DNA of 64,000 nt from an uncultured Rhodospirillales bacterium. Lineage in GTDB: Bacteria; Pseudomonadota; Alphaproteobacteria; Azospirillales; Azospirillaceae. Under the pieces are notes generated by a model that was not told where the DNA came from, ran no database searches, and saw nothing but the letters and a program-made list of their open reading frames with translations. Position 1 is the first letter of the stretch; every line of letters starts with the position of its first letter. Of the stretch, positions 1 through 64,000 are shown piece by piece. The DNA is taken from positions 1 to 64,000 of the forward strand of contig CAIYNU010000047.1 of the NCBI GenBank assembly GCA_903927615.1, given 5' to 3'. The position numbers were made by a program, and so were the translations under genes.

Positions 1-712
1 GGTCGTGGTCGCCCCCGCCGTTCCAGAACCGCCCAAGCCGGTCGTGGTCGCCCCCGCCGTTCCAGAACCGCCCAAGCCGGTCGTGGTCGCCCCCGCCGTG
101 CCCGAACCGCCTAAGCCGGTCGTGCTCGCCCCCGCCGTGCCCGAACCGCCCAAGCCGGTCGTGCTCGCCCCCGCCGTGCCCGAACCGCCCAAGCCGGTCG
201 TGCTCGCCCCCGCGGTGCCCGAACCGCCTAAGCCGGTCGCGGTCGCCGCCGCGGTTCCCGAACCACCCAAGCCGGTCGTGCTCACACCCGCCGTGCCCGA
301 ACCGCCCAAGCCGGTCGTGGTCCGCCATGATCAGGAGTTTGCGGCGGCCCTGGCGTTGTTCCGACAGTCCAACCTGAGTGCGGCGGCCCAGGCGTTTCAG
401 GCGTTCGTAACGGCGTGGCCCGGCGACCCGGCCGCACCCGAGGCCCTCTATCACCTGGGCGAAGCACGGATGGCCTTGGGCGACCCCGGTCTGGCGCGGG
501 ACGCCTTCCAGAAGCTGGCCGACCAGTATCCCAAGGCTGCCCAAACCGGTCCCGGTCTGGTGATGCTGGGCATCGCCGAGAATCGCCTGGGCCGACACGA
601 TGCGGCCTGTGCCGCCTTCGACCCATTGCGCGGGCCGTTGCTGGGTGTGGTGCTGCCGTCCTGGGCGGCACAACGGCTGGCGGCCGAACGCGAGGCTGCC
701 GGTTGCCCCTGA
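1..712 (+). CDS. Proline-rich repeat / TPR (CpoB/YbgF-like) protein, 5' truncated
   Basis: The reading frame is open to the left window edge, so the true start is missing. The visible N-terminal part is eight near-identical 13-residue units built on APAVPEPPKP, encoded by a 39-bp tandem repeat. From about residue 105 a globular part follows, with TPR-like helices (FRQSNLSAAAQAF, ALYHLGEARMALGD, LGIAENRLGRHDAA) resembling the C-terminal TPR domain of CpoB/YbgF periplasmic proteins. Pro-rich linkers of this kind commonly span periplasm or peptidoglycan, so an envelope location is inferred. It ends 40 bp before a PstS/OmpA fusion gene on the same strand, which suggests an operon. The exact function is unknown. 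It could also be a TonB-like or sporulation-like repeat protein, since the missing N-terminus would decide membrane anchoring. Confidence 0.75.
   Translation, partial: VVVAPAVPEPPKPVVVAPAVPEPPKPVVVAPAVPEPPKPVVLAPAVPEPPKPVVLAPAVPEPPKPVVLAPAVPEPPKPVAVAAAVPEPPKPVVLTPAVPEPPKPVVVRHDQEFAAALALFRQSNLSAAAQAFQAFVTAWPGDPAAPEALYHLGEARMALGDPGLARDAFQKLADQYPKAAQTGPGLVMLGIAENRLGRHDAACAAFDPLRGPLLGVVLPSWAAQRLAAEREAAGCP
5..313 (+). repeat. 39-bp tandem repeat encoding a 13-aa proline-rich unit
   Basis: About eight head-to-tail copies of a 39-bp unit encode variants of VVVAPAVPEPPKP. Copies differ mainly at the third residue (V or L) and at single positions (AAAVPEPP, LTPAVPEPP). The unit is a multiple of three, so copy-number change would lengthen or shorten the linker without breaking the frame. 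The array runs off the left edge, so total copy number is unknown. Confidence 0.9.
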
Positions 713-752
713 GAGCGTCTCCCCGAACCGGGCATGAGGAGGCCCGAGAACC

Positions 753-2306
753 ATGTGCCCCACCTGCCCCCGACGGTCACAGCCCGCCCCCCCGGCCGGA
801 CGGCCCCGATCTCCGCGCTGGTGGTGGGGTGTGGCCCTGTGGGGCCTGGTGCTGGCAGCATCGGGCGGCAGTGCCCGGGCCGAGCGCATTGAACTGGATG
901 ACGGCAGCGTGCTGATGGGCGCGGTGGTCAACACCAAAGGCGACACCGCCACCCTCCATCTGGACATCGGCCAGGTAATCACGGTGCCCCGGGCCCACAT
1001 CGTGCATCGGGGCGACGCCGCCACCTCACCGCTGGTAACCACCGCCCCCCTGCGGTTTCATGGCTCCAATACCATGGGCGAACGCCTGATCCCGGCTCTG
1101 GTGGATCGCTTCGTGGCCACCCACGGCGCCACCGCCTCGCCCTGGCTGGCTGGTGACCTGTCCGGCGAAAAGACGCTGATCGTCACCGGCGGCGACGGGA
1201 CCCTGCCGCGCGAGGTCGAGGTGCGGGCCTTCGGCTCCAACACCGCCTTCGCCGCGCTGCAAACTGGAGCCGCCGACATCGGGCTGTCGGCCCGGCGCAT
1301 CCGTGAAAGCGAGAGTGCGACGGTGCATGGGCTGACGGAACAGGGGGTGGCCCTGGACGGCATCGCGATTATCGTCCACCCGACCAATCCGGTTCGGTCC
1401 CTGACCCTGGGCCAACTGTCCGGCATTCTGGCGGGCGACATCACCGACTGGGGTGCGGTGGGCGGAACCCCCGGCCCGATTGGCTTGCGGGTGCCCGACG
1501 AGCGGTCGGCGTTACCCGAAACCATTCAGACCCAGGTCCTGGCCGGACGCCGGATCGCCACCACCGCCCTGCGCCTGGAGTCCAGCCAGGACCTGGCGGC
1601 GCGGGTAGCCGCCGAACCCGGCTCCCTCGGCCTGGTCAGCCTCGCCTACATCGACCAGACCCGGGCGCTGGACATCCGCCGATGCTCGGGCAGCGTCGCC
1701 CCCACCGCGTTCTCGGTCAAGACCGGCGACTATCCGCTATCCCGGCGATTGCTGCTGTATGCCCGGCCCCAGCCGCGACCGGCGGTGATCGATGATATTC
1801 TGGCCTTCGCGGTCAGCCCGCCCGGCCAAAGCGCCATCGCCACCGCCGGCTTCGTCAACCTGCAGGTCGAGAGCGACGGCGGCACGACCCGCCGGGCTCG
1901 CCGACAGATGATGATCGACGACAGCAGCATCGATTTCGCGCTCGCCCGCGGCTTCCTGAAGGCCACCGAAGGCGCCAGCCGGTTGTCGCTGACCTTTCAG
2001 TTCGACGAAGGCATCGTCGCCCCCACCGGCGACGCCGACGACGACATCCGGCGTCTGGGCACCTTCCTGAAAAGCCCGGCCGGCCAGGGCCGCCAGTTGC
2101 TGGTGCTCGGCTTCTCGGGACCCACGGACAGTCTGCAAAAGGGCACCGCGCTGTCCGAAGCCCGCGCCCACGAAGTCGCCGCGCGTCTGGTCAAGGCCGG
2201 CCTGAAGGTCGCCACTGTGGCCGGCTTCGGCCCGATCACCGCCCAATGCGCCGAAACCCCCGATACCCGTGAGCATAGCCGGCGGGTGGAAATCTGGATG
2301 CGGTGA
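753..2306 (+). CDS. PstS-like substrate-binding protein fused to OmpA-like domain
   Basis: The 517-aa product starts at ATG 753 after a GAGGAGG ribosome site. A hydrophobic stretch ending in ASGGSARA looks like a signal peptide (after about residue 25). A small domain (ERIELDDGSVLMGAVVNTKGD...) follows. Residues about 95-375 resemble a phosphate-type binding protein: FHGSNTMGERLIPALVDRF, ADIGLSARRI, LSGILAGDITDWG. The last 120 residues form an OmpA-type peptidoglycan-binding fold (LTFQFDEG, LLVLGFSGPTD, LSEARAHEVAARLVKAGL, SRRVEIWMR). This combination suggests a periplasmic ligand sensor or binder tethered to the cell wall rather than a free ABC-transporter subunit. No permease gene is adjacent; the real pst operon lies at 15918. 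The upstream gene may be its partner. Confidence 0.85.
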   Translation: MCPTCPRRSQPAPPAGRPRSPRWWWGVALWGLVLAASGGSARAERIELDDGSVLMGAVVNTKGDTATLHLDIGQVITVPRAHIVHRGDAATSPLVTTAPLRFHGSNTMGERLIPALVDRFVATHGATASPWLAGDLSGEKTLIVTGGDGTLPREVEVRAFGSNTAFAALQTGAADIGLSARRIRESESATVHGLTEQGVALDGIAIIVHPTNPVRSLTLGQLSGILAGDITDWGAVGGTPGPIGLRVPDERSALPETIQTQVLAGRRIATTALRLESSQDLAARVAAEPGSLGLVSLAYIDQTRALDIRRCSGSVAPTAFSVKTGDYPLSRRLLLYARPQPRPAVIDDILAFAVSPPGQSAIATAGFVNLQVESDGGTTRRARRQMMIDDSSIDFALARGFLKATEGASRLSLTFQFDEGIVAPTGDADDDIRRLGTFLKSPAGQGRQLLVLGFSGPTDSLQKGTALSEARAHEVAARLVKAGLKVATVAGFGPITAQCAETPDTREHSRRVEIWMR

Positions 2307-2390
2307 CTTCGAACCCGCCCCTGGAGCCCAGTCCGGGCGTCGTCGGAGCGATCGCGACACCGGTATCCTGTGATACCGGCGAGCCTTAAG

Positions 2391-2599
2391 AAAGACTCAT
2401 CGCAGGTCATCGACCGCGACTGCGGTCGCGCGCCCCCATGGGCGCGAAGCCAAGGGCGCGGATGCGCCCGCCCGGCGTCTGAGGGCGACCTTGGTAAAGA
2501 CTCATCGCAGGTCATCGACCGCGACTGCGGTCGCGCGCGCCCATGGGCGCGAAGCCAAGGGCGCGGATGCGCCCGCCCGGCGTCTGAGGGCGACCTTGA
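2391..2599. repeat. Two tandem copies of a 105-bp hairpin-rich repeat
   Basis: The block starting AAAGACTCATCGCAGG at 2391 recurs at 2496, a 105-bp period. The copies are nearly identical; the clearest difference is CGCCCCC versus CGCGCCC near the middle. Each copy contains self-complementary modules: a GACCGC...GCGGTC palindrome, GCGCCCATGGGCGC (perfect in copy 2), and GGGCGC-GGAT-GCGCCC. Because 105 is divisible by three, both strands show spurious open frames with 35-residue repeats. No homology to a coding family was recognised. Confidence 0.85.
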
Positions 2600-2615
2600 T
2601 GTTAACACATCAAGG
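2594..2615. promoter_or_regulatory. 9-bp inverted repeat at the end of the 105-bp repeat
   Basis: Arms CCTTGATGT and ACATCAAGG flank TAAC, a perfect 9-bp dyad. The left arm begins in the last bases of the second 105-bp copy; the first copy lacks the right arm. It lies about 165 bp before the helicase start and could be an operator or an RNA hairpin. Confidence 0.45.
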
Positions 2616-2703
2616 CTCGATGGCATGATATCGAACTTCGGTGTACAAAGAGGCTGGCGATTTCTGGAAAGTCTGCTATGGTCCGGCTGTTGGGTGGCAA
2701 AGC

Positions 2704-2733
2704 CGCGACGCCTTCGGGCGTCGCGTTTGTTTT
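2704..2733 (+). terminator. Strong UUCG-tetraloop terminator or leader attenuator
   Basis: A perfect 9-bp stem CGCGACGCC / GGCGTCGCG is closed by a TTCG loop and followed by TTTGTTTT. This is a textbook intrinsic terminator on the plus strand. It sits only about 45 bp before the likely DEAD-box helicase start codon and well after the preceding gene's stop (2306). It may therefore end a short leader or small RNA arising near 2600-2700, or act as an attenuator in the helicase mRNA. Confidence 0.8.
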
Positions 2734-2779
2734 GAGGCCCAGCCTCCCCCCCGGCAGATATCATCGTAAAGGACGTCTA

Positions 2780-4057
2780 TTGCTTCTCCCCCTCCCCCTC
2801 CCCCTCCCCCTCTCCCTCTCCCCGACTTTCGCCGATCTTGGACTGATTCCGGCGCTGCTCAAGGCGATTGACGGCTGTGGCTATCCCGGTCCGACGCCCG
2901 TGCAGGCTGAAGCGATTCCGGCCGCCCTGGCCGGGCGCGACATGATCGCGTCCGCCAACACCGGCACCGGCAAGACCGCCGCCTTCGTTCTGCCCGCCCT
3001 ACAGCGGCTGGCCCTGCACCCCCGCCCGGTCGGCAGCTACGGCCCGCGCGTGCTGATCCTGTCGCCAACCCGCGAGCTGGCGGCCCAAAGTCTTGAAGCG
3101 GTGCGCCGCTATTCCAAATTCGGCCGGGTCAACACCGGAGTGATCGTGGGCGGCGTCCCCTACCGCGAACAGCGGCAGTTGCTGGAGCGGCGCGCCGATG
3201 TGGTGGTGGCGACCCCGGGACGGTTGCTCGACCATCTGGACCGGTCGTGGCTTGATCTCAGCGGCGTCGAGCTGCTGGTGCTGGACGAGGCCGACCGCAT
3301 GCTCGACCTGGGCTTCGTCGAACCGGTGGAGCGCATCGCCGCCGCCTGTCCGGCCGGGCATCAGACCCTGTTATTCACCGCCACCGTCGACGGCCCGATG
3401 GTTCGGCTGGCGTCGCGCCTGCTTAACGATCCGTTGCGGATCGATGTGGCCGGCGGCATCGTCGCCCACGAAGCCATCGACCAACGGTTGCTGCGAGCCG
3501 ACAATCTTGACCACAAGCATCGGCTACTGGCCCATCTGGCCGGCAGTGAAGAGGTCAGTAAGGCCATCGTGTTTGCCGCCACCAAGCGTGACGCCGACCG
3601 CCTGGCCGATGATTTGGGGCAAAGCGGCCACGCCGCCGCCGCGCTTCACGGCGATATGAGCCAACCCCAGCGCAATCGCACCCTCGACGCGCTGCGCCGC
3701 GGTCGCATTCGCCTGCTGGTGGCCACCGACGTCGCGGCCCGCGGCCTGGATGTGGCGGATATCAGCCACGTCATCAACTTCGATCTGCCGCGGATAGCCG
3801 AAGACTATGTCCACCGGATCGGTCGCACCGGCCGGGCCGGCGCGACCGGCATCGCCTATTCGTTCTACACCGGCAAGGAACTGGGTCAGGTTCGGGCCAT
3901 CGAACGGTTCCTTGGCCGTCCGTTGCCCCCGCACACCATTCCCGGCCTGGAACCGGCACCGGTCCGGCGCGCTCCGCCGGCCGGCGTCCGCAGCGGTCCC
4001 AAACCCCCGGTTCGGAGTAAGGGTGGGGAAGCCCCCTTGAAGCGGCGCCATGCTTGA
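2780..4057 (+). CDS. rhlE: DEAD-box ATP-dependent RNA helicase (RhlE-like)
   Basis: ATP-dependent RNA unwinding, usually in cold-shock RNA remodelling or ribosome assembly. Motifs are in order: Q motif (TPVQAEAI), I (ANTGTGKT), Ia (PTRELA), TPGR, II (VLDEADRMLD), III (FTATVDG instead of SAT), V (LLVATDVAARGLDV) and VI (HRIGRTGRAG). About 425 aa. The frame is open to 2678, but that start would translate the terminator hairpin. TTG 2780 is preferred because AAAGGA lies 6 nt upstream; it places (LP)n residues before the family-typical TFADLGL. There is no ATG between, so the start remains uncertain. The C-terminal tail is basic and proline-rich. The stop overlaps the prfC start by 8 bp. Confidence 0.88.
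   Translation: MLLPLPLPLPLSLSPTFADLGLIPALLKAIDGCGYPGPTPVQAEAIPAALAGRDMIASANTGTGKTAAFVLPALQRLALHPRPVGSYGPRVLILSPTRELAAQSLEAVRRYSKFGRVNTGVIVGGVPYREQRQLLERRADVVVATPGRLLDHLDRSWLDLSGVELLVLDEADRMLDLGFVEPVERIAAACPAGHQTLLFTATVDGPMVRLASRLLNDPLRIDVAGGIVAHEAIDQRLLRADNLDHKHRLLAHLAGSEEVSKAIVFAATKRDADRLADDLGQSGHAAAALHGDMSQPQRNRTLDALRRGRIRLLVATDVAARGLDVADISHVINFDLPRIAEDYVHRIGRTGRAGATGIAYSFYTGKELGQVRAIERFLGRPLPPHTIPGLEPAPVRRAPPAGVRSGPKPPVRSKGGEAPLKRRHA
2783..2823 (+). repeat. Pyrimidine hexanucleotide tract (CCCCCT-type) behind the helicase start
   Basis: About six imperfect units of CTCCCC/TCCCCC run directly after the proposed TTG start and encode alternating Leu-Pro and Leu-Ser. A 6-bp unit keeps the frame but would alter leader length and the translation initiation region. 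Confidence 0.7.
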
Positions 4058-5654
4058 CGAGATCGGACGGCGTCGGACCTTCGCCATCATCGCTCACCCC
4101 GACGCCGGTAAGACCACCCTCACCGAAAAGCTGTTGTTGTTCGGCGGCGCGATCCAGATGGCGGGAGCCGTCAAGGCGCGCGGCGAACAACGGCGGGCGC
4201 GTTCCGACTGGATGAAGGTGGAACGCGAACGCGGCATCTCGGTGACCGCGTCGGTGATGACCTTCGAGTATCTGGGCCGGACCTTCAACCTCTTGGATAC
4301 GCCCGGCCACGAGGACTTCTCGGAAGACACCTATCGCACGCTGACCGCCGTGGACAGCGCGGTGATGGTGATCGACGGCGCCAAGGGCATCGAAGCCCAG
4401 ACCCTCAAACTGTTCGAGGTCTGCCGGCTGCGTGACGTGCCGATCATGACGTTCATCAACAAGATGGACCGGGAGGCGCGCGACCCGTTCGAGCTGATCA
4501 GCGAGATCGAGGCCGCGCTGGCCCTGGACGTCACCCCGGCGAGTTGGCCGATCGGCATGGGCCGGGACTTCCTGGGCTGTTACGACCTGCTACGCGACCG
4601 GCTGCTGTTAATGGATCGCAGCCAGGGCGACGTGGTGGATGCCGGCATCGAGTGTCGCGGCCTGGACGATCCCCGGCTCGACACCTTGCTGCCGGCCCCG
4701 GCCCTGGCCCAATTGCGCGAAGAGGTGGAGATGGCCCGGGGCCTGATGCCGGCCTTCGATCTCGAGTCCTATCGCGCCGGCCACCTGACTCCGGTATTTT
4801 TCGGCAGCGCCATTAACAACTTCGGCGTGCGGGAACTGCTCCAGGGCCTGGCCGAACACGCGCCGCCGCCCCGGCCCCAGCCCGCCTGCGGCCGGCTGGT
4901 GGTTCCCACCGAGGAGCGGGTCAGCGGCTTCGTGTTCAAGGTCCAGGCCAACATGGACCCCAATCACCGGGACCGCATCGCCTTTGTGCGTCTCTGCTCC
5001 GGGCATTTCCGCCGCGGCGTGAAGCTGCGCCACAGCCGCTCGGGGAAAACGCTGGCGGTTAACAACGCCGTGCTGTTCATGGCCCGGGACCGCGAACTGG
5101 CCGAAGACGCCTGGCCCGGGGACATCATCGGGATTCCCAACCATGGCAGCCTGCGCATCGGCGATACGCTGGTCGAAGGCAATGAGGAGTTGCGCTACAC
5201 TGGCGTGCCCAGCTTCGCCCCCGAACTGCTCCAGCGGGTACGGCTGGACGACCCCATGCGCGTCAAGCACCTGCGCAAGGCGCTGGACCATTTCGCCGAG
5301 GAAGGCGCGAGCCAGGTGTTCAAGCCCCTGAGCGGCGCCGACTGGGTGGTGGGCGTGGTCGGCGCGCTGCAATTCGAGGTCCTGGCCGCCCGGATCGAGG
5401 CCGAGTACGGCTTGGCCGCCCGGTTCGAGCCGGCCTCGGTGGACGCCGCCCGCTGGGTGGAATGCGGCGATCCGCTGGTGCTGAAACGGATGGTCGATGC
5501 CAACCGCTCGGCCTTTGCCGAAGATCATGACGGCGCGCTGGTGTTTCTGGCCCGTAACGCCTGGCACCTGAACCGCACCCAGGAAGACTTTCCGGGCGTA
5601 CAGTTTCTGAAAACCCGGGAGCAGAATCGGAAGGTTGAAGCGATTTCGTTATGA
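4050..5654 (+). CDS. prfC: Peptide chain release factor 3 (RF3)
   Basis: A translational GTPase that recycles RF1/RF2 from the ribosome after termination. The 534-aa length matches the family. G1 is AHPDAGKTT (residues 15-23), the switch/G2 region GISVTASVMTF, G3 DTPGHEDFSEDTYRTL (from residue 83), and G4 NKMD (near 137). The beta-barrel domain II (SGFVFKVQANMDPNHRDRIAFVRLCSG) and the RF3 C-terminal domain (GALQFEVLAARIEAEYG, FLARNAWHLNRTQEDFPGVQF) are complete. It overlaps the helicase by 8 bp, so translation is probably coupled. Absence of an EF-G-type domain IV separates it from EF-G and LepA. Confidence 0.96.
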   Translation: MLDEIGRRRTFAIIAHPDAGKTTLTEKLLLFGGAIQMAGAVKARGEQRRARSDWMKVERERGISVTASVMTFEYLGRTFNLLDTPGHEDFSEDTYRTLTAVDSAVMVIDGAKGIEAQTLKLFEVCRLRDVPIMTFINKMDREARDPFELISEIEAALALDVTPASWPIGMGRDFLGCYDLLRDRLLLMDRSQGDVVDAGIECRGLDDPRLDTLLPAPALAQLREEVEMARGLMPAFDLESYRAGHLTPVFFGSAINNFGVRELLQGLAEHAPPPRPQPACGRLVVPTEERVSGFVFKVQANMDPNHRDRIAFVRLCSGHFRRGVKLRHSRSGKTLAVNNAVLFMARDRELAEDAWPGDIIGIPNHGSLRIGDTLVEGNEELRYTGVPSFAPELLQRVRLDDPMRVKHLRKALDHFAEEGASQVFKPLSGADWVVGVVGALQFEVLAARIEAEYGLAARFEPASVDAARWVECGDPLVLKRMVDANRSAFAEDHDGALVFLARNAWHLNRTQEDFPGVQFLKTREQNRKVEAISL

Positions 5655-5704
5655 ATCGCGGGCGCTGCCCCCAACGGACCCGGCCAGGGCCTGGTGTTTC
5701 GTGT

Positions 5705-5718
5705 CAGCAAAATTGCTG
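5705..5718. terminator. Small hairpin downstream of prfC
   Basis: CAGCAA-AA-TTGCTG is a perfect 6-bp stem 50 bp after the prfC stop. There is no clear T-run, so termination is only suggested; the dispersed element that follows carries stronger hairpins. Confidence 0.3.
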
Positions 5719-5721
5719 GGT

Positions 5722-5884
5722 TAACGGTTTCCAAAGGCCGTCGGCCTTTGGTGGGGTCGTAGGGGCAAAGCCCCTACAAAATGCCTTCGGCGACCAGGGC
5801 GTTGCCCTGGACCCACCACCAAAGGCCGTCGGCCTTTGGAAACCACGACTTTTACCGTGCAATTTAGCTGACGTGGCCCACTAG
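5722..5884 (-). repeat. Dispersed hairpin element, copy A
   Basis: First of three related copies (others at 22006 and 44609). It contains CCAAAGGCC-GTC-GGCCTTTGG twice (5731-5751 and 5819-5839), in a larger inverted arrangement with flanks GGTTT...GGTGG and CCACC...AAACC. Between them are GTAGGGGC-AAA-GCCCCTAC (5759-5777) and CCAGGGC-GTT-GCCCTGG (5794-5810). On the minus strand it begins TAGTGGGCCACGTCAGCTAA, and that first TAG is the stop codon of the NADAR gene at 5881-5883. It then has the conserved TTGCACGGTAAAAGTC stretch. Inferred to be a small non-autonomous element or a dispersed terminator cassette. Confidence 0.85.
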
Positions 5885-6372
5885 TGGGACTCAAGGGAGC
5901 CAAGCCTCGTTGATATCGCCCGCCGTTCGGCCATCAACAAGACGCCCAGGCGATTTTCTCCGACGCCAAGCGGGCACTGGCCCCAGACCCGGTCGAACCA
6001 GTGGTTGCCCTCGATCAGTTCGGCCTCACCGGTTGCCAGAAGCTGTGCCTGCAAGGCCGGGTCGGCAAATTTTAACGCCAGCAGTGCCGCCATGATCTCG
6101 GTCTTGACCGACTCCCAATCCGGGCGCAACACCAGTCGTCGGCCAACCGCCTTGGCATCCGCGGGATGCGCAAGCGTGGCGATGCGGCGACGGTCTGCCA
6201 TATCCAAGGTCTTGGCCGCCTGAAAGGCATGCTCGACCGTCGGAAACGCGATCCCATCCCACGTCAGCGGACTCGGGGCGAAGTTCGACAGAAAGGCGTA
6301 AGCGTGGTCAAACTCGCTAATGACCCGTGGAACGGCGGGGGCGGGAATCCCGCCCCCGGGTTCCTTGGTCAT
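5881..6372 (-). CDS. NADAR/YbiA-family protein
   Basis: A 163-aa protein with the NADAR signature: [28 protein letters not shown] near the N-terminus and [14 protein letters not shown]...[10 protein letters not shown] near the C-terminus. Characterised relatives (YbiA, plant COG3236) are N-glycosidases that remove damaged riboflavin-pathway intermediates; other NADAR proteins reverse ADP-ribosylation of nucleic acids. Start chosen at ATG 6372 because it overlaps the gltD stop as ATGA, typical of coupled translation; the open frame extends upstream to 6447. Its position as third gene behind gltB-gltD is unusual. The stop codon TAG is shared with dispersed element copy A. Confidence 0.85.
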
Positions 6373-7814
6373 CGAGGCAGGTCCGAACTGCCCATCAGGT
6401 ATTCGTCCACTGCCCGGGCCGCCTGCCGGCCTTCCCGAATCGCCCATACCACCAGAGACTGACCGCGGCGCATGTCGCCCGCCACGAACACCTTGTCCAC
6501 CGAGGTCCGGTAAACCAGGGTATCGGCCGCAACATTGCCTTGCGGGCTCAGAGCGACGCCCAACTCCTCCAGCAACCCCTCGCGCACCGGGCGAATGAAG
6601 CCCATGGCGAGGAGTACCAGATCGGCGCGCAACTCAAACTCGCTACCGGCGATCTCCGACATCCCGTAGCGGCCGTCAGAGCCGGCCTGCCACGCCAGCC
6701 GAATCCCATGCAGGGTACGCACCGACCCGTGACCGTCGCCCGAGAAGCGCTTGGTGGCCACGCTCCAGTCGCGCTGGCAGCCTTCCTCCTGGGACGACGA
6801 GATTCGCAGCTTGTTCGGCCAGTTCGGCCAGGTCAACAGCCGGTCTTCCTTTTCCGGCGGCCGGGGCATGATCTCGAGCTGGGTGACCGACTGAGCACCC
6901 TGGCGGATCGACGTCCCGATGCAGTCGGAACCCGTATCACCGCCGCCGATCACCACCACATGCTTGCGCCGGGCGCTGATCTTCGACTCTCCAGACGACG
7001 CCAAACCGGCATTGCGCCGGTTTTGCTGGACCAGGAAGTCCATGGCGAAATGAATTCCCGCCAACTCCCGACCGGGCACCGGCAGATCGCGCGGTTGCTC
7101 GGCCCCCCCAGCCAACACCACGGCATCGAAGCCCGACACCAAGTCGCGACCGGGCACGGTGACGCCCACATGGCAACCGGTGCGAAACTCGACCCCCTCC
7201 GCAACCATCTGCTCGACCCGACGGTCGATCAGAGGCTTTTCCATTTTAAAGTCGGGAATGCCATAGCGCAACAAACCGCCGACCCGGTCGGCCTTCTCAA
7301 ACACCGTGACCGCGTGACCGGCACGCGCCAGTTGCTGAGCCGCAGCCAAACCGGCCGGACCGGAACCGACCACCGCCACCCGTTTACCGGTGGACTGGGC
7401 CGCCGGTTCGGGGACAATCCAGCCCTCGTCCCACCCGCGATCGACGATGGCACACTCGATGGTCTTGATGCTGACCGCGTCGTCGTTGATGTTGAGGGTA
7501 CACGCCGCCTCGCAGGGCGCGGGGCAAATGCGGCCGGTAAATTCCGGAAAGTTGTTGGTGGAATGCAGAGTCAGCAACGCGTCGCGCCACTGACCGCGAT
7601 ACACCAGATCATTCCAGTCCGGAATCAGGTTATTGACCGGACAGCCGCTGTGGCAGAACGGAATGCCGCACGCCATGCACCGCGCCCCCTGTTCGCGCAC
7701 CACCGGCTCGGACAACGGCAAGACAAACTCGCGATGATCCTCAATCCGATCCGCCACCGGCAGGGAGTCACGATTGCGGCGGCGGAATTCCAGGAACCCC
7801 GTGGGCTTACCCAT
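6369..7814 (-). CDS. gltD: Glutamate synthase (NADPH) small subunit
   Basis: Beta subunit of glutamate synthase. It takes electrons from NADPH through FAD and iron-sulfur clusters and passes them to GltB for glutamate formation from 2-oxoglutarate and glutamine. The start at ATG 7814 gives the conserved [13 protein letters not shown]. The N-terminal cysteine cluster is [17 protein letters not shown], with further cysteines in [13 protein letters not shown]. The FAD fold is [20 protein letters not shown] and the NADPH site [14 protein letters not shown]. About 481 aa, normal length. It overlaps the gltB stop by 8 bp and the NADAR start by 4 bp, so the three genes probably form one operon. Confidence 0.96.
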
Positions 7815-10800
7815 GAGCGGTCTCCCCACGGGCATCCGACCGGGCGACAGGGGCGACGGCAACGGCGGGCTGGGCCTGCAACTCCTTGAGGGCACGGCGA
7901 TAATCGGTGGGCATGATCTTCACAAACTTCGGCAAATAGTCTTTCCAATGCGCCAGGATGGTTCTGGCGCGGGCGCTGTCGGTGTAGTGCATATGGCGTT
8001 CGATCAGCACCCGCAGCCGCGCCGCGTCGTGCCGGGTCGGGTCGGCCATCAACTGAGCCATAACGTCCCCATGACCGCCATGCCACGGCGCCGGCTGGTT
8101 CGGGATCCGCTCCAGCTCGACCATCGCCGTGTTGCATCGTCGCTCGAATTCGCCGTGCTCGTCGAGAATATAGGCGATCCCGCCGCTCATACCCGCCGCG
8201 AAGTTGCGTCCGGTGCCACCCAGCACCACCACCGCTCCACCGGTCATGTACTCGCAGCCATGATCGCCGACCCCCTCCACCACCGCCAGCGCACCGGAGT
8301 TGCGCACCGCGAACCGTTCACCGGCGACACCGCTAAAATAGCATTCGCCACTGATCGCACCGTACAGCACGGTATTGCCGATCAGGATATTCTCCAGCGG
8401 CTCCAACCGGGCGTTGGGGAAGGAGATGGCGATCCGTCCGCCGCTGAGCCCCTTCCCAACATAGTCGTTGGCGGTGCCCTTCAGCTCGATACTGACACCG
8501 CGCGCCAGAAAAGCACCGAAACTCTGACCGCCGGTACCGGTGGCCTTGATCGAAATGGTGTCGTCGGGCAGGCCGGCATGACCATACCGCCGGGCCACCT
8601 CGCCCGACAGCATGGCGCCGACGGTGCGGTTGACATTGCGCACGACGGTATCGATCCGGACCGGCTTGCCGTGTTCCAGGGCCGGTTGCGCCTCGAGGAT
8701 CAGGCGCTGGTCGAGCGCCCGATCAAGGCCGTGATCCTGCCGCTCGCAGTTAAAGGTAGCCACGCCCGGCCCGGCCACCGGCCGGTACAACAGCCGGGTG
8801 TAATCCAACCCCCGCGCCTTCCAGTGGTCCAGCGCCCGGCACATGTCGATACGGTCGCTGCGGCCGATCATCTCTTCGAAGCGGCGGAAGCCCAACTCGG
8901 CCATCAACTGCCGGACCTCTTCGGCCACGAAGAAGAAGTAATTGATGACATGCTCGGGCGTGCCGGCAAAGCGCCGACGCAACTCCGGGTTTTGGGTGGC
9001 GATGCCCACCGGGCAGGTGTTGAGATGACACTTGCGCATCATGATGCAACCCGAAGCGATCAGCGGCGCGGTGGCAAAGCCGAACTCGTCAGCCCCCAGC
9101 AGCGCGCCGACCACCACGTCACGACCGGTCCGCAGGCCGCCATCGACCTGCACCGAAATGCGCCCCCTCAACCGGTTGCGCACCAGCGTCTGGTGGGTCT
9201 CGGCCAAACCGATCTCCCACGGCGACCCGGCATGCGTGATCGAACTCAACGGGCTGGCGCCGGTGCCCCCCTCGAACCCGGCGATAGTGACATGATCGGC
9301 CTTGGCCTTGGCCACCCCGGCCGCGATGGTGCCGACGCCGACTTCCGAAACCAGCTTGACGCTGATCCGAGCCCCCGGGTTGACGTTCTTGAGATCGTGG
9401 ATGAGCTGGGCCAGATCCTCGATGGAGTAGATATCGTGGTGCGGCGGCGGCGAGATCAGCGTCACCCCCGGCGTGGAGTGCCGAACCCGGGCAATCGGCA
9501 CCGCCACCTTGTGGCCAGGCAACTGGCCGCCTTCGCCCGGCTTGGCGCCCTGGGCCATCTTGATCTGGATGTCGTCCGCGTTGACGAGATATTCGGCGGT
9601 GACGCCGAAACGGCCGGACGCCACCTGCTTGATCGCCGACCGCGCCGAATCGCCGTTGGCCATGGGCACAAAGCGTTCCGGCTCTTCGCCGCCTTCACCG
9701 GTATTCGACTTGGCGCCGATCCGGTTCATGGCGATGGCCAGATTCGTGTGAGCTTCGCGGGAGATCGAACCGAACGACATGGCCCCGGTGGAGAACCGCT
9801 TGACGATTGAGACCGCCGATTCCACCTCGTCCAGAGGCACCGCCGGCCCTTCAGGGTTGAGCCTGAACAGGCTGCGCAGCAGCAGCATTTGCTCGCTCTG
9901 GTCGTTCACGGCCTGGGAAAACGCCTGATAGCTCTCGGGCTGGTTGGCACGAACCGCGTGCTGAAGCTTCGAGATGGTCTCGGGCGTCCAGACATGGTCT
10001 TCGCCGCGCAGCCGGTAGCCGTACTGCCCGCCCACATCCAAGGCATGACGATAGATCGGCGCGGTGCCGAAGGCCAGCCGGTGACGCCGCACCGTCTCCT
10101 CGGCGACCTCGGCCAGGCCGATGCCTTCGACGGTCGACGCGGTGCCGGTGAAGTAGCGATCGACAAAAGCGGTGGCAAGACCGATGGCGTCGAAAATCTG
10201 GGCGCCGCAATAGGACTGATACGTGGAGATGCCCATTTTCGACATCACCTTGAGCAACCCCTTGCCCACGGCCTTGATGAAGTTTTTCTTGAGTTGGGCG
10301 GCGTCCACACCCAAACGCGGCTGGCGGTCCCGCAGGGTCTCGAACGCCAGGTAGGGATTGATCGCCTCGGCGCCGAAACCGGCCAGCAGGGCAAAATGAT
10401 GAACCTCGCGCGCCTCGCCGGTCTCCACCACCAGCCCGGTGGACGTGCGCAACCCCTCGCGAATCAGGTGATGGTGAACCGCCGCGGTGGCCAACAAAGC
10501 GGGAATCGCGATGCGCTCCGCCGAAACCATCCGATCGGACAACACCAGAATGTTCTGACCGCCCCGAACCGCTTCCACCGCCTGCTGGCACAGCCGCTCC
10601 AGGGCCGGCCCCATGCCCGCCGCCCCGTCCGCCGCCAAATAGGTGATGTCCAGGGTACAGGTGTCGAAGGCCTGAACATGCTCGGCGATGTTGCGGATCT
10701 TGGCCAGGTCGTCATCGGTCAGGATCGGCTGCAAGGCCTTCAGCCGCCAGTTGATTTCGGTCCGATCGACCGCCAGCAGATTCGGCCGCGGCCCGATCAG

Positions 10801-12447
10801 CGTCACCAGCGACATCACCAACTCCTCGCGGATCGGATCGATCGGCGGGTTGGTCACCTGGGCGAAGCATTGCTTGAAGTAGCTATACAGCAGCTTGGGC
10901 CGCCGGGACAGCACCGACAGCGGCGTGTCGGTGCCCATGGAGCCCACCGGCTCTTCACCATTGGTGGCCATAACGTCCAGGATGACCGCCACATCCTCCT
11001 GGGTGTAGCCGAACGCCTGCTGACGATCGAGCAACGAAGACGACTGAAGCCGGGTCGCCGTCACCACCATCGGTCGTGCCGGTAATTCCTCCAACAGGAA
11101 CTCGGACTGCTTCAGCCAGTCGCGATAGGGCTTGGCGCTGGCCAGCCCGGCTTTCAATTCGGCGTCGTCGATGATCCGGCCTTCCTGCATATCCACCAGG
11201 AACATCTTCCCCGGCTGGAGACGCCAACGCTTGACCACCTGTTCTTCCGGGATCGGCAACACGCCGGTTTCCGAGCCCATCACCACCAGATCATCGTCGG
11301 TGACCAGATAGCGGGCCGGCCGCAGGCCGTTGCGGTCCAGGGTCGCGCCAATCTGACGGCCATCGGTGAACGCAATCGCCGCCGGACCGTCCCACGGCTC
11401 CATCAAAGCGGCGTGGTACTCGTAGAACGCGCGGCGGCTGTCATCCATCAGCGGGTTGCCGGCCCACGCTTCGGGAATCAGCATCATCATCGCGTGGGCC
11501 ATCGGGTAACCGGCAGCCACCAGCAGTTCCAGGGCGTTATCGAAGCAGGCGGTGTCCGACTGGCCTTCGGGGATCAACGGCCACAATTTGGCGAGGTCGT
11601 CGGCCAGCAACCGGGACGCCATGGCATGCTTGCGCGCCGCCATCCAGTTGACGTTACCCCGCACCGTGTTGATCTCGCCATTGTGACAGATCATCCGATA
11701 GGGATGGGCCAGGCGCCATGACGGGAAGGTGTTGGTGGAAAAACGCTGATGGACCAGCGCCAATGCCGACACCACCCGCTGGTCCTGAAGGTCCAGGTAG
11801 TACTGGCCAACCTGCCGAGCCAGCAGCATGCCCTTGTAAACGACGGTGCGCGACGACAGGGAGGGGATGTAAAAGTCGCGAATCCCTTCCACCGCGTGGG
11901 CCGGCGTTGCCAACACCCGGTTGCCCGCCAGCTTGCGAATGACGAACAGTTTGCGCTCAAAGGTGTCGGAGTCCGGCGTATCCGGGCCACGACCGATGAA
12001 CACCTGCCGGATGACCGGTTCCACCGCCTTGACGCTCTCGCCCAGCCCCGAACTGTCCACCGGCACGTCGCGCCAGCCCAGAACGGTCTGTCCCTCCTCG
12101 GCGATGTACTGCTCGACCCATTCCTGACACACGGCCCGGCCATGCGCAGATCGCGGCAGAAACACCATGCCGACACCAAAATGGCCCGGCGGCGGCAGTG
12201 CAACCCCGGCGGCGGCCATTTCCGCCCGTAGGAAGGCATCGGGAAGCTGTATCAGGATGCCCGCGCCATCACTGGCCAGCGGATCCGCGCCTACAGCGCC
12301 CCGGTGATCCAGATTCAACAGGATTTCCAGGCCCTGGGAGACGATCCGATGACTCTTTGTGCCCTTGATGTGGGCGACGAAACCGACCCCGCAGGCGTCA
12401 TGCTCATTCCTGGGATCATAGAGACCTGAACGCACCGGCAACTCCAT
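7807..12447 (-). CDS. gltB: Glutamate synthase (NADPH) large subunit
   Basis: Alpha subunit of glutamate synthase. The N-terminal glutaminase domain releases ammonia, which is channelled to the FMN domain that reduces 2-iminoglutarate to glutamate. Start at ATG 12447 gives [23 protein letters not shown]. The Cys of ACGVGF is the family nucleophile, exposed after removal of a short propeptide. Further signatures are [12 protein letters not shown], the FMN-binding region ([34 protein letters not shown]), the 3Fe-4S cysteines in [17 protein letters not shown], and the C-terminal GXGXG helix. About 1546 aa, normal. A GGGGGAG site lies upstream of 12447; an in-frame start at 12489 is possible. Confidence 0.96.
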
Positions 12448-12748
12448 CCGACCGTAACTCCCCCGTGAACCACCGCCCTTGTGCAACACCTTACATGAAC
12501 ACCGTGTCCGTCGACGCCCCTAATCCACAGTCAGTCCCCTCGCCGCAGCCCCAGGCCCACGCTGCCTGGACACCCTGTGCCCAGACACGCCCATCGTATA
12601 GTCCGCTGTTACACTATGCCATAAGTGTTGTCGATTCCGAAGACAAACTAGGGAGCGACCCGACACTCCGAACGCAGCACCCGGCCGGCTCCGGCCATGA
12701 CCTCAAGGGCCGAAGGCCGTGAGCGGCGACACACCTCCCGTCAACAGT
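12448..12748. other. Intergenic region upstream of gltB
   Basis: About 300 bp between the gltB start and the end of the coiled-coil gene. It should hold the gltB promoter on the minus strand. AT-richer bases around 12595-12655 (reading TTGTCT, TATGGC and TATACG on the minus strand) are candidate core elements, but I cannot choose among them. I see no convincing gene. Confidence 0.4.
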
Positions 12749-14878
12749 CTACCAGCGTTGATGGGGCGGCAACCGCCAGGGCTGGGTGGCAGCCAGCCGG
12801 CGCCGGCGGCGTTCCTCGGCCACCTGGAACAGTTCGGCGAGGGCCGTCCGGACCGCCGCCGGGCTGCCCGTCGGGCCGCGGCGCGCGATTTCGGCGCGCA
12901 GGCGCGCGATTTCAGCATCCCGTTCGGTGATCGCATGGTCGGCCCAGGCGACGGTCTCGCGGGTTTTCTCCAGCTCCGAATCGAACAGCCGCTGCCGCTC
13001 GGTGGTCTCAGCCAGTGCGGCCTCAAGACCGACAATCCGCCCGCTCACCTGATCGAGGTTGCCTTGCGCGTGTTCGACCCGTTCACCCAGATGGTCCAGC
13101 AGCACCCGGAATTCGGCCGCCCGACGGTCGCGCTCGACCAAAGCCGCTTCCAGTTCACCGGTCCGGATGTCCCGGGCGGCAAGCGCGCGGTCAAGCTCCA
13201 GGACCCGACCGTCACGCTCGGCCAGGGCCGCTTCCAGTTCAACGGCCCGGCGATCGCGCGCAACAAGGTTCGCATCAAGTTCCAGAACCCGGCGGTCACG
13301 CTCGGCCAGGGCCGCTTCCCGTTCAACGGCCCGGCGATCACGGTCCGCCAGGACGGCGTCGAGTCCCAAGACCTGCCGGTCGCGGTCGGCCAGAGCCGCT
13401 TCGCGTTCGCTGGCCTGCCGATCCCGCTCGGCCACCACCGCATCAAGCTCCGAAATCCGACGGTCGCGCCCGGACACCGCCGCTTCCAGCTCACCGGCCT
13501 GCCGATCGCGCTCGGACAGAACCGAGTCAAGCTCGGCCAGCCGACGGTCGCGATCGACCACCGCCGCGTCCAGGGCCCGAACCTGCTGATCGCGATCGGA
13601 TAGAACCGCCGCAAGCTCGGACAGCCGACGGTCGCGATCGACCACCGTCGCGTCCAGGGCCTGAACCTGCTGATCGCGATCGGATAGAACCGCCGTAAGT
13701 TCGGCCAGCCGATGGTCGCGATCGGCCACCGCCGCGCCCAGGGCCTGAACCTGCTGATCGCGATCGGATAGCGCCGCCGTAAGTTCGGCCAGCCGATGGT
13801 CGCGATCGGCCACCGCCGCGCCCAGGGCCTGCACCTGCTGATCGCGATCGGATAGCGCCGCCGTAAGTTCGGCCAGCCGATGGTCGCGATCGGCCACCGT
13901 CGCGTCCAGGGCCTGAACCTGCTGATCGCGATCGGATAGCGCCGCCGCAAGCTCGGACAGCCGATGGTCGCGATCGGCCACCGCCGCGCCCAGCGCCTGC
14001 ACCTGCTGCTCCCGCTCGGACAATACCGCCTCAAGGCCGATGACACGACGGTCACGCTCGGCGAACGCCGCTTCCAACTCGCCGGTCCGCAGGTCCCGCT
14101 CGGATAGCACCGCCTCAAGCCCGAGGACCCGACGATACCGCTCGTCCAAGGCCGCTTCCAACTCGCCGGCCCGACGGTTGCGATCGGCCAGAAGGGTTTC
14201 AAGCGCCAGCACCCGTTCGTCGCGCGCGGTCAGCGCGGTTTCCAACTCGCCCGCCCGTTGCTCACGCTCACCCAACAGGGCCTCGACCCGACCGGTCTCG
14301 TCCCGCGCCTGGGCCAGCGCCGCCGTCAGTTGCTCGATGGCTGCCCGCAAATCCAGATAGGCCTCGACATCGGGCATGTCAGGCGCGGCCTCTTCGGCTG
14401 CGGGCGCCGATTCGACGGTCCGCTCGGCCAGGGCCGCCTCCAACGCCACGGTCCGACGATCGCGCTCGACCAGCGCGGCCTCCAACTCGGCGGTCCGGCG
14501 ATCCCGGGCGGCCAGCGCATGTTCCAGGGCGGCGGTGCGGCGGTCCGAATCCGCCAACGCCACCTCGGCTTCGCGAAGCTGAGCCACCGCCTCGACCGGC
14601 GCCACCGCCGCCACGGCTTCGGCCTGATCGACCTCGTCGCGAGCCTGGGCCAGCGCCGCCGTCAATTGTTCGATGGTCGCCCGCAAATCCAGGTAGGCGT
14701 CGACATCGGGTACGGCGGGCGCGACACGCTCCACCGCGGGCGCGTTCCGATCGTCGCGACCGCGGGCCGCTTTGGCCGCCTTCTTGCCCCGGCGACCAGA
14801 GCGTTTGCCCTGATACTCCGCGTCTGCCACGCCGTCGGCATTGTCTTCGGCGTCATTCACTACTGGTTGTTTCGCCAT
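12749..14878 (-). CDS. Large coiled-coil repeat protein (14-residue periodicity)
   Basis: The 709-aa protein starts at ATG 14878. After a basic N-terminus (KRSGRRGKKAAKAARGR) there are two copies of a segment like DVEAYLDLRAAIEQLTAALAQARDE. About 430 residues then repeat a 14-residue module such as LEAALAERDRRV, grouped in places into nearly identical 28-residue pairs (84 bp, about 13560-13990). Regular Leu/Ala heptads with charged flanks predict one long continuous coiled coil. The C-terminal 90 residues are less repetitive and basic (EERRRRRLAATQPW). No signal peptide or membrane segment is seen, so a cytoplasmic scaffold or filament is inferred. Function unknown. Long open frames on the opposite strand are artefacts of the repeats. 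Confidence 0.8.
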   Translation of the reverse strand: MAKQPVVNDAEDNADGVADAEYQGKRSGRRGKKAAKAARGRDDRNAPAVERVAPAVPDVDAYLDLRATIEQLTAALAQARDEVDQAEAVAAVAPVEAVAQLREAEVALADSDRRTAALEHALAARDRRTAELEAALVERDRRTVALEAALAERTVESAPAAEEAAPDMPDVEAYLDLRAAIEQLTAALAQARDETGRVEALLGEREQRAGELETALTARDERVLALETLLADRNRRAGELEAALDERYRRVLGLEAVLSERDLRTGELEAAFAERDRRVIGLEAVLSEREQQVQALGAAVADRDHRLSELAAALSDRDQQVQALDATVADRDHRLAELTAALSDRDQQVQALGAAVADRDHRLAELTAALSDRDQQVQALGAAVADRDHRLAELTAVLSDRDQQVQALDATVVDRDRRLSELAAVLSDRDQQVRALDAAVVDRDRRLAELDSVLSERDRQAGELEAAVSGRDRRISELDAVVAERDRQASEREAALADRDRQVLGLDAVLADRDRRAVEREAALAERDRRVLELDANLVARDRRAVELEAALAERDGRVLELDRALAARDIRTGELEAALVERDRRAAEFRVLLDHLGERVEHAQGNLDQVSGRIVGLEAALAETTERQRLFDSELEKTRETVAWADHAITERDAEIARLRAEIARRGPTGSPAAVRTALAELFQVAEERRRRRLAATQPWRLPPHQRW
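13560..13990 (-). repeat. 84-bp tandem repeat inside the coiled-coil gene
   Basis: At least five near-identical 84-bp units encode variants of VADRDHRLAELTAALSD plus RDQQVQALGAA. High nucleotide identity between units suggests recent duplication, and unit length preserves the reading frame. Confidence 0.8.
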
Positions 14879-14970
14879 GGTGCCCGTCCTACCCGGCCAG
14901 GGGAGTCACCCGACTATAGCGGACTGTCGGCGACAAACAACCCTGCCATGGCCCCCGGCAGCGACGGGCG

Positions 14971-15000
14971 CCCCCCGGCGGCGGAAACGGCACCGGGGGG
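14971..15000 (-). terminator. GC-rich hairpin after the CBS-domain gene
   Basis: Arms CCCCCCGG (14971-14978) and CCGGGGGG (14993-15000) lie about 10 bp beyond the CBS gene stop on the minus strand. The loop is 14 nt and there is no strong T-run, so this is a probable but unproven terminator. Confidence 0.45.
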
Positions 15001-15010
15001 GACCGAGCGG

Positions 15011-15448
15011 TTAGCGCATATGCTCGGCGTACTGGGTTTCCATCTCATGGAGCTTGTCGAGCACCGCCACCTCATCGGCAACGAAGTCGCGCATCGACAC
15101 CACACCAAGCACCCGGCCGTCCACCGCCACCGGCAGGTGCCGTACCCCCTTGGCGTCCATCAGTTGCAGCGCCTCGCCAACGGTCTGGCTTGGGGTGATG
15201 GTGGCCGGATTGGCCGTCATCACCTTGCCGAGTGGTGTGGCATCAGGATCGAGTCCGGGGACCACCACCCGGTCGAGCAAATCGCGCTCGGTAAAAATGC
15301 CGTCGAGGCGATCTTCACCCTCGGTGACGAGCACGGCGGCAACATGCCGGAGCGACATTTCCCGGGCCGCCTCACGGACGGTCACGGTCGGCTCCAGATG
15401 CAGCAGGCGTTGATTTCTGAGAACGTCTTGGATTCGGCGATGCGGCAT
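15011..15448 (-). CDS. Tandem CBS-domain protein
   Basis: A 145-aa protein consisting of two CBS domains: TVREAAREMSLRHVAAVLVTE...GIFTERDLLDRVV and TPSQTVGEALQLMDAKGVRHLPVAVDGRVLGVVSMRDFV. CBS pairs bind adenosine nucleotides and act as energy or redox sensors; stand-alone proteins of this size are common in alphaproteobacteria. ATG 15448 is chosen because AGGGAGA precedes it and MPHRRIQDVL is a plausible N-terminus; the frame is open upstream to 15556. It is monocistronic, with a hairpin right behind it. The target is unknown. Confidence 0.88.
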   Translation of the reverse strand: MPHRRIQDVLRNQRLLHLEPTVTVREAAREMSLRHVAAVLVTEGEDRLDGIFTERDLLDRVVVPGLDPDATPLGKVMTANPATITPSQTVGEALQLMDAKGVRHLPVAVDGRVLGVVSMRDFVADEVAVLDKLHEMETQYAEHMR

Positions 15449-15767
15449 GACTGCTCTCCCTCGCTCCTTGCCAATCAGGTTTCCTGGCCGTTCCGTGGCG
15501 TGGACCGGGCAATGGCCCTCAGAAACCAACATCGAGCCCCTTTGCCGGGCCGCCAAGCGTGCTTGTCGACCGACCCGGCCCCGCCGCGCACCAAGCCATC
15601 AGCGGGGCCGGGCGACGGACCACGCTATCACAGGGTAAATGGGGATGGGCGACCGAAACCCACCGTGACAGTTTGCCGCCCCCCCTCGCTCCTCCCCGAC
15701 GCCACCCGGTGCCGGTGCTGGCGCCGCAACACACGAAGGTAGTCGAAAAAAAGCCGTCCAACCCCGG
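15449..15767. other. Non-coding stretch between the CBS gene and the PHO box
   Basis: About 320 bp between divergent genes. It should contain the CBS gene promoter on the minus strand. I see no gene with a credible start and ribosome site; several short open frames in both directions look accidental. Confidence 0.4.
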
Positions 15768-15801
15768 TCGTCACAAAACTGTCACCACGCCGTCGTATAA
15801 C
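15768..15801 (+). promoter_or_regulatory. PhoB-dependent promoter of pstS (PHO box and -10)
   Basis: Two PhoB half-sites, TCGTCAC (15768-15774) and CTGTCAC (15779-15785), start 11 bp apart and are separated by AAAA, as in the classic PHO box. Ten bases later comes TATAAC (15796-15801) as a -10 element with no separate -35, the arrangement expected where PhoB recruits sigma-70. The box lies about 130 bp before the pstS start. The regulator gene phoB is the last gene of the same cluster. Confidence 0.8.
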
Positions 15802-15917
15802 CATCGCGGTGCAGATGTAACGTCCAGCCCAACTCCAGGACCGGACGTGCCGGTTCGAGGATTGCGCGAGCCAAATCGGGCTTGCGGTCTCGAGCAAACC
15901 ACCGAAAGGATTCACCT

Positions 15918-16946
15918 GTGTTTACCAAGCAATTCGTCCTGGCGACCGCAGCGGTCGTGGCGGGCGTCACGTTGGCTGCCGGCCCGGCGGGCGCCGAATC
16001 GCGTGACCAGATTCGGATCGTCGGATCCTCGACGGTGTTTCCGTTCTCGACCGTGGTCGCGGAGAATTTCGGCAAGCTTGGCAAGTTCAAGACCCCGGTG
16101 GTCGAATCGGTCGGCACCGGCGGCGGCTTCAAGGCTTTCTGCGTCGGCGTCGGCCCGCAATATCCGGATATCTCCAACGCCTCGCGGCCGATCAAGGACT
16201 CCGAACGCGAAACCTGCACCCACAACGGCGTGACCGACATTACCGAATTCACCATCGGTTACGACGGCATCACCGTCTCGGTCAACGCCAAGACCAAGCC
16301 TTTCGCGCTGACCACCAAACAGCTCTGGCTGGCCCTGGCCGCCCAAGTACCGGTGGACGGCAAGCTGGTCGCGAACCCGTACACCAAGTGGAGCGATGTG
16401 GACAAATCGCTGCCCGGCACCGATATCGAAGTCTACGGGCCGGCCAAAGTGCATGGCACCCGCGATGCCTTCAACGAGCTGGCCATGGACGACGGCTGCA
16501 AGGGCTTCCCGGAGATCACCGCGTTGCAAGGCGACGCGAAGGCCAAGGCCTGTCAGACCATGCGCGAAGACGGTGCCTGGATCGACGTCTCGGAAGACTA
16601 TGCCCTGGTGGTCGGTAAGTTGTCATCCAGCCCGGATGCGGTCGGCGTGTTCGGCTTCTCGTTCGTCGATCAGAACAAGGACAAGGTGCATCCGCTCACC
16701 ATCAACGGTGTCGCGGCCAGCTTCGAAAACATCGCGAGCAAGAAATATCCGCTGGCACGGCCGCTGTTCTTCTATGTCAAGAACGCGCACGTCAAAACCA
16801 TTCCCGGTATCGCGGAATACGTCAACGAATTCGTCAGCGCCAAGGCCGCCGGTGCCGAAGGCTATCTGGTGGACAAGGGCCTGATTCCTCTGCCGCCGGC
16901 AGAGCTGAAAAAGCAACAGGCGGCGGCAGCGGCTTTGTTGAAGTAA
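15918..16946 (+). CDS. pstS: Phosphate ABC transporter, periplasmic substrate-binding protein
   Basis: Binds periplasmic phosphate for PstCAB. GTG 15918 is preferred because AAAGGA lies 7 nt upstream and it gives a compact signal peptide (MFTKQFVLATAAVVAGVTLAAGPAGA). The frame opens at 15882, which would put charged residues before the signal. The mature part has IRIVGSSTVFPFSTVVAENF, GTGGGFKAFCVGVG and ISNASRPIKDSE, typical of the PstS subfamily with anion-binding Ser/Thr. The C-terminus is complete. 342 aa. First gene behind the PHO box. A hairpin with a T-run follows, probably raising pstS mRNA over the downstream genes. Confidence 0.95.
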   Translation: MFTKQFVLATAAVVAGVTLAAGPAGAESRDQIRIVGSSTVFPFSTVVAENFGKLGKFKTPVVESVGTGGGFKAFCVGVGPQYPDISNASRPIKDSERETCTHNGVTDITEFTIGYDGITVSVNAKTKPFALTTKQLWLALAAQVPVDGKLVANPYTKWSDVDKSLPGTDIEVYGPAKVHGTRDAFNELAMDDGCKGFPEITALQGDAKAKACQTMREDGAWIDVSEDYALVVGKLSSSPDAVGVFGFSFVDQNKDKVHPLTINGVAASFENIASKKYPLARPLFFYVKNAHVKTIPGIAEYVNEFVSAKAAGAEGYLVDKGLIPLPPAELKKQQAAAAALLK

Positions 16947-16955
16947 CATCTGACG

Positions 16956-16986
16956 GACCGGAGGGCATTCGCCTTCCGGTCTTTTT
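16956..16986 (+). terminator. Attenuating terminator between pstS and pstC
   Basis: GACCGGA (16956-16962) pairs with TCCGGTC (16975-16981), the stem extended by GGGC/GCCT pairs, followed by TTTTT. It lies 10 bp after the pstS stop. Partial termination here would explain the usual excess of binding protein over permease. Confidence 0.75.
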
Positions 16987-17008
16987 CATTAAAGAATGTG
17001 GCCAACTC

Positions 17009-18382
17009 ATGCAGACCACTCTCCTCCTGACGGTTATCGCGGTGTTGTCGGTGGTCGGCTATCTGGTCGGCCGTAACCGGGCCGTAGCCATCGCTGGCGG
17101 GCGATTGTCCACCTTGCACTCCGTCCCTCCCTACCACGGCTTCTATGTCGCCCTGTGGGCCGGGGTGCCCGCGCTGATCCTGCTGGCCGGTTGGGTAAGC
17201 TGTGAAGGGCCGATCATCATGTCTCTGGTGCTCGGACAATTGCCCGCTGCCCTGATCCCCCAGGACGCTCAGGCGCTGACACTGCTCCAGACCGACATTC
17301 TGAACCTTGCGGCGGGTGTCAGCACCGGCCGGGAACCGGATCCGGCGGTCGCCGATGCCGCCCGGCTGTACAACAGCTTTCACACCCTTGCCGAAAGCTG
17401 CCTGCTGGCGTTGGGGGCAGCCCTGGCGGTGACCGGACTGATCCTGGCCAAACGGCAGATTCGCACCGAGCTGCGGGCGCGGAACCGGGTCGAAGCAACT
17501 TTGAACGTGCTGTTGATCCTGTGCTCTCTGGTGGCCATCCTGACCACGGTGGGCATCGTGCTGTCCCTGTTGTTCGAGGCCATCCAGTTCTTCACCAAGG
17601 TGCCGCTCACCGACTTCCTGTTCGGCCTCCACTGGAACCCGCAAACGGCGTTTTCCGGGGATGTCAGCGGCTCGTTCGGTGCGGTGCCGCTCTTTACCGG
17701 CACCCTGCTGATCACCCTGATCGCCATGGTGGTGGCGGTGCCGGTCGGTTTGATGGCCGCGGTCTACATGTCGGAATATGCCGCCCCGACGGTGCGGGCC
17801 GTGGTTAAGCCGGTGCTGGAGATTCTGGCGGGCATTCCCACCGTGGTCTACGGCTTCTTCGCAGCATTGACCATGGCACCCGCGATCCGGGACCTGGGGA
17901 ATGCCCTGGGCCTTGATGTCAGTTCCCAGTCGGCCCTGGCCGCCGGTGTGGTCATGGGCATCATGATCATCCCGTTCGTCAGTTCGCTGTCCGACGACGT
18001 GATCAACGCCGTTCCCCAAGCCCTGCGCGACGGCTCTTACGGTCTGGGGGCCACCCGGTCGGAAACCATCCGGGAAATCGTGTTGCCGGCGGCGTTGCCC
18101 GGCATCGTCGGCGCGGTGATGCTGGCGGTCAGCCGGGCCATCGGCGAAACCATGATCGTCGCCATGGCTGCGGGTCTTGCCGCCAATCTGACCGCCAATC
18201 CCTTCGCCGCCGTGACCACGGTCACGGTTCAGATTGCCTCCACCATCAGAGGCGACCAGGAGTTCAACAGCCCGAAGACCCTGTCGGTGTTCGGACTGGG
18301 GCTCGTTCTGTTCGTCGTGACGCTGATACTCAATGTCATCGCCCTGCGGGTGGTGCATAAATACCGAGAGAAATATGACTGA
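17009..18382 (+). CDS. pstC: Phosphate ABC transporter permease PstC
   Basis: Inner-membrane permease subunit, 457 aa. An N-terminal segment with hydrophobic helices (MQTTLLLTVIAVLSVVGYLVG; FYVALWAGVPALILLAGW) precedes the conserved permease domain, in the long PstC style common in alphaproteobacteria. The domain starts near SGSFGAVPLFTGTLLITLIAMVVAVPVG. The EAA-like loop is SYGLGATRSETIREIVLPAALPGIVGAVML. The end overlaps pstA by 8 bp. Confidence 0.95.
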   Translation: MQTTLLLTVIAVLSVVGYLVGRNRAVAIAGGRLSTLHSVPPYHGFYVALWAGVPALILLAGWVSCEGPIIMSLVLGQLPAALIPQDAQALTLLQTDILNLAAGVSTGREPDPAVADAARLYNSFHTLAESCLLALGAALAVTGLILAKRQIRTELRARNRVEATLNVLLILCSLVAILTTVGIVLSLLFEAIQFFTKVPLTDFLFGLHWNPQTAFSGDVSGSFGAVPLFTGTLLITLIAMVVAVPVGLMAAVYMSEYAAPTVRAVVKPVLEILAGIPTVVYGFFAALTMAPAIRDLGNALGLDVSSQSALAAGVVMGIMIIPFVSSLSDDVINAVPQALRDGSYGLGATRSETIREIVLPAALPGIVGAVMLAVSRAIGETMIVAMAAGLAANLTANPFAAVTTVTVQIASTIRGDQEFNSPKTLSVFGLGLVLFVVTLILNVIALRVVHKYREKYD

Positions 18383-19688
18383 TCTCGCCCACGACACCGT
18401 CATGAGGCGCTCGGCTTACCAGTCCGAGGCCTTCGAGGCCCGATTGCGGCAACGTTACCGGGCAGAACGCCGCTTCCAGGTCGCCGGCATCGCCTCCATC
18501 GCCTTTGCTGCGGTGATGTTGGTGGTCCTTCTGACCACCATTGTGATGAATGGCTATACCGCGTTCTGGCAAAGCCGATTCGACGTCGAGGTCCTGTTCG
18601 ATCCCGAAGCCATCACGCCGTCGGGCAGTCGGGACCCGGCGGTGCTGGCGGTGGGGGATTACGCCGCGCTGGTGCGCCAGGCGCTTCAGGCCGAACTGCC
18701 CGACGCGACCGGACGCGATGGCCGTCGGGCCTTGATGGAAATGGTCAGCACCGCAGCCGCCTACGACCTGCGCAACATGGTGCTGGCGCATCCCGAGATC
18801 ATCGGGACGCGGCAGAAGGTCAGCCTGCTGGCTTCGGACACCGCGGACCAGTTCATCAAAGGGCATATTCCGCGCAATATCACCGAAGACAAACGCAAGG
18901 TCTCGGACCGTCAGATGGCCTGGATCGACCTCCTGGCCGCCCATGGCGTGCTGACCACCCACTTCAGCCTGGACGTGCTGACCCAGTCCAACAGCCGGCA
19001 GCCGGAACAGGCCGGGATGTGGGGTGCGGTGATCGGCTCGATCATGACCATGCTGGTGACGTTGGGCCTGTCGGTCCCGATCGGGGTGGCCGCCGCGGTC
19101 TATCTGGAGGAATTCGCGCCCCGCAACCGCTGGACCGACCTCATCGAGGTCAACATCAACAATCTGGCGGCGGTTCCGTCCATCGTGTTCGGCCTGCTCG
19201 GTCTCTCGATGTTCCTGAACTTCTTCGGCATGCCACGATCTTCGGCGCTGGTCGGCGGTGTGGTGCTGGCGTTGATGACCCTGCCGACCATCATCATCGC
19301 GTCACGGGCGGCGCTCAAGGCGGTGCCGCCTTCGATCCGCGAGGCGGCATTGGGAATCGGCGCCTCTCCGCTTCAGGTGGTGATTCACCATGTGCTGCCG
19401 CTGGCGGCACCGGGTGTGCTCACCGGCACCATCCTCGGCCTGGCCCGGGCGCTGGGTGAAACGGCCCCCCTGCTGCTGATCGGTATGGTGGCGTTCGTCG
19501 TGGATGTGCCCGGGTCGCTATCCGATCCGGCGACGGTGTTGCCGGTACAGATCTTCATGTGGTCCGACGGCTCCGAGCGCGGCTGGATCGAGCGAACCTC
19601 CGCGGCGATCATGCTGTTGCTGGGGTTCCTGATTATCATGAATGCGATTGCAGTCTATCTGCGCAAGAGATTCGAGAGGCGGTGGTAG
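18375..19688 (+). CDS. pstA: Phosphate ABC transporter permease PstA
   Basis: Second permease subunit, 437 aa from ATG 18375 (frame open from 18333). After one transmembrane helix ([26 protein letters not shown]) there is an extra periplasmic region of about 170 residues. The permease domain then starts at [36 protein letters not shown]. The EAA loop is [29 protein letters not shown]. Overlap with pstC and the 4-bp gap to pstB indicate a single transcript. Confidence 0.95.
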
Positions 19689-19692
19689 AACC

Positions 19693-20520
19693 ATGAGTAT
19701 GGACAACATCACTTTGACCACGGCCATCCGGCAGAGTCCGGCCGTCCGTGGCATGCCCAATATTTCCAATAAAATCACCGCTCGGGACGTCAATGTTTAT
19801 TATGCGACCAAACGGGCACTCAAGGAGATCAATCTCGACATCGAGGAGCACCGTGTCACCGCCTTGATCGGTCCCAGCGGTTGCGGCAAATCGACCTTTC
19901 TGCGCTGCCTGAATCGGATGAACGACACCATCGATATTTGCCGGGTCGAAGGACAGATCGCGCTTGATGGCCAGGATATTTACGCCCGAGTCATCGACAC
20001 GGTCCAACTGCGGGCTCGGGTCGGCATGGTGTTCCAAAAGCCGAACCCCTTCCCGAAATCCATCTACGACAACATCGCCTATGGTCCGCGCATCCACGGT
20101 CTGGCCCAACGCGGCCCGGAGATGGACGAGGTCGTTCGTTCGTCCCTGGAGCGTGCCGGCCTGTGGGGCGAGGTCAAGGACCGGCTGAAAGAGCCCGGCA
20201 CCGGCCTGTCCGGCGGGCAGCAGCAGCGCCTGTGCATCGCCCGCGCCATTGCGGTCAGTCCCGAGGTGATCCTGATGGACGAACCGTGTTCGGCTCTGGA
20301 CCCCATTGCCACCGCCCACATCGAAGAGTTGATCGACGAATTGCGCACCAGTTACACCATCGTCATCGTCACCCACAATATGCAGCAGGCGGCGCGGGTC
20401 TCCCAAAAGACCGCTTTTTTCCACCTTGGCGAGATGGTTGAGTGTAACGACACCGAGGAAATTTTTACCAATCCCCGGGACGAACGGACCCAAGGCTACA
20501 TCACCGGCCGCTACGGCTGA
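19693..20520 (+). CDS. pstB: Phosphate ABC transporter ATP-binding protein PstB
   Basis: Cytoplasmic ATPase of the phosphate importer, 275 aa from ATG 19693. Walker A is GPSGCGKST, the Q-loop region [18 protein letters not shown], the ABC signature [14 protein letters not shown], Walker [14 protein letters not shown], and the switch histidine lies in IVTHNMQQA. It ends YITGRYG, the usual PstB terminus. It may also help PhoU control PhoB activity. Confidence 0.97.
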
Positions 20521-20537
20521 TCGGAAGGCAGATTTTC

Positions 20538-21290
20538 ATGAACCGGGAACATATCGTTCGGTCTTTTTCCGAGGAATTGCGGCGCCTCAACACCTTGATC
20601 ACCCAGATGGGGGGGGTCGCCGAGGCTCAGGTCGAAACCGCGGTCCGGGCGGTAGCCCGGCGCGATGCCAGCCTGGCCGCCAGCGTGGTAAAGTCGGATC
20701 TCCGGCTCGACCAATACGAAGCGGAGATTGATGCCGAAGCCATTCGGATGCTGGCGTTACGCCAGCCCATGGCCGGCGATCTGCGGGAAATCGTGTCTGC
20801 CCTCAAGATCAGTGCCGATCTGGAGCGCATCGGCGACTACGCCGCCAATATCGCCAAGCGCGCCATGGTGCTGGCCCAACTCCCACCGGTCCGGCCGGCC
20901 GCGGGCATCCCCCGCATGGGTCGGATGGTCCAGGAAATCATGAACGAGGTGCTGGATGCCTTCATCGACCGCGATGTGGCCAAGGCGATTGCGGTCTGGC
21001 GGCGCGATGAGGAACTGGACGACCTTTATACCAGCCTGTTCCGGGAAGTCCTGACCTACATGATGGAGGACCCCCGCAACATCACGCCCTGTACCCATCT
21101 GCTGTTCATTGCCAAAAACCTGGAGCGGATCGGCGATCACGCAACGAACATCGCCGAGACGATTCACTTTTTGGTGGTTGGCCATTCTTTGAAGGCAATC
21201 CGACCCAAAGGCGACACCTCGAGCTTTGCCGTCGTCACACCCGAAGACAACACCGAGACCGGGTCGCCACCCGCCGACGAACCCGTGTAA
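20538..21290 (+). CDS. phoU: Phosphate signalling regulator PhoU
   Basis: A 250-aa PhoU with two three-helix repeats: SEELRRLNTLITQMGGVAEAQVETAVRAV...AIRMLALRQPMAGDLREIVSALKISADLERIGDYAANIAKR, and the second with MMEDPRNITPCTHLLFIAKNLERIGDHATNIAE. The duplicated ERIGD-AxNIA motifs carry the metal-coordinating acidic residues. PhoU links transporter state to the PhoR/PhoB system and represses it in high phosphate. It lies 17 bp after pstB and 13 bp before phoB. Confidence 0.96.
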   Translation: MNREHIVRSFSEELRRLNTLITQMGGVAEAQVETAVRAVARRDASLAASVVKSDLRLDQYEAEIDAEAIRMLALRQPMAGDLREIVSALKISADLERIGDYAANIAKRAMVLAQLPPVRPAAGIPRMGRMVQEIMNEVLDAFIDRDVAKAIAVWRRDEELDDLYTSLFREVLTYMMEDPRNITPCTHLLFIAKNLERIGDHATNIAETIHFLVVGHSLKAIRPKGDTSSFAVVTPEDNTETGSPPADEPV

Positions 21291-21303
21291 CCCAGGAGTT
21301 GCC

Positions 21304-22008
21304 ATGAGTTCGGCGTTGAAGCCGCTGATACTGGTCGTCGAGGACGAACCCGGTCTCGTTGAGATGCTCGCCTACAACCTGGAGCGGGAGGGCTTCCGGG
21401 CCGCCACCGCCGGCAACGGCGAGGAGGCGTTGCTGATGGCCGCCGAGCAGACGCCGCACCTGATCCTGCTCGACTGGATGCTCCCCCTGATGTCGGGGCT
21501 GGAGGTTTGCCGGCAATTACGCCGGGCGCCCAAATCCCGCGACGTCCCGATCATCATGCTGACCGCCCGGGGCGAAGAAGCCGACCGGGTCCGCGGCCTC
21601 AACTCGGGCGCCGACGACTACATCGTCAAGCCGTTCTCCCCGGCCGAACTGATCGCCCGGGTACGCGCGGTCCTGCGCCGGACCAGCCCGTCCCTCGCCG
21701 AAGAGGTTCTGCGCTTTGGCGATATCGTCATGGACCTGGCGGGCCACCGGGTTCGCCGGAATGGTCGCGACATCCACCTTGGCCCCACGGAATTCCGGCT
21801 ATTGCGCCATTTCATGCAGCATCCTGGCCGGGTGTTCTCCCGCGAACAGTTGCTGGATCTGGTTTGGGGCCATGATGTCTATGTCGAGTTGCGCACCGTC
21901 GATGTCCACATTCGCCGCCTGCGCAAGGCCCTCAACGACGAAAATGACGAAGACGTCATCCGCACCGTCCGTTCCGCCGGATACGCCATGGACCTGAAGG
22001 CGACCTAG
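21304..22008 (+). CDS. phoB: Phosphate regulon response regulator PhoB
   Basis: An OmpR/PhoB-family regulator, 234 aa. Start ATG 21304 follows CAGGAG; the frame opens at 21226. The receiver has the acidic pair in VVEDEPG, phosphoacceptor Asp in LILLDWMLP, Thr in IIMLTARGEE and Lys in DYIVKPFSP. The winged-helix domain contains LTP-type sequence (LGPTEFRLLRHFMQHPGRVFSREQLLDLVWG) and RTVRSAGYAMD. It closes the cluster whose promoter it should activate. No phoR kinase gene is next to it in this window. Its TAG stop is the first codon of dispersed element copy B. Confidence 0.95.
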   Translation: MSSALKPLILVVEDEPGLVEMLAYNLEREGFRAATAGNGEEALLMAAEQTPHLILLDWMLPLMSGLEVCRQLRRAPKSRDVPIIMLTARGEEADRVRGLNSGADDYIVKPFSPAELIARVRAVLRRTSPSLAEEVLRFGDIVMDLAGHRVRRNGRDIHLGPTEFRLLRHFMQHPGRVFSREQLLDLVWGHDVYVELRTVDVHIRRLRKALNDENDEDVIRTVRSAGYAMDLKAT

Positions 22009-22106
22009 TGGGCCACGTCAGCTAAATTGCACGGTAAAAGTCATGGTTTCCAAAGGCCGTCGGCCTTTGGTGGTGGGTCCAGGGCGTTGCCCTGGTCGCC
22101 GAAAAG
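22006..22106 (+). repeat. Dispersed hairpin element, copy B
   Basis: It begins TAGTGGGCCACGTCAGCTAA, with TAG being the phoB stop codon. It then has TTGCACGGTAAAAGTCATGG, one CCAAAGGCC-GTC-GGCCTTTGG hairpin (about 22050-22070), TGGTGGGT, and CCAGGGC-GTT-GCCCTGG (about 22079-22095), ending near GTCGCCGAAAAG. This is the same layout as copies A and C but shorter, lacking the distal second palindrome. Orientation relative to the upstream gene is identical in all three copies. Confidence 0.85.
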
Positions 22107-22235
22107 CTTCGCCTCCCCGACGCTCATAAAGACACGGGCCCAAAGGGCCGACCGGTCCCTTGCGGCTGTGGCCGAAGCCCATAACATCCCCCACGAAATC
22201 ACTGGCTATCGCGGGCCGGTTTCCGGTGACGATTT
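22107..22235. other. Intergenic remainder after dispersed element copy B
   Basis: About 130 bp between the element and the convergent DsrE-like gene. An apparent open frame from 22027 reads through the element and the DsrE gene in the wrong direction and is not credible. Confidence 0.4.
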
Positions 22236-22733
22236 TCAGACGAACACCAGCGAGCCGGCACCCACCCTGCCGAGAAAACCGACAATACCGCCAAGGCTGG
22301 CCGGAACATCGGTGCGCAGGCCGACGGTGGTCGGCCAGTTAAGGGCGCGCAAACCCATCTCGCAGACGGTGACCGTGACGCCGAGCGCCGCGCAAGACGT
22401 CAGCAGGTCCTCGAGGGTCGCGACGCCCCGTTCCGCCAGATATCGATCCCGATCTTTCGGGGAACGCCCGTCGTCAGCGGCGTCCAAACCATGCCAGCCG
22501 CAACCGCCCGGCCCGGTTTCACCCAAAAGAGCGGGCAACGCCCGCCCCGCCATCAGCACCGACACCGGCCGACCGCACGCCGCCGCCGCCGCCGCCATCG
22601 CCAGGGCATAGTGAACCCGGTCGTAACCGCCCGAAAAGATCACCAGCCCGAACCCATCGCGCCCGCCCCCCGACGCTTCGCCAGTCGGCGCTTCACCCAT
22701 CGACAGCGCGGCGGGGCCGGAAGGGTCGGACAT
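22236..22733 (-). CDS. DsrE/DsrF-like family protein
   Basis: A 165-aa protein with a DsrE-type alpha/beta core: GLVIFSGGYDRVHYALAMAAAAAACGRPVSVLMAG, then RGVATLEDLLTSCAALGVTVTVCEMGLRALNW. Family members handle sulfane sulfur or act as small sulfur relays. A cysteine in the CEMGL segment is near the position of the conserved family Cys; whether it is reactive is unknown. The first 25 residues look disordered. Its ATG shares one base with the stop of the upstream DUF1993 gene, so the two are coupled. Confidence 0.8.
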   Translation of the reverse strand: MSDPSGPAALSMGEAPTGEASGGGRDGFGLVIFSGGYDRVHYALAMAAAAAACGRPVSVLMAGRALPALLGETGPGGCGWHGLDAADDGRSPKDRDRYLAERGVATLEDLLTSCAALGVTVTVCEMGLRALNWPTTVGLRTDVPASLGGIVGFLGRVGAGSLVFV

Positions 22734-23239
22734 CAGATCGGCCCGACAAAATCTCTTTTGCCCAACTCCAAACCGCTCACCCGCAGGATGGCGTAGGTCG
22801 TGGTGAGGTGGAAATAGAAATTCGGCAAAACAAAGTCGGTTAAATAATCGATGCCCTTAAAATGGAACTCCATGCCATGCCCCTTGATGGTGATCGGCCG
22901 TTCCTCACTGCCGTCAATCAGTTCGGGCTTCAGGCTGGCAAGAAATTCCTGGGTCCTTGCCAGTCGGCTCTGAAGTTCTGCGAACGTCGCTTCGGTATCG
23001 GGAAAACTGGGAACCTCCAGACCAGCCAGCCGGGCCCCCGCTCCCTTGGCGAAATCGGCGGCGATTTGGACCTGACGAACCAAGGGCAACATATCCGGAA
23101 AGAGTCTGGTCGCCAGGAGAACGGCGGGATCGACCTTCCGGGCCTCGGCATAGGCCGCCGCTTTGTTCAGGATGCCGGACAAATTGGTCAGCATTCTTTG
23201 AAAGACAGGAACTGAGGCTTGATACATCGTGATCGACAT
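22733..23239 (-). CDS. DUF1993 family protein
   Basis: A 168-aa helical protein beginning MSITMYQASVPVFQRMLTNLSGILNKA, with the family hallmarks LFPDMLPLVRQVQIAADFAKG and DYLTDFVLPNFYFHLTTTYAILR. The fold resembles DinB-like four-helix proteins; no biochemical function is established. It probably forms a two-gene operon with the DsrE-like gene behind it. Confidence 0.88.
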   Translation of the reverse strand: MSITMYQASVPVFQRMLTNLSGILNKAAAYAEARKVDPAVLLATRLFPDMLPLVRQVQIAADFAKGAGARLAGLEVPSFPDTEATFAELQSRLARTQEFLASLKPELIDGSEERPITIKGHGMEFHFKGIDYLTDFVLPNFYFHLTTTYAILRVSGLELGKRDFVGPI

Positions 23240-23340
23240 GATCCGTCTCCTTCACGGGGCGCCATCCGGGCGTTCCAGATTTTCCCGCCGCCCGATACAC
23301 TACCACACCCACCTTGAAAGGCGACCGCTTTCCGAATCCT

Positions 23341-23600
23341 TCACAGGGCAGTGTGCCGGGCCGCGCCCGTGGTCCGGATCAGGATATCCGCCACCACCGC
23401 GCGCAAGGTTGCGGCCGTGAACGGCTTGGTGATGTAGTCGTCCATCCCCACCGCACGAACAGCTTCCCGGCCGCCGCCGCCTTCGCAACGGCTGCTGTTC
23501 CGTCGGTCGCCTGGTCGGTGTGGAAACCGGCATCGTCCAGGATCGTCGAAATCACATGCCGGCTGACCGGGTCGTCGTCGAGGACGGGATCGCGCGGCAG
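23341..23600 (-). pseudogene. Remnant receiver (REC) domain of a hybrid histidine kinase
   Basis: Downstream of the kinase frame, two other minus-strand frames keep recognisable receiver pieces. [22 protein letters not shown]...DGTAAVAKAAAAG occupies one frame. VRAVGMDDYITKPFTAATLRAVVADIL, ending at TGA 23341-23343, occupies another. About 45 residues that should lie between them are missing, including the phosphoacceptor Asp and the conserved Ser/Thr. The join into the kinase is also frameshifted. This is the decayed end of a former hybrid kinase, unless the sequence contains several clustered errors. Confidence 0.75.
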
Positions 23601-24814
23601 GGAACCGTGAACCAGAAGGTGCTGCCCAACCCCGGCGTGCTGGAGACGCCGATTTCGCCCTCCATCAGGTCGCACAATTCCTTACAAATGGCCAGACCAA
23701 GGCCAACGCCCCCATATTTGCGGGACAGGCGGTCGTCCACCTGCATGAAACGGGTGAACAGGTGGGGGATGGCTTCGGGCAGAATACCGATTCCCGTGTC
23801 CGTCACCGTCATCCGCAACCGGCCCAGGCCCACGGGGTCGATGGGCGTAAACGATGCCGTAATCACCACCTCGCCGTCGTCGGTAAATTTGACGGCGTTG
23901 GCGATCAGGTTGAAGAGAATCTGACGGATGCGGGCCCCGTCCATGGAAACACTGGTCGGCACTGTCGGTTCCACCGCAACATCCAGTGCAATCCTCTTCT
24001 TGCCGATTTCCGGACGCATGGCCCGAACCACATCGCGAATAATCCGGACCGGTTCGCAAACCACCGGTTCGATGCGCAAACGCCCGGCCTCCAGTCGGGT
24101 GACATCCAGGATGTCGTTCAGAATATTCAGCAGTCCCAGCCCGGATTCATAGGCGATTTGGGCGTAGTCCTGCTGATCGTCGTCCAGTCCGGTGGTCAGC
24201 AACAGGTCCAGCATGCCGATCACGCCGGTCAGCGGCGTCCGAATCTCGTGGCTGATCATGGCCAAAAACGCCGACTTGGCGTGAGAGGCCAATTCCGCCT
24301 GCTCCTTGGCCTCGCGCAGGGTGTTTTCGGCCGCCTTGCGATCGGTAATGTCCGAGAGCGCGCCCCGATAGCCTCGCCACACGCCCCTCTGGTCGAACAC
24401 CGGCACGCCGCTGATCAGAATGACCCGCGTCTCCCCCGCCACACCGCTGGTGCGGAATTCCAGATCGCGAAACGACCAGCGGTTCGACACGGCATGGTGA
24501 AGCTTGTCGTAATTGGCCTTGCCCACCGGGTCGCCGACGATCAACGGACCCGGCACCGATCCGAACACCGAGAACACATCCAACCCGGACATCGGCCCGG
24601 AGTCATAGCGAAAGCAAAACTCTTCATCGAATTCCCAAAAGCCATCCGTGGCCAGCTCGACAATGTCCTGAAGCCGGCCTTCCCGTTCACGGGCCCGCTC
24701 CTCGGCCATTTCCGCCATGACACGAGCATGACGCGCCTCCTCCAGCGCAGCTTCCAATTCTAGGTTGCGCCGGCGTAGCTGCTCCGGGGTGACGCTGGCA
24801 TGGTCTGAAGTCAT
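23552..24814 (-). CDS. PAS-domain sensor histidine kinase, receiver lost by frameshift
   Basis: A 420-aa product with an N-terminal coiled coil ([21 protein letters not shown]), a PAS domain ([20 protein letters not shown]...[16 protein letters not shown]), a HisKA with the phospho-accepting H-box [22 protein letters not shown], and a HATPase with N-box [19 protein letters not shown] and [13 protein letters not shown]. No membrane segment, so a cytoplasmic sensor. The family usually continues into a receiver; here the frame ends in unrelated residues ([11 protein letters not shown]) and the receiver is broken downstream. ATG 24814 or GTG 24823 are both possible starts. The catalytic core looks intact, so kinase activity may survive. 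Confidence 0.85.
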
Positions 24815-24982
24815 TGCCTGCACGGAACGTGGGAGACGGAAAAAGAAAAAAAAGGCTTATTCCAGCCGCTTCACCGCGACCGGGCGCCATAGTCTACGCC
24901 TGTTCATCATTGGGCCAAAAACCCGGACCTGTCAACGTCGTTTCAATCTCGTTGAGTTGACATCGAAGTGATCCCTTGACTT

Positions 24983-25096
24983 TCAGTCGGAGTCCATCAC
25001 TGCCTTGAGCGGGCGCGGACCTATCATCCGAATACATTTCTTGAGCGTACCACCCACGCCCGGAATGTTTCTGATCGCGAACAGGTCGAGATTCAT
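24983..25096 (-). CDS. Possible small protein (37 aa)
   Basis: An open frame from ATG 25096 to TGA 24983-24985 encodes MNLDLFAIRNIPGVGGTLKK followed by CIRMIGPRPLKAVMDSD. A GGAG lies about 7 nt upstream of the ATG. It resembles no family I know. It lies alone in a 430-bp gap between the kinase and the coiled-coil gene. The codons are not implausible, but at this size chance cannot be excluded. Confidence 0.3.
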   Translation of the reverse strand: MNLDLFAIRNIPGVGGTLKKCIRMIGPRPLKAVMDSD

Positions 25097-25255
25097 GGCA
25101 CGCTCCGCTGAAAGACCACGGGCATACTACCGTGTTTAAACCAGAGACGCCATATAGGAGCCGATAACCGTGTGTGTTGTTTTTCGGGCGCGCAGGCTCG
25201 CCCAAACGAAACGAACATGGTAGCATTCCCGCGACGTTGAGTGAGAGGCCGAAAA
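25097..25255. other. Intergenic, with small hairpin and plus-strand promoter region
   Basis: Contains GGGCG/CGCCC arms around 25178-25202 and the ribosome site GAGAGG for the coiled-coil gene at 25256. It is relatively AT-rich. No gene seen. Confidence 0.35.
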
Positions 25256-25606
25256 ATGAGTCACCCCCATAAACGCTACGCCGATGCGGACGCGACGACC
25301 GAGAGCCTCCTGCTGATTACCAAAAAGATTGACCAGCAGGGCATTGCTATTGCCGAGCTTCAAGGAGACGTAAAGGAGCTTCGAGGTGACGTAAAGGAGC
25401 TTCAAGGAGACGTAAAGGAGCTTCAAGGAGACGTAAGGGAGCTTCGAGGACACGTAAAGGAGCTTCGAGGAGACGTAAAGGAACTGAAGGGCGATGTCGC
25501 CGCCCTGAAAACCGGACAATCCGTTCTGATGGACAATCAGCTTGAGACCAATCGCGCCCTGACGGCGATTATGGCGCATCTCGGAATCGCCAAACCGGGC
25601 GCATAG
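25256..25606 (+). CDS. Small coiled-coil protein with heptad array
   Basis: A 116-aa protein; ATG 25256 follows GAGAGG. The middle is seven to eight perfect heptads of the type ELQGDVK / ELRGDVK, encoded by a 21-bp tandem repeat (about 25354-25490). It is flanked by ATTESLLLITKKIDQQGIAIA and a C-terminal helix VLMDNQLETNRALTAIMAHLGI. This predicts a parallel homo-oligomeric coiled coil. Unknown function. The following small gene (25635) also encodes a helical, Gln/Glu-rich protein with similar wording (DTVLRVQAEHGAAIGRIEEML), so the two may interact. No membrane segment. Confidence 0.7.
   Translation: MSHPHKRYADADATTESLLLITKKIDQQGIAIAELQGDVKELRGDVKELQGDVKELQGDVRELRGHVKELRGDVKELKGDVAALKTGQSVLMDNQLETNRALTAIMAHLGIAKPGA
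25354..25490 (+). repeat. 21-bp tandem repeat encoding heptads
   Basis: Six to seven units of GAGCTTCAAGGAGACGTAAAG or close variants. Differences are single bases (CAA/CGA, AAG/AGG, GAC/CAC), so the array is probably young and variable between strains. Confidence 0.85.
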
Positions 25607-25634
25607 GGATTCTTGGAACGCGAAGGCTGTTCCG

Positions 25635-25841
25635 ATGACCGCACACCGAGACCGCGTTACCGCATTGGCCCACACCACACTCGATCTTGGGCAGCAGGTC
25701 GATACGGTGCTGCGGGTCCAAGCCGAGCATGGGGCCGCCATTGGCCGCATCGAGGAAATGCTGGTGAAGAGTCTCGATGGTCAGGCCGTCTTGCATCAGA
25801 ACGACATGGAACTAAAACGTCGCCTGGACGAACGCAGGTAG
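25635..25841 (+). CDS. Small helical protein, likely partner of the preceding gene
   Basis: A 68-aa open frame from ATG 25635, 28 bp after the previous stop, encoding MTAHRDRVTALAHTTLDLGQ and ending ELKRRLDERR. It is predicted almost wholly alpha-helical with heptad spacing. Family not recognised. Supported by colinear position and coding-like composition, not by homology. Confidence 0.5.
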   Translation: MTAHRDRVTALAHTTLDLGQQVDTVLRVQAEHGAAIGRIEEMLVKSLDGQAVLHQNDMELKRRLDERR

Positions 25842-25895
25842 GTGCAAACGTTTGCTTATTTCGGGCGCGCATACCATTTTACCGAGATAGCGACT

Positions 25896-26240
25896 ATGGA
25901 ATGGCTCGGTCTACTAATTCTGGCGTTCTTTGCTGCTATAGCATTCTCTCGCTCGCAGAAAGACGTTAAGCGCATTGCTGATGCCGTCGCGCCCACCGAT
26001 AGCCGGGTTTGTCCATTTTGTGCAGAAACGATCAAGACGGCGGCCATCGTTTGCCGATACTGTGGCAAAGACTTACCGCCGTCTGTCGCTACGGAACAGC
26101 CGAGTGGGGGCAATGGCCCAAAAGCGTGTGTCTTCTGTGCTAAAGACATACCTATAACGGCATGTACCTACCCAAACTGCCAGAACTGGTTAGGGGCGCC
26201 CCGTCGCACCACGCCCGTCGCATCAAAGCCCGCATCTTAG
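25896..26240 (+). CDS. Membrane-anchored double zinc-ribbon protein
   Basis: A 114-aa protein starting MEWLGLLILAFFAAIAFS, a single N-terminal transmembrane helix (frame open from 25842). A short linker precedes two zinc-ribbon-like modules: CPFCAETIKTAAIVCRYCGKDL (four Cys, intact) and CVFCAKDIPITACTYPNCQNWL (CxxC plus spaced cysteines). The first resembles the zinc ribbons attached to many bacterial membrane proteins. The ribbons would face the cytoplasm if the N-terminus is outside. It converges on the zinc-ribbon tail of the tubulin-like gene 98 bp away, which is suggestive but does not prove a link. Confidence 0.7.
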   Translation: MEWLGLLILAFFAAIAFSRSQKDVKRIADAVAPTDSRVCPFCAETIKTAAIVCRYCGKDLPPSVATEQPSGGNGPKACVFCAKDIPITACTYPNCQNWLGAPRRTTPVASKPAS

Positions 26241-26337
26241 GGGCTTGTGCCCTTTGTCCAAGACGGCGTGCCGGTTGGCGGGGAGCTTGAGCCCTTCACA
26301 AATTTCTTCAGCGCATCCACGTTCTTCTTCAAGCCGA

Positions 26338-29300
26338 TCATACAATCTGCGAAACGTCGCCCTGTTCACGGGCCTTGATCTTGTCGTGAGCGACCAACAA
26401 CTGGGCAAGTTTTCGACGGGCGACCTGGGACGAGATGCTCCGGCCGACGAACATGCGCTCCATCTGGCGCACCACCGTCACGATGTCAAAGGACGGGAGA
26501 TCGGCGGAAAGGCTCATGATGGTCGAAACATGGTCCTTTTCTGACGCCATCGCTTCAAGAATGTCCATTCCATCCTTTGCCGTCAACTCTGGCATGGCGT
26601 AGGAGCCCTTCAGAGCGCCGCGCAACTGGTCGATGTTGACGTCATGGGACGGGATCAGGCTGCTTTTCATAAAATATTGGCTATCAATCATCCAGCGCAG
26701 GATGGCCGCCGGGATGGTTCCGCAAATCTTACACGCATCACCCAGGCCGTCGGCGTTCTGTTGGGCAAAGTGACCCGGCAAGCGTTCGGCACTCAACCGC
26801 TCCACCCGCGACCCGTTCGGGAGCCCGATCAGCGACAGACAGACCGGGCACCGTTCGACATGTCGATGCAGATCTTTAAAGGGCAGGAGTTTTCCTTCCC
26901 CACAGGCGCCGCACTGTTCACGGTTAAAATCGGCAACGGTGCTCCAGGGGTGGGCGGCGGCGGGGCAGTTGAACAGATTGCGGCAGAATCCGGCGGAGTC
27001 CGCGACCCCGGATACCGCAATCGAGAAGCCGCCGGGTAAAAGGACCGCCCGATTGGTGCATCGCGGACAGAACTCGGCGCTCGCGGCCTCGACCATGCTG
27101 ACCAGCTTCTGGCCGCGGTGAGAACAGAAATGGCACTGCTTCAAATTGCGCAGGCACCGGGGACAGGATAGCGGTTGCCCGGCGTCGAGCCGTTCAACCG
27201 CCTCGGTGTGGAGCGGATAGCCACAGTGAAAGCATGAAAATGACGTCGCATGTGTACGATTGTCAGAGATAAACTCGTGATTCTCCCGGAATAAATTATA
27301 GCGGCGCACCCGCTCATTCTCGACAACCACCAGACTTGGAAATATAAAATGCTCTTTATGAACGCTGTTTTTGCAATAACTGGCCTCCAGATCGTGGCGC
27401 CCGATCAATCGCTCGAACTGCGGCCGGGCCATGGGCGGCACCCCGTTGGTGAAGCTGTCGCGGAGCGTATGCGGAATCCGGACCCGCTCCTCAGCTGGAA
27501 GCTGGAGAGTCTGACACCCAGGGCATTCGATCTCGGCGGTGGGATAAACGATCTGGATTTGATCGAACGACCGGCTCCCTTTCTGGTACTCGTCCCGGCA
27601 CTGGGGACATTCATGGACCGCGGTCGATGACCAGCGGTGATGATGGGCAACGTCGGGACAACGCCACCAATAGGTCCGCAATTCCCCCCGGCACTCCGGA
27701 CATTTCAAGGGCTCGGGCCAAATTCCCAACTTGAACGTGCGAATCTTTTCGGTCAGATCGTCGGCCATACAATCAGCGTTGCCGCAGCGGTTGCGGACCG
27801 GTTGACTGCAACCGGGGCACAGCAGGACCTGGCGGTCGACATTGGCGATGTTCCGGGTACAGCCGGAATTGCCGCAGAACACCGTGCCGACCGCCGCATC
27901 GTCGGGGATCAGATTGTCATAGCCGGCGGCTTCCGGCGTGAAGTGGAATAATTTGCGCAGGCGTTCGTCGTAGCTCATGTAACTGCGCTGATAGCGCGCC
28001 ACCTCCAGAATTTCCGAGCCCGCCCGATACAGCTCTTCATAATAAATAAAGGGCAATGGCGTGGTCGCTCGGGTAAATTCCGGTTGAATGGTCAACACCG
28101 ACTGGGCAGCCAGGGAGAAACGCTCCTTCAGCCGGGCGATGGTCCGGTTGGCGCCTTCGGGATTGATGGCGTTCTCCATCGCCGGCAACCCGATCAGCAG
28201 TCGTGCCCGTTGAATGGTCGGGCGCACCGACCCGGACCCGAACACCGTGCTCCGGCATTTCTCGATCAGCTTCCTCAGTTGCGTCTCGCCACCAAGGCTC
28301 TCCAGCACGAATTCCGGCTGCTCACTCCAGAAGGCGGCAAAACCAAAGGCCAGGATTTCGGCGAGCTTCATCCGGAGGCCGAGCGCCTTTTCGTCGCGCA
28401 CGATGTCCCGGGAGTCGTCGGAACTCAGCCAGTCGCGCTCCAGCATCTCGGCCACCAACCGGACCAGAGGCTTGCGCGCGGCGGTCTTGGGCGTCCGCGC
28501 CTGTTCGGACACGGCGTCCGACAGGGCCTCCAGCGTATCCCGCCAGCGCCCGATTTTTTCTCCGTCCGCTTTTAGCCGATTGAGTAACTCATCGTCCACC
28601 TTGTGTTGATTCGCAACAATTTCTACGGTTCTCAGTATCCCTTCGGCGGTTCTGACCAGCGGGTCATCTTCCCGAACGGCGCGCAACCGGCCCAACACGG
28701 TCCCGAACGGCCCGATCAGAGTCTCGAAGTCCTCGGCGGCGGCATCGAATGTGTCGTAAACCGAACCGACCCGGCTGTGGCCGAAGGCGATAATGGCACG
28801 GCTGCGACGGAGGCGAATATCCTGAACCTGGCGATGGGCGTTCAGTACACTTTCAAGGTCGCCCGCCATCTTCTGGCTGAATTTCGCGACATGAACATCG
28901 ATGATTTCCGACAACCGGTTGGCGTCGATCTTGGGCTTGCCGTGGGTTTCCAGAATCGGGCGCAGGCGTTTGGCCAGGGTCACCATGATCCGGTCGAGCG
29001 GGCCGCAGCCGTAAATATCGTGGAACCGTTGCAACTCAGCATCGCGCGAGCCCTCGGCCCAGAGGCCCAGTGCGCTGCGCATCTGGACCAGCGAGGCCGG
29101 CGCGGCGATGGCTATCGGCCGGGGCACGGGTTTGGCCCGGGCGGCCTTCGCGTCCAGGGTCCGGACCGCCCGTTTCAGCCAGTCCTGGGCGGCGGACTCC
29201 AGTTCGATCAGGGACGTTTGCAGGTATCCGGCCAGGGCCCGGAGACGTCCCCCGAGCCGCGTCCAGTCCTCCTGGAGATTCGCCTCCAACAGGTCGGCAT

Positions 29301-30918
29301 CGGTCAGGTCGGAACTGCTCACCGGTTTGCCGTTGGTCCAGTCGGGCGCGCGGATCGCCTTGGCCCAACCCTCGCGAAGGCGCGGATCGATATGATCGGC
29401 GTAGAGCGTGCGCACCCGGGCGCTCCGCTCGGCGGCCTTCAGGCCCCGCTGGGCCAGTTGCGGCGCTTCCCTTTCCAGGGTGTTCAGATGCGCCAGCATC
29501 CCGGTGACGAGATGGGAGGACTCGGGCGGGTGCTCCTGGTGCCAGCGGCACCACAGGGTGACAACGTCCTCTGCCGGCGGTTTGCCGCCGTCGACTCCAC
29601 CGAGACAATCGGGCGACGGCCCGTCCATCGCCGGACTGTCCGGCCGGCATCCGCGCAGGAAATCCACCATCTGCCCGAGGGACAACTGGGGCCGCTTTTC
29701 GTAGACGCTTTCCTGCATGCCGCGGACCAAGGCGGTCAACAGGGTCCGCGCCATGGGCTGGGTGCCGGCAAAGCCCAGGGGGACAAAGGCCGACGTGGAG
29801 AATGCGAAGCCCCGCTCGTGCTGGGAGGCGCGGGTGCCGACGTCACTGCGGTTGTTCTCCAGCCCCTCCATCTGGGTATCGCGGCGCAATTGGGCGGTGA
29901 CATTCTCGGCCAGGCGCAGGCAACTGAGTTGCACCTTGGAGTCATCGATATTGCCGGCGGCGGCGCTGTCGCCGGTGGTCGCGAACGACTGGTAAATGTA
30001 GGCCAGGTCCAACGTGCTGGCCGAGCCCCGTTCTCCTTTATATGAAAGGCCCCGTTCGCCCACCGGATAGATCACCGGCAACTGTTCGTTGGGACCCAGG
30101 CGCCAATTCTTGTAGATGGAGATTTCTTTCAACGCCGCATAGGTATTGGGCTCGACCCGTCCGGCGGTATCGACGCCCCGAAAGGCCTCGGCCAGCAGAA
30201 AATTGCCGGTGATGAAACAGGACGGATCGATGATCCGCAACAGAAACGCCACGTCCCAAAACATGCCGCTGCCGGTGCCGCCCGCCAGCGAGCAGATGAT
30301 GTGAGCCCGGACCCGGTTGCCGGCCCGGCCACCATCCCGGACGCTTTTGTAGGCCTTTTCCACCGCCGAATAGATGGCGTGGACCTGGGTGAACAGGGCA
30401 ATCCGTCCCAGCATCCGCCACTGGCCGGCGCCCCCTTCGCGCGCCTGGCCCAGGGTCATCTCTTCCAGCACGTCACGCGGCAGCGCCATGAAGGCGCGGG
30501 GAACCGCCGGAGTCAGGGCGTCACCCGCCTGCGCCTCCAGCGTCTCGCCTTCGCTGGCGGCGACCCACAACCGGCGGCGCGAGGCCTGGCGGGCCACGTC
30601 GAAGGCCCGGACGATGTCCTCGGTCTTGACCTGGATCAAGGCATCCAATTGCGGCAACCGGCGGTGCGCGGCGTCCCCTTCCACCCGCCAGCCCCGGGGC
30701 CTGGGTTGGACATAATCGTCAATGTCCTTGACCTCGTTGGACTTGAAATCGGTGTCGATGGCCACCAGGCGCAGGTCGCCCCGCTCCAGCATGGCGCTCA
30801 GACCGGGGTCGTCGCCCTTTTCGGCCAGCCACCGGACATAACGCAACGCCCGCACACCGGTGCCGCCCAGTCCGATCAGAATGGCGGGATACCGCGTGAC
30901 TTCACTTGGCGCGCTCAT
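26338..30918 (-). CDS. Tubulin/FtsZ-like GTPase with C-terminal zinc-ribbon array
   Basis: About 1526 aa from ATG 30918; the stop of the upstream vWA gene overlaps as ATGA. The N-terminus has a Rossmann-like ILIGLGGTG (residues 14-21). At residues 210-219 it has SLAGGTGSGM, the tubulin/FtsZ phosphate-binding signature, preceded by helices typical of the Tubulin_2 (tubulin-like) family. A long helical middle region follows. From about residue 1000 to the end there are many CxxC pairs (CGNSGC, CPGC, CPEC, CPQC, CFHC, CPRC, CHFC, CPRC, CGAC, CPVC, CKIC), predicting several zinc ribbons. From memory, related FtsZ-like proteins occur near vWA genes and were proposed to remodel membranes. Expected here: GTP-dependent polymer or switch protein tied to the vWA membrane partner. 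Confidence 0.85.
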   Translation of the reverse strand: MSAPSEVTRYPAILIGLGGTGVRALRYVRWLAEKGDDPGLSAMLERGDLRLVAIDTDFKSNEVKDIDDYVQPRPRGWRVEGDAAHRRLPQLDALIQVKTEDIVRAFDVARQASRRRLWVAASEGETLEAQAGDALTPAVPRAFMALPRDVLEEMTLGQAREGGAGQWRMLGRIALFTQVHAIYSAVEKAYKSVRDGGRAGNRVRAHIICSLAGGTGSGMFWDVAFLLRIIDPSCFITGNFLLAEAFRGVDTAGRVEPNTYAALKEISIYKNWRLGPNEQLPVIYPVGERGLSYKGERGSASTLDLAYIYQSFATTGDSAAAGNIDDSKVQLSCLRLAENVTAQLRRDTQMEGLENNRSDVGTRASQHERGFAFSTSAFVPLGFAGTQPMARTLLTALVRGMQESVYEKRPQLSLGQMVDFLRGCRPDSPAMDGPSPDCLGGVDGGKPPAEDVVTLWCRWHQEHPPESSHLVTGMLAHLNTLEREAPQLAQRGLKAAERSARVRTLYADHIDPRLREGWAKAIRAPDWTNGKPVSSSDLTDADLLEANLQEDWTRLGGRLRALAGYLQTSLIELESAAQDWLKRAVRTLDAKAARAKPVPRPIAIAAPASLVQMRSALGLWAEGSRDAELQRFHDIYGCGPLDRIMVTLAKRLRPILETHGKPKIDANRLSEIIDVHVAKFSQKMAGDLESVLNAHRQVQDIRLRRSRAIIAFGHSRVGSVYDTFDAAAEDFETLIGPFGTVLGRLRAVREDDPLVRTAEGILRTVEIVANQHKVDDELLNRLKADGEKIGRWRDTLEALSDAVSEQARTPKTAARKPLVRLVAEMLERDWLSSDDSRDIVRDEKALGLRMKLAEILAFGFAAFWSEQPEFVLESLGGETQLRKLIEKCRSTVFGSGSVRPTIQRARLLIGLPAMENAINPEGANRTIARLKERFSLAAQSVLTIQPEFTRATTPLPFIYYEELYRAGSEILEVARYQRSYMSYDERLRKLFHFTPEAAGYDNLIPDDAAVGTVFCGNSGCTRNIANVDRQVLLCPGCSQPVRNRCGNADCMADDLTEKIRTFKLGIWPEPLKCPECRGELRTYWWRCPDVAHHHRWSSTAVHECPQCRDEYQKGSRSFDQIQIVYPTAEIECPGCQTLQLPAEERVRIPHTLRDSFTNGVPPMARPQFERLIGRHDLEASYCKNSVHKEHFIFPSLVVVENERVRRYNLFRENHEFISDNRTHATSFSCFHCGYPLHTEAVERLDAGQPLSCPRCLRNLKQCHFCSHRGQKLVSMVEAASAEFCPRCTNRAVLLPGGFSIAVSGVADSAGFCRNLFNCPAAAHPWSTVADFNREQCGACGEGKLLPFKDLHRHVERCPVCLSLIGLPNGSRVERLSAERLPGHFAQQNADGLGDACKICGTIPAAILRWMIDSQYFMKSSLIPSHDVNIDQLRGALKGSYAMPELTAKDGMDILEAMASEKDHVSTIMSLSADLPSFDIVTVVRQMERMFVGRSISSQVARRKLAQLLVAHDKIKAREQGDVSQIV

Positions 30919-33900
30919 GACGGGGCTCCAATCGTGCATTGGATCGGCCCGGGAGCCTGTCCGGCTTCCGGCTTGCTGAAATCAACAAAGCAGTCGCCAT
31001 CGCGATGGCTGTAAGGGGTAACCAAATCGTTGAAGTGATACAGCACCCCACCCGCCACACCAGCCATGACCACCACCAATCCCAATCCAATCCAGTAACT
31101 TCGGCGGATCAGCCAAGGCATTTCGAGCGGCTTGGTGCCGCCGAAACTAACGTGTGTGACTAAAATGTACCTTGGCATCATAACGACCGCAATACCAAGT
31201 GTAACAAATATGGTTAGGGCGAATATATCTATTATCCAGCTATCAAGAGTTAGAACGTTAAAAATCACCGTTACGATCGCGACTGTCGATGTTGCAATAA
31301 GCCCTTTCATGATATCGATTGCTCTAGAAATATTTTTTGCGATTATTCCGAGATTATTAAAAACGTCTTTTGACGAGGTCACGCTTGGCAACCACCCGCT
31401 CAGTCCTTCATGATGCTGCACGGCCCAGCCAACCACTACGCCTATCGCCATGACAATAATGAGGATAATAACCCAGAATTTATAATTGATCGATGTATTA
31501 GTGCCGATCAAAAATTTGTTATTATTATTTTCTTTCAATAGATCTGATTTAATTTGTATTGAAGATGACGTATAGGACGGGTCATTGTTCTTGAAGCGCC
31601 AGATCGTCGGAACTGTCGCAGTTAGGCCGGTGAAGTCGACACGGGCATCAAGAGCAGGCTCACGTAAGGTCCCGTCAGCGCTGATCAGTCCGATGTGAAA
31701 TAGCGTAATAGGCAACGGAAGATTGAGATTCTTGGTGATAACGACGTTACCGCGGACGATGATATAGGGTTTGGCTCCGGGTACACTTTGGATGATGAAT
31801 CCATTTTTGTCCGCATCGTAGCTATATTTTGTAACTTGTATCTTTTTTGCCCGCTTTATCCAATCTCTGGGTAGCGTTTTTTCCACTGGTCTCAGATCTT
31901 GGAGCCCAATCAATACCTCCTTTTCTTTTCCATAAATTTTGGAAATCGCCCCTGGACTGAGCTGCAGCGAGAAATCGGTTTGCCCCCCGGCGGCCACGAA
32001 TACCGGTTCCGGCAACGGCTCCGTATCTAGAATTTGATTGCCGTCCGACGTGTGCAGGTTGATACCGGTGACCTTATTGGGCAAAAGGCCGGGATTCCTG
32101 ATCTGAAGATTTAACGGCATGGCCAGAGCAACGGGATCGGTCGTTCTGAATTCCAGGGCTTGACGTTCGGCATTAAGTTGGTATTCCCGCGGCGCGCCAT
32201 GACAGACCGCCCCCCCTTCCGGCGGTGGTAGGTCTTCGGTAACCAGGCACAGCCACAAGCTCTTCCCCATCAGATATGTCTTTTGCATATCCTCATTGAA
32301 TGGAATGGTGAGATCATGGACCTGTTCCGCACTTTTGGTGTCCCCGTTTCCCGAAACAATCACGGGCGGATCAGGTTCGATATGTTGTTCCCATTGATCT
32401 CTGGAATGCCCAAGCCACACGGACTTAACACCTTGGCTACTGCTGCCCTCATTTTTCACCCGAACCAACATCGTGGCGCCATCCCGCCAGACGGCCTCGC
32501 CGTCCAATTCCAGTGGTATGGTCGGAAGGGGGATGACTTGAACACCTTCAGGTAGCTCTTCGTCGTTATCATGCAAGCTATCGATTACAATCAGCTTCTG
32601 GTCCACATGAGGGTCATTCTTGGACCACTGAGTCTCTGGAAAATCAAACGAAAATTGCATAGGCTCTCGCGACTCTGCGGATATCATCTTACTTTTATCG
32701 ATCACATCGTACTCATGGCACCCATCAGGCCCATCAGACACCTTACAGAGGCGGTATTTCGTCAGTCTTAAGGCGGCATTGGCGTTATTCTTAACCGAGA
32801 AATTGAGTGTTGCCTTCGATGACGTGCTGATAAACATCGCTCCCGACACCACTAACCTTTGATTGCTCGTAAACGGCGATGCCACCCTTTCCAGAGGGTC
32901 TGATGGCTGTGCCCCAACAATGGTGGTCCGAACGGTGAACGGACCCTTGCGCAACCAGGATTCGACCGGCAAGACCACGGTTACAGGCACTGGCGGACCC
33001 GGCTTAACCTCAACCGACGTTGCGAAAAACCGTCTGCCCGAGGCCGCTCCATCCTGGATCAGCAGTCCCGTGACGGTTGCCTTGAACAGCCCTTTGTTTT
33101 GAACGTCGCAGATCAGGAAAATCTCGGCCTCTGACGGTTGGTTGGGGTTGAGTTTCTTCCAACGACAGAGGGTGGGAACCACTTTATTTTCGGTCCCCGA
33201 CGACCTCTGGTTCACCGGGTGTAAGGCGGATCGCCGCCCAGTCTGTTTGTCGGTCACCGCGACCTGAAGGCTATCATTGCCATTACGCAGGGCTTCGCTG
33301 ACACTCTCGCCCAGTAGCATCGCCACCGAAATGGTGCCGGACGGTCCGACCACAGTATTCATGGCCTGGGTTTGCAGCGGTCCCGTCGCGTCGGCCGCGC
33401 CGAAGATACCCAATTCGGTTATGGCGTTCGAGCGACCGGATGGATTATCAATGCTTGCCGACAGACTCAGTCCACCCTCAGGCAGTGCGGTGACCTCAGC
33501 ACTGTCCACCTCCAACGACTTTTCCTCGATGGTAGTAATCGAGGCGTCCGGAGACAATCGCTCGGTCACGCCATCGTCTTCGCGCGAAAGCACCGAGACA
33601 TTCAGCTTAGCCAACCGACCGGCGGCGGCCGGGGGAATGGCCACGCTGATCTTCTCGGCTTTCTGCCCCGGCCCGAGCGGTTCCCGTTTCAGGTCCTGAT
33701 GCACAGCGAAAGCCCTGTCCCCATTGGGGTCGTGAAAGATCAACTCTCGCGGTGTCTTGGCGGTATCGCCCTTGTTGATCAGATCGAAGGTCAAGATATA
33801 GGGGCTCTGGGCGGACTCCCGGGCGGCGGTCGGGTTTTCGATAACCAACGGCGCCACTTCGCTGACCGACACCGGAAGCGAGCCGCCGGTCCCCTTGGCG

Positions 33901-35018
33901 TCGTCCTCCACCGTGACCCGGGGGGCGCCCTTCAGCGCCAGCCATGCCTCGGGACCGGCCAGTGTCAGCTCGAACGCCTTCGCCTCCCCCGCCGCCACCG
34001 ACGCGGCATCGGTCAGTTTGGTGAAAGATTGCTCCCCCACCCGAAAGGTGATGGATTTCAGAACATTCGGGACTTGGCCGGGATTGCGGACCCGAACGGT
34101 GCAGCTCGCCTCTTCGGCGCCCCGGGGCCGACAGGACGCCTGTTCGATGGTCAGGGGCGGCAAGGTCGCCCGCATGACCATCTGCACGACCTTGTTGGTG
34201 AAGAGCGAAGCGTCCTTCTTGGCGTCGTCGTACTCGATGGTGGTCGCGCCCAGGTCATGTTCCAACCCTTGGATCAGCGGACGCAGACGGACCACCTCCA
34301 TCACGCAGTCCCGATAGTCCTTACGGGACTTTTGGAAGTCGGCCGCGGTGGGACGGATGGCCAGCAGCCCGAACACCGGCGGCAGCGCCCGGCCGTCGAT
34401 CAGAGTACTGCGCACCGTCGCGATGTCACCCGCGACCGGAATCTGCTGGCTCTTCTTAAAGGCGTTGAGGACATCGCAGACCCCGGTGTGCTCCTTGTTA
34501 TGCGCGGTATCGCTGGCGTCGTGGATAAAGTCGCTGGCGATCAACACGATCTTCAGGCGGCCATCGGTGCGGTTCTTCAGCACCTCGTTGCCGGCAATCG
34601 CCCGCATCAGCTTGTCGAATTCGGTGGTCTTGTCGGCCTTCACCGTATCCCCGAACCTGGCCAGGGTGTTCCGCAGGGCGACGGTATCGCCGCCGTCCAC
34701 GCCGGGAGTCAGCGGAATCACCGACGAGCCAAAGGTGAACGGATAGACCCGGTCGCCGTGCCGGACGAACGTCCGCTGCCCGTTCTCGATGGGCTGTTGG
34801 AACACGGTTTCGAGCATGCCGACCAGGCGCTTGTTCGGCGCGTCGGGCGCGCCGGTGAACACCGTCGACGAATTGTCGAGATAGACCAGGAAGTCGATGG
34901 GGGGCATCCCCGGCTCGGCGGCGACCGCGCGGGCCGGGCCCAGCAGAGTCGTGATCAGCATGACAACGGCGCAGATCAAAACGGCGCAGATCAATCGGAA
35001 GGCGAAATCGACGCGCAT
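30915..35018 (-). CDS. Secreted/membrane vWA-domain protein with repeated beta domains
   Basis: About 1367 aa. ATG 35018 gives a signal peptide (RLICAVLICAVVMLITTLLG...AVAA); the upstream start at 35072 would lie before the predicted sigma-54 transcription start. The vWA domain has the MIDAS motif DNSST (FLVYLDNSST), a Thr in KTTEFD, and the second Asp in VLIASDFIHD. Next come several Ig/CARDB-like repeats (for example VRNPGQVPNVLKSITFRVGEQSFT, VQNKGLFKATVTGLLIQDG, VKNEGSSSQGVKSVWLG). The C-terminal 220 residues carry about four transmembrane helices (FWVIILIIVMAIGVVVGWAV, ALTIFVTLGIAVVMM, YWIGLGLVVVMAGVAGGVLY). Predicted as a large periplasmic adhesion or sensor arm anchored in the inner membrane. 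The 3' half is AT-richer than the 5' part. Confidence 0.82.
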   Translation of the reverse strand: MRVDFAFRLICAVLICAVVMLITTLLGPARAVAAEPGMPPIDFLVYLDNSSTVFTGAPDAPNKRLVGMLETVFQQPIENGQRTFVRHGDRVYPFTFGSSVIPLTPGVDGGDTVALRNTLARFGDTVKADKTTEFDKLMRAIAGNEVLKNRTDGRLKIVLIASDFIHDASDTAHNKEHTGVCDVLNAFKKSQQIPVAGDIATVRSTLIDGRALPPVFGLLAIRPTAADFQKSRKDYRDCVMEVVRLRPLIQGLEHDLGATTIEYDDAKKDASLFTNKVVQMVMRATLPPLTIEQASCRPRGAEEASCTVRVRNPGQVPNVLKSITFRVGEQSFTKLTDAASVAAGEAKAFELTLAGPEAWLALKGAPRVTVEDDAKGTGGSLPVSVSEVAPLVIENPTAARESAQSPYILTFDLINKGDTAKTPRELIFHDPNGDRAFAVHQDLKREPLGPGQKAEKISVAIPPAAAGRLAKLNVSVLSREDDGVTERLSPDASITTIEEKSLEVDSAEVTALPEGGLSLSASIDNPSGRSNAITELGIFGAADATGPLQTQAMNTVVGPSGTISVAMLLGESVSEALRNGNDSLQVAVTDKQTGRRSALHPVNQRSSGTENKVVPTLCRWKKLNPNQPSEAEIFLICDVQNKGLFKATVTGLLIQDGAASGRRFFATSVEVKPGPPVPVTVVLPVESWLRKGPFTVRTTIVGAQPSDPLERVASPFTSNQRLVVSGAMFISTSSKATLNFSVKNNANAALRLTKYRLCKVSDGPDGCHEYDVIDKSKMISAESREPMQFSFDFPETQWSKNDPHVDQKLIVIDSLHDNDEELPEGVQVIPLPTIPLELDGEAVWRDGATMLVRVKNEGSSSQGVKSVWLGHSRDQWEQHIEPDPPVIVSGNGDTKSAEQVHDLTIPFNEDMQKTYLMGKSLWLCLVTEDLPPPEGGAVCHGAPREYQLNAERQALEFRTTDPVALAMPLNLQIRNPGLLPNKVTGINLHTSDGNQILDTEPLPEPVFVAAGGQTDFSLQLSPGAISKIYGKEKEVLIGLQDLRPVEKTLPRDWIKRAKKIQVTKYSYDADKNGFIIQSVPGAKPYIIVRGNVVITKNLNLPLPITLFHIGLISADGTLREPALDARVDFTGLTATVPTIWRFKNNDPSYTSSSIQIKSDLLKENNNNKFLIGTNTSINYKFWVIILIIVMAIGVVVGWAVQHHEGLSGWLPSVTSSKDVFNNLGIIAKNISRAIDIMKGLIATSTVAIVTVIFNVLTLDSWIIDIFALTIFVTLGIAVVMMPRYILVTHVSFGGTKPLEMPWLIRRSYWIGLGLVVVMAGVAGGVLYHFNDLVTPYSHRDGDCFVDFSKPEAGQAPGPIQCTIGAPS

Positions 35019-35056
35019 GGCCCAACGTCCCGTCGGCTTGAGGTTCCGCCTTATAC

Positions 35057-35071
35057 GCAAGCGGAATGCCA
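35057..35071 (-). promoter_or_regulatory. Sigma-54 promoter (-24/-12) of the vWA-tubulin operon
   Basis: Reading the minus strand, TGGCAT (35071-35066), five bases, then TTGC (35060-35057): GG and GC are separated by exactly 10 nt, matching the consensus TGGCAC-N5-TTGC with one mismatch. Transcription would begin near 35046, giving a leader of about 27 nt before ATG 35018. The next gene upstream encodes a sigma-54-type activator, which supports the call. Confidence 0.75.
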
Positions 35072-35124
35072 ACCGCTAAGCCATTGAACAAACGCCAATT
35101 TTTTGGAAATCGGCCGGTCCCGGG

Positions 35125-35161
35125 CTGTCCACTGGACGATGGCTGTTCAGCGACTGGACAG
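35125..35161. promoter_or_regulatory. Inverted repeats, candidate upstream activator sites
   Basis: CTGTCCA (35125-35131) and TGGACAG (35155-35161) form a dyad with a 23-bp spacer. Within it GTCCA-C-TGGAC (35127-35137) is itself a palindrome, and ACTG-GA-CAGT lies at 35153-35162. These sit about 80-115 bp upstream of the predicted sigma-54 start, the normal distance for enhancer-binding proteins, in the short gap next to the activator gene. Confidence 0.6.
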
Positions 35162-35170
35162 TGGCCCCAA

Positions 35171-36187
35171 TCAGGGAATCTGCCAGCCGCGTTCGCGCTT
35201 CAGCTTGTAGATGGTGGTTCGGGAACAGCCGACGATCCGCGACGCCATGGCAATGTTGCCGCTGGCTAACCGCAGGGCCTTTAAGATGCGCTGTTCCAGA
35301 TCAAGGCTGCTATCAATGGACAGGCCGGGGTCCATCTGCCCGTAGTCTTGACTGAACAGAACCCGGGCGGTGGCGGCCAGATCGAAGACATCCCCGGCCG
35401 GGGTTCCGAACAAGGCGATATTTTCCACCGCATGGCGCAGGTCCCGGATATTCCCCGGCCAATCCAGCGTGGTCAGCAAATCGAGGGTCGCCTCGTCGAA
35501 CACCGGGCACGGCCGCTGGCGCTGGCCTTCGGGGTCGCCGCTCTCTATGGCCTCCCGCAGAAAACGTTGGGCCAGCTCCTTCACATCCTCCGGGCGTTCG
35601 CGCAAGGGCGGCAGGTTCAATCGCCATTGACGCAGCCGGAACCATAAGTCCTTGCGGAACGCCCCCGCTCGGACCCGGGCCTCCATATCCGGAACATTGG
35701 TGGTCACGATGATCCGGGCATTGGACCGCAGCAACCGCCCGGGATCGCCCAGTCGATAAAATCCCCCATCGTCCAGAAATCTCAGCAAACGCGACTGCAT
35801 ACCGGGATTCAGGCAGTCGATGTCATCGAGAACCAGGGTCCCGCCATGGGCCTCCAGCAACAACCCGGCCCGCTCGCGCCGCGCCGAAGTATAGGCGTCG
35901 TCGGTGTGGCCGAAGAGTGTCGCCTCTAACGTGCCGTCGTCGAATTCACCACAACCCTTACGGATAAATGGTCCGGCGCAACGACTCGAGGCCCGATGCA
36001 CCTCCCAACAGAGTCTTGTTTTACCGGTACCACTTTCCCCGGTAAGCATGACTGGACCATCGCGCCCGCCAATAATCCGTGCGTGAGCCAGGACCCGGGC
36101 GCTGATCTCCGACAGCGCGACGAAGCCGTCCTGGGGCCCGTCTTCAAAGGCCGTCGATGAGGGGTAAAGGCGATCAATCGTTCCCAT
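35171..36187 (-). CDS. Sigma-54-type AAA+ transcription activator with variant L1 loop
   Basis: A 338-aa protein from ATG 36187 (GAGGG 5 nt upstream; a TTG start at 36250 is less likely). The AAA+ core has Walker A GESGTGKT (50-57) and Walker B GTLVLDDID (116-124). The sigma-54-contact loop, normally GAFTGA, reads DAYTSA (97-102), keeping Thr but losing both Gly. The C-terminal Fis-type helix-turn-helix is LASGNIAMASRIVGCSRTTIYKLKRERGW. There is no long sensory N-terminus, only about 25 residues, so like PspF it is probably controlled by a partner protein. It should drive the adjacent vWA-tubulin operon. Confidence 0.88.
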   Translation of the reverse strand: MGTIDRLYPSSTAFEDGPQDGFVALSEISARVLAHARIIGGRDGPVMLTGESGTGKTRLCWEVHRASSRCAGPFIRKGCGEFDDGTLEATLFGHTDDAYTSARRERAGLLLEAHGGTLVLDDIDCLNPGMQSRLLRFLDDGGFYRLGDPGRLLRSNARIIVTTNVPDMEARVRAGAFRKDLWFRLRQWRLNLPPLRERPEDVKELAQRFLREAIESGDPEGQRQRPCPVFDEATLDLLTTLDWPGNIRDLRHAVENIALFGTPAGDVFDLAATARVLFSQDYGQMDPGLSIDSSLDLEQRILKALRLASGNIAMASRIVGCSRTTIYKLKRERGWQIP

Positions 36188-36285
36188 GGCACCCTCATGA
36201 CGGAGAGAAAGTCCTAGTCCGAGCTTATCGAGATGGGGTATTGTCTTCAACAGAATTGTTGGGAACGGAAATAATCACAGCTGTA

Positions 36286-36297
36286 ATACATATGTAT
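36286..36297. promoter_or_regulatory. Perfect 12-bp palindrome overlapping a start codon
   Basis: ATACATATGTAT spans the proposed ATG (36296) of the STAND-like gene. It is AT-rich and symmetric, so it could be an operator that blocks both transcription and initiation. It may also be chance in this AT-rich gap. Confidence 0.35.
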
Positions 36298-38332
36298 GCA
36301 TAAACCACCGAGGGCGCGCGACAGTAAAGGCAGATTCCAACGTTTGGGTGTGGTCATGGATGGGGCAGCGCCGGAACCGATAAACGCTATACCGGGTGGA
36401 AATGGCGCGTCGCACCCCTGGCCCCCCACCGGGTGGGAAGGCGTGCCCCGGCCGCCCTGGCCGCTGAAAGCCACCGACCCCCGAATGATCGCCTATCTGA
36501 ACGGCGGTCCCCCCAGCTATGAGGTCCTGGCTTCCGGTATCCAACCGTTCCCGGCGGTCGAGGCGTTGGTCCGCGGGTCGTTTCATACGGATGAGCGGGT
36601 CATCCCGATCATCGGTGCGGCCGGAACGGGCAAGTCAACGACCCTACAGCTCTGTGTTCTTCAACGCCTGCAAGACGAAGGGGTCATGGTGATCTCTCCA
36701 CGTGGCGATGCCGCGTCGGCGATCACGACGTTGATTGCCCAAGAGGTGAACCCGCCGCACAATGTTTTAATCGCCCTGGACGACGCGGGACCACACCTTG
36801 AATTTATATTGAAGCTGTTCGAGAAACTGTCCGCATCGGTTCATATCATTTTTGCCTGCAATCAACTCGATATTAATCTCGCCAAAGCGTCGATTGGTGG
36901 ATGGGGTGCGCGCTGGCCGACCATCACGGCCCCGACACCACTGCGCGTGATGACCCGGGACGACGCCACCAGAATCGTCTCGTCAAGGACCCGGGCTAGG
37001 TTGCAGATACCACAGCCATCGGCCCGAATGCGAGAGCGAGTCCTGAACGACTCGGATCAGGTCAACTACTTGATGGCTTACGCCGAACGGGGGGCCGAGC
37101 ATCCTCGGCATGCCTCCGCACCCAACGGCAACGGTCACCCCCTGTTGGGGGCGTTCTTGCAGATGGACGACACCCGGTCCCACGCGCAGGCCCAGGTCAG
37201 GCGATTGCGGGAAACCCTCCAACGCGATCCCAGCCCAGCCCAGAGGCCTCTGAAGGCGTTCACCTGTATCGTCGCCCTGCACGCCGCCGGGTTCCGGTGC
37301 CTGACCGTCACGGTCCTATCCCAGGTGCTGAATCTGAAAGGGAGCGAGACCGAGTCGGTGATTGACCAGCTCCAGTTTGAAGTGGTGATCGAAGGCCGGC
37401 ACGGATGCCTGATGACCCGTCATCGCGCCATCGCCGAAGCGTTTTGGGGTCAACTGGACCATCCGACCCAAGCCGACACCATCATAGAGTTGCTGGAGGC
37501 CGCGGCTGCGGTGTTTCAGGCCGGACACCCCCCGGAATTAGCGGAGATCTGGTTCGACGTGTTTGTCGCGACGGTCAACGGCCTGCCGATCGGGGACCAA
37601 AAGATGGTGCTCCCCGTCACAACCGCAAAACGCCTCAATCCGATCGGCGAGCGGCTCCTCGACAAAGCCTCCGACAACAAGATAAATAGCGTTAAAGTTT
37701 TCGCCAGCCAAATCGTATTAGATCTTATTGTTGGCAACATCCCGAGCGCAAAATCACACGCTGATATATTAATCAGATCGCTCGGCAGAGGTATTGATGC
37801 TTTTTTAAAGACGAAAAACGTCGATGGTTTTGTCATACGACGCATGGCCTGTATTTTGGCCGAACCGTTGTTTCGCATCGCCTCGGTTAGTGGTGAGTCG
37901 GTCTATCGCGATCTGGGCGTCGTGTTAATTGCCATCGCCACTTCAAACTTTTTTGACAAGTGGAGCATAACCAGTCCCCGCTGCGCCGAGATCATCCAGA
38001 ATTTGCTCTGCATGTTCCATCAGGAGAGCCAATGCCTTGCCCTTTTCCCGGCGCCCGACGTTTCGGCGATCGACGAACTGAATGCCTACCTGATGAGCTT
38101 GAGAAGTACGTCCGGCCACGGCGTCAAACCCAAAGCAGACGAAGAGGCACTGATCCGGCGGAGCGGCCACCAGATGTCTGAAATCGTCAAGAAGATACAG
38201 CGCCGCATCCCCCCGCAGGTCTTCGCCGCCATCCACAACGCCTGCCTCCATAGTTATAGTCCTAACGAAACCCTCAAGGCGGCCATCGGCTTTCTTTCCG
38301 CCCCACCGTCGGGCCATTCCGGACGGTGTTAG
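36296..38332 (+). CDS. STAND/AAA-like P-loop ATPase, divergent from the activator
   Basis: A 678-aa protein. Walker A is GAAGTGKST (107-115), the Walker B strand NVLIALDDAG (about 155), followed by VHIIFACNQLD resembling a sensor-1 strand. A winged-helix-like region follows (FTCIVALHAAGFRCLTVTVLSQVLNLKGSE...HGCLMTRHRAIAEAFWG), then a long alpha-helical C-terminus. This layout (NTPase, winged helix, helical repeat) fits STAND ATPases, which act as ligand-sensing switches in signalling and conflict systems. No effector domain is recognised. The N-terminal 60 residues are Pro/Gly-rich; internal starts (for example 36356) are possible and no clear ribosome site was found. Confidence 0.75.
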   Translation: MHKPPRARDSKGRFQRLGVVMDGAAPEPINAIPGGNGASHPWPPTGWEGVPRPPWPLKATDPRMIAYLNGGPPSYEVLASGIQPFPAVEALVRGSFHTDERVIPIIGAAGTGKSTTLQLCVLQRLQDEGVMVISPRGDAASAITTLIAQEVNPPHNVLIALDDAGPHLEFILKLFEKLSASVHIIFACNQLDINLAKASIGGWGARWPTITAPTPLRVMTRDDATRIVSSRTRARLQIPQPSARMRERVLNDSDQVNYLMAYAERGAEHPRHASAPNGNGHPLLGAFLQMDDTRSHAQAQVRRLRETLQRDPSPAQRPLKAFTCIVALHAAGFRCLTVTVLSQVLNLKGSETESVIDQLQFEVVIEGRHGCLMTRHRAIAEAFWGQLDHPTQADTIIELLEAAAAVFQAGHPPELAEIWFDVFVATVNGLPIGDQKMVLPVTTAKRLNPIGERLLDKASDNKINSVKVFASQIVLDLIVGNIPSAKSHADILIRSLGRGIDAFLKTKNVDGFVIRRMACILAEPLFRIASVSGESVYRDLGVVLIAIATSNFFDKWSITSPRCAEIIQNLLCMFHQESQCLALFPAPDVSAIDELNAYLMSLRSTSGHGVKPKADEEALIRRSGHQMSEIVKKIQRRIPPQVFAAIHNACLHSYSPNETLKAAIGFLSAPPSGHSGRC

Positions 38333-38467
38333 CTCCGAAAGGACGATTAGGGGACGACCGGGATCCCGACCGCGGCCCGACAGAGCCCTTGTCCTCCTCC
38401 AAAGACCCGAGGTTGATGCGGTTTCCGGAACAGTGGCGTTTGCGAGATTGAGACAGGCGCCACGTCA

Positions 38468-40063
38468 TCACCGCGGCATACCGTCACGCGCATCACAGGC
38501 CAACAACGGCACGTTCGCACTGAAATTATTCCACTTGTACACGCATTCTCCCAATGATGAAAAGGAACCTATCCCGACAATTAGCGCAACCCACCGAACC
38601 TTAACCTCGAAGTCTTTCATATCCCGTTCCCGATACCCCCGTTTAGGCTTGTACCGTTCCCGATCTTCGCTATCCGGTTCAATCCCATCTTTAATTAACG
38701 AGCGTATCCAGCTCAATGGCCGACTGATAATCCAGGTGATGGACAGTGCCCAAAAGAAGTAGCACAGGGATGTCAAGAGAATCGGATTGATTAATGGGAC
38801 CCCCTTGATGCTACAGGCGGTTTCCATACATGCCACGATTGTAAAATAAACGATGGTTGTCCAGGTCACGGCCAGAACCGCCTTGGCGTAACGCAAGACA
38901 AGGGATCTAAGGTTTATTGCATTTCGCACCAGACACATTTCCACAAAGGCCACTTCTTCCCGTAACGTCCGATCGACCACTCCGGCTCTTGCAAAACACT
39001 TATGAACATGCGCAACCCGTTTCCGATATTGCGCATCTCCTTCTAAACCGAGATCGTCTTTTCTGGTCGGGGGAATATTGCAGATATGGTAAGGGTTATC
39101 TTTTACGGTCAACCAATTATAAGGTATTTGAACCATGGACACCAGGAATCTTCCGACAATTGATAGAGATGCCAAGCGTTCGATCCAACAATAAATTAAC
39201 AATATCTGCCGATATATCCAATTTTTGGGATCGCTACGGGCGGTTTCCGTTAAATTGTTCGGCAAAAAGTTGGCGTAATCAACGCCATACTCGGCCTTCT
39301 TGACATCTTCTTTATAATGCTCCTTGGTGATGGCGCCCTCTTCCAACGGGGCTATGACGCCCTCGCTTTCTTCGCTCACGCCGATTTTCTCGCTCACGCC
39401 GATGGACAACGGAAGCACACTGGCCGGTACGATAAATGTCGGCAAAAACTCCTTTTGTTTTAGATCGAATATCTTTTGTAAAATAGTTTCCTTAATCCGA
39501 TTGGCAATTCCCGTTAGCTTTGGCGTGTCGGTGCCGATCCAACCGTCACCCAATGCTTTTGCCTCAGCCCGCAATTTCGATAAATCATCCCGATCAGAGT
39601 TTTCTTCGCCTGTCTTCTCAATATACTTAATAAGTTCATCGATCGCACACAAAAGCTCCAGGGAAAAATCATGCAAGTCTTTACCTCTTCCGCTTCCTTC
39701 GACAAGTTTCCGAATGCGACGAAGCTCTGTTCGATCGTCGGCCAGTTGGTGCTGATATTCTGGATAATTACCGACAAAATAAAACTTAATGAGGTCTCTA
39801 ACAAGCAACCACAGCGCATATATTGATATAAAGATCGAGAAAAAGAGTGATATAAACAAACATGATGCCGAGTACCAATAACCCGCGTGCCAAAAATACG
39901 CGATATTAACCAAAATTCCGATCGCAGCATCCTTGAATAACACAGGCAAGAGCAAAAGCAAGCCTGCGCCACTGAGGAATGCGCCGGCAACTCGCTGTTG
40001 AGTGGAAAGCCGAACTTCCGCACGTTGCAAAAACAAGCTTAAATCGTTCGGTCCGAGAGACAC
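38468..40063 (-). CDS. Multi-pass membrane protein of unknown family
   Basis: A 531-aa protein from GTG 40063 (GGAG 7 nt upstream). Two N-terminal transmembrane helices (VAGAFLSGAGLLLLLPVLF; ASCLFISLFFSIFISIYALWLLV) precede a cytoplasmic helical region rich in Glu/Lys/Asp. One further hydrophobic stretch (LLIYCWIERLASLSIVGRFLVSM) and three near the C-terminus (AVLAVTWTTIVYFTIVACM, LLTSLCYFFWALSITWII, WVALIVGIGSFSSLG) follow. Strikingly AT-rich codon use compared with flanking genes suggests recent acquisition. It converges on the STAND-like gene and probably belongs to the same island. No homology recognised. Confidence 0.7.
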   Translation of the reverse strand: MSLGPNDLSLFLQRAEVRLSTQQRVAGAFLSGAGLLLLLPVLFKDAAIGILVNIAYFWHAGYWYSASCLFISLFFSIFISIYALWLLVRDLIKFYFVGNYPEYQHQLADDRTELRRIRKLVEGSGRGKDLHDFSLELLCAIDELIKYIEKTGEENSDRDDLSKLRAEAKALGDGWIGTDTPKLTGIANRIKETILQKIFDLKQKEFLPTFIVPASVLPLSIGVSEKIGVSEESEGVIAPLEEGAITKEHYKEDVKKAEYGVDYANFLPNNLTETARSDPKNWIYRQILLIYCWIERLASLSIVGRFLVSMVQIPYNWLTVKDNPYHICNIPPTRKDDLGLEGDAQYRKRVAHVHKCFARAGVVDRTLREEVAFVEMCLVRNAINLRSLVLRYAKAVLAVTWTTIVYFTIVACMETACSIKGVPLINPILLTSLCYFFWALSITWIISRPLSWIRSLIKDGIEPDSEDRERYKPKRGYRERDMKDFEVKVRWVALIVGIGSFSSLGECVYKWNNFSANVPLLACDARDGMPR

Positions 40064-40320
40064 AATACCACTCCATGCTTTTTATGAAACAGGTGGGCAC
40101 ACCTAAACCTTAAATTAGCGGCCTGTCAATGATGATTTGTCCGTATTGTCATGATAAACATCTCTCGATATCAACATACATAGGTATTCTGACGAATTTT
40201 AAGGCATGAACAAGTACTATAACTTCTTTTATTTTCACAATCGGCACCCACTCACCAAATGACTGCATGACTGCCCTCATCCATAGTTGCACCAACAGGT
40301 CCTGACGTCGCACCGCCCCC
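40064..40320. other. AT-rich intergenic region
   Basis: About 257 bp, much AT-richer than average, between the unknown membrane protein and cckA. On the minus strand TTGACA (near 40125) could be a -35 for the membrane-protein gene, with TTTAGG about 16 bp downstream as a weak -10. No gene seen. Confidence 0.4.
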
Positions 40321-42816
40321 TCACCCCCGCAGCACATCCTTGACCTTCCCGGCCAGTTGCTTGAGGCTGAAGGGTTTGGGCAGGAAATGGACCGGATGAC
40401 CGCCGTCCAGTTGATGGCGGAAGCGGTCTTCGGTGTAGCCGGAGATCAGGATGACCTTCATTTCCGGGCGGAACTGGTGGACGTGGCGAATCAGGGTGGG
40501 ACCGTCCATTTCAGGCATCACCACGTCGGTGATGAGCAGGTCGATCCGCTTGCCGTCGCTGTGCAGCAGGGTCAGAGCAGCCTCGCCGCTGGTGGCCTCC
40601 AGCACCTGATAACCCTTGTTGCGCAAGGCCCGGGCGCCGAACACCCGGACCGCATCCTCGTCCTCCACCAGCAGAATGGTGCTGGAACCGGTCAGGTCGG
40701 CGGGCGGACGCTCGCGGGTGTCGACGGCGACGCCGGCGGACAGGTCGGCACCGCCCACGCCTACATGACGCGGCAGGTGAATGGCGAAACGGGCGCCTTC
40801 GCCCGGGGCGCTGTCCACAAAGACGAAGCCGCCGGTCTGGCGGACGATGCCATAGACCGTGGACAGGCCCAACCCGGTGCCCGACCCCGCCTGTTTGGTG
40901 GAGAAAAACGGCTCGAAAATACGCGATAAGTTTCCGGTCGGGATGCCGATGCCGGTGTCGATCACTTCGATCACCACATATTCGCCGGCCGGCATTTCTT
41001 CGTGACCGCGCCGCACCGGCGCGAACACCACAAGGTTGCGGGTCATGATGGTCAGCCGGCCACCGCCGGTCATGGCATCCCGGGCATTGACCGCCAGATT
41101 GATGATCACCTGCTCCAATTGGCCTTGATCGACCTTGACCAGCCCCAGATCGCGGCCATGAATCATGCGCAGGTCAATATTCTCGCCGATCAGCCGGCGC
41201 AACAGATGGGTCAGTTCCGCCAGCACGTCGGTGACGTCGAGCACCCGCGGCTGCAAAGTTTGCTGCCGCGAGAACGCCAGCAACTGGCGCACCAGATTGG
41301 CCGCACGATTGGCATTCTGCTTGATCTGCATAATGTCGGCGAAGGACTGATCACCCGGCTTGTGCCGCAGCAACAGCAGATCGCAAAACCCGATCATCGC
41401 CGTCAGCAGATTATTGAAGTCATGGGCGACGCCCCCGGCCAACTGGCCGATCGCCTGCATCTTCTGAGACTGGACGAATTGCAGCTCCAGGTTCTTCTGT
41501 TCGGTGGTGTCGATGAAATGCAGAATCAGACTGACCCGCCGGCCGTCGCCCAAGGCGCCGCCCAGCCGCTGGGCAAAGAGCTGCGCCACAAGGTCCCGGG
41601 CGCCCAGCAAGTCCACCTCCATCGGCCCGACATGGTCGCCGCCCCGTGCCACCTCGGTCAGCCGCGCCATCACCTCGGCGCGGCGATCCGCCTTCAGCAG
41701 GCCGGCGATGGAGCGGCCCAGCAGATCATCGGGCGAATGACCGATCATGGCCACAAAGCAGCGATTGCACCCGGCCAACCGCCCATCGGCGTCCACCAGC
41801 GCGATGCCGATGGGCGCGTCCTCGAAGAATCGCTGGAAGCGCTGCTCCGAAAGCCGCAGCGCCTCCTGCCATTCGCGCTCCGGCGTCAGGTCGCGCACCA
41901 CCGAGCGGGTGCGCACGGTCACGCCGTCCTCCCGGCGCACCACGCTCTGAACCACTGAGGCCTGAAAACGCCGGCCGCTGAGCCCGACCATCCGCAACTC
42001 GCCGCTTTGCTCGGCGCCGCCGTCCTCGAACAGATCGTAGGCCGCCGCCTCCAGGGGCGGTTCGGCCAGCACCTCGTGAATCCGGCGTCCGCCCTCAACC
42101 AGATCCTGGGGCGTGCAGCCAAGCCAGCGGGCCAGCGTGGCGTTCACCATCACAAAGCGCCCAGCCTCATCGACGGAATAAAATCCGACCGGCGCCTGGT
42201 CCATGAAATCCAGAAGCTGCGCCTGCTCACGCTGCCCCGCCTGCTCGATCTCGCGACGGTCGGTGACATCCTCCAGCGACCATTGTTCGACGCCCCGCCA
42301 CGGCAACAGCGGTTGCCCCAACACCCGCAGCCAGCGTTCACGACCGCCGCTGGTGGTTACCGGCAATTCGGCCGCCACCGGACTGCCGGCCCGCAGGGTC
42401 TGGGCCAGCCCCTGAAACCCGGCGGACGTCGCCAACTGTCGCTCCAGGGCCGCCACCGGCTGACCGTCGGCGGCACCGTCGCCGGTTTCGATCAGCCGCC
42501 GGAACTCGGCATTGACGAACAGAGTCTGGCCGTCGGCCCGGCAGATCAGCCGCCCGACCGGCTGGCCGTCAAAGGCCGCCAACAGCAACCGCTTTTGCCA
42601 CCAAAGGCGCCACCACGCCGCCACCAGCGCCACCAGTCCGAGCAGCGCCGCCGCCCCCAGCAGCACCAGCCCCGGCACCACCAGCAGGCCGATCCCGGCA
42701 TAACGACCGGACCAGATCACCGCCCCCCCCACGGCCGCCAGCAACGGCACCCACAACACCGCTCCGGCTACGGCCTTTTGCATCGTCCGAACGACGGCCA
42801 CCCAATACGACACCAC
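40321..42816 (-). CDS. cckA: Hybrid sensor histidine kinase CckA
   Basis: An 831-aa membrane hybrid kinase. Two N-terminal transmembrane helices ([45 protein letters not shown]) precede PAS domains ([42 protein letters not shown]). The H-box is [22 protein letters not shown], and HATPase motifs are [16 protein letters not shown] and [15 protein letters not shown]. The C-terminal receiver has VEDED, Asp in [13 protein letters not shown] and [11 protein letters not shown]. This H-box and terminal receiver are typical of CckA, which phosphorylates ChpT and then CtrA/CpdR. GTG 42816 has a weak ribosome site; ATG 42783 is the alternative. Confidence 0.9.
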
Positions 42817-43069
42817 AACTCTCGCGCTTGCCCACAGGCCGGCACTCTACACCGCCGGCGGGCCAGCAGCCAGCGACGTCGCGGGGTTATCGGGCCCGCC
42901 GAGCCGGCGTCGGGCGGGCGCTCAGGGGGCGCGGCCCGACGCCGGAGCGAAGATTCAGCTTTTGCCCCCGACTAATTTTTGTTAAGGTCCCGTGCCCCCG
43001 CGCTGGTGACGCTTACAAACAAAAACCATGCTCTTGCCGCCCGAGAGGGAACAAACTGGAGGAACTTAG

Positions 43070-43522
43070 ATGGACGACGCCAAGCAAATTCTGTCGGAAT
43101 TGAACGGGTACTACTTGGAAGATTTGACGGTCGGAATGACCGCAGTGTATGCCAAGACCATCACCGACACTGATATCGTGATGTTTGCCGGGATTTCCGG
43201 CGACAACAACCCGGTTCACCTGAACCAGGACTATGCCGCGGCGACCATGTTCAAGGGTCGCATCGCCCATGGCATGCTCTCGGCCGGGTTCATTTCCTCG
43301 GTACTGGGGACCAAACTGCCCGGGCCGGGCGCCATCTACATCAGCCAGACGCTGAAGTTCAAGGCACCGGTACGGGTCGGCGACACCGTGGTGGCGCGCG
43401 CCACCGTCACCGAAATCGTCCCGGAAAAGAAGCGGGTAACGCTCAAGACCGTCTGTACCGTCGGGGAAACCGTGGTGATCGACGGCGACGCCGTCGTGAT
43501 GGTCCCGGTCCGCGGCAGCTAA
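43070..43522 (+). CDS. MaoC-like (R)-specific enoyl-CoA hydratase (PhaJ-type)
   Basis: A 150-aa single hot-dog domain with the MaoC signature FAGISGDNNPVHLNQDYA, where the Asp and His (D-x4-H) are the catalytic pair that hydrates trans-2-enoyl-CoA to (R)-3-hydroxyacyl-CoA. Also FKGRIAHGMLSAGFISSVLG and GPGAIYISQTLKFKAPVRVGD. A GGAGG sits before ATG 43070. PhaJ proteins of this length feed polyhydroxyalkanoate synthesis; no pha gene is visible here, so the pathway is inferred. A long hairpin follows. Confidence 0.88.
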   Translation: MDDAKQILSELNGYYLEDLTVGMTAVYAKTITDTDIVMFAGISGDNNPVHLNQDYAAATMFKGRIAHGMLSAGFISSVLGTKLPGPGAIYISQTLKFKAPVRVGDTVVARATVTEIVPEKKRVTLKTVCTVGETVVIDGDAVVMVPVRGS

Positions 43523-43547
43523 CGGCCAAAGCCGGTCCCGGGTCGGG

Positions 43548-43580
43548 CCTGCCGGCCGGTCCAAATGACCGGCCGGCAGG
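43548..43580. terminator. 14-bp perfect hairpin between maoC-like gene and ribF
   Basis: CCTGCCGGCCGGTC (43548-43561), loop CAAAT, GACCGGCCGGCAGG (43567-43580). Flanking CCGGGTCGGG and GTCCGGCCCGG can extend the stem. No T-run follows, so it may stabilise or terminate with help. Confidence 0.55.
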
Positions 43581-43591
43581 GTCCGGCCCGG

Positions 43592-43629
43592 CCCGGTTCA
43601 GGACACCAAGCCCGGTTCAGGACACCAAG
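43592..43629 (+). repeat. 19-bp perfect tandem duplication in the ribF leader
   Basis: CCCGGTTCAGGACACCAAG occurs twice without a gap (43592-43610, 43611-43629), ending 13 bp before the ribF ATG. A recent slippage duplication that lengthens the leader. Confidence 0.9.
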
Positions 43630-43642
43630 GAAGTCGTCGCCC

Positions 43643-44605
43643 ATGCGGCTGTTCAGAAGCTATCTTCATCTCCCTGAAACAGCCCGCGGTGCCGTGACGG
43701 TGCTCGGCAATTTCGACGGCCTGCACCGGGGCCATCTGGCGGTGATCGGCGAGGGGGCCAGCATCGCCCGCCGCCTGGACGCTCCTCTGGCGGTCCTCAC
43801 CTTCGAGCCCCACCCCCGCCGCGTCTTCCGGCCCGACGATCCGCCGTTCCGGCTGACGCCGTTGCGCATCAAGGAACGCCAGTGTGAGGCGGCCGGCATT
43901 GACCTTCTGATCATCGCTCATTTCGACCAGACCTTCCTCCACCGCGACGCCGGGAACTTCGTCTCCGAGGTGCTGGTCAGCGGCCTGAATGTCCGCCATG
44001 TGGTGGCCGGCCAAGCCTTCCGGTTCGGCCACCACCGGACCGGCGACGTGGCCCTGCTGACGCGGCTCGGCCAGAACTACGGCTTCGGCGTTACCGGCGT
44101 CGGTTTGATGCGCGACCAAGACGGCAACATTCTGTCCTCCACCCGCATCCGGCAGGCACTGCAAAACGGGCAACCGCGGGAGGCGGCCCTGGTGCTGGGG
44201 CGGGCCTGGGAAATCGCAGGCCGGGTCGAAACCGGCGCGCGACTCGGCCGCACCTTGGGCTTTCCCACCGCCAATCTTTCGTTAAGCGACTATCTGCGGC
44301 CCGCCTATGGCGTCTATGCCGTCCGCGCCGGCATTGATTCCGGCCTGACCACCCTCTGGCGGAACGGCGTGGCCAATCTCGGCCGGCGCCCCACCGTGGA
44401 CGGCCAGGAAGAGCGCCTGGAGGTTCACCTGTTCGATGTGGACGAGGACCTTTACGGCCAGCATCTGCGGGTGCAACTGATCGACTACCTGCGCCCCGAA
44501 CAGCGCTTCGATAGCCTCGACGCCCTCAAAGCGGCCATCGCCGCCGACGCCCAAGCCGCCCGGCGCCTGTTCGCGACCGATGGCCCTGTGCCCCCTGACG
44601 TCTGA
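43643..44605 (+). CDS. ribF: Bifunctional riboflavin kinase / FAD synthetase
   Basis: Converts riboflavin to FMN and FMN to FAD. A 320-aa protein from ATG 43643 (frame open from 43565). The N-terminal nucleotidyltransferase domain has TVLGNFDGLHRGHLAVI (HxGH-like GLHRGH) and AGQAFRFGHHRTGD, and ends near ISSTRIR-like LSSTRIRQALQNG. The C-terminal riboflavin kinase has GRTLGFPTANLSL and GVANLGRRPTVDG...EVHLFDVDEDLYGQHLRVQLIDYLRPEQRFDSLDALKAAI. Length and motifs are normal. Confidence 0.95.
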   Translation: MRLFRSYLHLPETARGAVTVLGNFDGLHRGHLAVIGEGASIARRLDAPLAVLTFEPHPRRVFRPDDPPFRLTPLRIKERQCEAAGIDLLIIAHFDQTFLHRDAGNFVSEVLVSGLNVRHVVAGQAFRFGHHRTGDVALLTRLGQNYGFGVTGVGLMRDQDGNILSSTRIRQALQNGQPREAALVLGRAWEIAGRVETGARLGRTLGFPTANLSLSDYLRPAYGVYAVRAGIDSGLTTLWRNGVANLGRRPTVDGQEERLEVHLFDVDEDLYGQHLRVQLIDYLRPEQRFDSLDALKAAIAADAQAARRLFATDGPVPPDV

Positions 44606-44608
44606 GGT

Positions 44609-44746
44609 CCAGGAGGCAAGCCTCCTGGCGAGTACGGGGCAAAGCTGCTTCCGCGACCAGGGCGTTGCCCTGGACCCACCACCAAAGGCCGTCGGCCTTT
44701 GGAAACCATGACTTTTACCGTGCAATTGAGTTGACGTGACCCATCA
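44609..44746 (-). repeat. Dispersed hairpin element, copy C
   Basis: Read on the minus strand it begins at the TGA stop of the PCuAC-like gene (44746-44744), TGATGGGTCACGTCAACTCA, homologous to TAGTGGGCCACGTCAGCTAA of copies A and B. It then has TTGCACGGTAAAAGTCATGG, the CCAAAGGCC...GGCCTTTGG palindrome (44682-44702), CCACC linker, and CCAGGGC-GTT-GCCCTGG (44657-44673). The far end has another stem, CCAGGAGGC-AA-GCCTCCTGG (44609-44628), just after the ribF stop. It therefore fills the gap between two convergent genes and could terminate both. Confidence 0.85.
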
Positions 44747-45214
44747 GTCTTCGCCCGGCGGCGGCGCCATGGCGCCGGCATCGGTCACTTCCGCGGTAAT
44801 GTCCACCATACCGCCCCGTTCGAAGGTGAGCGTCAACGGCAAGGTGGAACCGGCCACCAGCGGTGCCTTGAGCCCGATCAGAGTCAGGTACAGTCCGCCC
44901 GGTTGCAGCATCACGTCGGTGCCGGGGGGCAGGTCGATGACACCGACCTTCCGGTTGGTGATTTCATCGGGACCGACCACCGTATTGCGCAATTCCACCT
45001 GTTGGGCCACCGGTGCCGAGGCCCGCAGCAACCGGTCGGCAATATCGCCGGTGTTATCGAGCTTCATAAACACCGTCGCCGTGGTCTCGCCCGCGGCCGT
45101 CGCCCGCACCCACGGCTGGATGATCTCGACATCATAAGCGCGAAAATCGTCGGCCCATGCTGTCGATCCCAGCGCCGGCAACAGCAATCCGGCCACGAGC
45201 ACGGTGAACCGCAT
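44744..45214 (-). CDS. PCu(A)C-fold periplasmic protein lacking the copper ligands
   Basis: A 156-aa protein from ATG 45214 with a signal peptide (MRFTVLVAGLLLPALGSTAWA) and the copper-chaperone fold: IQPWVRATAAGETTATVFMKLDNTGD, ADRLLRASAPVAQQVEL, LQPGGLYLTLIGLKAPLVAGSTLPLTLTFERGG. In characterised family members a His after VEL and Met residues about ten positions on (MxM) bind copper. Here those positions read VELRNTVV and EITNRKV, so the usual ligands are absent. The protein may bind another ligand or use another site. Its stop codon is the first triplet of element copy C. Confidence 0.8.
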   Translation of the reverse strand: MRFTVLVAGLLLPALGSTAWADDFRAYDVEIIQPWVRATAAGETTATVFMKLDNTGDIADRLLRASAPVAQQVELRNTVVGPDEITNRKVGVIDLPPGTDVMLQPGGLYLTLIGLKAPLVAGSTLPLTLTFERGGMVDITAEVTDAGAMAPPPGED

Positions 45215-45288
45215 GAGACCACTCCCCCAAGACACCATCGGTTGGGATCGACCCGCACCGGCCGACGCCGGCACGGGCCGCCCCGCTC

Positions 45289-46329
<1,041 letters not shown>

Positions 46330-46395
46330 TCACGCAGAGCCTTCGGCGACCGGCGGCAGTGCCCCCGGACCTCGACAGACCCCATCCCGTTTCCT

Positions 46396-46914
46396 TCAAA
46401 ACCCGGCCGCTCCGCGGGAAATGGCCACCACGCCGGTGCGGCTGATCTCGACCAGTCCAAGCTCGCTCATTAAGCCGATAAAGTCACCAAGGTCCTCGGC
46501 GGTGCCGGTCAGTTCGAAGATGAACGACGACAGCGTGGCGTCCACCACCCTGGCGTTGAAAATTCCGGCAATCCGCATCGCCTCGTTCCGACGTTCGCCG
46601 GTTCCGGCCACCTTGACCAGGGCCAGTTCGCGCTCGATGCACGGGCCATCGTCGGTCAGGTCGCGCACCCGATGCACCGGCACCAACCGCTCCAACTGGG
46701 CCTTGATCTGCTCGACGATCATCCGGGTGCCCGACGTCACGACGGTAATGCGCGACAGGTTGTTTTCCTTGTCGACCTCGGAAACCGTCAGACTCTCGAT
46801 ATTGTAGCCCCGCCCCGAAAACAGCCCGATCACGCGCGCCAGCACGCCGGGCTCGTTGTCCACCAGCACCGCAATGGTGTGCTTCTCAATCTTGTTGGTC
46901 AGGTCATTGGGCAT
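46396..46914 (-). CDS. ilvH: Acetolactate synthase small (regulatory) subunit
   Basis: A 172-aa regulatory subunit that binds valine for feedback inhibition and activates IlvB. The N-terminal ACT domain is HTIAVLVDNEPGVLARVIGLFSGRGYNIESLTV, followed by RITVVTSG and the C-terminal IlvN-type domain (VRDLTDDGPCIERELALVKV, IFNARVVDATLSSFIFELTG). Its start overlaps the stop of the small unknown gene by 11 bp, implying coupled translation within the operon. Confidence 0.95.
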   Translation of the reverse strand: MPNDLTNKIEKHTIAVLVDNEPGVLARVIGLFSGRGYNIESLTVSEVDKENNLSRITVVTSGTRMIVEQIKAQLERLVPVHRVRDLTDDGPCIERELALVKVAGTGERRNEAMRIAGIFNARVVDATLSSFIFELTGTAEDLGDFIGLMSELGLVEISRTGVVAISRGAAGF

Positions 46915-47278
46915 GAGTCACGTCTTCTTTCATCAATGCGGCAACACGCTGTTTCAGTCCGGAGACGGCCGACCGCACAGCCTCGAACAAACGGCTCACC
47001 ACCAGTTCGTTCTCGATCTCCTGAATGCTATCCCCATCGGGGTCATGAAGCTCCAACATGACTTTAACGTTTGAACAATATTCCGGATCGGAGTCGCCGC
47101 CGGCATACCCATCCCTTGCCTCAACCCGGTAGAGCAGATACGTCGTATCCGCCCAGCGGGCACTATATACAGCCGAACGCAGGCGTCCCGGCACCGACAA
47201 CGTCAGGCGTCCCGGCACCCGCTCCTTGGCCCAGACCAAACGGCCATCACGATCGGCCCGGCCTGCCGGCGACGCCAC
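46904..47278 (-). CDS. Unknown small protein inserted between ilvB and ilvH
   Basis: A 124-aa frame from GTG 47278, 15 bp after the ilvB stop, ending inside ilvH. The N-terminal part has two copies of a VPGRL-type segment (VPGRLTLSVPGRL, from a 16-bp direct repeat). The middle (SARWADTTYLLYRVEARDGYAGG) looks beta-rich and the C-terminus (IENELVVSRLFEAVRSAVSGLKQRVAAL) helical. No family recognised. Usually ilvB and ilvH are adjacent; this gene separates them yet stays tightly packed. No strong ribosome site is seen, so the start is uncertain. Confidence 0.5.
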   Translation of the reverse strand: MASPAGRADRDGRLVWAKERVPGRLTLSVPGRLRSAVYSARWADTTYLLYRVEARDGYAGGDSDPEYCSNVKVMLELHDPDGDSIQEIENELVVSRLFEAVRSAVSGLKQRVAALMKEDVTHAQ

Positions 47279-47293
47279 AGCACCACCCCACTC

Positions 47294-49054
47294 TTACACC
47301 AGCACCATCCCGTCCTCGGGCGTCGCCTCCTCGGTCCGGTCGGCGGGACCAAGCAGCATCTCGTTGTGAGCCCGACCGCCGGGGATCATCGGGAAACAGT
47401 TCTCGGTGGGATCCACCGCCACGTCGACGATGACCGGCCTCCGAATCGCGATCATCTCGCGAATCACGCCATCCAGTTCCGAAACCTTGCTCGCGCGGAG
47501 ACCGACCGCGCCGAACGCTTCGGCCAGCTTGATGAAGTCGGGAAGGCTGGTGAGCTGGCTTTCGGAATAGCGCGACCCGTGCAGCAATTCCTGCCACTGC
47601 CGGACCATGCCCATATACTGATTGTTCAGGATGAACACCTTGACCGGCGCCCCGTATTGGACCGCCGTCGACATCTCCTGGATGTTCATCATGATCGACG
47701 ATTCGCCGGCCACATCCACCACCAGCGATTCGGGATGGGCGATCTGGACGCCGATCGCCGCCGGCAGCCCGTAGCCCATGGTCCCCAGCCCGCCCGAGGT
47801 CAGCCAGCGGTTGGGCTGCTCGAACGGCAGAAACTGGGCCGCCCACATCTGGTGCTGACCAACTTCGGTGGTGATGTAGTGATCAACGCCGCGAATCGCC
47901 TCGCGCAACCGCTCCAACGCGTATTGGGGTTTGATGATCCTGTCGGTTTTCTGATAGCGCAGGCAATCGCGCTTGCGCCAGGTGTTGATCTGGGACCACC
48001 AGTCCCCCAGCGCCGCCTGATCGGGCCGCTTCTGCCGGGCCTTCCACAGCCGGATCATGTCTTCCAGAACATGGGCGGCGTCACCGATCACGGCCACGTC
48101 CACCCGGACATTCTTGTTGATCGAGCTGGGATCGATGTCGATGTGGATTTTCTTTGAGCCCGGCGCAAAATCCGCAATTTTTCCGGTCACCCGATCGTCA
48201 AAGCGCGCGCCGACCGCGATCATCACGTCGCAGCCATGCATGGCCAGATTGGCCTCATAGGTGCCGTGCATGCCCAGCATGCCAAGGAACTGGGGATCGC
48301 TGGCCGGGAAGGTGCCAAGCCCCATCAAGGTATTGGTGCAGGGATAGCCGGTCATGCGCACGAAGGCGGTCAGCAGCTTGGACGCCAACGGCCCGGAATT
48401 GACCACACCGCCGCCCACATAAAAAACCGGCCGTTTGGCGCCGGCGATCAGATCGATCGCTTCTTCAACCCGTGCCAGATCCGGTTTGACCTGGGGCCGA
48501 TAGGTCTTGTGGCGCACCTCGTGGGGCGCGACATAGGCGCCTTCATTGAACTGCACGTCTTTAGGAATATCGATCAGGACCGGGCCGGGCCGACCCGAGC
48601 GGGCGACAAAGAACGCCTCGTGCAGCGTCCGCGCCAGATTCGCCACGTCCTTGACCAGATAATTGTGCTTTGTGCAGGACCGCGTAATGCCGGTGGTATC
48701 AGCCTCCTGAAAGGCATCGTTGCCGATCAGGTGAGTCGGCACCTGTCCCGAAATACAGATCAGCGGGATGCTGTCCAGCAGCGCGTCGGTCAGCCCCGTG
48801 ACGGCGTTGGTCGCCCCGGGTCCCGACGTCACCAGCACGCAGCCGACCTTGCCGGTGGACCGGGCGTACCCCTCGGCAGCATGAACCGCCGCCTGTTCAT
48901 GACGAACCAGGATGTGACGGAGATCATTCTGTTTGAAGAGGGCGTCATAGATCGGCAGGACCGCACCGCCGGGATAGCCAAAGATAACCTCGACCCCCTG
49001 ATCCTTCAGAGCCTTGAGGATGATTTCGGCTCCGCTCAACAACTGTTCGGCCAT
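47294..49054 (-). CDS. ilvB: Acetolactate synthase large (catalytic) subunit
   Basis: A thiamine-diphosphate enzyme, condensing pyruvate to acetolactate (or with 2-ketobutyrate) in branched-chain amino acid synthesis. 586 aa from ATG 49054 (a TTG at 49063 is possible). The catalytic Glu lies in LVRHEQAAVHAAEGYAR. The pyruvate/FAD domains are complete, and the ThDP-binding region reads LVVDVAGESSIMMNIQEMSTAVQYG...ILNNQYMGMV. In the usual GDGSF/GDASF position it has GESSIMMN, a Gly-Glu-Ser variant. First gene of the ilv operon on the minus strand. Confidence 0.94.
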   Translation of the reverse strand: MAEQLLSGAEIILKALKDQGVEVIFGYPGGAVLPIYDALFKQNDLRHILVRHEQAAVHAAEGYARSTGKVGCVLVTSGPGATNAVTGLTDALLDSIPLICISGQVPTHLIGNDAFQEADTTGITRSCTKHNYLVKDVANLARTLHEAFFVARSGRPGPVLIDIPKDVQFNEGAYVAPHEVRHKTYRPQVKPDLARVEEAIDLIAGAKRPVFYVGGGVVNSGPLASKLLTAFVRMTGYPCTNTLMGLGTFPASDPQFLGMLGMHGTYEANLAMHGCDVMIAVGARFDDRVTGKIADFAPGSKKIHIDIDPSSINKNVRVDVAVIGDAAHVLEDMIRLWKARQKRPDQAALGDWWSQINTWRKRDCLRYQKTDRIIKPQYALERLREAIRGVDHYITTEVGQHQMWAAQFLPFEQPNRWLTSGGLGTMGYGLPAAIGVQIAHPESLVVDVAGESSIMMNIQEMSTAVQYGAPVKVFILNNQYMGMVRQWQELLHGSRYSESQLTSLPDFIKLAEAFGAVGLRASKVSELDGVIREMIAIRRPVIVDVAVDPTENCFPMIPGGRAHNEMLLGPADRTEEATPEDGMVLV

Positions 49055-49296
49055 GATCGTCAACCTTCGTGCTACCCGATAACTGCCACAGGCCCACTGA
49101 TCTTCCCATCGACTCCGGGGACCGGGCTACCGCCCCCGACCCGGACCGCCGCCGCCATGCAACCATGGCTTCGCCGCGGGCGCCATTCGCTCGCCGGACC
49201 GGGCGGCGAAAACTAGTCGTCTTCGCCCCCGAGGTCAAACCAATTTCGTGAATTTCAGAAAAGAAATCCAGCGTGTTCGTTTCCAAATGTTGCGCG
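49055..49296. other. Leader region of the ilv operon
   Basis: About 240 bp upstream of ilvB. It should hold its promoter. I see no leader peptide with runs of Leu/Val/Ile codons followed by a terminator, so classical attenuation is not supported. Confidence 0.4.
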
Positions 49297-49617
49297 TCAC
49301 CGTGACGGCTCCAGGGGCGGCGGGGCGGGAGACGGAGACTCCGGTTCGCCCGGCGGGTCCATCGACGGAAACGCCAGGACCGTGACGGGCGCCCCGGCGT
49401 ATGGCCCACCCGGTTGATTCGACGCCCACGGCGCCAGACGGGACTGCACCTGCCGGTCGATCGCCTGCCCGATGGCCTGGCTTTGAACCCTGGCGATGTC
49501 GGCGGCGGCCGGGCCGCCGGCCGCCGCCGGGCCGACGCCGGCTATCGCAACAACGACCAGTGACACCGACACCACCCCGGCGACCATAAAGGCCCGCCGC
49601 TCACCCGTACCTGTCAT
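49297..49617 (-). CDS. Small exported protein, proline-rich C-terminus
   Basis: A 106-aa protein with a short charged start, then VAGVVSVSLVVVAIAGVGPAAAGGPAA (signal peptide or anchor). A helical segment ADIARVQSQAIGQAIDRQVQSRL and a Pro/Ser-rich tail (EPESPSPAPPPLEPSR) follow. Starts at ATG 49617, overlapping the stop of the upstream small gene as ATGA. Unknown function, probably periplasmic or membrane-attached. Confidence 0.6.
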   Translation of the reverse strand: MTGTGERRAFMVAGVVSVSLVVVAIAGVGPAAAGGPAAADIARVQSQAIGQAIDRQVQSRLAPWASNQPGGPYAGAPVTVLAFPSMDPPGEPESPSPAPPPLEPSR

Positions 49618-49850
49618 CGAACCGGCTCCTCAGGTTTCACAGCCCTGGCCTCCCGCGGCGGATGATGGGCCCCAAGCCCCGGACGGAAAGGGTAACGTCC
49701 CGGATTCAAGATGGTCTGCGCCCCCGGCCCGGTCATCCTGTGGCACCGTGCCGCAGGCCACCCCGCCGTTTCGATCCAATCCGACACCAACTCTTTGCCG
49801 CTCATGATCACGGCGCCAAAAGAGTGCCGTCGAATCTTCCGTCCGCGCAT
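49614..49850 (-). CDS. Small unknown protein coupled to the exported protein
   Basis: A 78-aa frame from ATG 49850 (AAAGGCAGG upstream). Its TGA overlaps the next ATG. Sequence includes MSGKELVSDWIETAGWPAA and a basic, Pro-rich C-terminus. No family recognised. The overlap and ribosome site support it; homology does not. Confidence 0.45.
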   Translation of the reverse strand: MRGRKIRRHSFGAVIMSGKELVSDWIETAGWPAARCHRMTGPGAQTILNPGRYPFRPGLGAHHPPREARAVKPEEPVR

Positions 49851-49908
49851 CCTGCCTTTGGTTGCATCTTAGAGCGTTTTCGCCTACCATGACCTATCGT
49901 ATAGATTT

Positions 49909-49992
49909 GAATCCCTCTATCTTCCGGTCTCCTGATCTGGTACGGTCAACGAACTCAGGTACAGCATATTGCGAGCTTAACCCGGCGGACTC
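49909..49992 (+). promoter_or_regulatory. Two GANTC (CcrM) sites upstream of gcrA
   Basis: GAATC (49909-49913) and GACTC (49988-49992) lie 180 and 100 bp before the gcrA start. In Caulobacter the gcrA promoter is sensitive to CcrM methylation state and to DnaA/CtrA. Conserved placement here suggests similar cell-cycle control, though GANTC is a frequent pentamer. Confidence 0.45.
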
Positions 49993-50093
49993 ATTGTGTC
50001 CCGCTCTTTAGGCGCAGCATCGGCCCGGCACCGAGTGGACAAACCGAGAAGAGGGGGACGTTTGTCAACATATTATCTGCGTGGAGACAACCT

Positions 50094-50483
50094 ATGAGTT
50101 GGACGGACGAGCGAATTGAACAACTCAAGACCCTGTGGGGACAGGGCATGAGCGCCAGCGAAATTGCCGACACGTTGGGTGACGTAAGCCGCAACGCCGT
50201 CATCGGCAAGGCGCATCGACTGGGTCTTTCGGGTCGTCCCTCGCCCATTAAAAAGAAAGCCACACGCGGCGCAACGATTTTGGCCCTGACCGAGCGCATG
50301 TGCAAATGGCCGGTCGGCGACCCCAAGCATCAGGATTTCCATTTTTGCGGGCGTCCGGCACAACTCGGGATGCCCTATTGCGCGGACCACGCCGCCATCG
50401 CTTACCAACCCGCCTCCAAAAAGCGTCCCGAAGAACGCAAAGTGGCCAGCCCCCCCGATGACCGCAAGGTCGGTACCGGCTGA
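50094..50483 (+). CDS. gcrA: Cell-cycle regulator GcrA
   Basis: A DNA- and sigma-70-binding regulator of cell-cycle genes at methylated GANTC sites. 129 aa, shorter than Caulobacter GcrA. The N-terminal helix-turn-helix is MSWTDERIEQLKTLWGQGMSASEIADTLGD with SRNAVIGKAHRLGLSGRPSP, the family hallmark. The C-terminal sigma-interacting domain is CKWPVGDPKHQDFHFCGRPAQLGMPYCADHAAIAYQP with its conserved Cys/His set. A GGAG precedes ATG 50094. Restricted to alphaproteobacteria. Confidence 0.97.
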   Translation: MSWTDERIEQLKTLWGQGMSASEIADTLGDVSRNAVIGKAHRLGLSGRPSPIKKKATRGATILALTERMCKWPVGDPKHQDFHFCGRPAQLGMPYCADHAAIAYQPASKKRPEERKVASPPDDRKVGTG

Positions 50484-50787
50484 CCCCCCAACCGGCTCCC
50501 CCTCCCCCACAACCGGCTAACGCCTGTGATATGACGGGCAACGACCGTTAAAGGATGAGGCCGAGCGGTGTCGGGGCACTTTTGCGGTCCCCGACCGCGG
50601 GCTTGTGACCCGGAGGGGCTCGCGACCGTGAAAAGCCTCTGTCGGCCGGGGGCTTGCGTGTGTCCAGGCCATTCCGACCCACCGAGCCGCTTGCATCAAG
50701 ACCCAGACCCACCTTACCTTGTCGCCCCCACCGCTGAAAAGAAATGGCTGGTCGCGCGGAAACGGACCGGTGCGAGGAGAATGATTG
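50484..50787. other. Intergenic region downstream of gcrA
   Basis: About 300 bp. It contains a hairpin with arms GTCGGGG (50570-50576) and CCCCGAC (50589-50595) around a 12-nt loop, and repeated ACCGGCT near 50464-50518. The 3' end holds a GAGGAGA ribosome site for the next gene. No gene seen. Confidence 0.4.
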
Positions 50788-51240
50788 ATGTTCGATTGGC
50801 TCAAGGACCTTTTCGATCATAAAAAAAAATCCGCCCCGAAAAAGCCTTCCGGCCCGACTGCTTGCGGCCAGATCAAAGTCGACAGCCGCGACTACCCGTT
50901 GATCAACATTACACCCAAAGCGTTTGTCGCCGGCGACGCGGACGATAATTTAATTAAAGATCAGAACTTGTCGATCTCGGTCGTCGTCGATGACAGTTGC
51001 GGCAAGTTCACATTTAATTGCCGCTGCACCATCGTCAGAATCGACAGCAACCGCCGTTTTGCCGGCGCTTTTGCCCTGCTGCCGCCGGAAGTCGAGCAGG
51101 TTTTAAATCAATACACAAAAAACCGCGCCGCCCAAGAGGCCCGGCAGGCACAACAAGCCCAACGGATCCAGGCCGCCCGGAAAGCCCAAGACGCCAAGGG
51201 AAACAAAGGAAGCAAAGGGAGCAAAGGGAAACGGAGCTGA
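50788..51240 (+). CDS. Small protein with beta-barrel (PilZ-like?) core and Lys-rich tail
   Basis: A 150-aa protein from ATG 50788. A short amphipathic start (MFDWLKDLFDHKKK) precedes a beta-rich core: YPLINITPKAFVAGDADDNLIKDQNLSISVVVDDSCGKFTFNCRCTIVRIDSNRRFAGAFALLPPEVEQVLNQY. The strand pattern recalls PilZ domains, but the RxxxR and D/NxSxxG c-di-GMP motifs are not evident, so this is tentative. The C-terminus is Gln/Ala/Lys-rich and ends with repeated GNKGSKGSKGK. Monocistronic. Confidence 0.6.
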   Translation: MFDWLKDLFDHKKKSAPKKPSGPTACGQIKVDSRDYPLINITPKAFVAGDADDNLIKDQNLSISVVVDDSCGKFTFNCRCTIVRIDSNRRFAGAFALLPPEVEQVLNQYTKNRAAQEARQAQQAQRIQAARKAQDAKGNKGSKGSKGKRS

Positions 51241-51258
51241 TCTCAAGGCCCCTGAACA

Positions 51259-52554
51259 TCAGGTTCGGATCAGGCCGGAGAGTGGCGCCGCCCCGGCACT
51301 ATCCGGAAAGACGACGGCATCCATGGCGGCAGCCGGTACCCCCAAATGGTCGCGCAACACGCCTTTGATCGCGGCTCGCAGGTCCAGCGTCGGCATCAGA
51401 TCGCGCCCTTCGAACAGAGCCGGCCGGGCCAGACCGGGCCATTCGGTGATCACCCGACCGCCGGCGACGGCACCGCCAACCAGGAAGGCGCAGCCACCGG
51501 TTCCGTGATCGGTGCCGCCGGTGCCGTTGGCGGCGACGGTGCGACCGAACTCGGTGACGACCACCACCACGGTCTGACGCCAGACCGCCGGCGTCAACGT
51601 CCGGGCCAGGGTGGCCAGACCCGACGCCAACGGCCGAAGGGCCTCGGCCAGCCGCCCCGTGACCGTCCCCTGCCCGGCATGGGTGTCCCAACCGCCCAGT
51701 TCCATCACCGCCACCCGCGGACCGGTCTCGGGGTTGAGAAACTGGGCCAGGGTCGCGGCCAGGCCCGGGAAACCGCCGCCCTGGGGCTGTGTCGGAACCA
51801 TTCCCGGTGGCGAGACCGGGGCCGGAGCGACCGCCAGCGCGGCATCGGCGAACCGTTGGCTGCGCAGTCCCTCGTCGAGGGCCGGCGCCAGCAGCGGATC
51901 GCCCTGGTAAAGCTGAACCAGACGTTGCATCAGGTCGGCGCTGGGTTCGGGCAGCGCCGCCGGCGCCCACGAGCCGACCGGCACCGCACCCCGCAGCACC
52001 CGCGGGACCGTCTGGCCCATGGCCAGACCCAGCCGGCTTTGGGCAAACCACCGGTTGAGCGGTAACGCCCCAAGAGCGCGATTCAGCCAGCCGCTATCGC
52101 CGGCATCACCAACCGGCGGGGCCGCCGGAGGGGCGACGGCCAAGCCATCCTCCAACCGGTCCTGACCGTCGAAATGGGAGCGACCGCGGTAGGGACCCGC
52201 CACCGCATGGATCACGGCCAATTCGCCGTTCCGGTACCAGTCATAAAGCGGCGCCAACGCCGGATGCAGACCATAGTGCCCGCCCAAATCCAACACACCG
52301 CCTTCGCTCCCCGGTTCCGCCAGAGCCAGGGGGCCACGCTGTTGCCGATAGTCGGGGTCGCCGTAAGGCGCCACCGCCGCCAGGCCATCCAGGGCACCGC
52401 GCAGAATCACCACCACCAACCGCCGGGTCGTGGGCGCCGCGGCCAGGGCCACCGCCACCGGACCAAAGCCCCGGGTTGCCAGGGCCACCGTCACGGGCAG
52501 GCCGACCAAGAGCTGACGTCTGGTCACCCCACACCGAGTCAAACGGGAAAACAT
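51259..52554 (-). CDS. DUF1501 family secreted protein (sulfatase-like fold)
   Basis: A 431-aa protein from ATG 52554, preceded by AGGTAAGG. N-terminus MFSRLTRCGVTRRQLLVGLPVTVALATRG has a twin-arginine-like RRQLL and hydrophobic core, suggesting Tat export. Core features are LVVVILRGALDGLAAVAPYGDPDY, GLHPALAPLYDWYRNGELAVIHAVAGPYRGRSHFDGQDRLEDG, VAVMELGGWDTHAGQ, VVVVTEFGRTVAANGTGGTDHGTGG. These match the family with alkaline-phosphatase-like metal residues (Asp/His). It follows DUF1800 by 5 bp, the usual pairing. Substrate unknown. Confidence 0.88.
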   Translation of the reverse strand: MFSRLTRCGVTRRQLLVGLPVTVALATRGFGPVAVALAAAPTTRRLVVVILRGALDGLAAVAPYGDPDYRQQRGPLALAEPGSEGGVLDLGGHYGLHPALAPLYDWYRNGELAVIHAVAGPYRGRSHFDGQDRLEDGLAVAPPAAPPVGDAGDSGWLNRALGALPLNRWFAQSRLGLAMGQTVPRVLRGAVPVGSWAPAALPEPSADLMQRLVQLYQGDPLLAPALDEGLRSQRFADAALAVAPAPVSPPGMVPTQPQGGGFPGLAATLAQFLNPETGPRVAVMELGGWDTHAGQGTVTGRLAEALRPLASGLATLARTLTPAVWRQTVVVVVTEFGRTVAANGTGGTDHGTGGCAFLVGGAVAGGRVITEWPGLARPALFEGRDLMPTLDLRAAIKGVLRDHLGVPAAAMDAVVFPDSAGAAPLSGLIRT

Positions 52555-52559
52555 CGACC

Positions 52560-54149
52560 TTACCTCCGCTGGAATTCGGGGCTGGCCAGAACCAGCGTGA
52601 TGGCTTCGGCGGCGCTGGGCGCCTGGAGTACCGCCTGCCGGGTCTCGGGACGCGCCACCGGGCCGATCGCCGCCTCCAGCAGGGTGGGCGGCCCGACCAG
52701 GGACGCCAACCGATGGCCGGCCAGGGCGCACCATTCAATACGCCGCATCATCGCCTCGGGGCCGATCCAGTACCCGGCCTCGTCGGGCCAGCCCGCGGGC
52801 GACGGCGCCGAAAACGGCATCTGACCCAGTTGGCGCAAGTGCCCGACCAGGCGCTCGGGCGGCCAGCCGGTCCCGGTCAAGCGCAGGGTCGACACCACCA
52901 AGTCCTGGGGCGTCTTGATCTTGGCGAGCGGTTCGGCCCACGCCTCGGAACTGTCCACCAACGCCCCGGCCAGATGCCCAAGATCACCACCACCCTCATG
53001 ATAGGCCCGTTCCAGACGGGCCACCGCCGCCGCCGGTGGCTGGTCGGCGATAAAATGACGAGCCAGCTTGGTCGCGAGGTGACGCGCGGTCGCCGGATGG
53101 CGGGCCAGCGCCGCCAGGGCCGCGCCCCCCTCCGCCTCGCCGGCTTCGGGATAGCGGACGCCGAGCACCGTCTTGTCGCCCGGTTCATGAGCCAGCGGAC
53201 GGAACACGAAACCGTCGGCCCCGGTGTCGGCCTCCCGCGGGCCGACAATCGACCAGCCGGTCAGGATCGCCGCAAAGGCCCGAACGTCGTCCTGGCCATA
53301 GCCCCCGGCCACGCCCAGGGTGTGCAGCTCCAGAACCTCCCTGGCCAGATTTTCGTTGAGACCACGCCGGTTACGCTGACCGGCCCGGGAATTGGGACCA
53401 ATGGATCGGGCGTTGTCGAGATAGAGCAGCATCGCCGGATGGCGAATGGCGGCCCGCAGCATGTCCTCGAACCGCCCGGTGACATGGGGACGGATCGCTT
53501 CGCGTTCGAAACTGCCGACCAGCCCGGCCACCACCGGCCGCTGAACCGAAACCGTGAAATGGTTACTCCAGAACGTCACCAGCCGTTCGCGAAACGGCTG
53601 GTCGGTGGTGGCCATGATCTGGATTTTGGCTGCGGCCTCGCGCCGATAGAGGTCGCGCATCTCCCGCTGAAACGCCTTGAGCGGATCCAGCATGGCAGTG
53701 GCGGTGTCGGCTCCGGGCGCCAGCCCGCGGGCAGCAGCGGCCGGCAGCGGCGCAAACGGCTGACGCCGGGAGGGACGCATCAAGGGCGGCTCGTCGCCAC
53801 TCTCGGACTCGGCCAGGGGCGAGGTCAGCGCCGGCACCAACGGCGTCGCCCCGGCCCCCGGCCCCAACCCGCCTTGGACCGCCCCGGCCCCCGGCCCGAA
53901 CCCACCCGCCGGACCGCCGGGCAACGGCGCCGCACCTTGCCGGGCCTCGCGCCCGGCCTCACGCGCCCGCACCAACCGCCCGACCACGTCGCTCCCGGTC
54001 GGCAAGCCGGTCAACGCCACCGGTCCCGGATTCACCCCGACCACTTGCGCCTTCAGCCAGCCCCGAGGATCACCGGCAGCCCCGGTCCTCTCGTCGGGCC
54101 GGGCCCCCAACCCGAACCGTCCAACGGCAATGAACGCGGCAAGTGTCAT
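52560..54149 (-). CDS. DUF1800 family protein
   Basis: A 529-aa protein beginning MTLAAFIAVGRFGLGARPDERTGAAGDPRGWL. A Gly/Pro-rich insertion covers about residues 60-145. Then the family core: FWSNHFTVSVQRPVVAGLVGSFEREAIRPHVTGRFEDMLRAAIRHPAMLLYLDNARSIGPNS, RGLNENLAREVLELHTLGVAGGYGQDDVRAFAAILTGW, and KLARHFIADQPP. DUF1800/DUF1501 pairs are widespread, usually exported, with no settled biochemical role. Probably a two-gene operon. Confidence 0.88.
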   Translation of the reverse strand: MTLAAFIAVGRFGLGARPDERTGAAGDPRGWLKAQVVGVNPGPVALTGLPTGSDVVGRLVRAREAGREARQGAAPLPGGPAGGFGPGAGAVQGGLGPGAGATPLVPALTSPLAESESGDEPPLMRPSRRQPFAPLPAAAARGLAPGADTATAMLDPLKAFQREMRDLYRREAAAKIQIMATTDQPFRERLVTFWSNHFTVSVQRPVVAGLVGSFEREAIRPHVTGRFEDMLRAAIRHPAMLLYLDNARSIGPNSRAGQRNRRGLNENLAREVLELHTLGVAGGYGQDDVRAFAAILTGWSIVGPREADTGADGFVFRPLAHEPGDKTVLGVRYPEAGEAEGGAALAALARHPATARHLATKLARHFIADQPPAAAVARLERAYHEGGGDLGHLAGALVDSSEAWAEPLAKIKTPQDLVVSTLRLTGTGWPPERLVGHLRQLGQMPFSAPSPAGWPDEAGYWIGPEAMMRRIEWCALAGHRLASLVGPPTLLEAAIGPVARPETRQAVLQAPSAAEAITLVLASPEFQRR

Positions 54150-54452
54150 GGCTACGGTCTCTCCCTCAGCGCCCGTGATCGAGGCATGCCAGCCATGTTC
54201 GTTATTGGACCTGTGGCCCCACGGTCACGCTCGAGGGCGCCAGTCCCCCGATCGAAAAAAAGCCGCCAATAAGGAGCATTTTTGGTCTTATGACAGGATC
54301 GCACTTCCTATTACAGGATCGCACTATAGAATGGCGGCCAGTCGCAACCCGACAGGCAACCAACAACACCGATCACCCATTACGCTTGCCTCCCTCCTCT
54401 TCGCCTGTTAGAAGCTTATATAATAGAGGTAAAGCAATTCGCGAGGTCGAAC
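54150..54452 (+). promoter_or_regulatory. mucR upstream region: direct repeats and TATAAT
   Basis: An AT-richer 300-bp gap between divergent genes. ACAGGATCGCACT occurs at 54293-54305 and 54313-54325, 20 bp apart, i.e. two helical turns, as expected for a dimeric regulator. A perfect TATAAT lies at 54419-54424, about 28 bp before the mucR ATG; the -35 is not obvious. MucR family members commonly repress their own gene. Confidence 0.5.
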
Positions 54453-54872
54453 ATGGACACGACAGACAGCAGCGACATAACAGGTCTGACGACGACGATC
54501 ATTGCCGCCTACGTCAAGCACCATCAATTGCCGGTCTCCGAGCTTCCGCGGCTGATTCAAAGTGTCCGCGACAGCTTGCAACGCCTGACCGCGCCGGTGG
54601 AAGAGGCTCCGGCCAAAGAAGAACTGAAGCCCGCAGTGGCCATTAAGAAGTCGGTCACGGCAGACTATATCGTTTGTCTCGAAGACGGCAAGAAACTGAA
54701 GATGCTCAAGCGCCATCTGATGTCAAGCTATGGCATGACCCCCGACGAATATCGGAGCAAGTGGGGACTGCCGGCCGACTATCCGATGGTTGCCCCCAAC
54801 TATGCCAAGGCCCGTTCGGATTTGGCGGTAAAGCTGGGGCTCGGCCGCCGTTCTTCCGATAGTGACGGCTGA
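54453..54872 (+). CDS. mucR: MucR/Ros-family zinc-finger transcription regulator
   Basis: A 139-aa regulator of exopolysaccharide, motility and cell-cycle genes in alphaproteobacteria. The N-terminal oligomerisation part (TTTIIAAYVKHHQLPVSELPRLIQSVRDSLQ) is typical. The C-terminal Ros-type finger is VTADYIVCLEDGKKLKMLKRHLMSSYGMTPDEYRSKWGLPADYPMVAPNYAKARSDLA. The Cys and first His are present; the second ligand histidine (THY in many homologues) reads SSY, so zinc coordination may differ. Confidence 0.93.
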   Translation: MDTTDSSDITGLTTTIIAAYVKHHQLPVSELPRLIQSVRDSLQRLTAPVEEAPAKEELKPAVAIKKSVTADYIVCLEDGKKLKMLKRHLMSSYGMTPDEYRSKWGLPADYPMVAPNYAKARSDLAVKLGLGRRSSDSDG

Positions 54873-54942
54873 ACCGCTACCGATCACCACCACCGAATCG
54901 CACCGCCCGCCCCAGGTCCTCGGATAGCCCTCGGCTGAGAGC

Positions 54943-54972
54943 GCGGGCCTCTTGCCCGCCCTTTCTGTTTTG
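54943..54972 (+). terminator. mucR terminator
   Basis: GCGGGC-CTCTT-GCCCGC (54943-54959) followed by CCTTTCTGTTTTG, 70 bp after the mucR stop. Confidence 0.6.
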
Positions 54973-55039
54973 CTGCACAATCACACTGCCTGCGGTTAAC
55001 GACCAGGCCCCAACCGGCCGGTAGGATGCCCGCAACCCG

Positions 55040-55067
55040 GAAACGCCATCCCCTGGGATGGCGTTTC
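55040..55067. terminator. 13-bp hairpin, possible bidirectional terminator
   Basis: GAAACGCCATCCC pairs with GGGATGGCGTTTC around a CT centre, flanked by A/T-rich ends of the stem (AAAC/GTTT). It lies between the mucR terminator and the end of the convergent unknown gene. Confidence 0.6.
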
Positions 55068-55110
55068 GCGTTTGTCCCGGCATCATCCTCCCCCGTTTTC
55101 TGCCGAGCGG

Positions 55111-55575
55111 TTATGGCCGCTTCCGGTTCTTGGCATAGACCGCCGCCAGGGTTCGAATGGTGCTGGCCTGGTCCACCACTTTGATCGGCACGTCCGGACG
55201 ACGTGATGGTCCGGTCCCGCCCGGATCGCCGCCAAGGAGACTGGCTGCGGTCAGCCCGTCTCCCCCATCCCCCGCGTCGGCGCCCCCGACCTGCCCGCTC
55301 CCCATCTGGTCCAGGACACGCCGCAGATCCTCTTGGGACACCGCCGGCCGTGGCTTGGGCGCCGGCCGGCCGAGGCCCGGCACGGTGACACCCCGTTTGA
55401 GCGCCCTGGCAATGGCATCTCCGGCAATGGCCTTCAGAAAGGGTTGCACCATCATCCGCAACAACCGCTCGTCTTTGGCCGCCCAGGCCATCAGAGTGTT
55501 CTGAGCCAGCGCCACGCTGCCCTTAGCCGCCAGGAGCGCCTCACGCACCTTGCCGTCGAGATACGAATCGCTCAT
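55111..55575 (-). CDS. Conserved-looking hypothetical protein
   Basis: A 154-aa protein, ATG 55575. The N-terminal half is helical (SYLDGKVREALLAAKGSVALAQNTLMAWAAKDERLLRMMVQPFLKAIAGDAIARALKRG). Then comes a Pro/Gly-rich linker and a C-terminal helix (VVDQASTIRTLAAVYAKNRKRP). No signal peptide or membrane segment. Function not recognised. Divergent from the DsbA-family gene. Confidence 0.65.
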   Translation of the reverse strand: MSDSYLDGKVREALLAAKGSVALAQNTLMAWAAKDERLLRMMVQPFLKAIAGDAIARALKRGVTVPGLGRPAPKPRPAVSQEDLRRVLDQMGSGQVGGADAGDGGDGLTAASLLGGDPGGTGPSRRPDVPIKVVDQASTIRTLAAVYAKNRKRP

Positions 55576-55706
55576 GCTCAGTCCGATGTTGACTGTTGGT
55601 GTTGACTGGTGTGACGCGGTTTACTCTATAGGATTCCAACCGGTTTGCCCATGGGCAGCGGTCCGCCGGTCGGGGGCCGGTGGCGGGCGAAAAGGGAGAG
55701 AAGCCC

Positions 55707-56351
55707 ATGCTGATCGACGTTTTTTCCGATCTGATCTGTCCCTGGTGCTACATCGGCAACCATCGCCTGTCGCTGGCGCTGGCCGAACGGCCGCGCGTCC
55801 GCGTCACGCGACGCTGGCATCCGTTCCTATTGAATCCCGACCTGCCACGTCACGGCATCGACCGGAGCTTGTATCTGGCCATCCGTTTCGGCAGCCGCGA
55901 CCGTGCCCGCCAGGCGCAAGCCGTGATTGAAGAGACCGCCCGACGCGACGGTCTGGCACTTAACCTCAACCGGATCAGCCGCACCCCCAACACCCTGGAT
56001 GCTCACCGGTTGACGATCCTGGCCACGGCGGCCGGCACCGCCGAGCCGCTGACCGAGAGTCTCTTCACCGCCTATTTCGTGGATGGCCTGGATATCGGAG
56101 ACCGCGACCTGCTGCTGATGCTGGCGGCAAGAGCCGGGGTCGACCCCGACCAGGCGCGCGCCTGCCTGAACAGTGACGGGGACGCCGACCTGGCCCTGTT
56201 CCAAACCGAAATCCTGTCCCACCAACTCGACCTTCACGCCGTGCCCTGTTTCATCTTTGACCGGCGCTTTGTGCTGGCCGGTGCCCAGGAACCGGCGGCA
56301 TTCCTGCCCCTGCTCGACCTGGCCATCGCGGACGCCGACATCGCCGCCTGA
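55707..56351 (+). CDS. DsbA-family (FrnE-type) thiol oxidoreductase
   Basis: A 214-aa cytoplasmic DsbA-like protein; ATG 55707 follows AAAGGGAGAG. It begins MLIDVFSDLICPWCYIGNHRL, with the CPWC active site at residues 11-14. It has LNPDLPRHGIDRSLYLAIRFGS and the C-terminal thioredoxin-fold piece AVPCFIFDRRFVLAGAQEPAAFLPLLDLA with the cis-Pro in AVPCF. No signal peptide, so it is closer to FrnE/HCCA-isomerase-like proteins than to periplasmic DsbA. FrnE relatives act in oxidative stress. Confidence 0.9.
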   Translation: MLIDVFSDLICPWCYIGNHRLSLALAERPRVRVTRRWHPFLLNPDLPRHGIDRSLYLAIRFGSRDRARQAQAVIEETARRDGLALNLNRISRTPNTLDAHRLTILATAAGTAEPLTESLFTAYFVDGLDIGDRDLLLMLAARAGVDPDQARACLNSDGDADLALFQTEILSHQLDLHAVPCFIFDRRFVLAGAQEPAAFLPLLDLAIADADIAA

Positions 56352-56438
56352 AACCGATGGGCGGTTGGTCGGCCTGGCCTGGAGCCAGCCTGGATTTCAC
56401 CCAAGACCGGTCAGACCGGACGAAAACACCGGCACCGA

Positions 56439-57416
56439 TCACACCGGCACCCTGTCGGCTTCGCACCGCCGGACCGCCAGCCGCGCCTCCATGGCATCGA
56501 CCACCGTCGCCTCCAACCGGACGCCATCCAGCCGGTTAATCTGCTGAATGCCGGTGGGCGAGGTGACATTGATCTCGGTCAGCCAGTCGCCGATGACGTC
56601 AATGCCGGTGAACACCAAGCCGTTGCGGCGAAGCGTCGGGCCGATCGCGGCGCAGATTTCCCGTTCGCGATCGGTCAGCCGGGTGCCGCGCGGCTGCCCG
56701 CCGGAATGGAAGTTGGCGCGGGCCTCGCCGCTCTGGGGCATCCGGCTGACCGCCCCGACCGGCTCCCCTTCAACCAGAATGATCCGCTTGTCGCCATCGC
56801 GAATGGCCGACAGGTATTGCTGCACCATCACCGGCTCGCTGGGGTACAGCCGGGAAAACAGCTCGAGCACCGAGGTCAGATTTTCGTCATCGGGCTTGAG
56901 GTGAAACACGCCGGCGCCCCCGCATCCGAACAACGGCTTGAGGATGATGTCGCGGTATTCGGCACGGAAGGCCTCGACCTCGGCGCGCTCCCCGGTGATC
57001 AGGGTCGGCGGCATCAGCCCGGGGAAATGCGTCACCAGCAACTTTTCGGGCGCGTTGCGCACCTCGACCGGGTCGTTGAGCACCAAAACCCGCCGGGGCA
57101 AATGCTCCAAGAGATGTGTGGTGGTGATATAGGCCAGATCGAAGGGCGGATCCTGGCGCAACAGCACCACGTCCATCTCGGCCAGGTCCACCGTGCGAGG
57201 CTCGCCCAGCCGGAAATGAGCGCCCCGCACCCGCTCCAGAGTCAGGTCCCAGCCCCGCGCCACCAGCCGATCGTGGCGAAGCGTCAGTTGCTTCGGCAGA
57301 TAGGTGAACAGCCGGTGGCCACGCCGTTGCGCTTCCAACGCGATCACGAAGGTACTGTCGGCGTCGATATCGATGGACTCGATCGGGTCCATCTGAATGG
57401 CGATGGCAAGACTCAT
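56439..57416 (-). CDS. gshB: Glutathione synthetase
   Basis: An ATP-grasp ligase that adds glycine to gamma-glutamylcysteine. 325 aa, starting MSLAIAIQMDPIESIDIDADSTFVIALEAQRRGH. It has VVLLRQDPPFDLAYITTTHLLE, VLNDPVEVRNAPEKLLVTHFPGLMPPTLIT, the ATP-grasp strands DIILKPLFGCGGAGVFHL, and the glycine-rich loop GQPRGTRLTDRE with catalytic residues in VTSPTGIQQINRLDG. Complete. It lies downstream of the SirB1-like gene on the same strand. Confidence 0.96.
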   Translation of the reverse strand: MSLAIAIQMDPIESIDIDADSTFVIALEAQRRGHRLFTYLPKQLTLRHDRLVARGWDLTLERVRGAHFRLGEPRTVDLAEMDVVLLRQDPPFDLAYITTTHLLEHLPRRVLVLNDPVEVRNAPEKLLVTHFPGLMPPTLITGERAEVEAFRAEYRDIILKPLFGCGGAGVFHLKPDDENLTSVLELFSRLYPSEPVMVQQYLSAIRDGDKRIILVEGEPVGAVSRMPQSGEARANFHSGGQPRGTRLTDREREICAAIGPTLRRNGLVFTGIDVIGDWLTEINVTSPTGIQQINRLDGVRLEATVVDAMEARLAVRRCEADRVPV

Positions 57417-57514
57417 GACGATTTCCCCAGCTTCCGCCCCTGGACCCGACGCCCATGGAAAACGGCTGAGGAATACCTAGTACGGTCGGCGCCGAACGTC
57501 GACGGTGACCGGCG

Positions 57515-58411
57515 TTATGGCGTTCGGTTGCGCAGTTGCTGAATGATCAGGGCCGTCTGGTGCAGCGACGGATCATTGCCCGCGATGGCCATGAATGTTT
57601 CAAGCGCGGTGATGGCGGCCGGGACATTTCCCACATGAGCCCGCAACGAACCGGTTTCGCGCCACAATGCCGGCTCCTGGGGCGCAAACAGCAGCATGTC
57701 GTCCAAAGTCTCCAGGGCCCTGGCGACCTGACCGTTGCGCATATGGCGGAACTTTATATTGTTCTGAAGCCGCAAGAGGATCGACCGGTTATCGACCGGG
57801 GCGTAATGATCCGGTTCCAACTCGGCATCGGCGCCGGCGGTGGCCTTCAACAGATCCCGCAGATCGACGGCACTGCATTCCAGGCCACGACGAAACGGAT
57901 CAATGATCATCCGCTCGCCCGCCGCCTCCAGCCGGACCAGGAAATGGCCGGGGAAATTCAACCCGACCATGTCCCAGCCGCAGACCCGGGCCACATGCAG
58001 GAACAGAATCCCCAAGGCCACCGGCAATCCGCGCCGGCGGTCGATCACGCTCATCAGGTTCGCGTTCTGCAAGTCTTCGTAGGTCTGGGTATCGCCCTGA
58101 TAACCGTACCGACTGACCAGCGTGTCGCACAACGCCGCGACTCGGGTCCCGACCGTGTCGTCGGCCGAGGCATGACGGGCGGCGACATCTTCCGCCAGAC
58201 GACTGAGATGGCCATGATAGCTCCCCAGATCCCCGTTGGGCCGGTCGAGAACCGCCAGCATCAAAGCGGCTTCGGCCAGCTTGATCTGCGTGTCGGCCTG
58301 CTGACCGACCTGACGGAGAAATTCCCGGGCTTCCGGACGACTGGTCAAGGGCGGTGCGCTCGTACTGGCGGTCGGAGCCTCGGCTCGCGGTGAGCCCCGG
58401 CTGGAAGACAA
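57515..58411 (-). CDS. SirB1-like transglutaminase/TPR protein
   Basis: A 298-aa protein. The transglutaminase-like SirB1 domain contains LCDTLVSRYGYQGDTQTYEDLQNANLMSVIDRRRGLPVALGILFLHVARVCGWDMVGLNFPGHFLVRLE, followed by a C-terminal TPR part (LRLQNNIKFRHMRNGQVARALETLDDMLLFAPQEPALWRETGSLRAHVGNVPAAITALETFM). The family is widespread and non-essential; the catalytic Cys position is not conserved, so it is probably a binding protein. The only in-frame start found at the 5' end is TTG 58411, so the start is uncertain. Confidence 0.87.
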   Translation of the reverse strand: MSSSRGSPRAEAPTASTSAPPLTSRPEAREFLRQVGQQADTQIKLAEAALMLAVLDRPNGDLGSYHGHLSRLAEDVAARHASADDTVGTRVAALCDTLVSRYGYQGDTQTYEDLQNANLMSVIDRRRGLPVALGILFLHVARVCGWDMVGLNFPGHFLVRLEAAGERMIIDPFRRGLECSAVDLRDLLKATAGADAELEPDHYAPVDNRSILLRLQNNIKFRHMRNGQVARALETLDDMLLFAPQEPALWRETGSLRAHVGNVPAAITALETFMAIAGNDPSLHQTALIIQQLRNRTP

Positions 58412-58463
58412 GGATGAGGTAAACCAAGAGGCCTGCCCTTGTCGACGTTCTCTTCGTCGGCGA

Positions 58464-58850
58464 TCACGGCCGCCAGGCGTCAGCCAGATGGCAAGGCCAG
58501 CGCCAGGGGCTGACCAGCATCACGTCGAAACGCACCGAAAGAGCCGCCAGTTCAGGATGCCGGGCCAGAAAGGCGGCGGCCGCCCGGGCCAGTCGCTGGC
58601 GCTGGCGCTCCGACAGCGCCAGCGTCACCGCCCCGGCATCGCGCCGGGCCTTCACTTCGACAATGGCCAGAATGCCCCCCCGTCGTGCCACAATGTCGAT
58701 TTCGCCAAGCGGTGTGCGCTCCCTGACCGACACCACCCGATAGCCGCCCAGCCGCAACGCCAACCGGCACACAGCCTCGGCCCGCCGGCCGAATCGCTCG
58801 GCAGCGGCGCGCCCCCCCGGAGTCCGAGAGCCCCCGCCCCTACCCGTCAT
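58464..58850 (-). CDS. yraN: YraN/UPF0102 family nuclease-like protein
   Basis: A 128-aa endonuclease-fold protein with GRRAEAVCRLALRLGGYRVVSVRERTPLGEIDIVARRGGILAIVEVKAR, matching the UPF0102 pattern with Asp and ExK of a restriction-like active site (GEIDIVA...IVEVKAR). Overlaps rsmI by 11 bp, the usual neighbour. Role unproven, possibly DNA repair or recombination. Confidence 0.93.
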   Translation of the reverse strand: MTGRGGGSRTPGGRAAAERFGRRAEAVCRLALRLGGYRVVSVRERTPLGEIDIVARRGGILAIVEVKARRDAGAVTLALSERQRQRLARAAAAFLARHPELAALSVRFDVMLVSPWRWPCHLADAWRP

Positions 58851-59784
58851 CGCCGTCGACGTCGTCCGACCCCGACCGGGCTTCGGGCGCCGTGGCCCCG
58901 ACCAGGGCCAGGGCCCGAGCGTAAACGTCGCGCCGGGGCCGCCCGCTGAGCCGAGCCACCGCCGCCACCGCGTCCTTCAGACTGGTTTCCGCCAGCGCCC
59001 GGCGCAACGCGCCATCAAGACCCTCCGAATCCAAGGCCGCCGCTTCGGTCGCCGCAGGCGGCCCGACCACCACCACCACCTCCCCCTTGGGCGGTCCGGC
59101 GGCTTCGTAATGCGCCGCCAGTTCCGGCAGCGTCCCGCGCCGCACCTCTTCGAACAGCTTGGTCAGCTCCCGCGCCACCGCCGCCGGCCGCGGCCCCAGC
59201 ACCGCCGCCAGATCGCCGAGCAACGCCGCCAGCCTTTGCGCCGATTCATAGCAGATCAGCGTCGCCGGCACCGACGCCACCGCTTCGATGGCGGCTCGCC
59301 GGGCCACGGCTTTGACCGGCAGGAACCCGCAGAACAAAAAACGATCCGGGGGCAACCCCGATAGCTGAAGGGCGGTGAGCACGGCGTTGGCGCCGGGCAG
59401 GGCCGTCACCGCGACTCCCGCCTCGATCACCGCCAGAACCAGCTTGTAGCCAGGATCCGAGACCAGCGGCGTCCCCGCATCGCTGACCAGCGCCAGCGCC
59501 GCCCCTTCGGCCAGCCGGGCCAGCAGACGCGGCCGCATCTGGATCGCGTTATGCTCGTGGTAGGGCAGCATCGGCGTCCGGATATTGAAGCGATTCAGGA
59601 GCTTGGCCGTAACCCGGGTATCTTCGCAGACGATCAGATCGGCGCCCCGCAGCAATTCCAGGGCACGCAACGTCATGTCACCGGTGTTGCCGATCGGCGT
59701 CGCCACAAGATAAAGCCCAGCACCCGGTTTACAGGACCGGTCGCTCCCGCTACCCTCTGTCGGGTACTTGGTCTGTTCAGGCAT
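58840..59784 (-). CDS. rsmI: 16S rRNA 2'-O-methyltransferase RsmI
   Basis: Methylates the ribose of C1402 in 16S rRNA with SAM. A 314-aa protein from ATG 59784 (frame open to 59841, which would overlap the divergent gene). It has GLYLVATPIGNTGDMTLRALELLRGADLIVCEDTRVTAKLLNRF, LVSDAGTPLVSDPGYKLV, ALPGANAVLTALQLSGLPPDRFLFCGFLP and ELTKLFEEVRRGTL, all RsmI signatures of the tetrapyrrole-methylase fold. Confidence 0.96.
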   Translation of the reverse strand: MPEQTKYPTEGSGSDRSCKPGAGLYLVATPIGNTGDMTLRALELLRGADLIVCEDTRVTAKLLNRFNIRTPMLPYHEHNAIQMRPRLLARLAEGAALALVSDAGTPLVSDPGYKLVLAVIEAGVAVTALPGANAVLTALQLSGLPPDRFLFCGFLPVKAVARRAAIEAVASVPATLICYESAQRLAALLGDLAAVLGPRPAAVARELTKLFEEVRRGTLPELAAHYEAAGPPKGEVVVVVGPPAATEAAALDSEGLDGALRRALAETSLKDAVAAVARLSGRPRRDVYARALALVGATAPEARSGSDDVDGDDG

Positions 59785-59795
59785 GGAGACCGTCG

Positions 59796-61163
59796 GTGGC
59801 ACGTTTTTCAAAAGGCTCGGCATGGCTCGGAAGAGCAACACCTCTGCGGATGGCGGCTTTGGTCACCCTGGTGGTGCTCGCGGCATGTGCCACCCCCCCC
59901 ACCAGCGGCACCGTTGCCCCCAAACCGACGGTACCGGTTGACAGCGGTCTGCCGCAAGCCCCCCCTGCGGTGCCGACCAAGCCGGTCACGCAGGTTCCTC
60001 TGGATGTACCGACTCCGGCACCGGTGACCTCCGGTCCGCTTAAGGTCGGCCTGTTGCTGCCGCTGTCCGGCAACGGCGTCGCCATCGGCACCGAAATGCG
60101 CAACGCCGCCGAGATGGCGCTCTTTGACCTGGGCGAAGACCGGTTCCAGTTGCTGCCCCGTGACACCAAGGGCACCCCGGCCGAAGCCGCCGAAGCCGCC
60201 CGCGGACTGATCGCCGGCGGCGCCCGTCTGCTGCTCGGCCCCCTGTTCAGCACCGAGGTTGCCGCGGTCAAGCCGGTGGCGCAAGCCGCCGGTGTCAATG
60301 TGCTGGCCTTCTCCAACGACTGGACCCGCGCCGGCGGCGGGACCTACATCATCGGGTTGGTCCCGGCCGATCAGGTCGCACGGATCGTCAGCTTCGCCCA
60401 AATGCGCGGATCGGCGCGCCTGGCCGTGCTGGCGCCGCGCGATCCCTACGGCGACGCGGTGGTGACGGCGGTCCATGACAGCGCCCGGCGCGTCGGTGTT
60501 TCCGTCATCCGGGAGGAACGTTACGGCAAGGACGCTGCCGACCTGGCCGGGGCCATCACCCGGCTGGCCAGCGGCGGCAACGCCGCCCTGGACGACCAGA
60601 AGCGCCAACTCGCCGGCCGCACCGACGAAGCCTCGCTCGCGGCCCTGGCCCGACTTCAGGCCCAGGCCGGAACCAGCGACGCCGGTTTCGATACCCTGTT
60701 GATCGCCGAGGGCGGGGAACGGTTGAGAACGCTGATTCCCCAGTTGGCCGCCCACGGCATCGATGCCGCTCATGTCCACCTGCTGGGGACCGGCCTGTGG
60801 GATGATCCGGCCATCGGCCGGTTGCCCGGCCTTGCCGGCGCCTGGTACGCAGCCCCGGCCCCCGACACCCGCGCCGATTTCGAAAGCCGGTTCCAGGCCC
60901 TGTACCATCATCGGCCCCAACGGCTGGCCACCCTGGCCTACGACGCCACCGCCCTGGCCGCGGTGCTGGCCAAGGCCCCCTCCACCGCCCGCTTCGACAC
61001 CACCAGCCTGACCAACCCCAGCGGCTTCGCGGGAATCGACGGCGTCTTCCGCCTGCGTAGTGACGGCCTGGTGGAACGGGGTCTGGCCGTCATCGAAATC
61101 GGTCCCGACGGTCCCCGAGTCATCGATCAGGCCCCGACCGCCCTCGAGTCGCTGACCAACTGA
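59796..61163 (+). CDS. LpoA/LppC-like penicillin-binding-protein activator lipoprotein
   Basis: A 455-aa lipoprotein. Signal MAALVTLVVLAAC ends in the lipobox LAAC. GTG 59796 and ATG 59850 are both possible starts; the later one gives the tighter signal. A Pro/Thr-rich linker follows, then a periplasmic binding-protein-like domain: LKVGLLLPLSGNGVAIGTEMRNAAEMALFDLGE, LLLGPLFSTEVAAVKPVAQAAGVNVLAFSND, LAVLAPRDPYGDAVVTAVHDSARRVGVSVI. Homologues activate PBP1A or act in envelope stress. The usual partners rsmI and yraN lie next door, here divergent. Confidence 0.88.
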   Translation: MARFSKGSAWLGRATPLRMAALVTLVVLAACATPPTSGTVAPKPTVPVDSGLPQAPPAVPTKPVTQVPLDVPTPAPVTSGPLKVGLLLPLSGNGVAIGTEMRNAAEMALFDLGEDRFQLLPRDTKGTPAEAAEAARGLIAGGARLLLGPLFSTEVAAVKPVAQAAGVNVLAFSNDWTRAGGGTYIIGLVPADQVARIVSFAQMRGSARLAVLAPRDPYGDAVVTAVHDSARRVGVSVIREERYGKDAADLAGAITRLASGGNAALDDQKRQLAGRTDEASLAALARLQAQAGTSDAGFDTLLIAEGGERLRTLIPQLAAHGIDAAHVHLLGTGLWDDPAIGRLPGLAGAWYAAPAPDTRADFESRFQALYHHRPQRLATLAYDATALAAVLAKAPSTARFDTTSLTNPSGFAGIDGVFRLRSDGLVERGLAVIEIGPDGPRVIDQAPTALESLTN

Positions 61164-61171
61164 GATGAGCA

Positions 61172-61189
61172 CTGGCCGGCGGTGGCCAG
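61172..61189. terminator. Hairpin after the lipoprotein gene
   Basis: CTGGCC-GGCGGT-GGCCAG, 9 bp after the stop, followed by GGGGCTTTGCTG. Weak T-run; termination plausible. Confidence 0.35.
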
Positions 61190-61246
61190 GGGCTTTGCTG
61201 CCGGCCGACACTGGGGCCTCACTTTGGACTGCGGAGAGCGACTGCT

Positions 61247-62407
61247 ATGTCGGCCGGGTTTGAGCGATTACGCGTAGATGGCTATCGCCGACTGAAGAAT
61301 CTGGACTTGCCGTTACGCCCTCTCAACGTTTTGATCGGGGCCAACGGTGTCGGCAAGACCTCTGTACTGGAGGTATTTGATCTGTTGGCGGCGTCCGCAG
61401 ATGGGCGACTGGAAAGCACACTCTCACGAACCGGTGGCATATCAAGCTTGCTCACCCTGGACGGTCAGACGGATCGTATACATTTCCAGCTCGAGCAACC
61501 CGCTCCAGATAATGTATCAATTGAATACTACATCTGCCTTTCAAGCGCAGGAATCGGCTATGCGATAGAAAGCGAGGCGTTAATTGAACAAACACATGAC
61601 CAAAATAATACTTCTCTGCACCTGATTCGGTCAGAACATGGCCAATTGACCTATTACAACACAAATAATAATATCTCTTTTTCTCCGAATTGGCCCATTA
61701 AACGAGGGGAAACTGCATTATTTCAGGTCCCTAGAATGTTTAATAAACAAGAGCGATTTCGCCAAATTCTTGCATTTCCTGAAACGATTTACCACATGCT
61801 GGACGTTTCTCCCCGCGCTCCCGTGCGCCTCCCACAATCGATACAACCCGTCAAAACGCCAGGAACGAATGGTGAATACCTACTGTCCTGCCTTTATTCT
61901 ATTCGGGAAAACCACCCGGATCGCTTCGCGGCGATTGAAGACGCCCTGCGCGCGGTGTTTCCCACCTTCGAGCGACTGACCCTCCCGCTGGTTGCGACAG
62001 GTTCCGTAACCCTGGCCTGGAAAGATAAGACTCTGTCCAAGCCCATTTATCCGCATCAATTATCGGAAGGTACCCTAAGGTTCCTGTGGCTAACAACTTT
62101 ACTGCAAAGTCCCGAATTACCAGGCGTAATCTTGATTGACGAGCCAGAGGTCAGCCTCCATCCAGAGATGTTACGGTTGCTAGCTGATCTCATGCGCGAA
62201 GCATCTCAATACACACAACTGATTATTGCAACCCATTCCGATCGATTCGTCCGGTTTCTCGACCCCGATGAACTTGTGGTCTGTGATTTGGATGAAACCG
62301 GAAGCACCATCGTTCAGCGGGCCAGCAACCTGGATATTGACGCCTGGATGGCCGATTACACGCTTGACCAGCTCTGGTCGATGGGGGTGATCGGGGGCCG
62401 CCTATGA
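61247..62407 (+). CDS. AAA ATPase (RecF/OLD-like), defence-type
   Basis: A 386-aa ABC-class ATPase: FERLRVDGYRRLKNLDLPLRPLNVLIGANGVGKTSVLEVFDLL (Walker A GANGVGKT, 31-38), signature-like LSEGTLRFLWLTTLLQ, Walker B GVILIDEPEVSLHPEM, and the switch IIATHSDRFV. This is the AAA_21/OLD-type arrangement. The DUF4276 gene starts inside its stop (ATGA), a standard split ATPase/TOPRIM module seen in phage-defence contexts. AT-richer codon use in the middle (61480-61800) points to acquisition. Confidence 0.9.
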   Translation: MSAGFERLRVDGYRRLKNLDLPLRPLNVLIGANGVGKTSVLEVFDLLAASADGRLESTLSRTGGISSLLTLDGQTDRIHFQLEQPAPDNVSIEYYICLSSAGIGYAIESEALIEQTHDQNNTSLHLIRSEHGQLTYYNTNNNISFSPNWPIKRGETALFQVPRMFNKQERFRQILAFPETIYHMLDVSPRAPVRLPQSIQPVKTPGTNGEYLLSCLYSIRENHPDRFAAIEDALRAVFPTFERLTLPLVATGSVTLAWKDKTLSKPIYPHQLSEGTLRFLWLTTLLQSPELPGVILIDEPEVSLHPEMLRLLADLMREASQYTQLIIATHSDRFVRFLDPDELVVCDLDETGSTIVQRASNLDIDAWMADYTLDQLWSMGVIGGRL

Positions 62408-63033
62408 GCGTGCGGATCGCCATTTTAGTCGAAGGGTCAACCGAAACCATCCTCAAGCAGCCCCTTCAAAATTTCCTAACACCGCTCCTGACAAACCAAA
62501 TGCCGAAGCTCATTTTTTTACGTCAAAATGGCCGGATTCCCAAAAGAGAGGACCTTAAGCGGCACGTAACCCACCTTTTGAATAGTCACCCCTGCGCCGA
62601 CGCGGTTATTGCACTGACCGATGTCTATACCGGGGGTAATGATTTTCAGGGCGCTGGAGACGCCAAGCAAAAAATGCGTGAATGGGTCGGAAAGGAGCCG
62701 CGCTTCCATCCCCACGTTGCATTATATGATTTCGAAGCGTGGTTACTTCCGTACTGGGGTGACATTCAGAGACTGGCAGGAAGCAATCGAGCATCACCAA
62801 ATGCATCCCCCGAACATGTCAATCATGGGTATCCTCCAGCTCGTGTGCTTGCTGAAGTCTTCCGCACAGGAACGAAAGGCAAGGTATACAGCAAAATAAG
62901 AGATGGTAGTGCCATTTTACGTGATAAAGATTTAAACATTGCGGCACAGGCCTGTCCTGAGCTTCGGGCCTTTTTGAATACCATCATTGCCATAAGCCAA
63001 AATAAGCCGCTGCCGGCCCCTACCCCGCCGTGA
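62404..63033 (+). CDS. DUF4276 protein, TOPRIM-like nuclease candidate
   Basis: A 209-aa protein starting MSVRIAILVEGSTETILKQPL. The VEGSTE motif (9-14) is the TOPRIM-type catalytic Glu. ALTDVYTG and VALYDFEAWLLPYW supply further acidic residues conserved in the family. With the coupled AAA ATPase it resembles a split OLD-like nuclease system, expected to cut nucleic acid when triggered. Its last 14 bp overlap the end of the convergent SAM hydrolase gene, which suggests insertion into a tight intergenic space. Confidence 0.88.
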   Translation: MSVRIAILVEGSTETILKQPLQNFLTPLLTNQMPKLIFLRQNGRIPKREDLKRHVTHLLNSHPCADAVIALTDVYTGGNDFQGAGDAKQKMREWVGKEPRFHPHVALYDFEAWLLPYWGDIQRLAGSNRASPNASPEHVNHGYPPARVLAEVFRTGTKGKVYSKIRDGSAILRDKDLNIAAQACPELRAFLNTIIAISQNKPLPAPTPP

Positions 63034-63751
63034 TCTCCACCGGCGACCCGACGGTCAGATGCAGGACCCCGGCTGCGCGCCCCTGGTTGACCGCGATCTC
63101 CACCAGGCCGTTGCCGTTGGCGTACCACAGCGGTTCGCCTGGCGGCACGTCCGCAAAGGTGCGGTGACGCCGAATCGCCTGGCCTTGCACCTCCACCACC
63201 GCGGTTCGTGCCATGGTCTTGGCGCGGATGCCAACCATGGCGTTGCCGTAGCCGTCAAGATAGATAATACGGGCCAATTCGTCGGGCCAGGATGGCCGGG
63301 CGATGCTGTCGGGGGCCAGCGGCACCCCCGGGGATGCTTCGCCCCGGGCCAGCCGGGCCGCCACCGGGGCAAACAGGTCGCGGCCATGGAAAGTCGGCGA
63401 CAATTTGGCCGGCAACCAGTCGATCTGCCAGACATGGATGTCGCGTGACCGGCGGCGGACCAATTCGAAGAGGCCGTTGTCCGGGCCGACAAACCAACGA
63501 CCGTCGGCATAAACCACCAACGGTCGCCGGCCGGTACCGACTTCAGGATCAACCACACACAGAAAGACGTCCCCGGGCAGGAACGTCTCGGAGTACGCGG
63601 CCAGCAGATAAGCCGACAGTTGGGGATCAAAGGAGGGGGCGTCGGCAAACAGATCGATGATCGGCACCCCCGGCGCCGCCCGCATCAGAACCGCCTTGAC
63701 CTGGCCGGTATACGGCCCGGTCAGGCCGAAATCCGTAAACAGATAAATCAT
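63020..63751 (-). CDS. SAM hydroxide adenosyltransferase (DUF62)
   Basis: A 243-aa protein that hydrolyses S-adenosylmethionine to adenosine and methionine in characterised homologues (fluorinase/chlorinase superfamily). N-terminal MIYLFTDFGLTGPYTGQVKAVLMRAAPGVPIIDLFADAPSFD carries the catalytic Asp. ETFLPGDVFLCVVDPEVGTGRRPLVV and GPDNGLFELV are further signatures, and the C-terminal barrel has IYLDGYGNAMVGI. ATG 63751 or GTG 63763 (AGGTGG nearby) may start it. Confidence 0.93.
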   Translation of the reverse strand: MIYLFTDFGLTGPYTGQVKAVLMRAAPGVPIIDLFADAPSFDPQLSAYLLAAYSETFLPGDVFLCVVDPEVGTGRRPLVVYADGRWFVGPDNGLFELVRRRSRDIHVWQIDWLPAKLSPTFHGRDLFAPVAARLARGEASPGVPLAPDSIARPSWPDELARIIYLDGYGNAMVGIRAKTMARTAVVEVQGQAIRRHRTFADVPPGEPLWYANGNGLVEIAVNQGRAAGVLHLTVGSPVEITAG

Positions 63752-63784
63752 CAGCCGGCCCACCCACCTGCGATCTTATCGCCT

Positions 63785-64000
63785 CCTACTTCTTATCATA
63801 AGTCAGCTTGAGCCTGAACACCCGCTCCTGGTCATGCTTCCAGTTCTTGGCAAGGGCACAGATCACAATGCCATTGGCCGCTTTGGTGAATTTCGGCTTC
63901 TCCATCATGGCGGCCCCGATCGGCGCCTCCACGAAAAACTCGAGTTTGGTCCAAGTGGCATCCTTGGGCGTCTTGATGAAGCCATCGGCGTCAACATTCA
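63785..64000 (-). CDS. C-terminal part of an unknown protein (truncated by window)
   Basis: On the minus strand the frame is open from the right edge to TAG at 63785-63787, encoding an end such as GFIKTPKDATWTKLEFFVEAP...NGIVICALAKNWKHDQERVF, finishing RLKLTYDKK. Beta-rich and Lys-rich. The start lies beyond the window. No family recognised. Confidence 0.6.

Follow-up and report, generated by a model that had tools for sequence, protein, structure and literature searches.

A conserved, probable sigma-54 promoter region in front of a vWA-tubulin operon and its probable activator in the adjacent gene

Positions 35171-35018 on the minus strand of the DNA analysed here (the window, a stretch of 64,000 nucleotides from an uncultured Rhodospirillales bacterium of the Azospirillaceae) are very probably a sigma-54 promoter region that is dedicated to the vWA-tubulin operon and driven by the activator encoded in the adjacent gene. 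An earlier note on this DNA had read promoter, sites, activator and operon as a single regulatory circuit. That reading is supported here by the conservation of the elements, a geometry fixed at 89-91 bp, the occurrence of the activator together with the operon, and the loss of activator and elements together. The features of the locus are listed below in window coordinates.

26338-30939, minus strand: Tubulin_2 (FtsZ-like) protein of 1533 aa with a cysteine-rich C-terminal half
30915-35018, minus strand: vWA protein of 1367 aa with a signal peptide, a vWA domain with MIDAS residues, a long beta-rich region and C-terminal TM segments
35057-35071, minus strand: -24/-12 (sigma-54) promoter TGGCATTCCGCTTGC, with GG at 35070-35069, GC at 35058-35057 and a predicted start at ~35045
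35077-35088, minus strand: TTCAATGGCTTA, a tentative, weak element of IHF-like or architectural type located between the activator site and the promoter, in which the columns with CA are conserved
35125-35161, minus strand: predicted upstream activator site CTGTCCA-N23-TGGACAG, whose distal arm begins 90 bp upstream of the GG
35127-35137, minus strand: proximal palindrome GTCCA-G-TGGAC
35143-35149, minus strand: internal half-site TGAACAG, read from sequence, which pairs with the distal arm as CTGTCCA-N5-TGAACAG and is conserved in position only in part
35171-36250, minus strand: bEBP-type activator of 359 aa with a disordered N-terminus (1-42), a sigma-54-type AAA+ domain with the L1 loop DAYTSA, and a C-terminal Fis-type HTH
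36296-38332, plus strand: nSTAND_NTPase5 protein, divergent and adjoining the activator, whose domain recurs at the corresponding position in Skermanella and A. griseum

Bounded by the activator stop (35171) and the vWA start codon (35018), the gap contains TGGCATTCCGCTTGC, and the A of ATG 35018 stands 39-53 bases downstream of it. This is the element described earlier as TGGCAT-N5-TTGC with strict GG-N10-GC spacing, and the coordinates (35071-35057, minus strand) were correct. A zero-mismatch search for TGGCAYNNNNNTTGC showed no other exact TGGCAY-N5-TTGC in the 64-kb window; across the 4.57-Mb genome the same search returned 39 matches versus 16 for the reversed control pattern. When the 152-bp gap was dinucleotide-shuffled 20,000 times, the strict -24/-12 element appeared in 0.075 per cent of the shuffles and the wider form TGGY-N7-YTGC in 1.6 per cent. 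RpoN itself is encoded in the genome in a single copy (Sigma54_DBD, 225 bits).

Farther upstream, the inverted repeats CTGTCCA (35161-35155) and TGGACAG (35131-35125), which had been placed about 80-115 bp before the predicted start, are real and lie at that distance. The list of half-sites in the earlier note was nevertheless incomplete, since the gap also holds the internal TGAACAG and the proximal palindrome. Similar palindromes centred on one base are found in A. brasilense (CTGTTCA-G-TGGACAG), TSO22-1 and Skermanella. Genome-wide, the exact CTGTYCA-N23-TGRACAG occurs once, in this gap. Relaxing the spacer to N21-25 gives three places, and N23 with a downstream -24/-12 is found only in this gap; the other two places sit in long ORFs without a -24/-12, so we rejected a wider regulon on this basis and claim no further target. 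We also discarded the loose combined pattern (arm, 90 bp, promoter) as a regulon definition, as it is unspecific, with several matches in every genome of the order. The IHF site between activator site and promoter is tentative: its summed score was reached in 5 of 1000 shuffles, but the positions differ among loci.

Upstream of the activator gene in the window there is neither an activator-type site nor a -24/-12 element, which leaves sigma-54 autoregulation unsupported. In the Acidobacteriota locus L219, TGTTCAAATGAACA lies on the minus strand ~280 bp upstream of the activator start; it is a half-site palindrome that resembles the A. griseum one and has no -24/-12, and autoregulation of that activator through it is possible.

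In a search of genome contigs, relatives were found with a tubulin alignment as the query, whereas the vWA protein alone as query found none. Seven of the 82 genomes of the order carry the vWA gene, the window's genome included. The tubulin profile brought in three MAGs, from Pseudomonadales (L023), Acidobacteriota (L024) and Alphaproteobacteria (L026), and L099 came from a phylum-wide sample. The class-wide and phylum-wide samples gave one further locus each, which indicates that the system is rare. In most loci the activator gene lies directly before vwa. It follows the tubulin gene in A. brasilense and stands at the far end of a multi-tubulin cluster in the Acidobacteriota MAG, and in both cases site and promoter remain before vwa despite the relocated activator gene. 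The Acidobacteriota MAG (L024:4206-20529, L219) has several Tubulin_2 genes in tandem, preceded by a single vWA gene and a single sigma-54-type promoter. The Skermanella vWA gene (L022:5791-9930) has an in-frame stop that leaves ORFs of 996 and 378 aa.

The earlier note had proposed comparing the GG and GC elements among relatives, and this comparison bore out their conservation. GG-N10-GC stands before vwa in 9/9 operon loci whose activator retains the ATPase core, and G, G, T, G and C are among the few invariant columns of an unsupervised alignment. Elements like those of the window occur in seven homologous loci with an orthologous activator (five from Azospirillaceae, the Pseudomonadales MAG and the Acidobacteriota MAG). 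The distance from the distal TGTYCA arm to the GG in eight loci is 90, 90, 90, 90, 91, 91, 90 and 89 bp (window, TSO22-1, A. brasilense, Skermanella, A. griseum, A. soli, Pseudomonadales and Acidobacteriota). The distant L099, read by eye, has a weak -24 (CGGAATGAAGATTGC) and a site CTGTTTA...TAAACAG at 78 bp. Pairwise identity averages 0.61 in the promoter and 0.51-0.53 in the arms, against 0.29-0.32, near chance, in the intervening stretches; the relatives compared are few and share descent. An arm at 89-91 bp paired with a promoter arose at most once in 20,000 shuffles of any single gap. Enhancers are generally thought to tolerate variable distance, and a fixed spacing of 90 bp is unusual for them.

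The activator co-occurs with the operon. It is intact in six of the 82 genomes of the order (520-586 bits, with other bEBPs at 255 or less), all six among the seven with the operon; the nominal hypergeometric P is 2e-8, which is not a true probability because the genomes are related. The seventh operon genome, Azospirillum doebereinerae, retains an activator remnant without Walker A or L1 motif, and its 28-bp gap has neither site nor promoter. The Alphaproteobacteria MAG, which also has the operon, lacks an activator ortholog, and its gap is likewise without site or promoter elements. The association of elements with activator, 8/9 versus 0/2 loci (Fisher ~0.05, our own arithmetic), is suggestive on its own and strong when taken with the geometry.

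These patterns bear on whether the elements in the gap could be chance occurrences or coding leftovers, with transcription of the operon starting at the activator's promoter or at a housekeeping promoter. In favour of this, GC-rich DNA commonly contains GG-N10-GC (320 copies in the 22 kb surrounding the operon), no genome of the order is free of the loose combined pattern, as noted above, and the gap contains a weak terminator-like hairpin. However, the geometry recurs in eight loci whose spacers are at chance identity, the elements disappear jointly with the activator, and no sigma-70-like promoter match lies within 34960-35300, a range that includes the gap. We regard this explanation as extremely improbable.

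The neighbouring gene had been said to encode the matching type of activator. It does encode a sigma-54-type AAA+ protein (Sigma54_activat, 137.3 bits against a curated cut-off of 20.2), with the qualification that its GAFTGA motif reads DAYTSA. The protein matches NifA, ZraR and NtrC structures at the sequence level, and the closest models for its AAA+ part are RtcR_PspF2 and RtcR. Walker A (GESGTGKT), the arginine finger region and the WPGNIR sensor II region are present in the alignment. A Walker B with DE is missing; Azospirillaceae have LDD and the Acidobacteriota protein LND, and D for E is a conservative change. Residues 138-145 show the family form of Walker B, LDD(I/V)D instead of LDE, which becomes LNDID in the Acidobacteriota protein (L219). 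HTH_8 matches slightly below the cut-off (E 8.8e-4); the model places helices at 318-354 and an S-R-x-T motif is conserved. Residues 1-42 have pLDDT <50 in the structure model, and a CARF domain is absent, as just ~46 residues precede the AAA+ domain. As modelled, the activator has no folded N-terminal sensor; it probably resembles PspF and is controlled in trans.

Compared with the canonical GAFTGA, the L1 loop of the window activator carries three changes at once, and its relatives have DAYTSS, DAYTGA, GAYTNA, GAFTSA, QAFTGA and GGFTGA. Threonine 4 and aromatic 3 of the motif are retained in all members of the family. In a survey of bEBPs, F3Y and A6S occur in validated activators, and G1D and G5S are putative or probably functional (PMC3162934). 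NorR variants with D, N or S at the second glycine are active; D or N gives full escape from repression and S a partial escape (partly constitutive), with the D and N variants remaining able to open sigma-54 promoters in vitro (PMC2941729). The natural variants listed from Desulfovibrio include GAFTDA and GAYTGS (PMC4641369). Single loop changes that are validated or probable in the survey, together with the active NorR variants, suggest that the DAYTSA loop is probably functional, and it may even be poised toward activity. Taken singly, each of its changes is documented or predicted to be tolerated. We found no activator with a DAYTSA loop assayed elsewhere in the literature searched.

The altered loop and the atypical Walker B would also fit a sigma-54 promoter that is driven by a different bEBP, with the adjacent gene encoding a non-activating relative (TyrR- or HupR-like) that acts at the same site as a repressor or sigma-70 regulator; bEBP homologs with a broken GAFTGA can be sigma-70 regulators (PMC3162934). 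Yet the threonine and the aromatic residue are kept in every member, the substitutions cited above are, position by position, validated (F3Y and A6S) or putative (G1D and G5S) for sigma-54 activation, with active NorR variants at the second glycine, and an intact -24/-12 is found where the activator is found and disappears with it. A different driver is very unlikely on this evidence, and control by the adjacent-gene activator is preferred.

Among the operon proteins, Pfam gave no match for the vWA protein, and a PADLOC scan gave no defence model for it or for the tubulin protein. The N-terminal 271-residue model of the vWA protein (pLDDT 87) aligns to vWA domains over 180-190 residues (Z 15-16, rmsd ~3), and the MIDAS-type D-x-S, T and D are invariant, so the name that the first operon gene had been given is right. 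Its signal peptide and TM segments were read by eye. The tubulin gene overlaps the vWA gene by 25 nt, and the Tubulin_2 domain (96 bits) has the nucleotide loop SLAGGTGSG, which is invariant in the alignment. The C-terminal half of the tubulin protein has ~25 invariant cysteines, mostly in CxxC pairs, a pattern that suggests several zinc ribbons behind the tubulin domain. At 25241-25606 on the plus strand, the window encodes a small coiled-coil protein with repeated ELQGDVK heptads, and the reverse strand there reads repeated SLKLLYV.

With the adjacent gene as the source of the activator, RpoN-polymerase would be parked at the -24/-12 element, and transcription would depend on RpoN. The activator would bind CTGTYCA/TGRACAG as two dimer sites 80-115 bp upstream, assemble a ring, and touch the polymerase across a DNA loop of fixed length. 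By analogy with its family, it would then open the promoter with ATP and turn on the vWA-tubulin pair. Because the activator has no input domain, regulation would rest with another protein, with the amount of activator or with feedback by an operon product, in the manner of PspF. The lack of a folded input domain, with loop changes of the kind that keep or raise activity in other bEBPs, argues that activity is probably set in trans or by amount. More speculatively, and with somewhat more doubt than confidence on our part, the locus might be a self-contained cassette, in which a sensor-less bEBP subfamily with an altered contact loop and a fixed 90-bp promoter block has moved between phyla as a unit with vWA-tubulin machines, making them inducible (by envelope stress or attack) and not constitutive.

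A further proposal adds to this explanation and, for the promoter, is no alternative to it. The activator could be the output arm of the divergent STAND NTPase, with operon, activator and NTPase forming one sensor-effector defence module. Such a module would account for the nSTAND_NTPase5 neighbours in three loci, it agrees with RtcR_PspF2 as the closest PADLOC model for the AAA+ part, and RtcR-like bEBPs are known to precede defence superoperons (PMC11090510). On the other hand, A. soli, A. brasilense, TSO22-1 and the MAGs have a different gene in this place, so the NTPase is not obligate, and neither operon protein has a matching PADLOC model. We consider the full module rather unlikely, and the STAND NTPase a possible partner or control candidate of the activator. 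The nSTAND_NTPase5 proteins of Skermanella (L022:1772-4501, minus strand) and A. griseum (L021:2019-4835, minus strand) are fused to a calcineurin-like phosphoesterase, and TSO22-1 has a PNP_UDP/FGE-sulfatase protein nearby instead.

The same switch, with the same geometry, before related operons in at least two phyla argues that it is real and offers a handle on when vWA-tubulin machines act. Sequence analysis has recorded FtsZl1/vWA systems since 2010, with neither a role nor an acting condition assigned to them, and a dedicated, conserved sigma-54 switch would mean that, in this branch at least, they are inducible. The activator family also lends itself to testing how far GAFTGA can drift while still driving RpoN.

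Among known regulators, PspF of the psp system likewise combines AAA+ and a Fis-type HTH with no folded N-terminal sensor, and its gene adjoins an envelope-related operon whose -24/-12 promoter has upstream sites. Here, however, the genes are in line and not divergent, the L1 loop is DAYTSA, the target is vWA-tubulin, and no PspA-like inhibitor was found near the window locus. RtcR and RtcR_PspF2 (CARF-AAA-HTH) give the best AAA+ matches (219 bits in PADLOC and 202 bits in NCBIfam, far under the cut-off of 650) and are dedicated regulators of a single neighbouring operon, as is probable here, but the window activator has no CARF domain and its target is neither RNA repair nor CoCoNuT. CoCoNuTs provide known cases of RtcR-like regulators that control defence operons (PMC11090510).

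On the side of the target, the predicted membrane-remodelling operons with FtsZl1 and vWA (Makarova and Koonin 2010, PMC2875224) also encode Tubulin_2 with a signal-peptide vWA protein, but the locus described here shows no kinase, GTPase or OmpA gene; that paper makes no mention of sigma factors or regulators. The GAP1-N2 GTPase-tubulin-vWA conflict systems (Kaur et al. 2020, PMC7159879) share a tubulin and a membrane-bound vWA protein, and count STAND and calcineurin-like proteins among their associated components, while the GTPase is missing here; bEBP and sigma-54 control are not mentioned in that paper. Our search, which covered open-access literature, turned up no description of this circuit. 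The promoter and the activator are of textbook kinds, and FtsZl1/vWA operons and tubulin-vWA conflict systems were already known.
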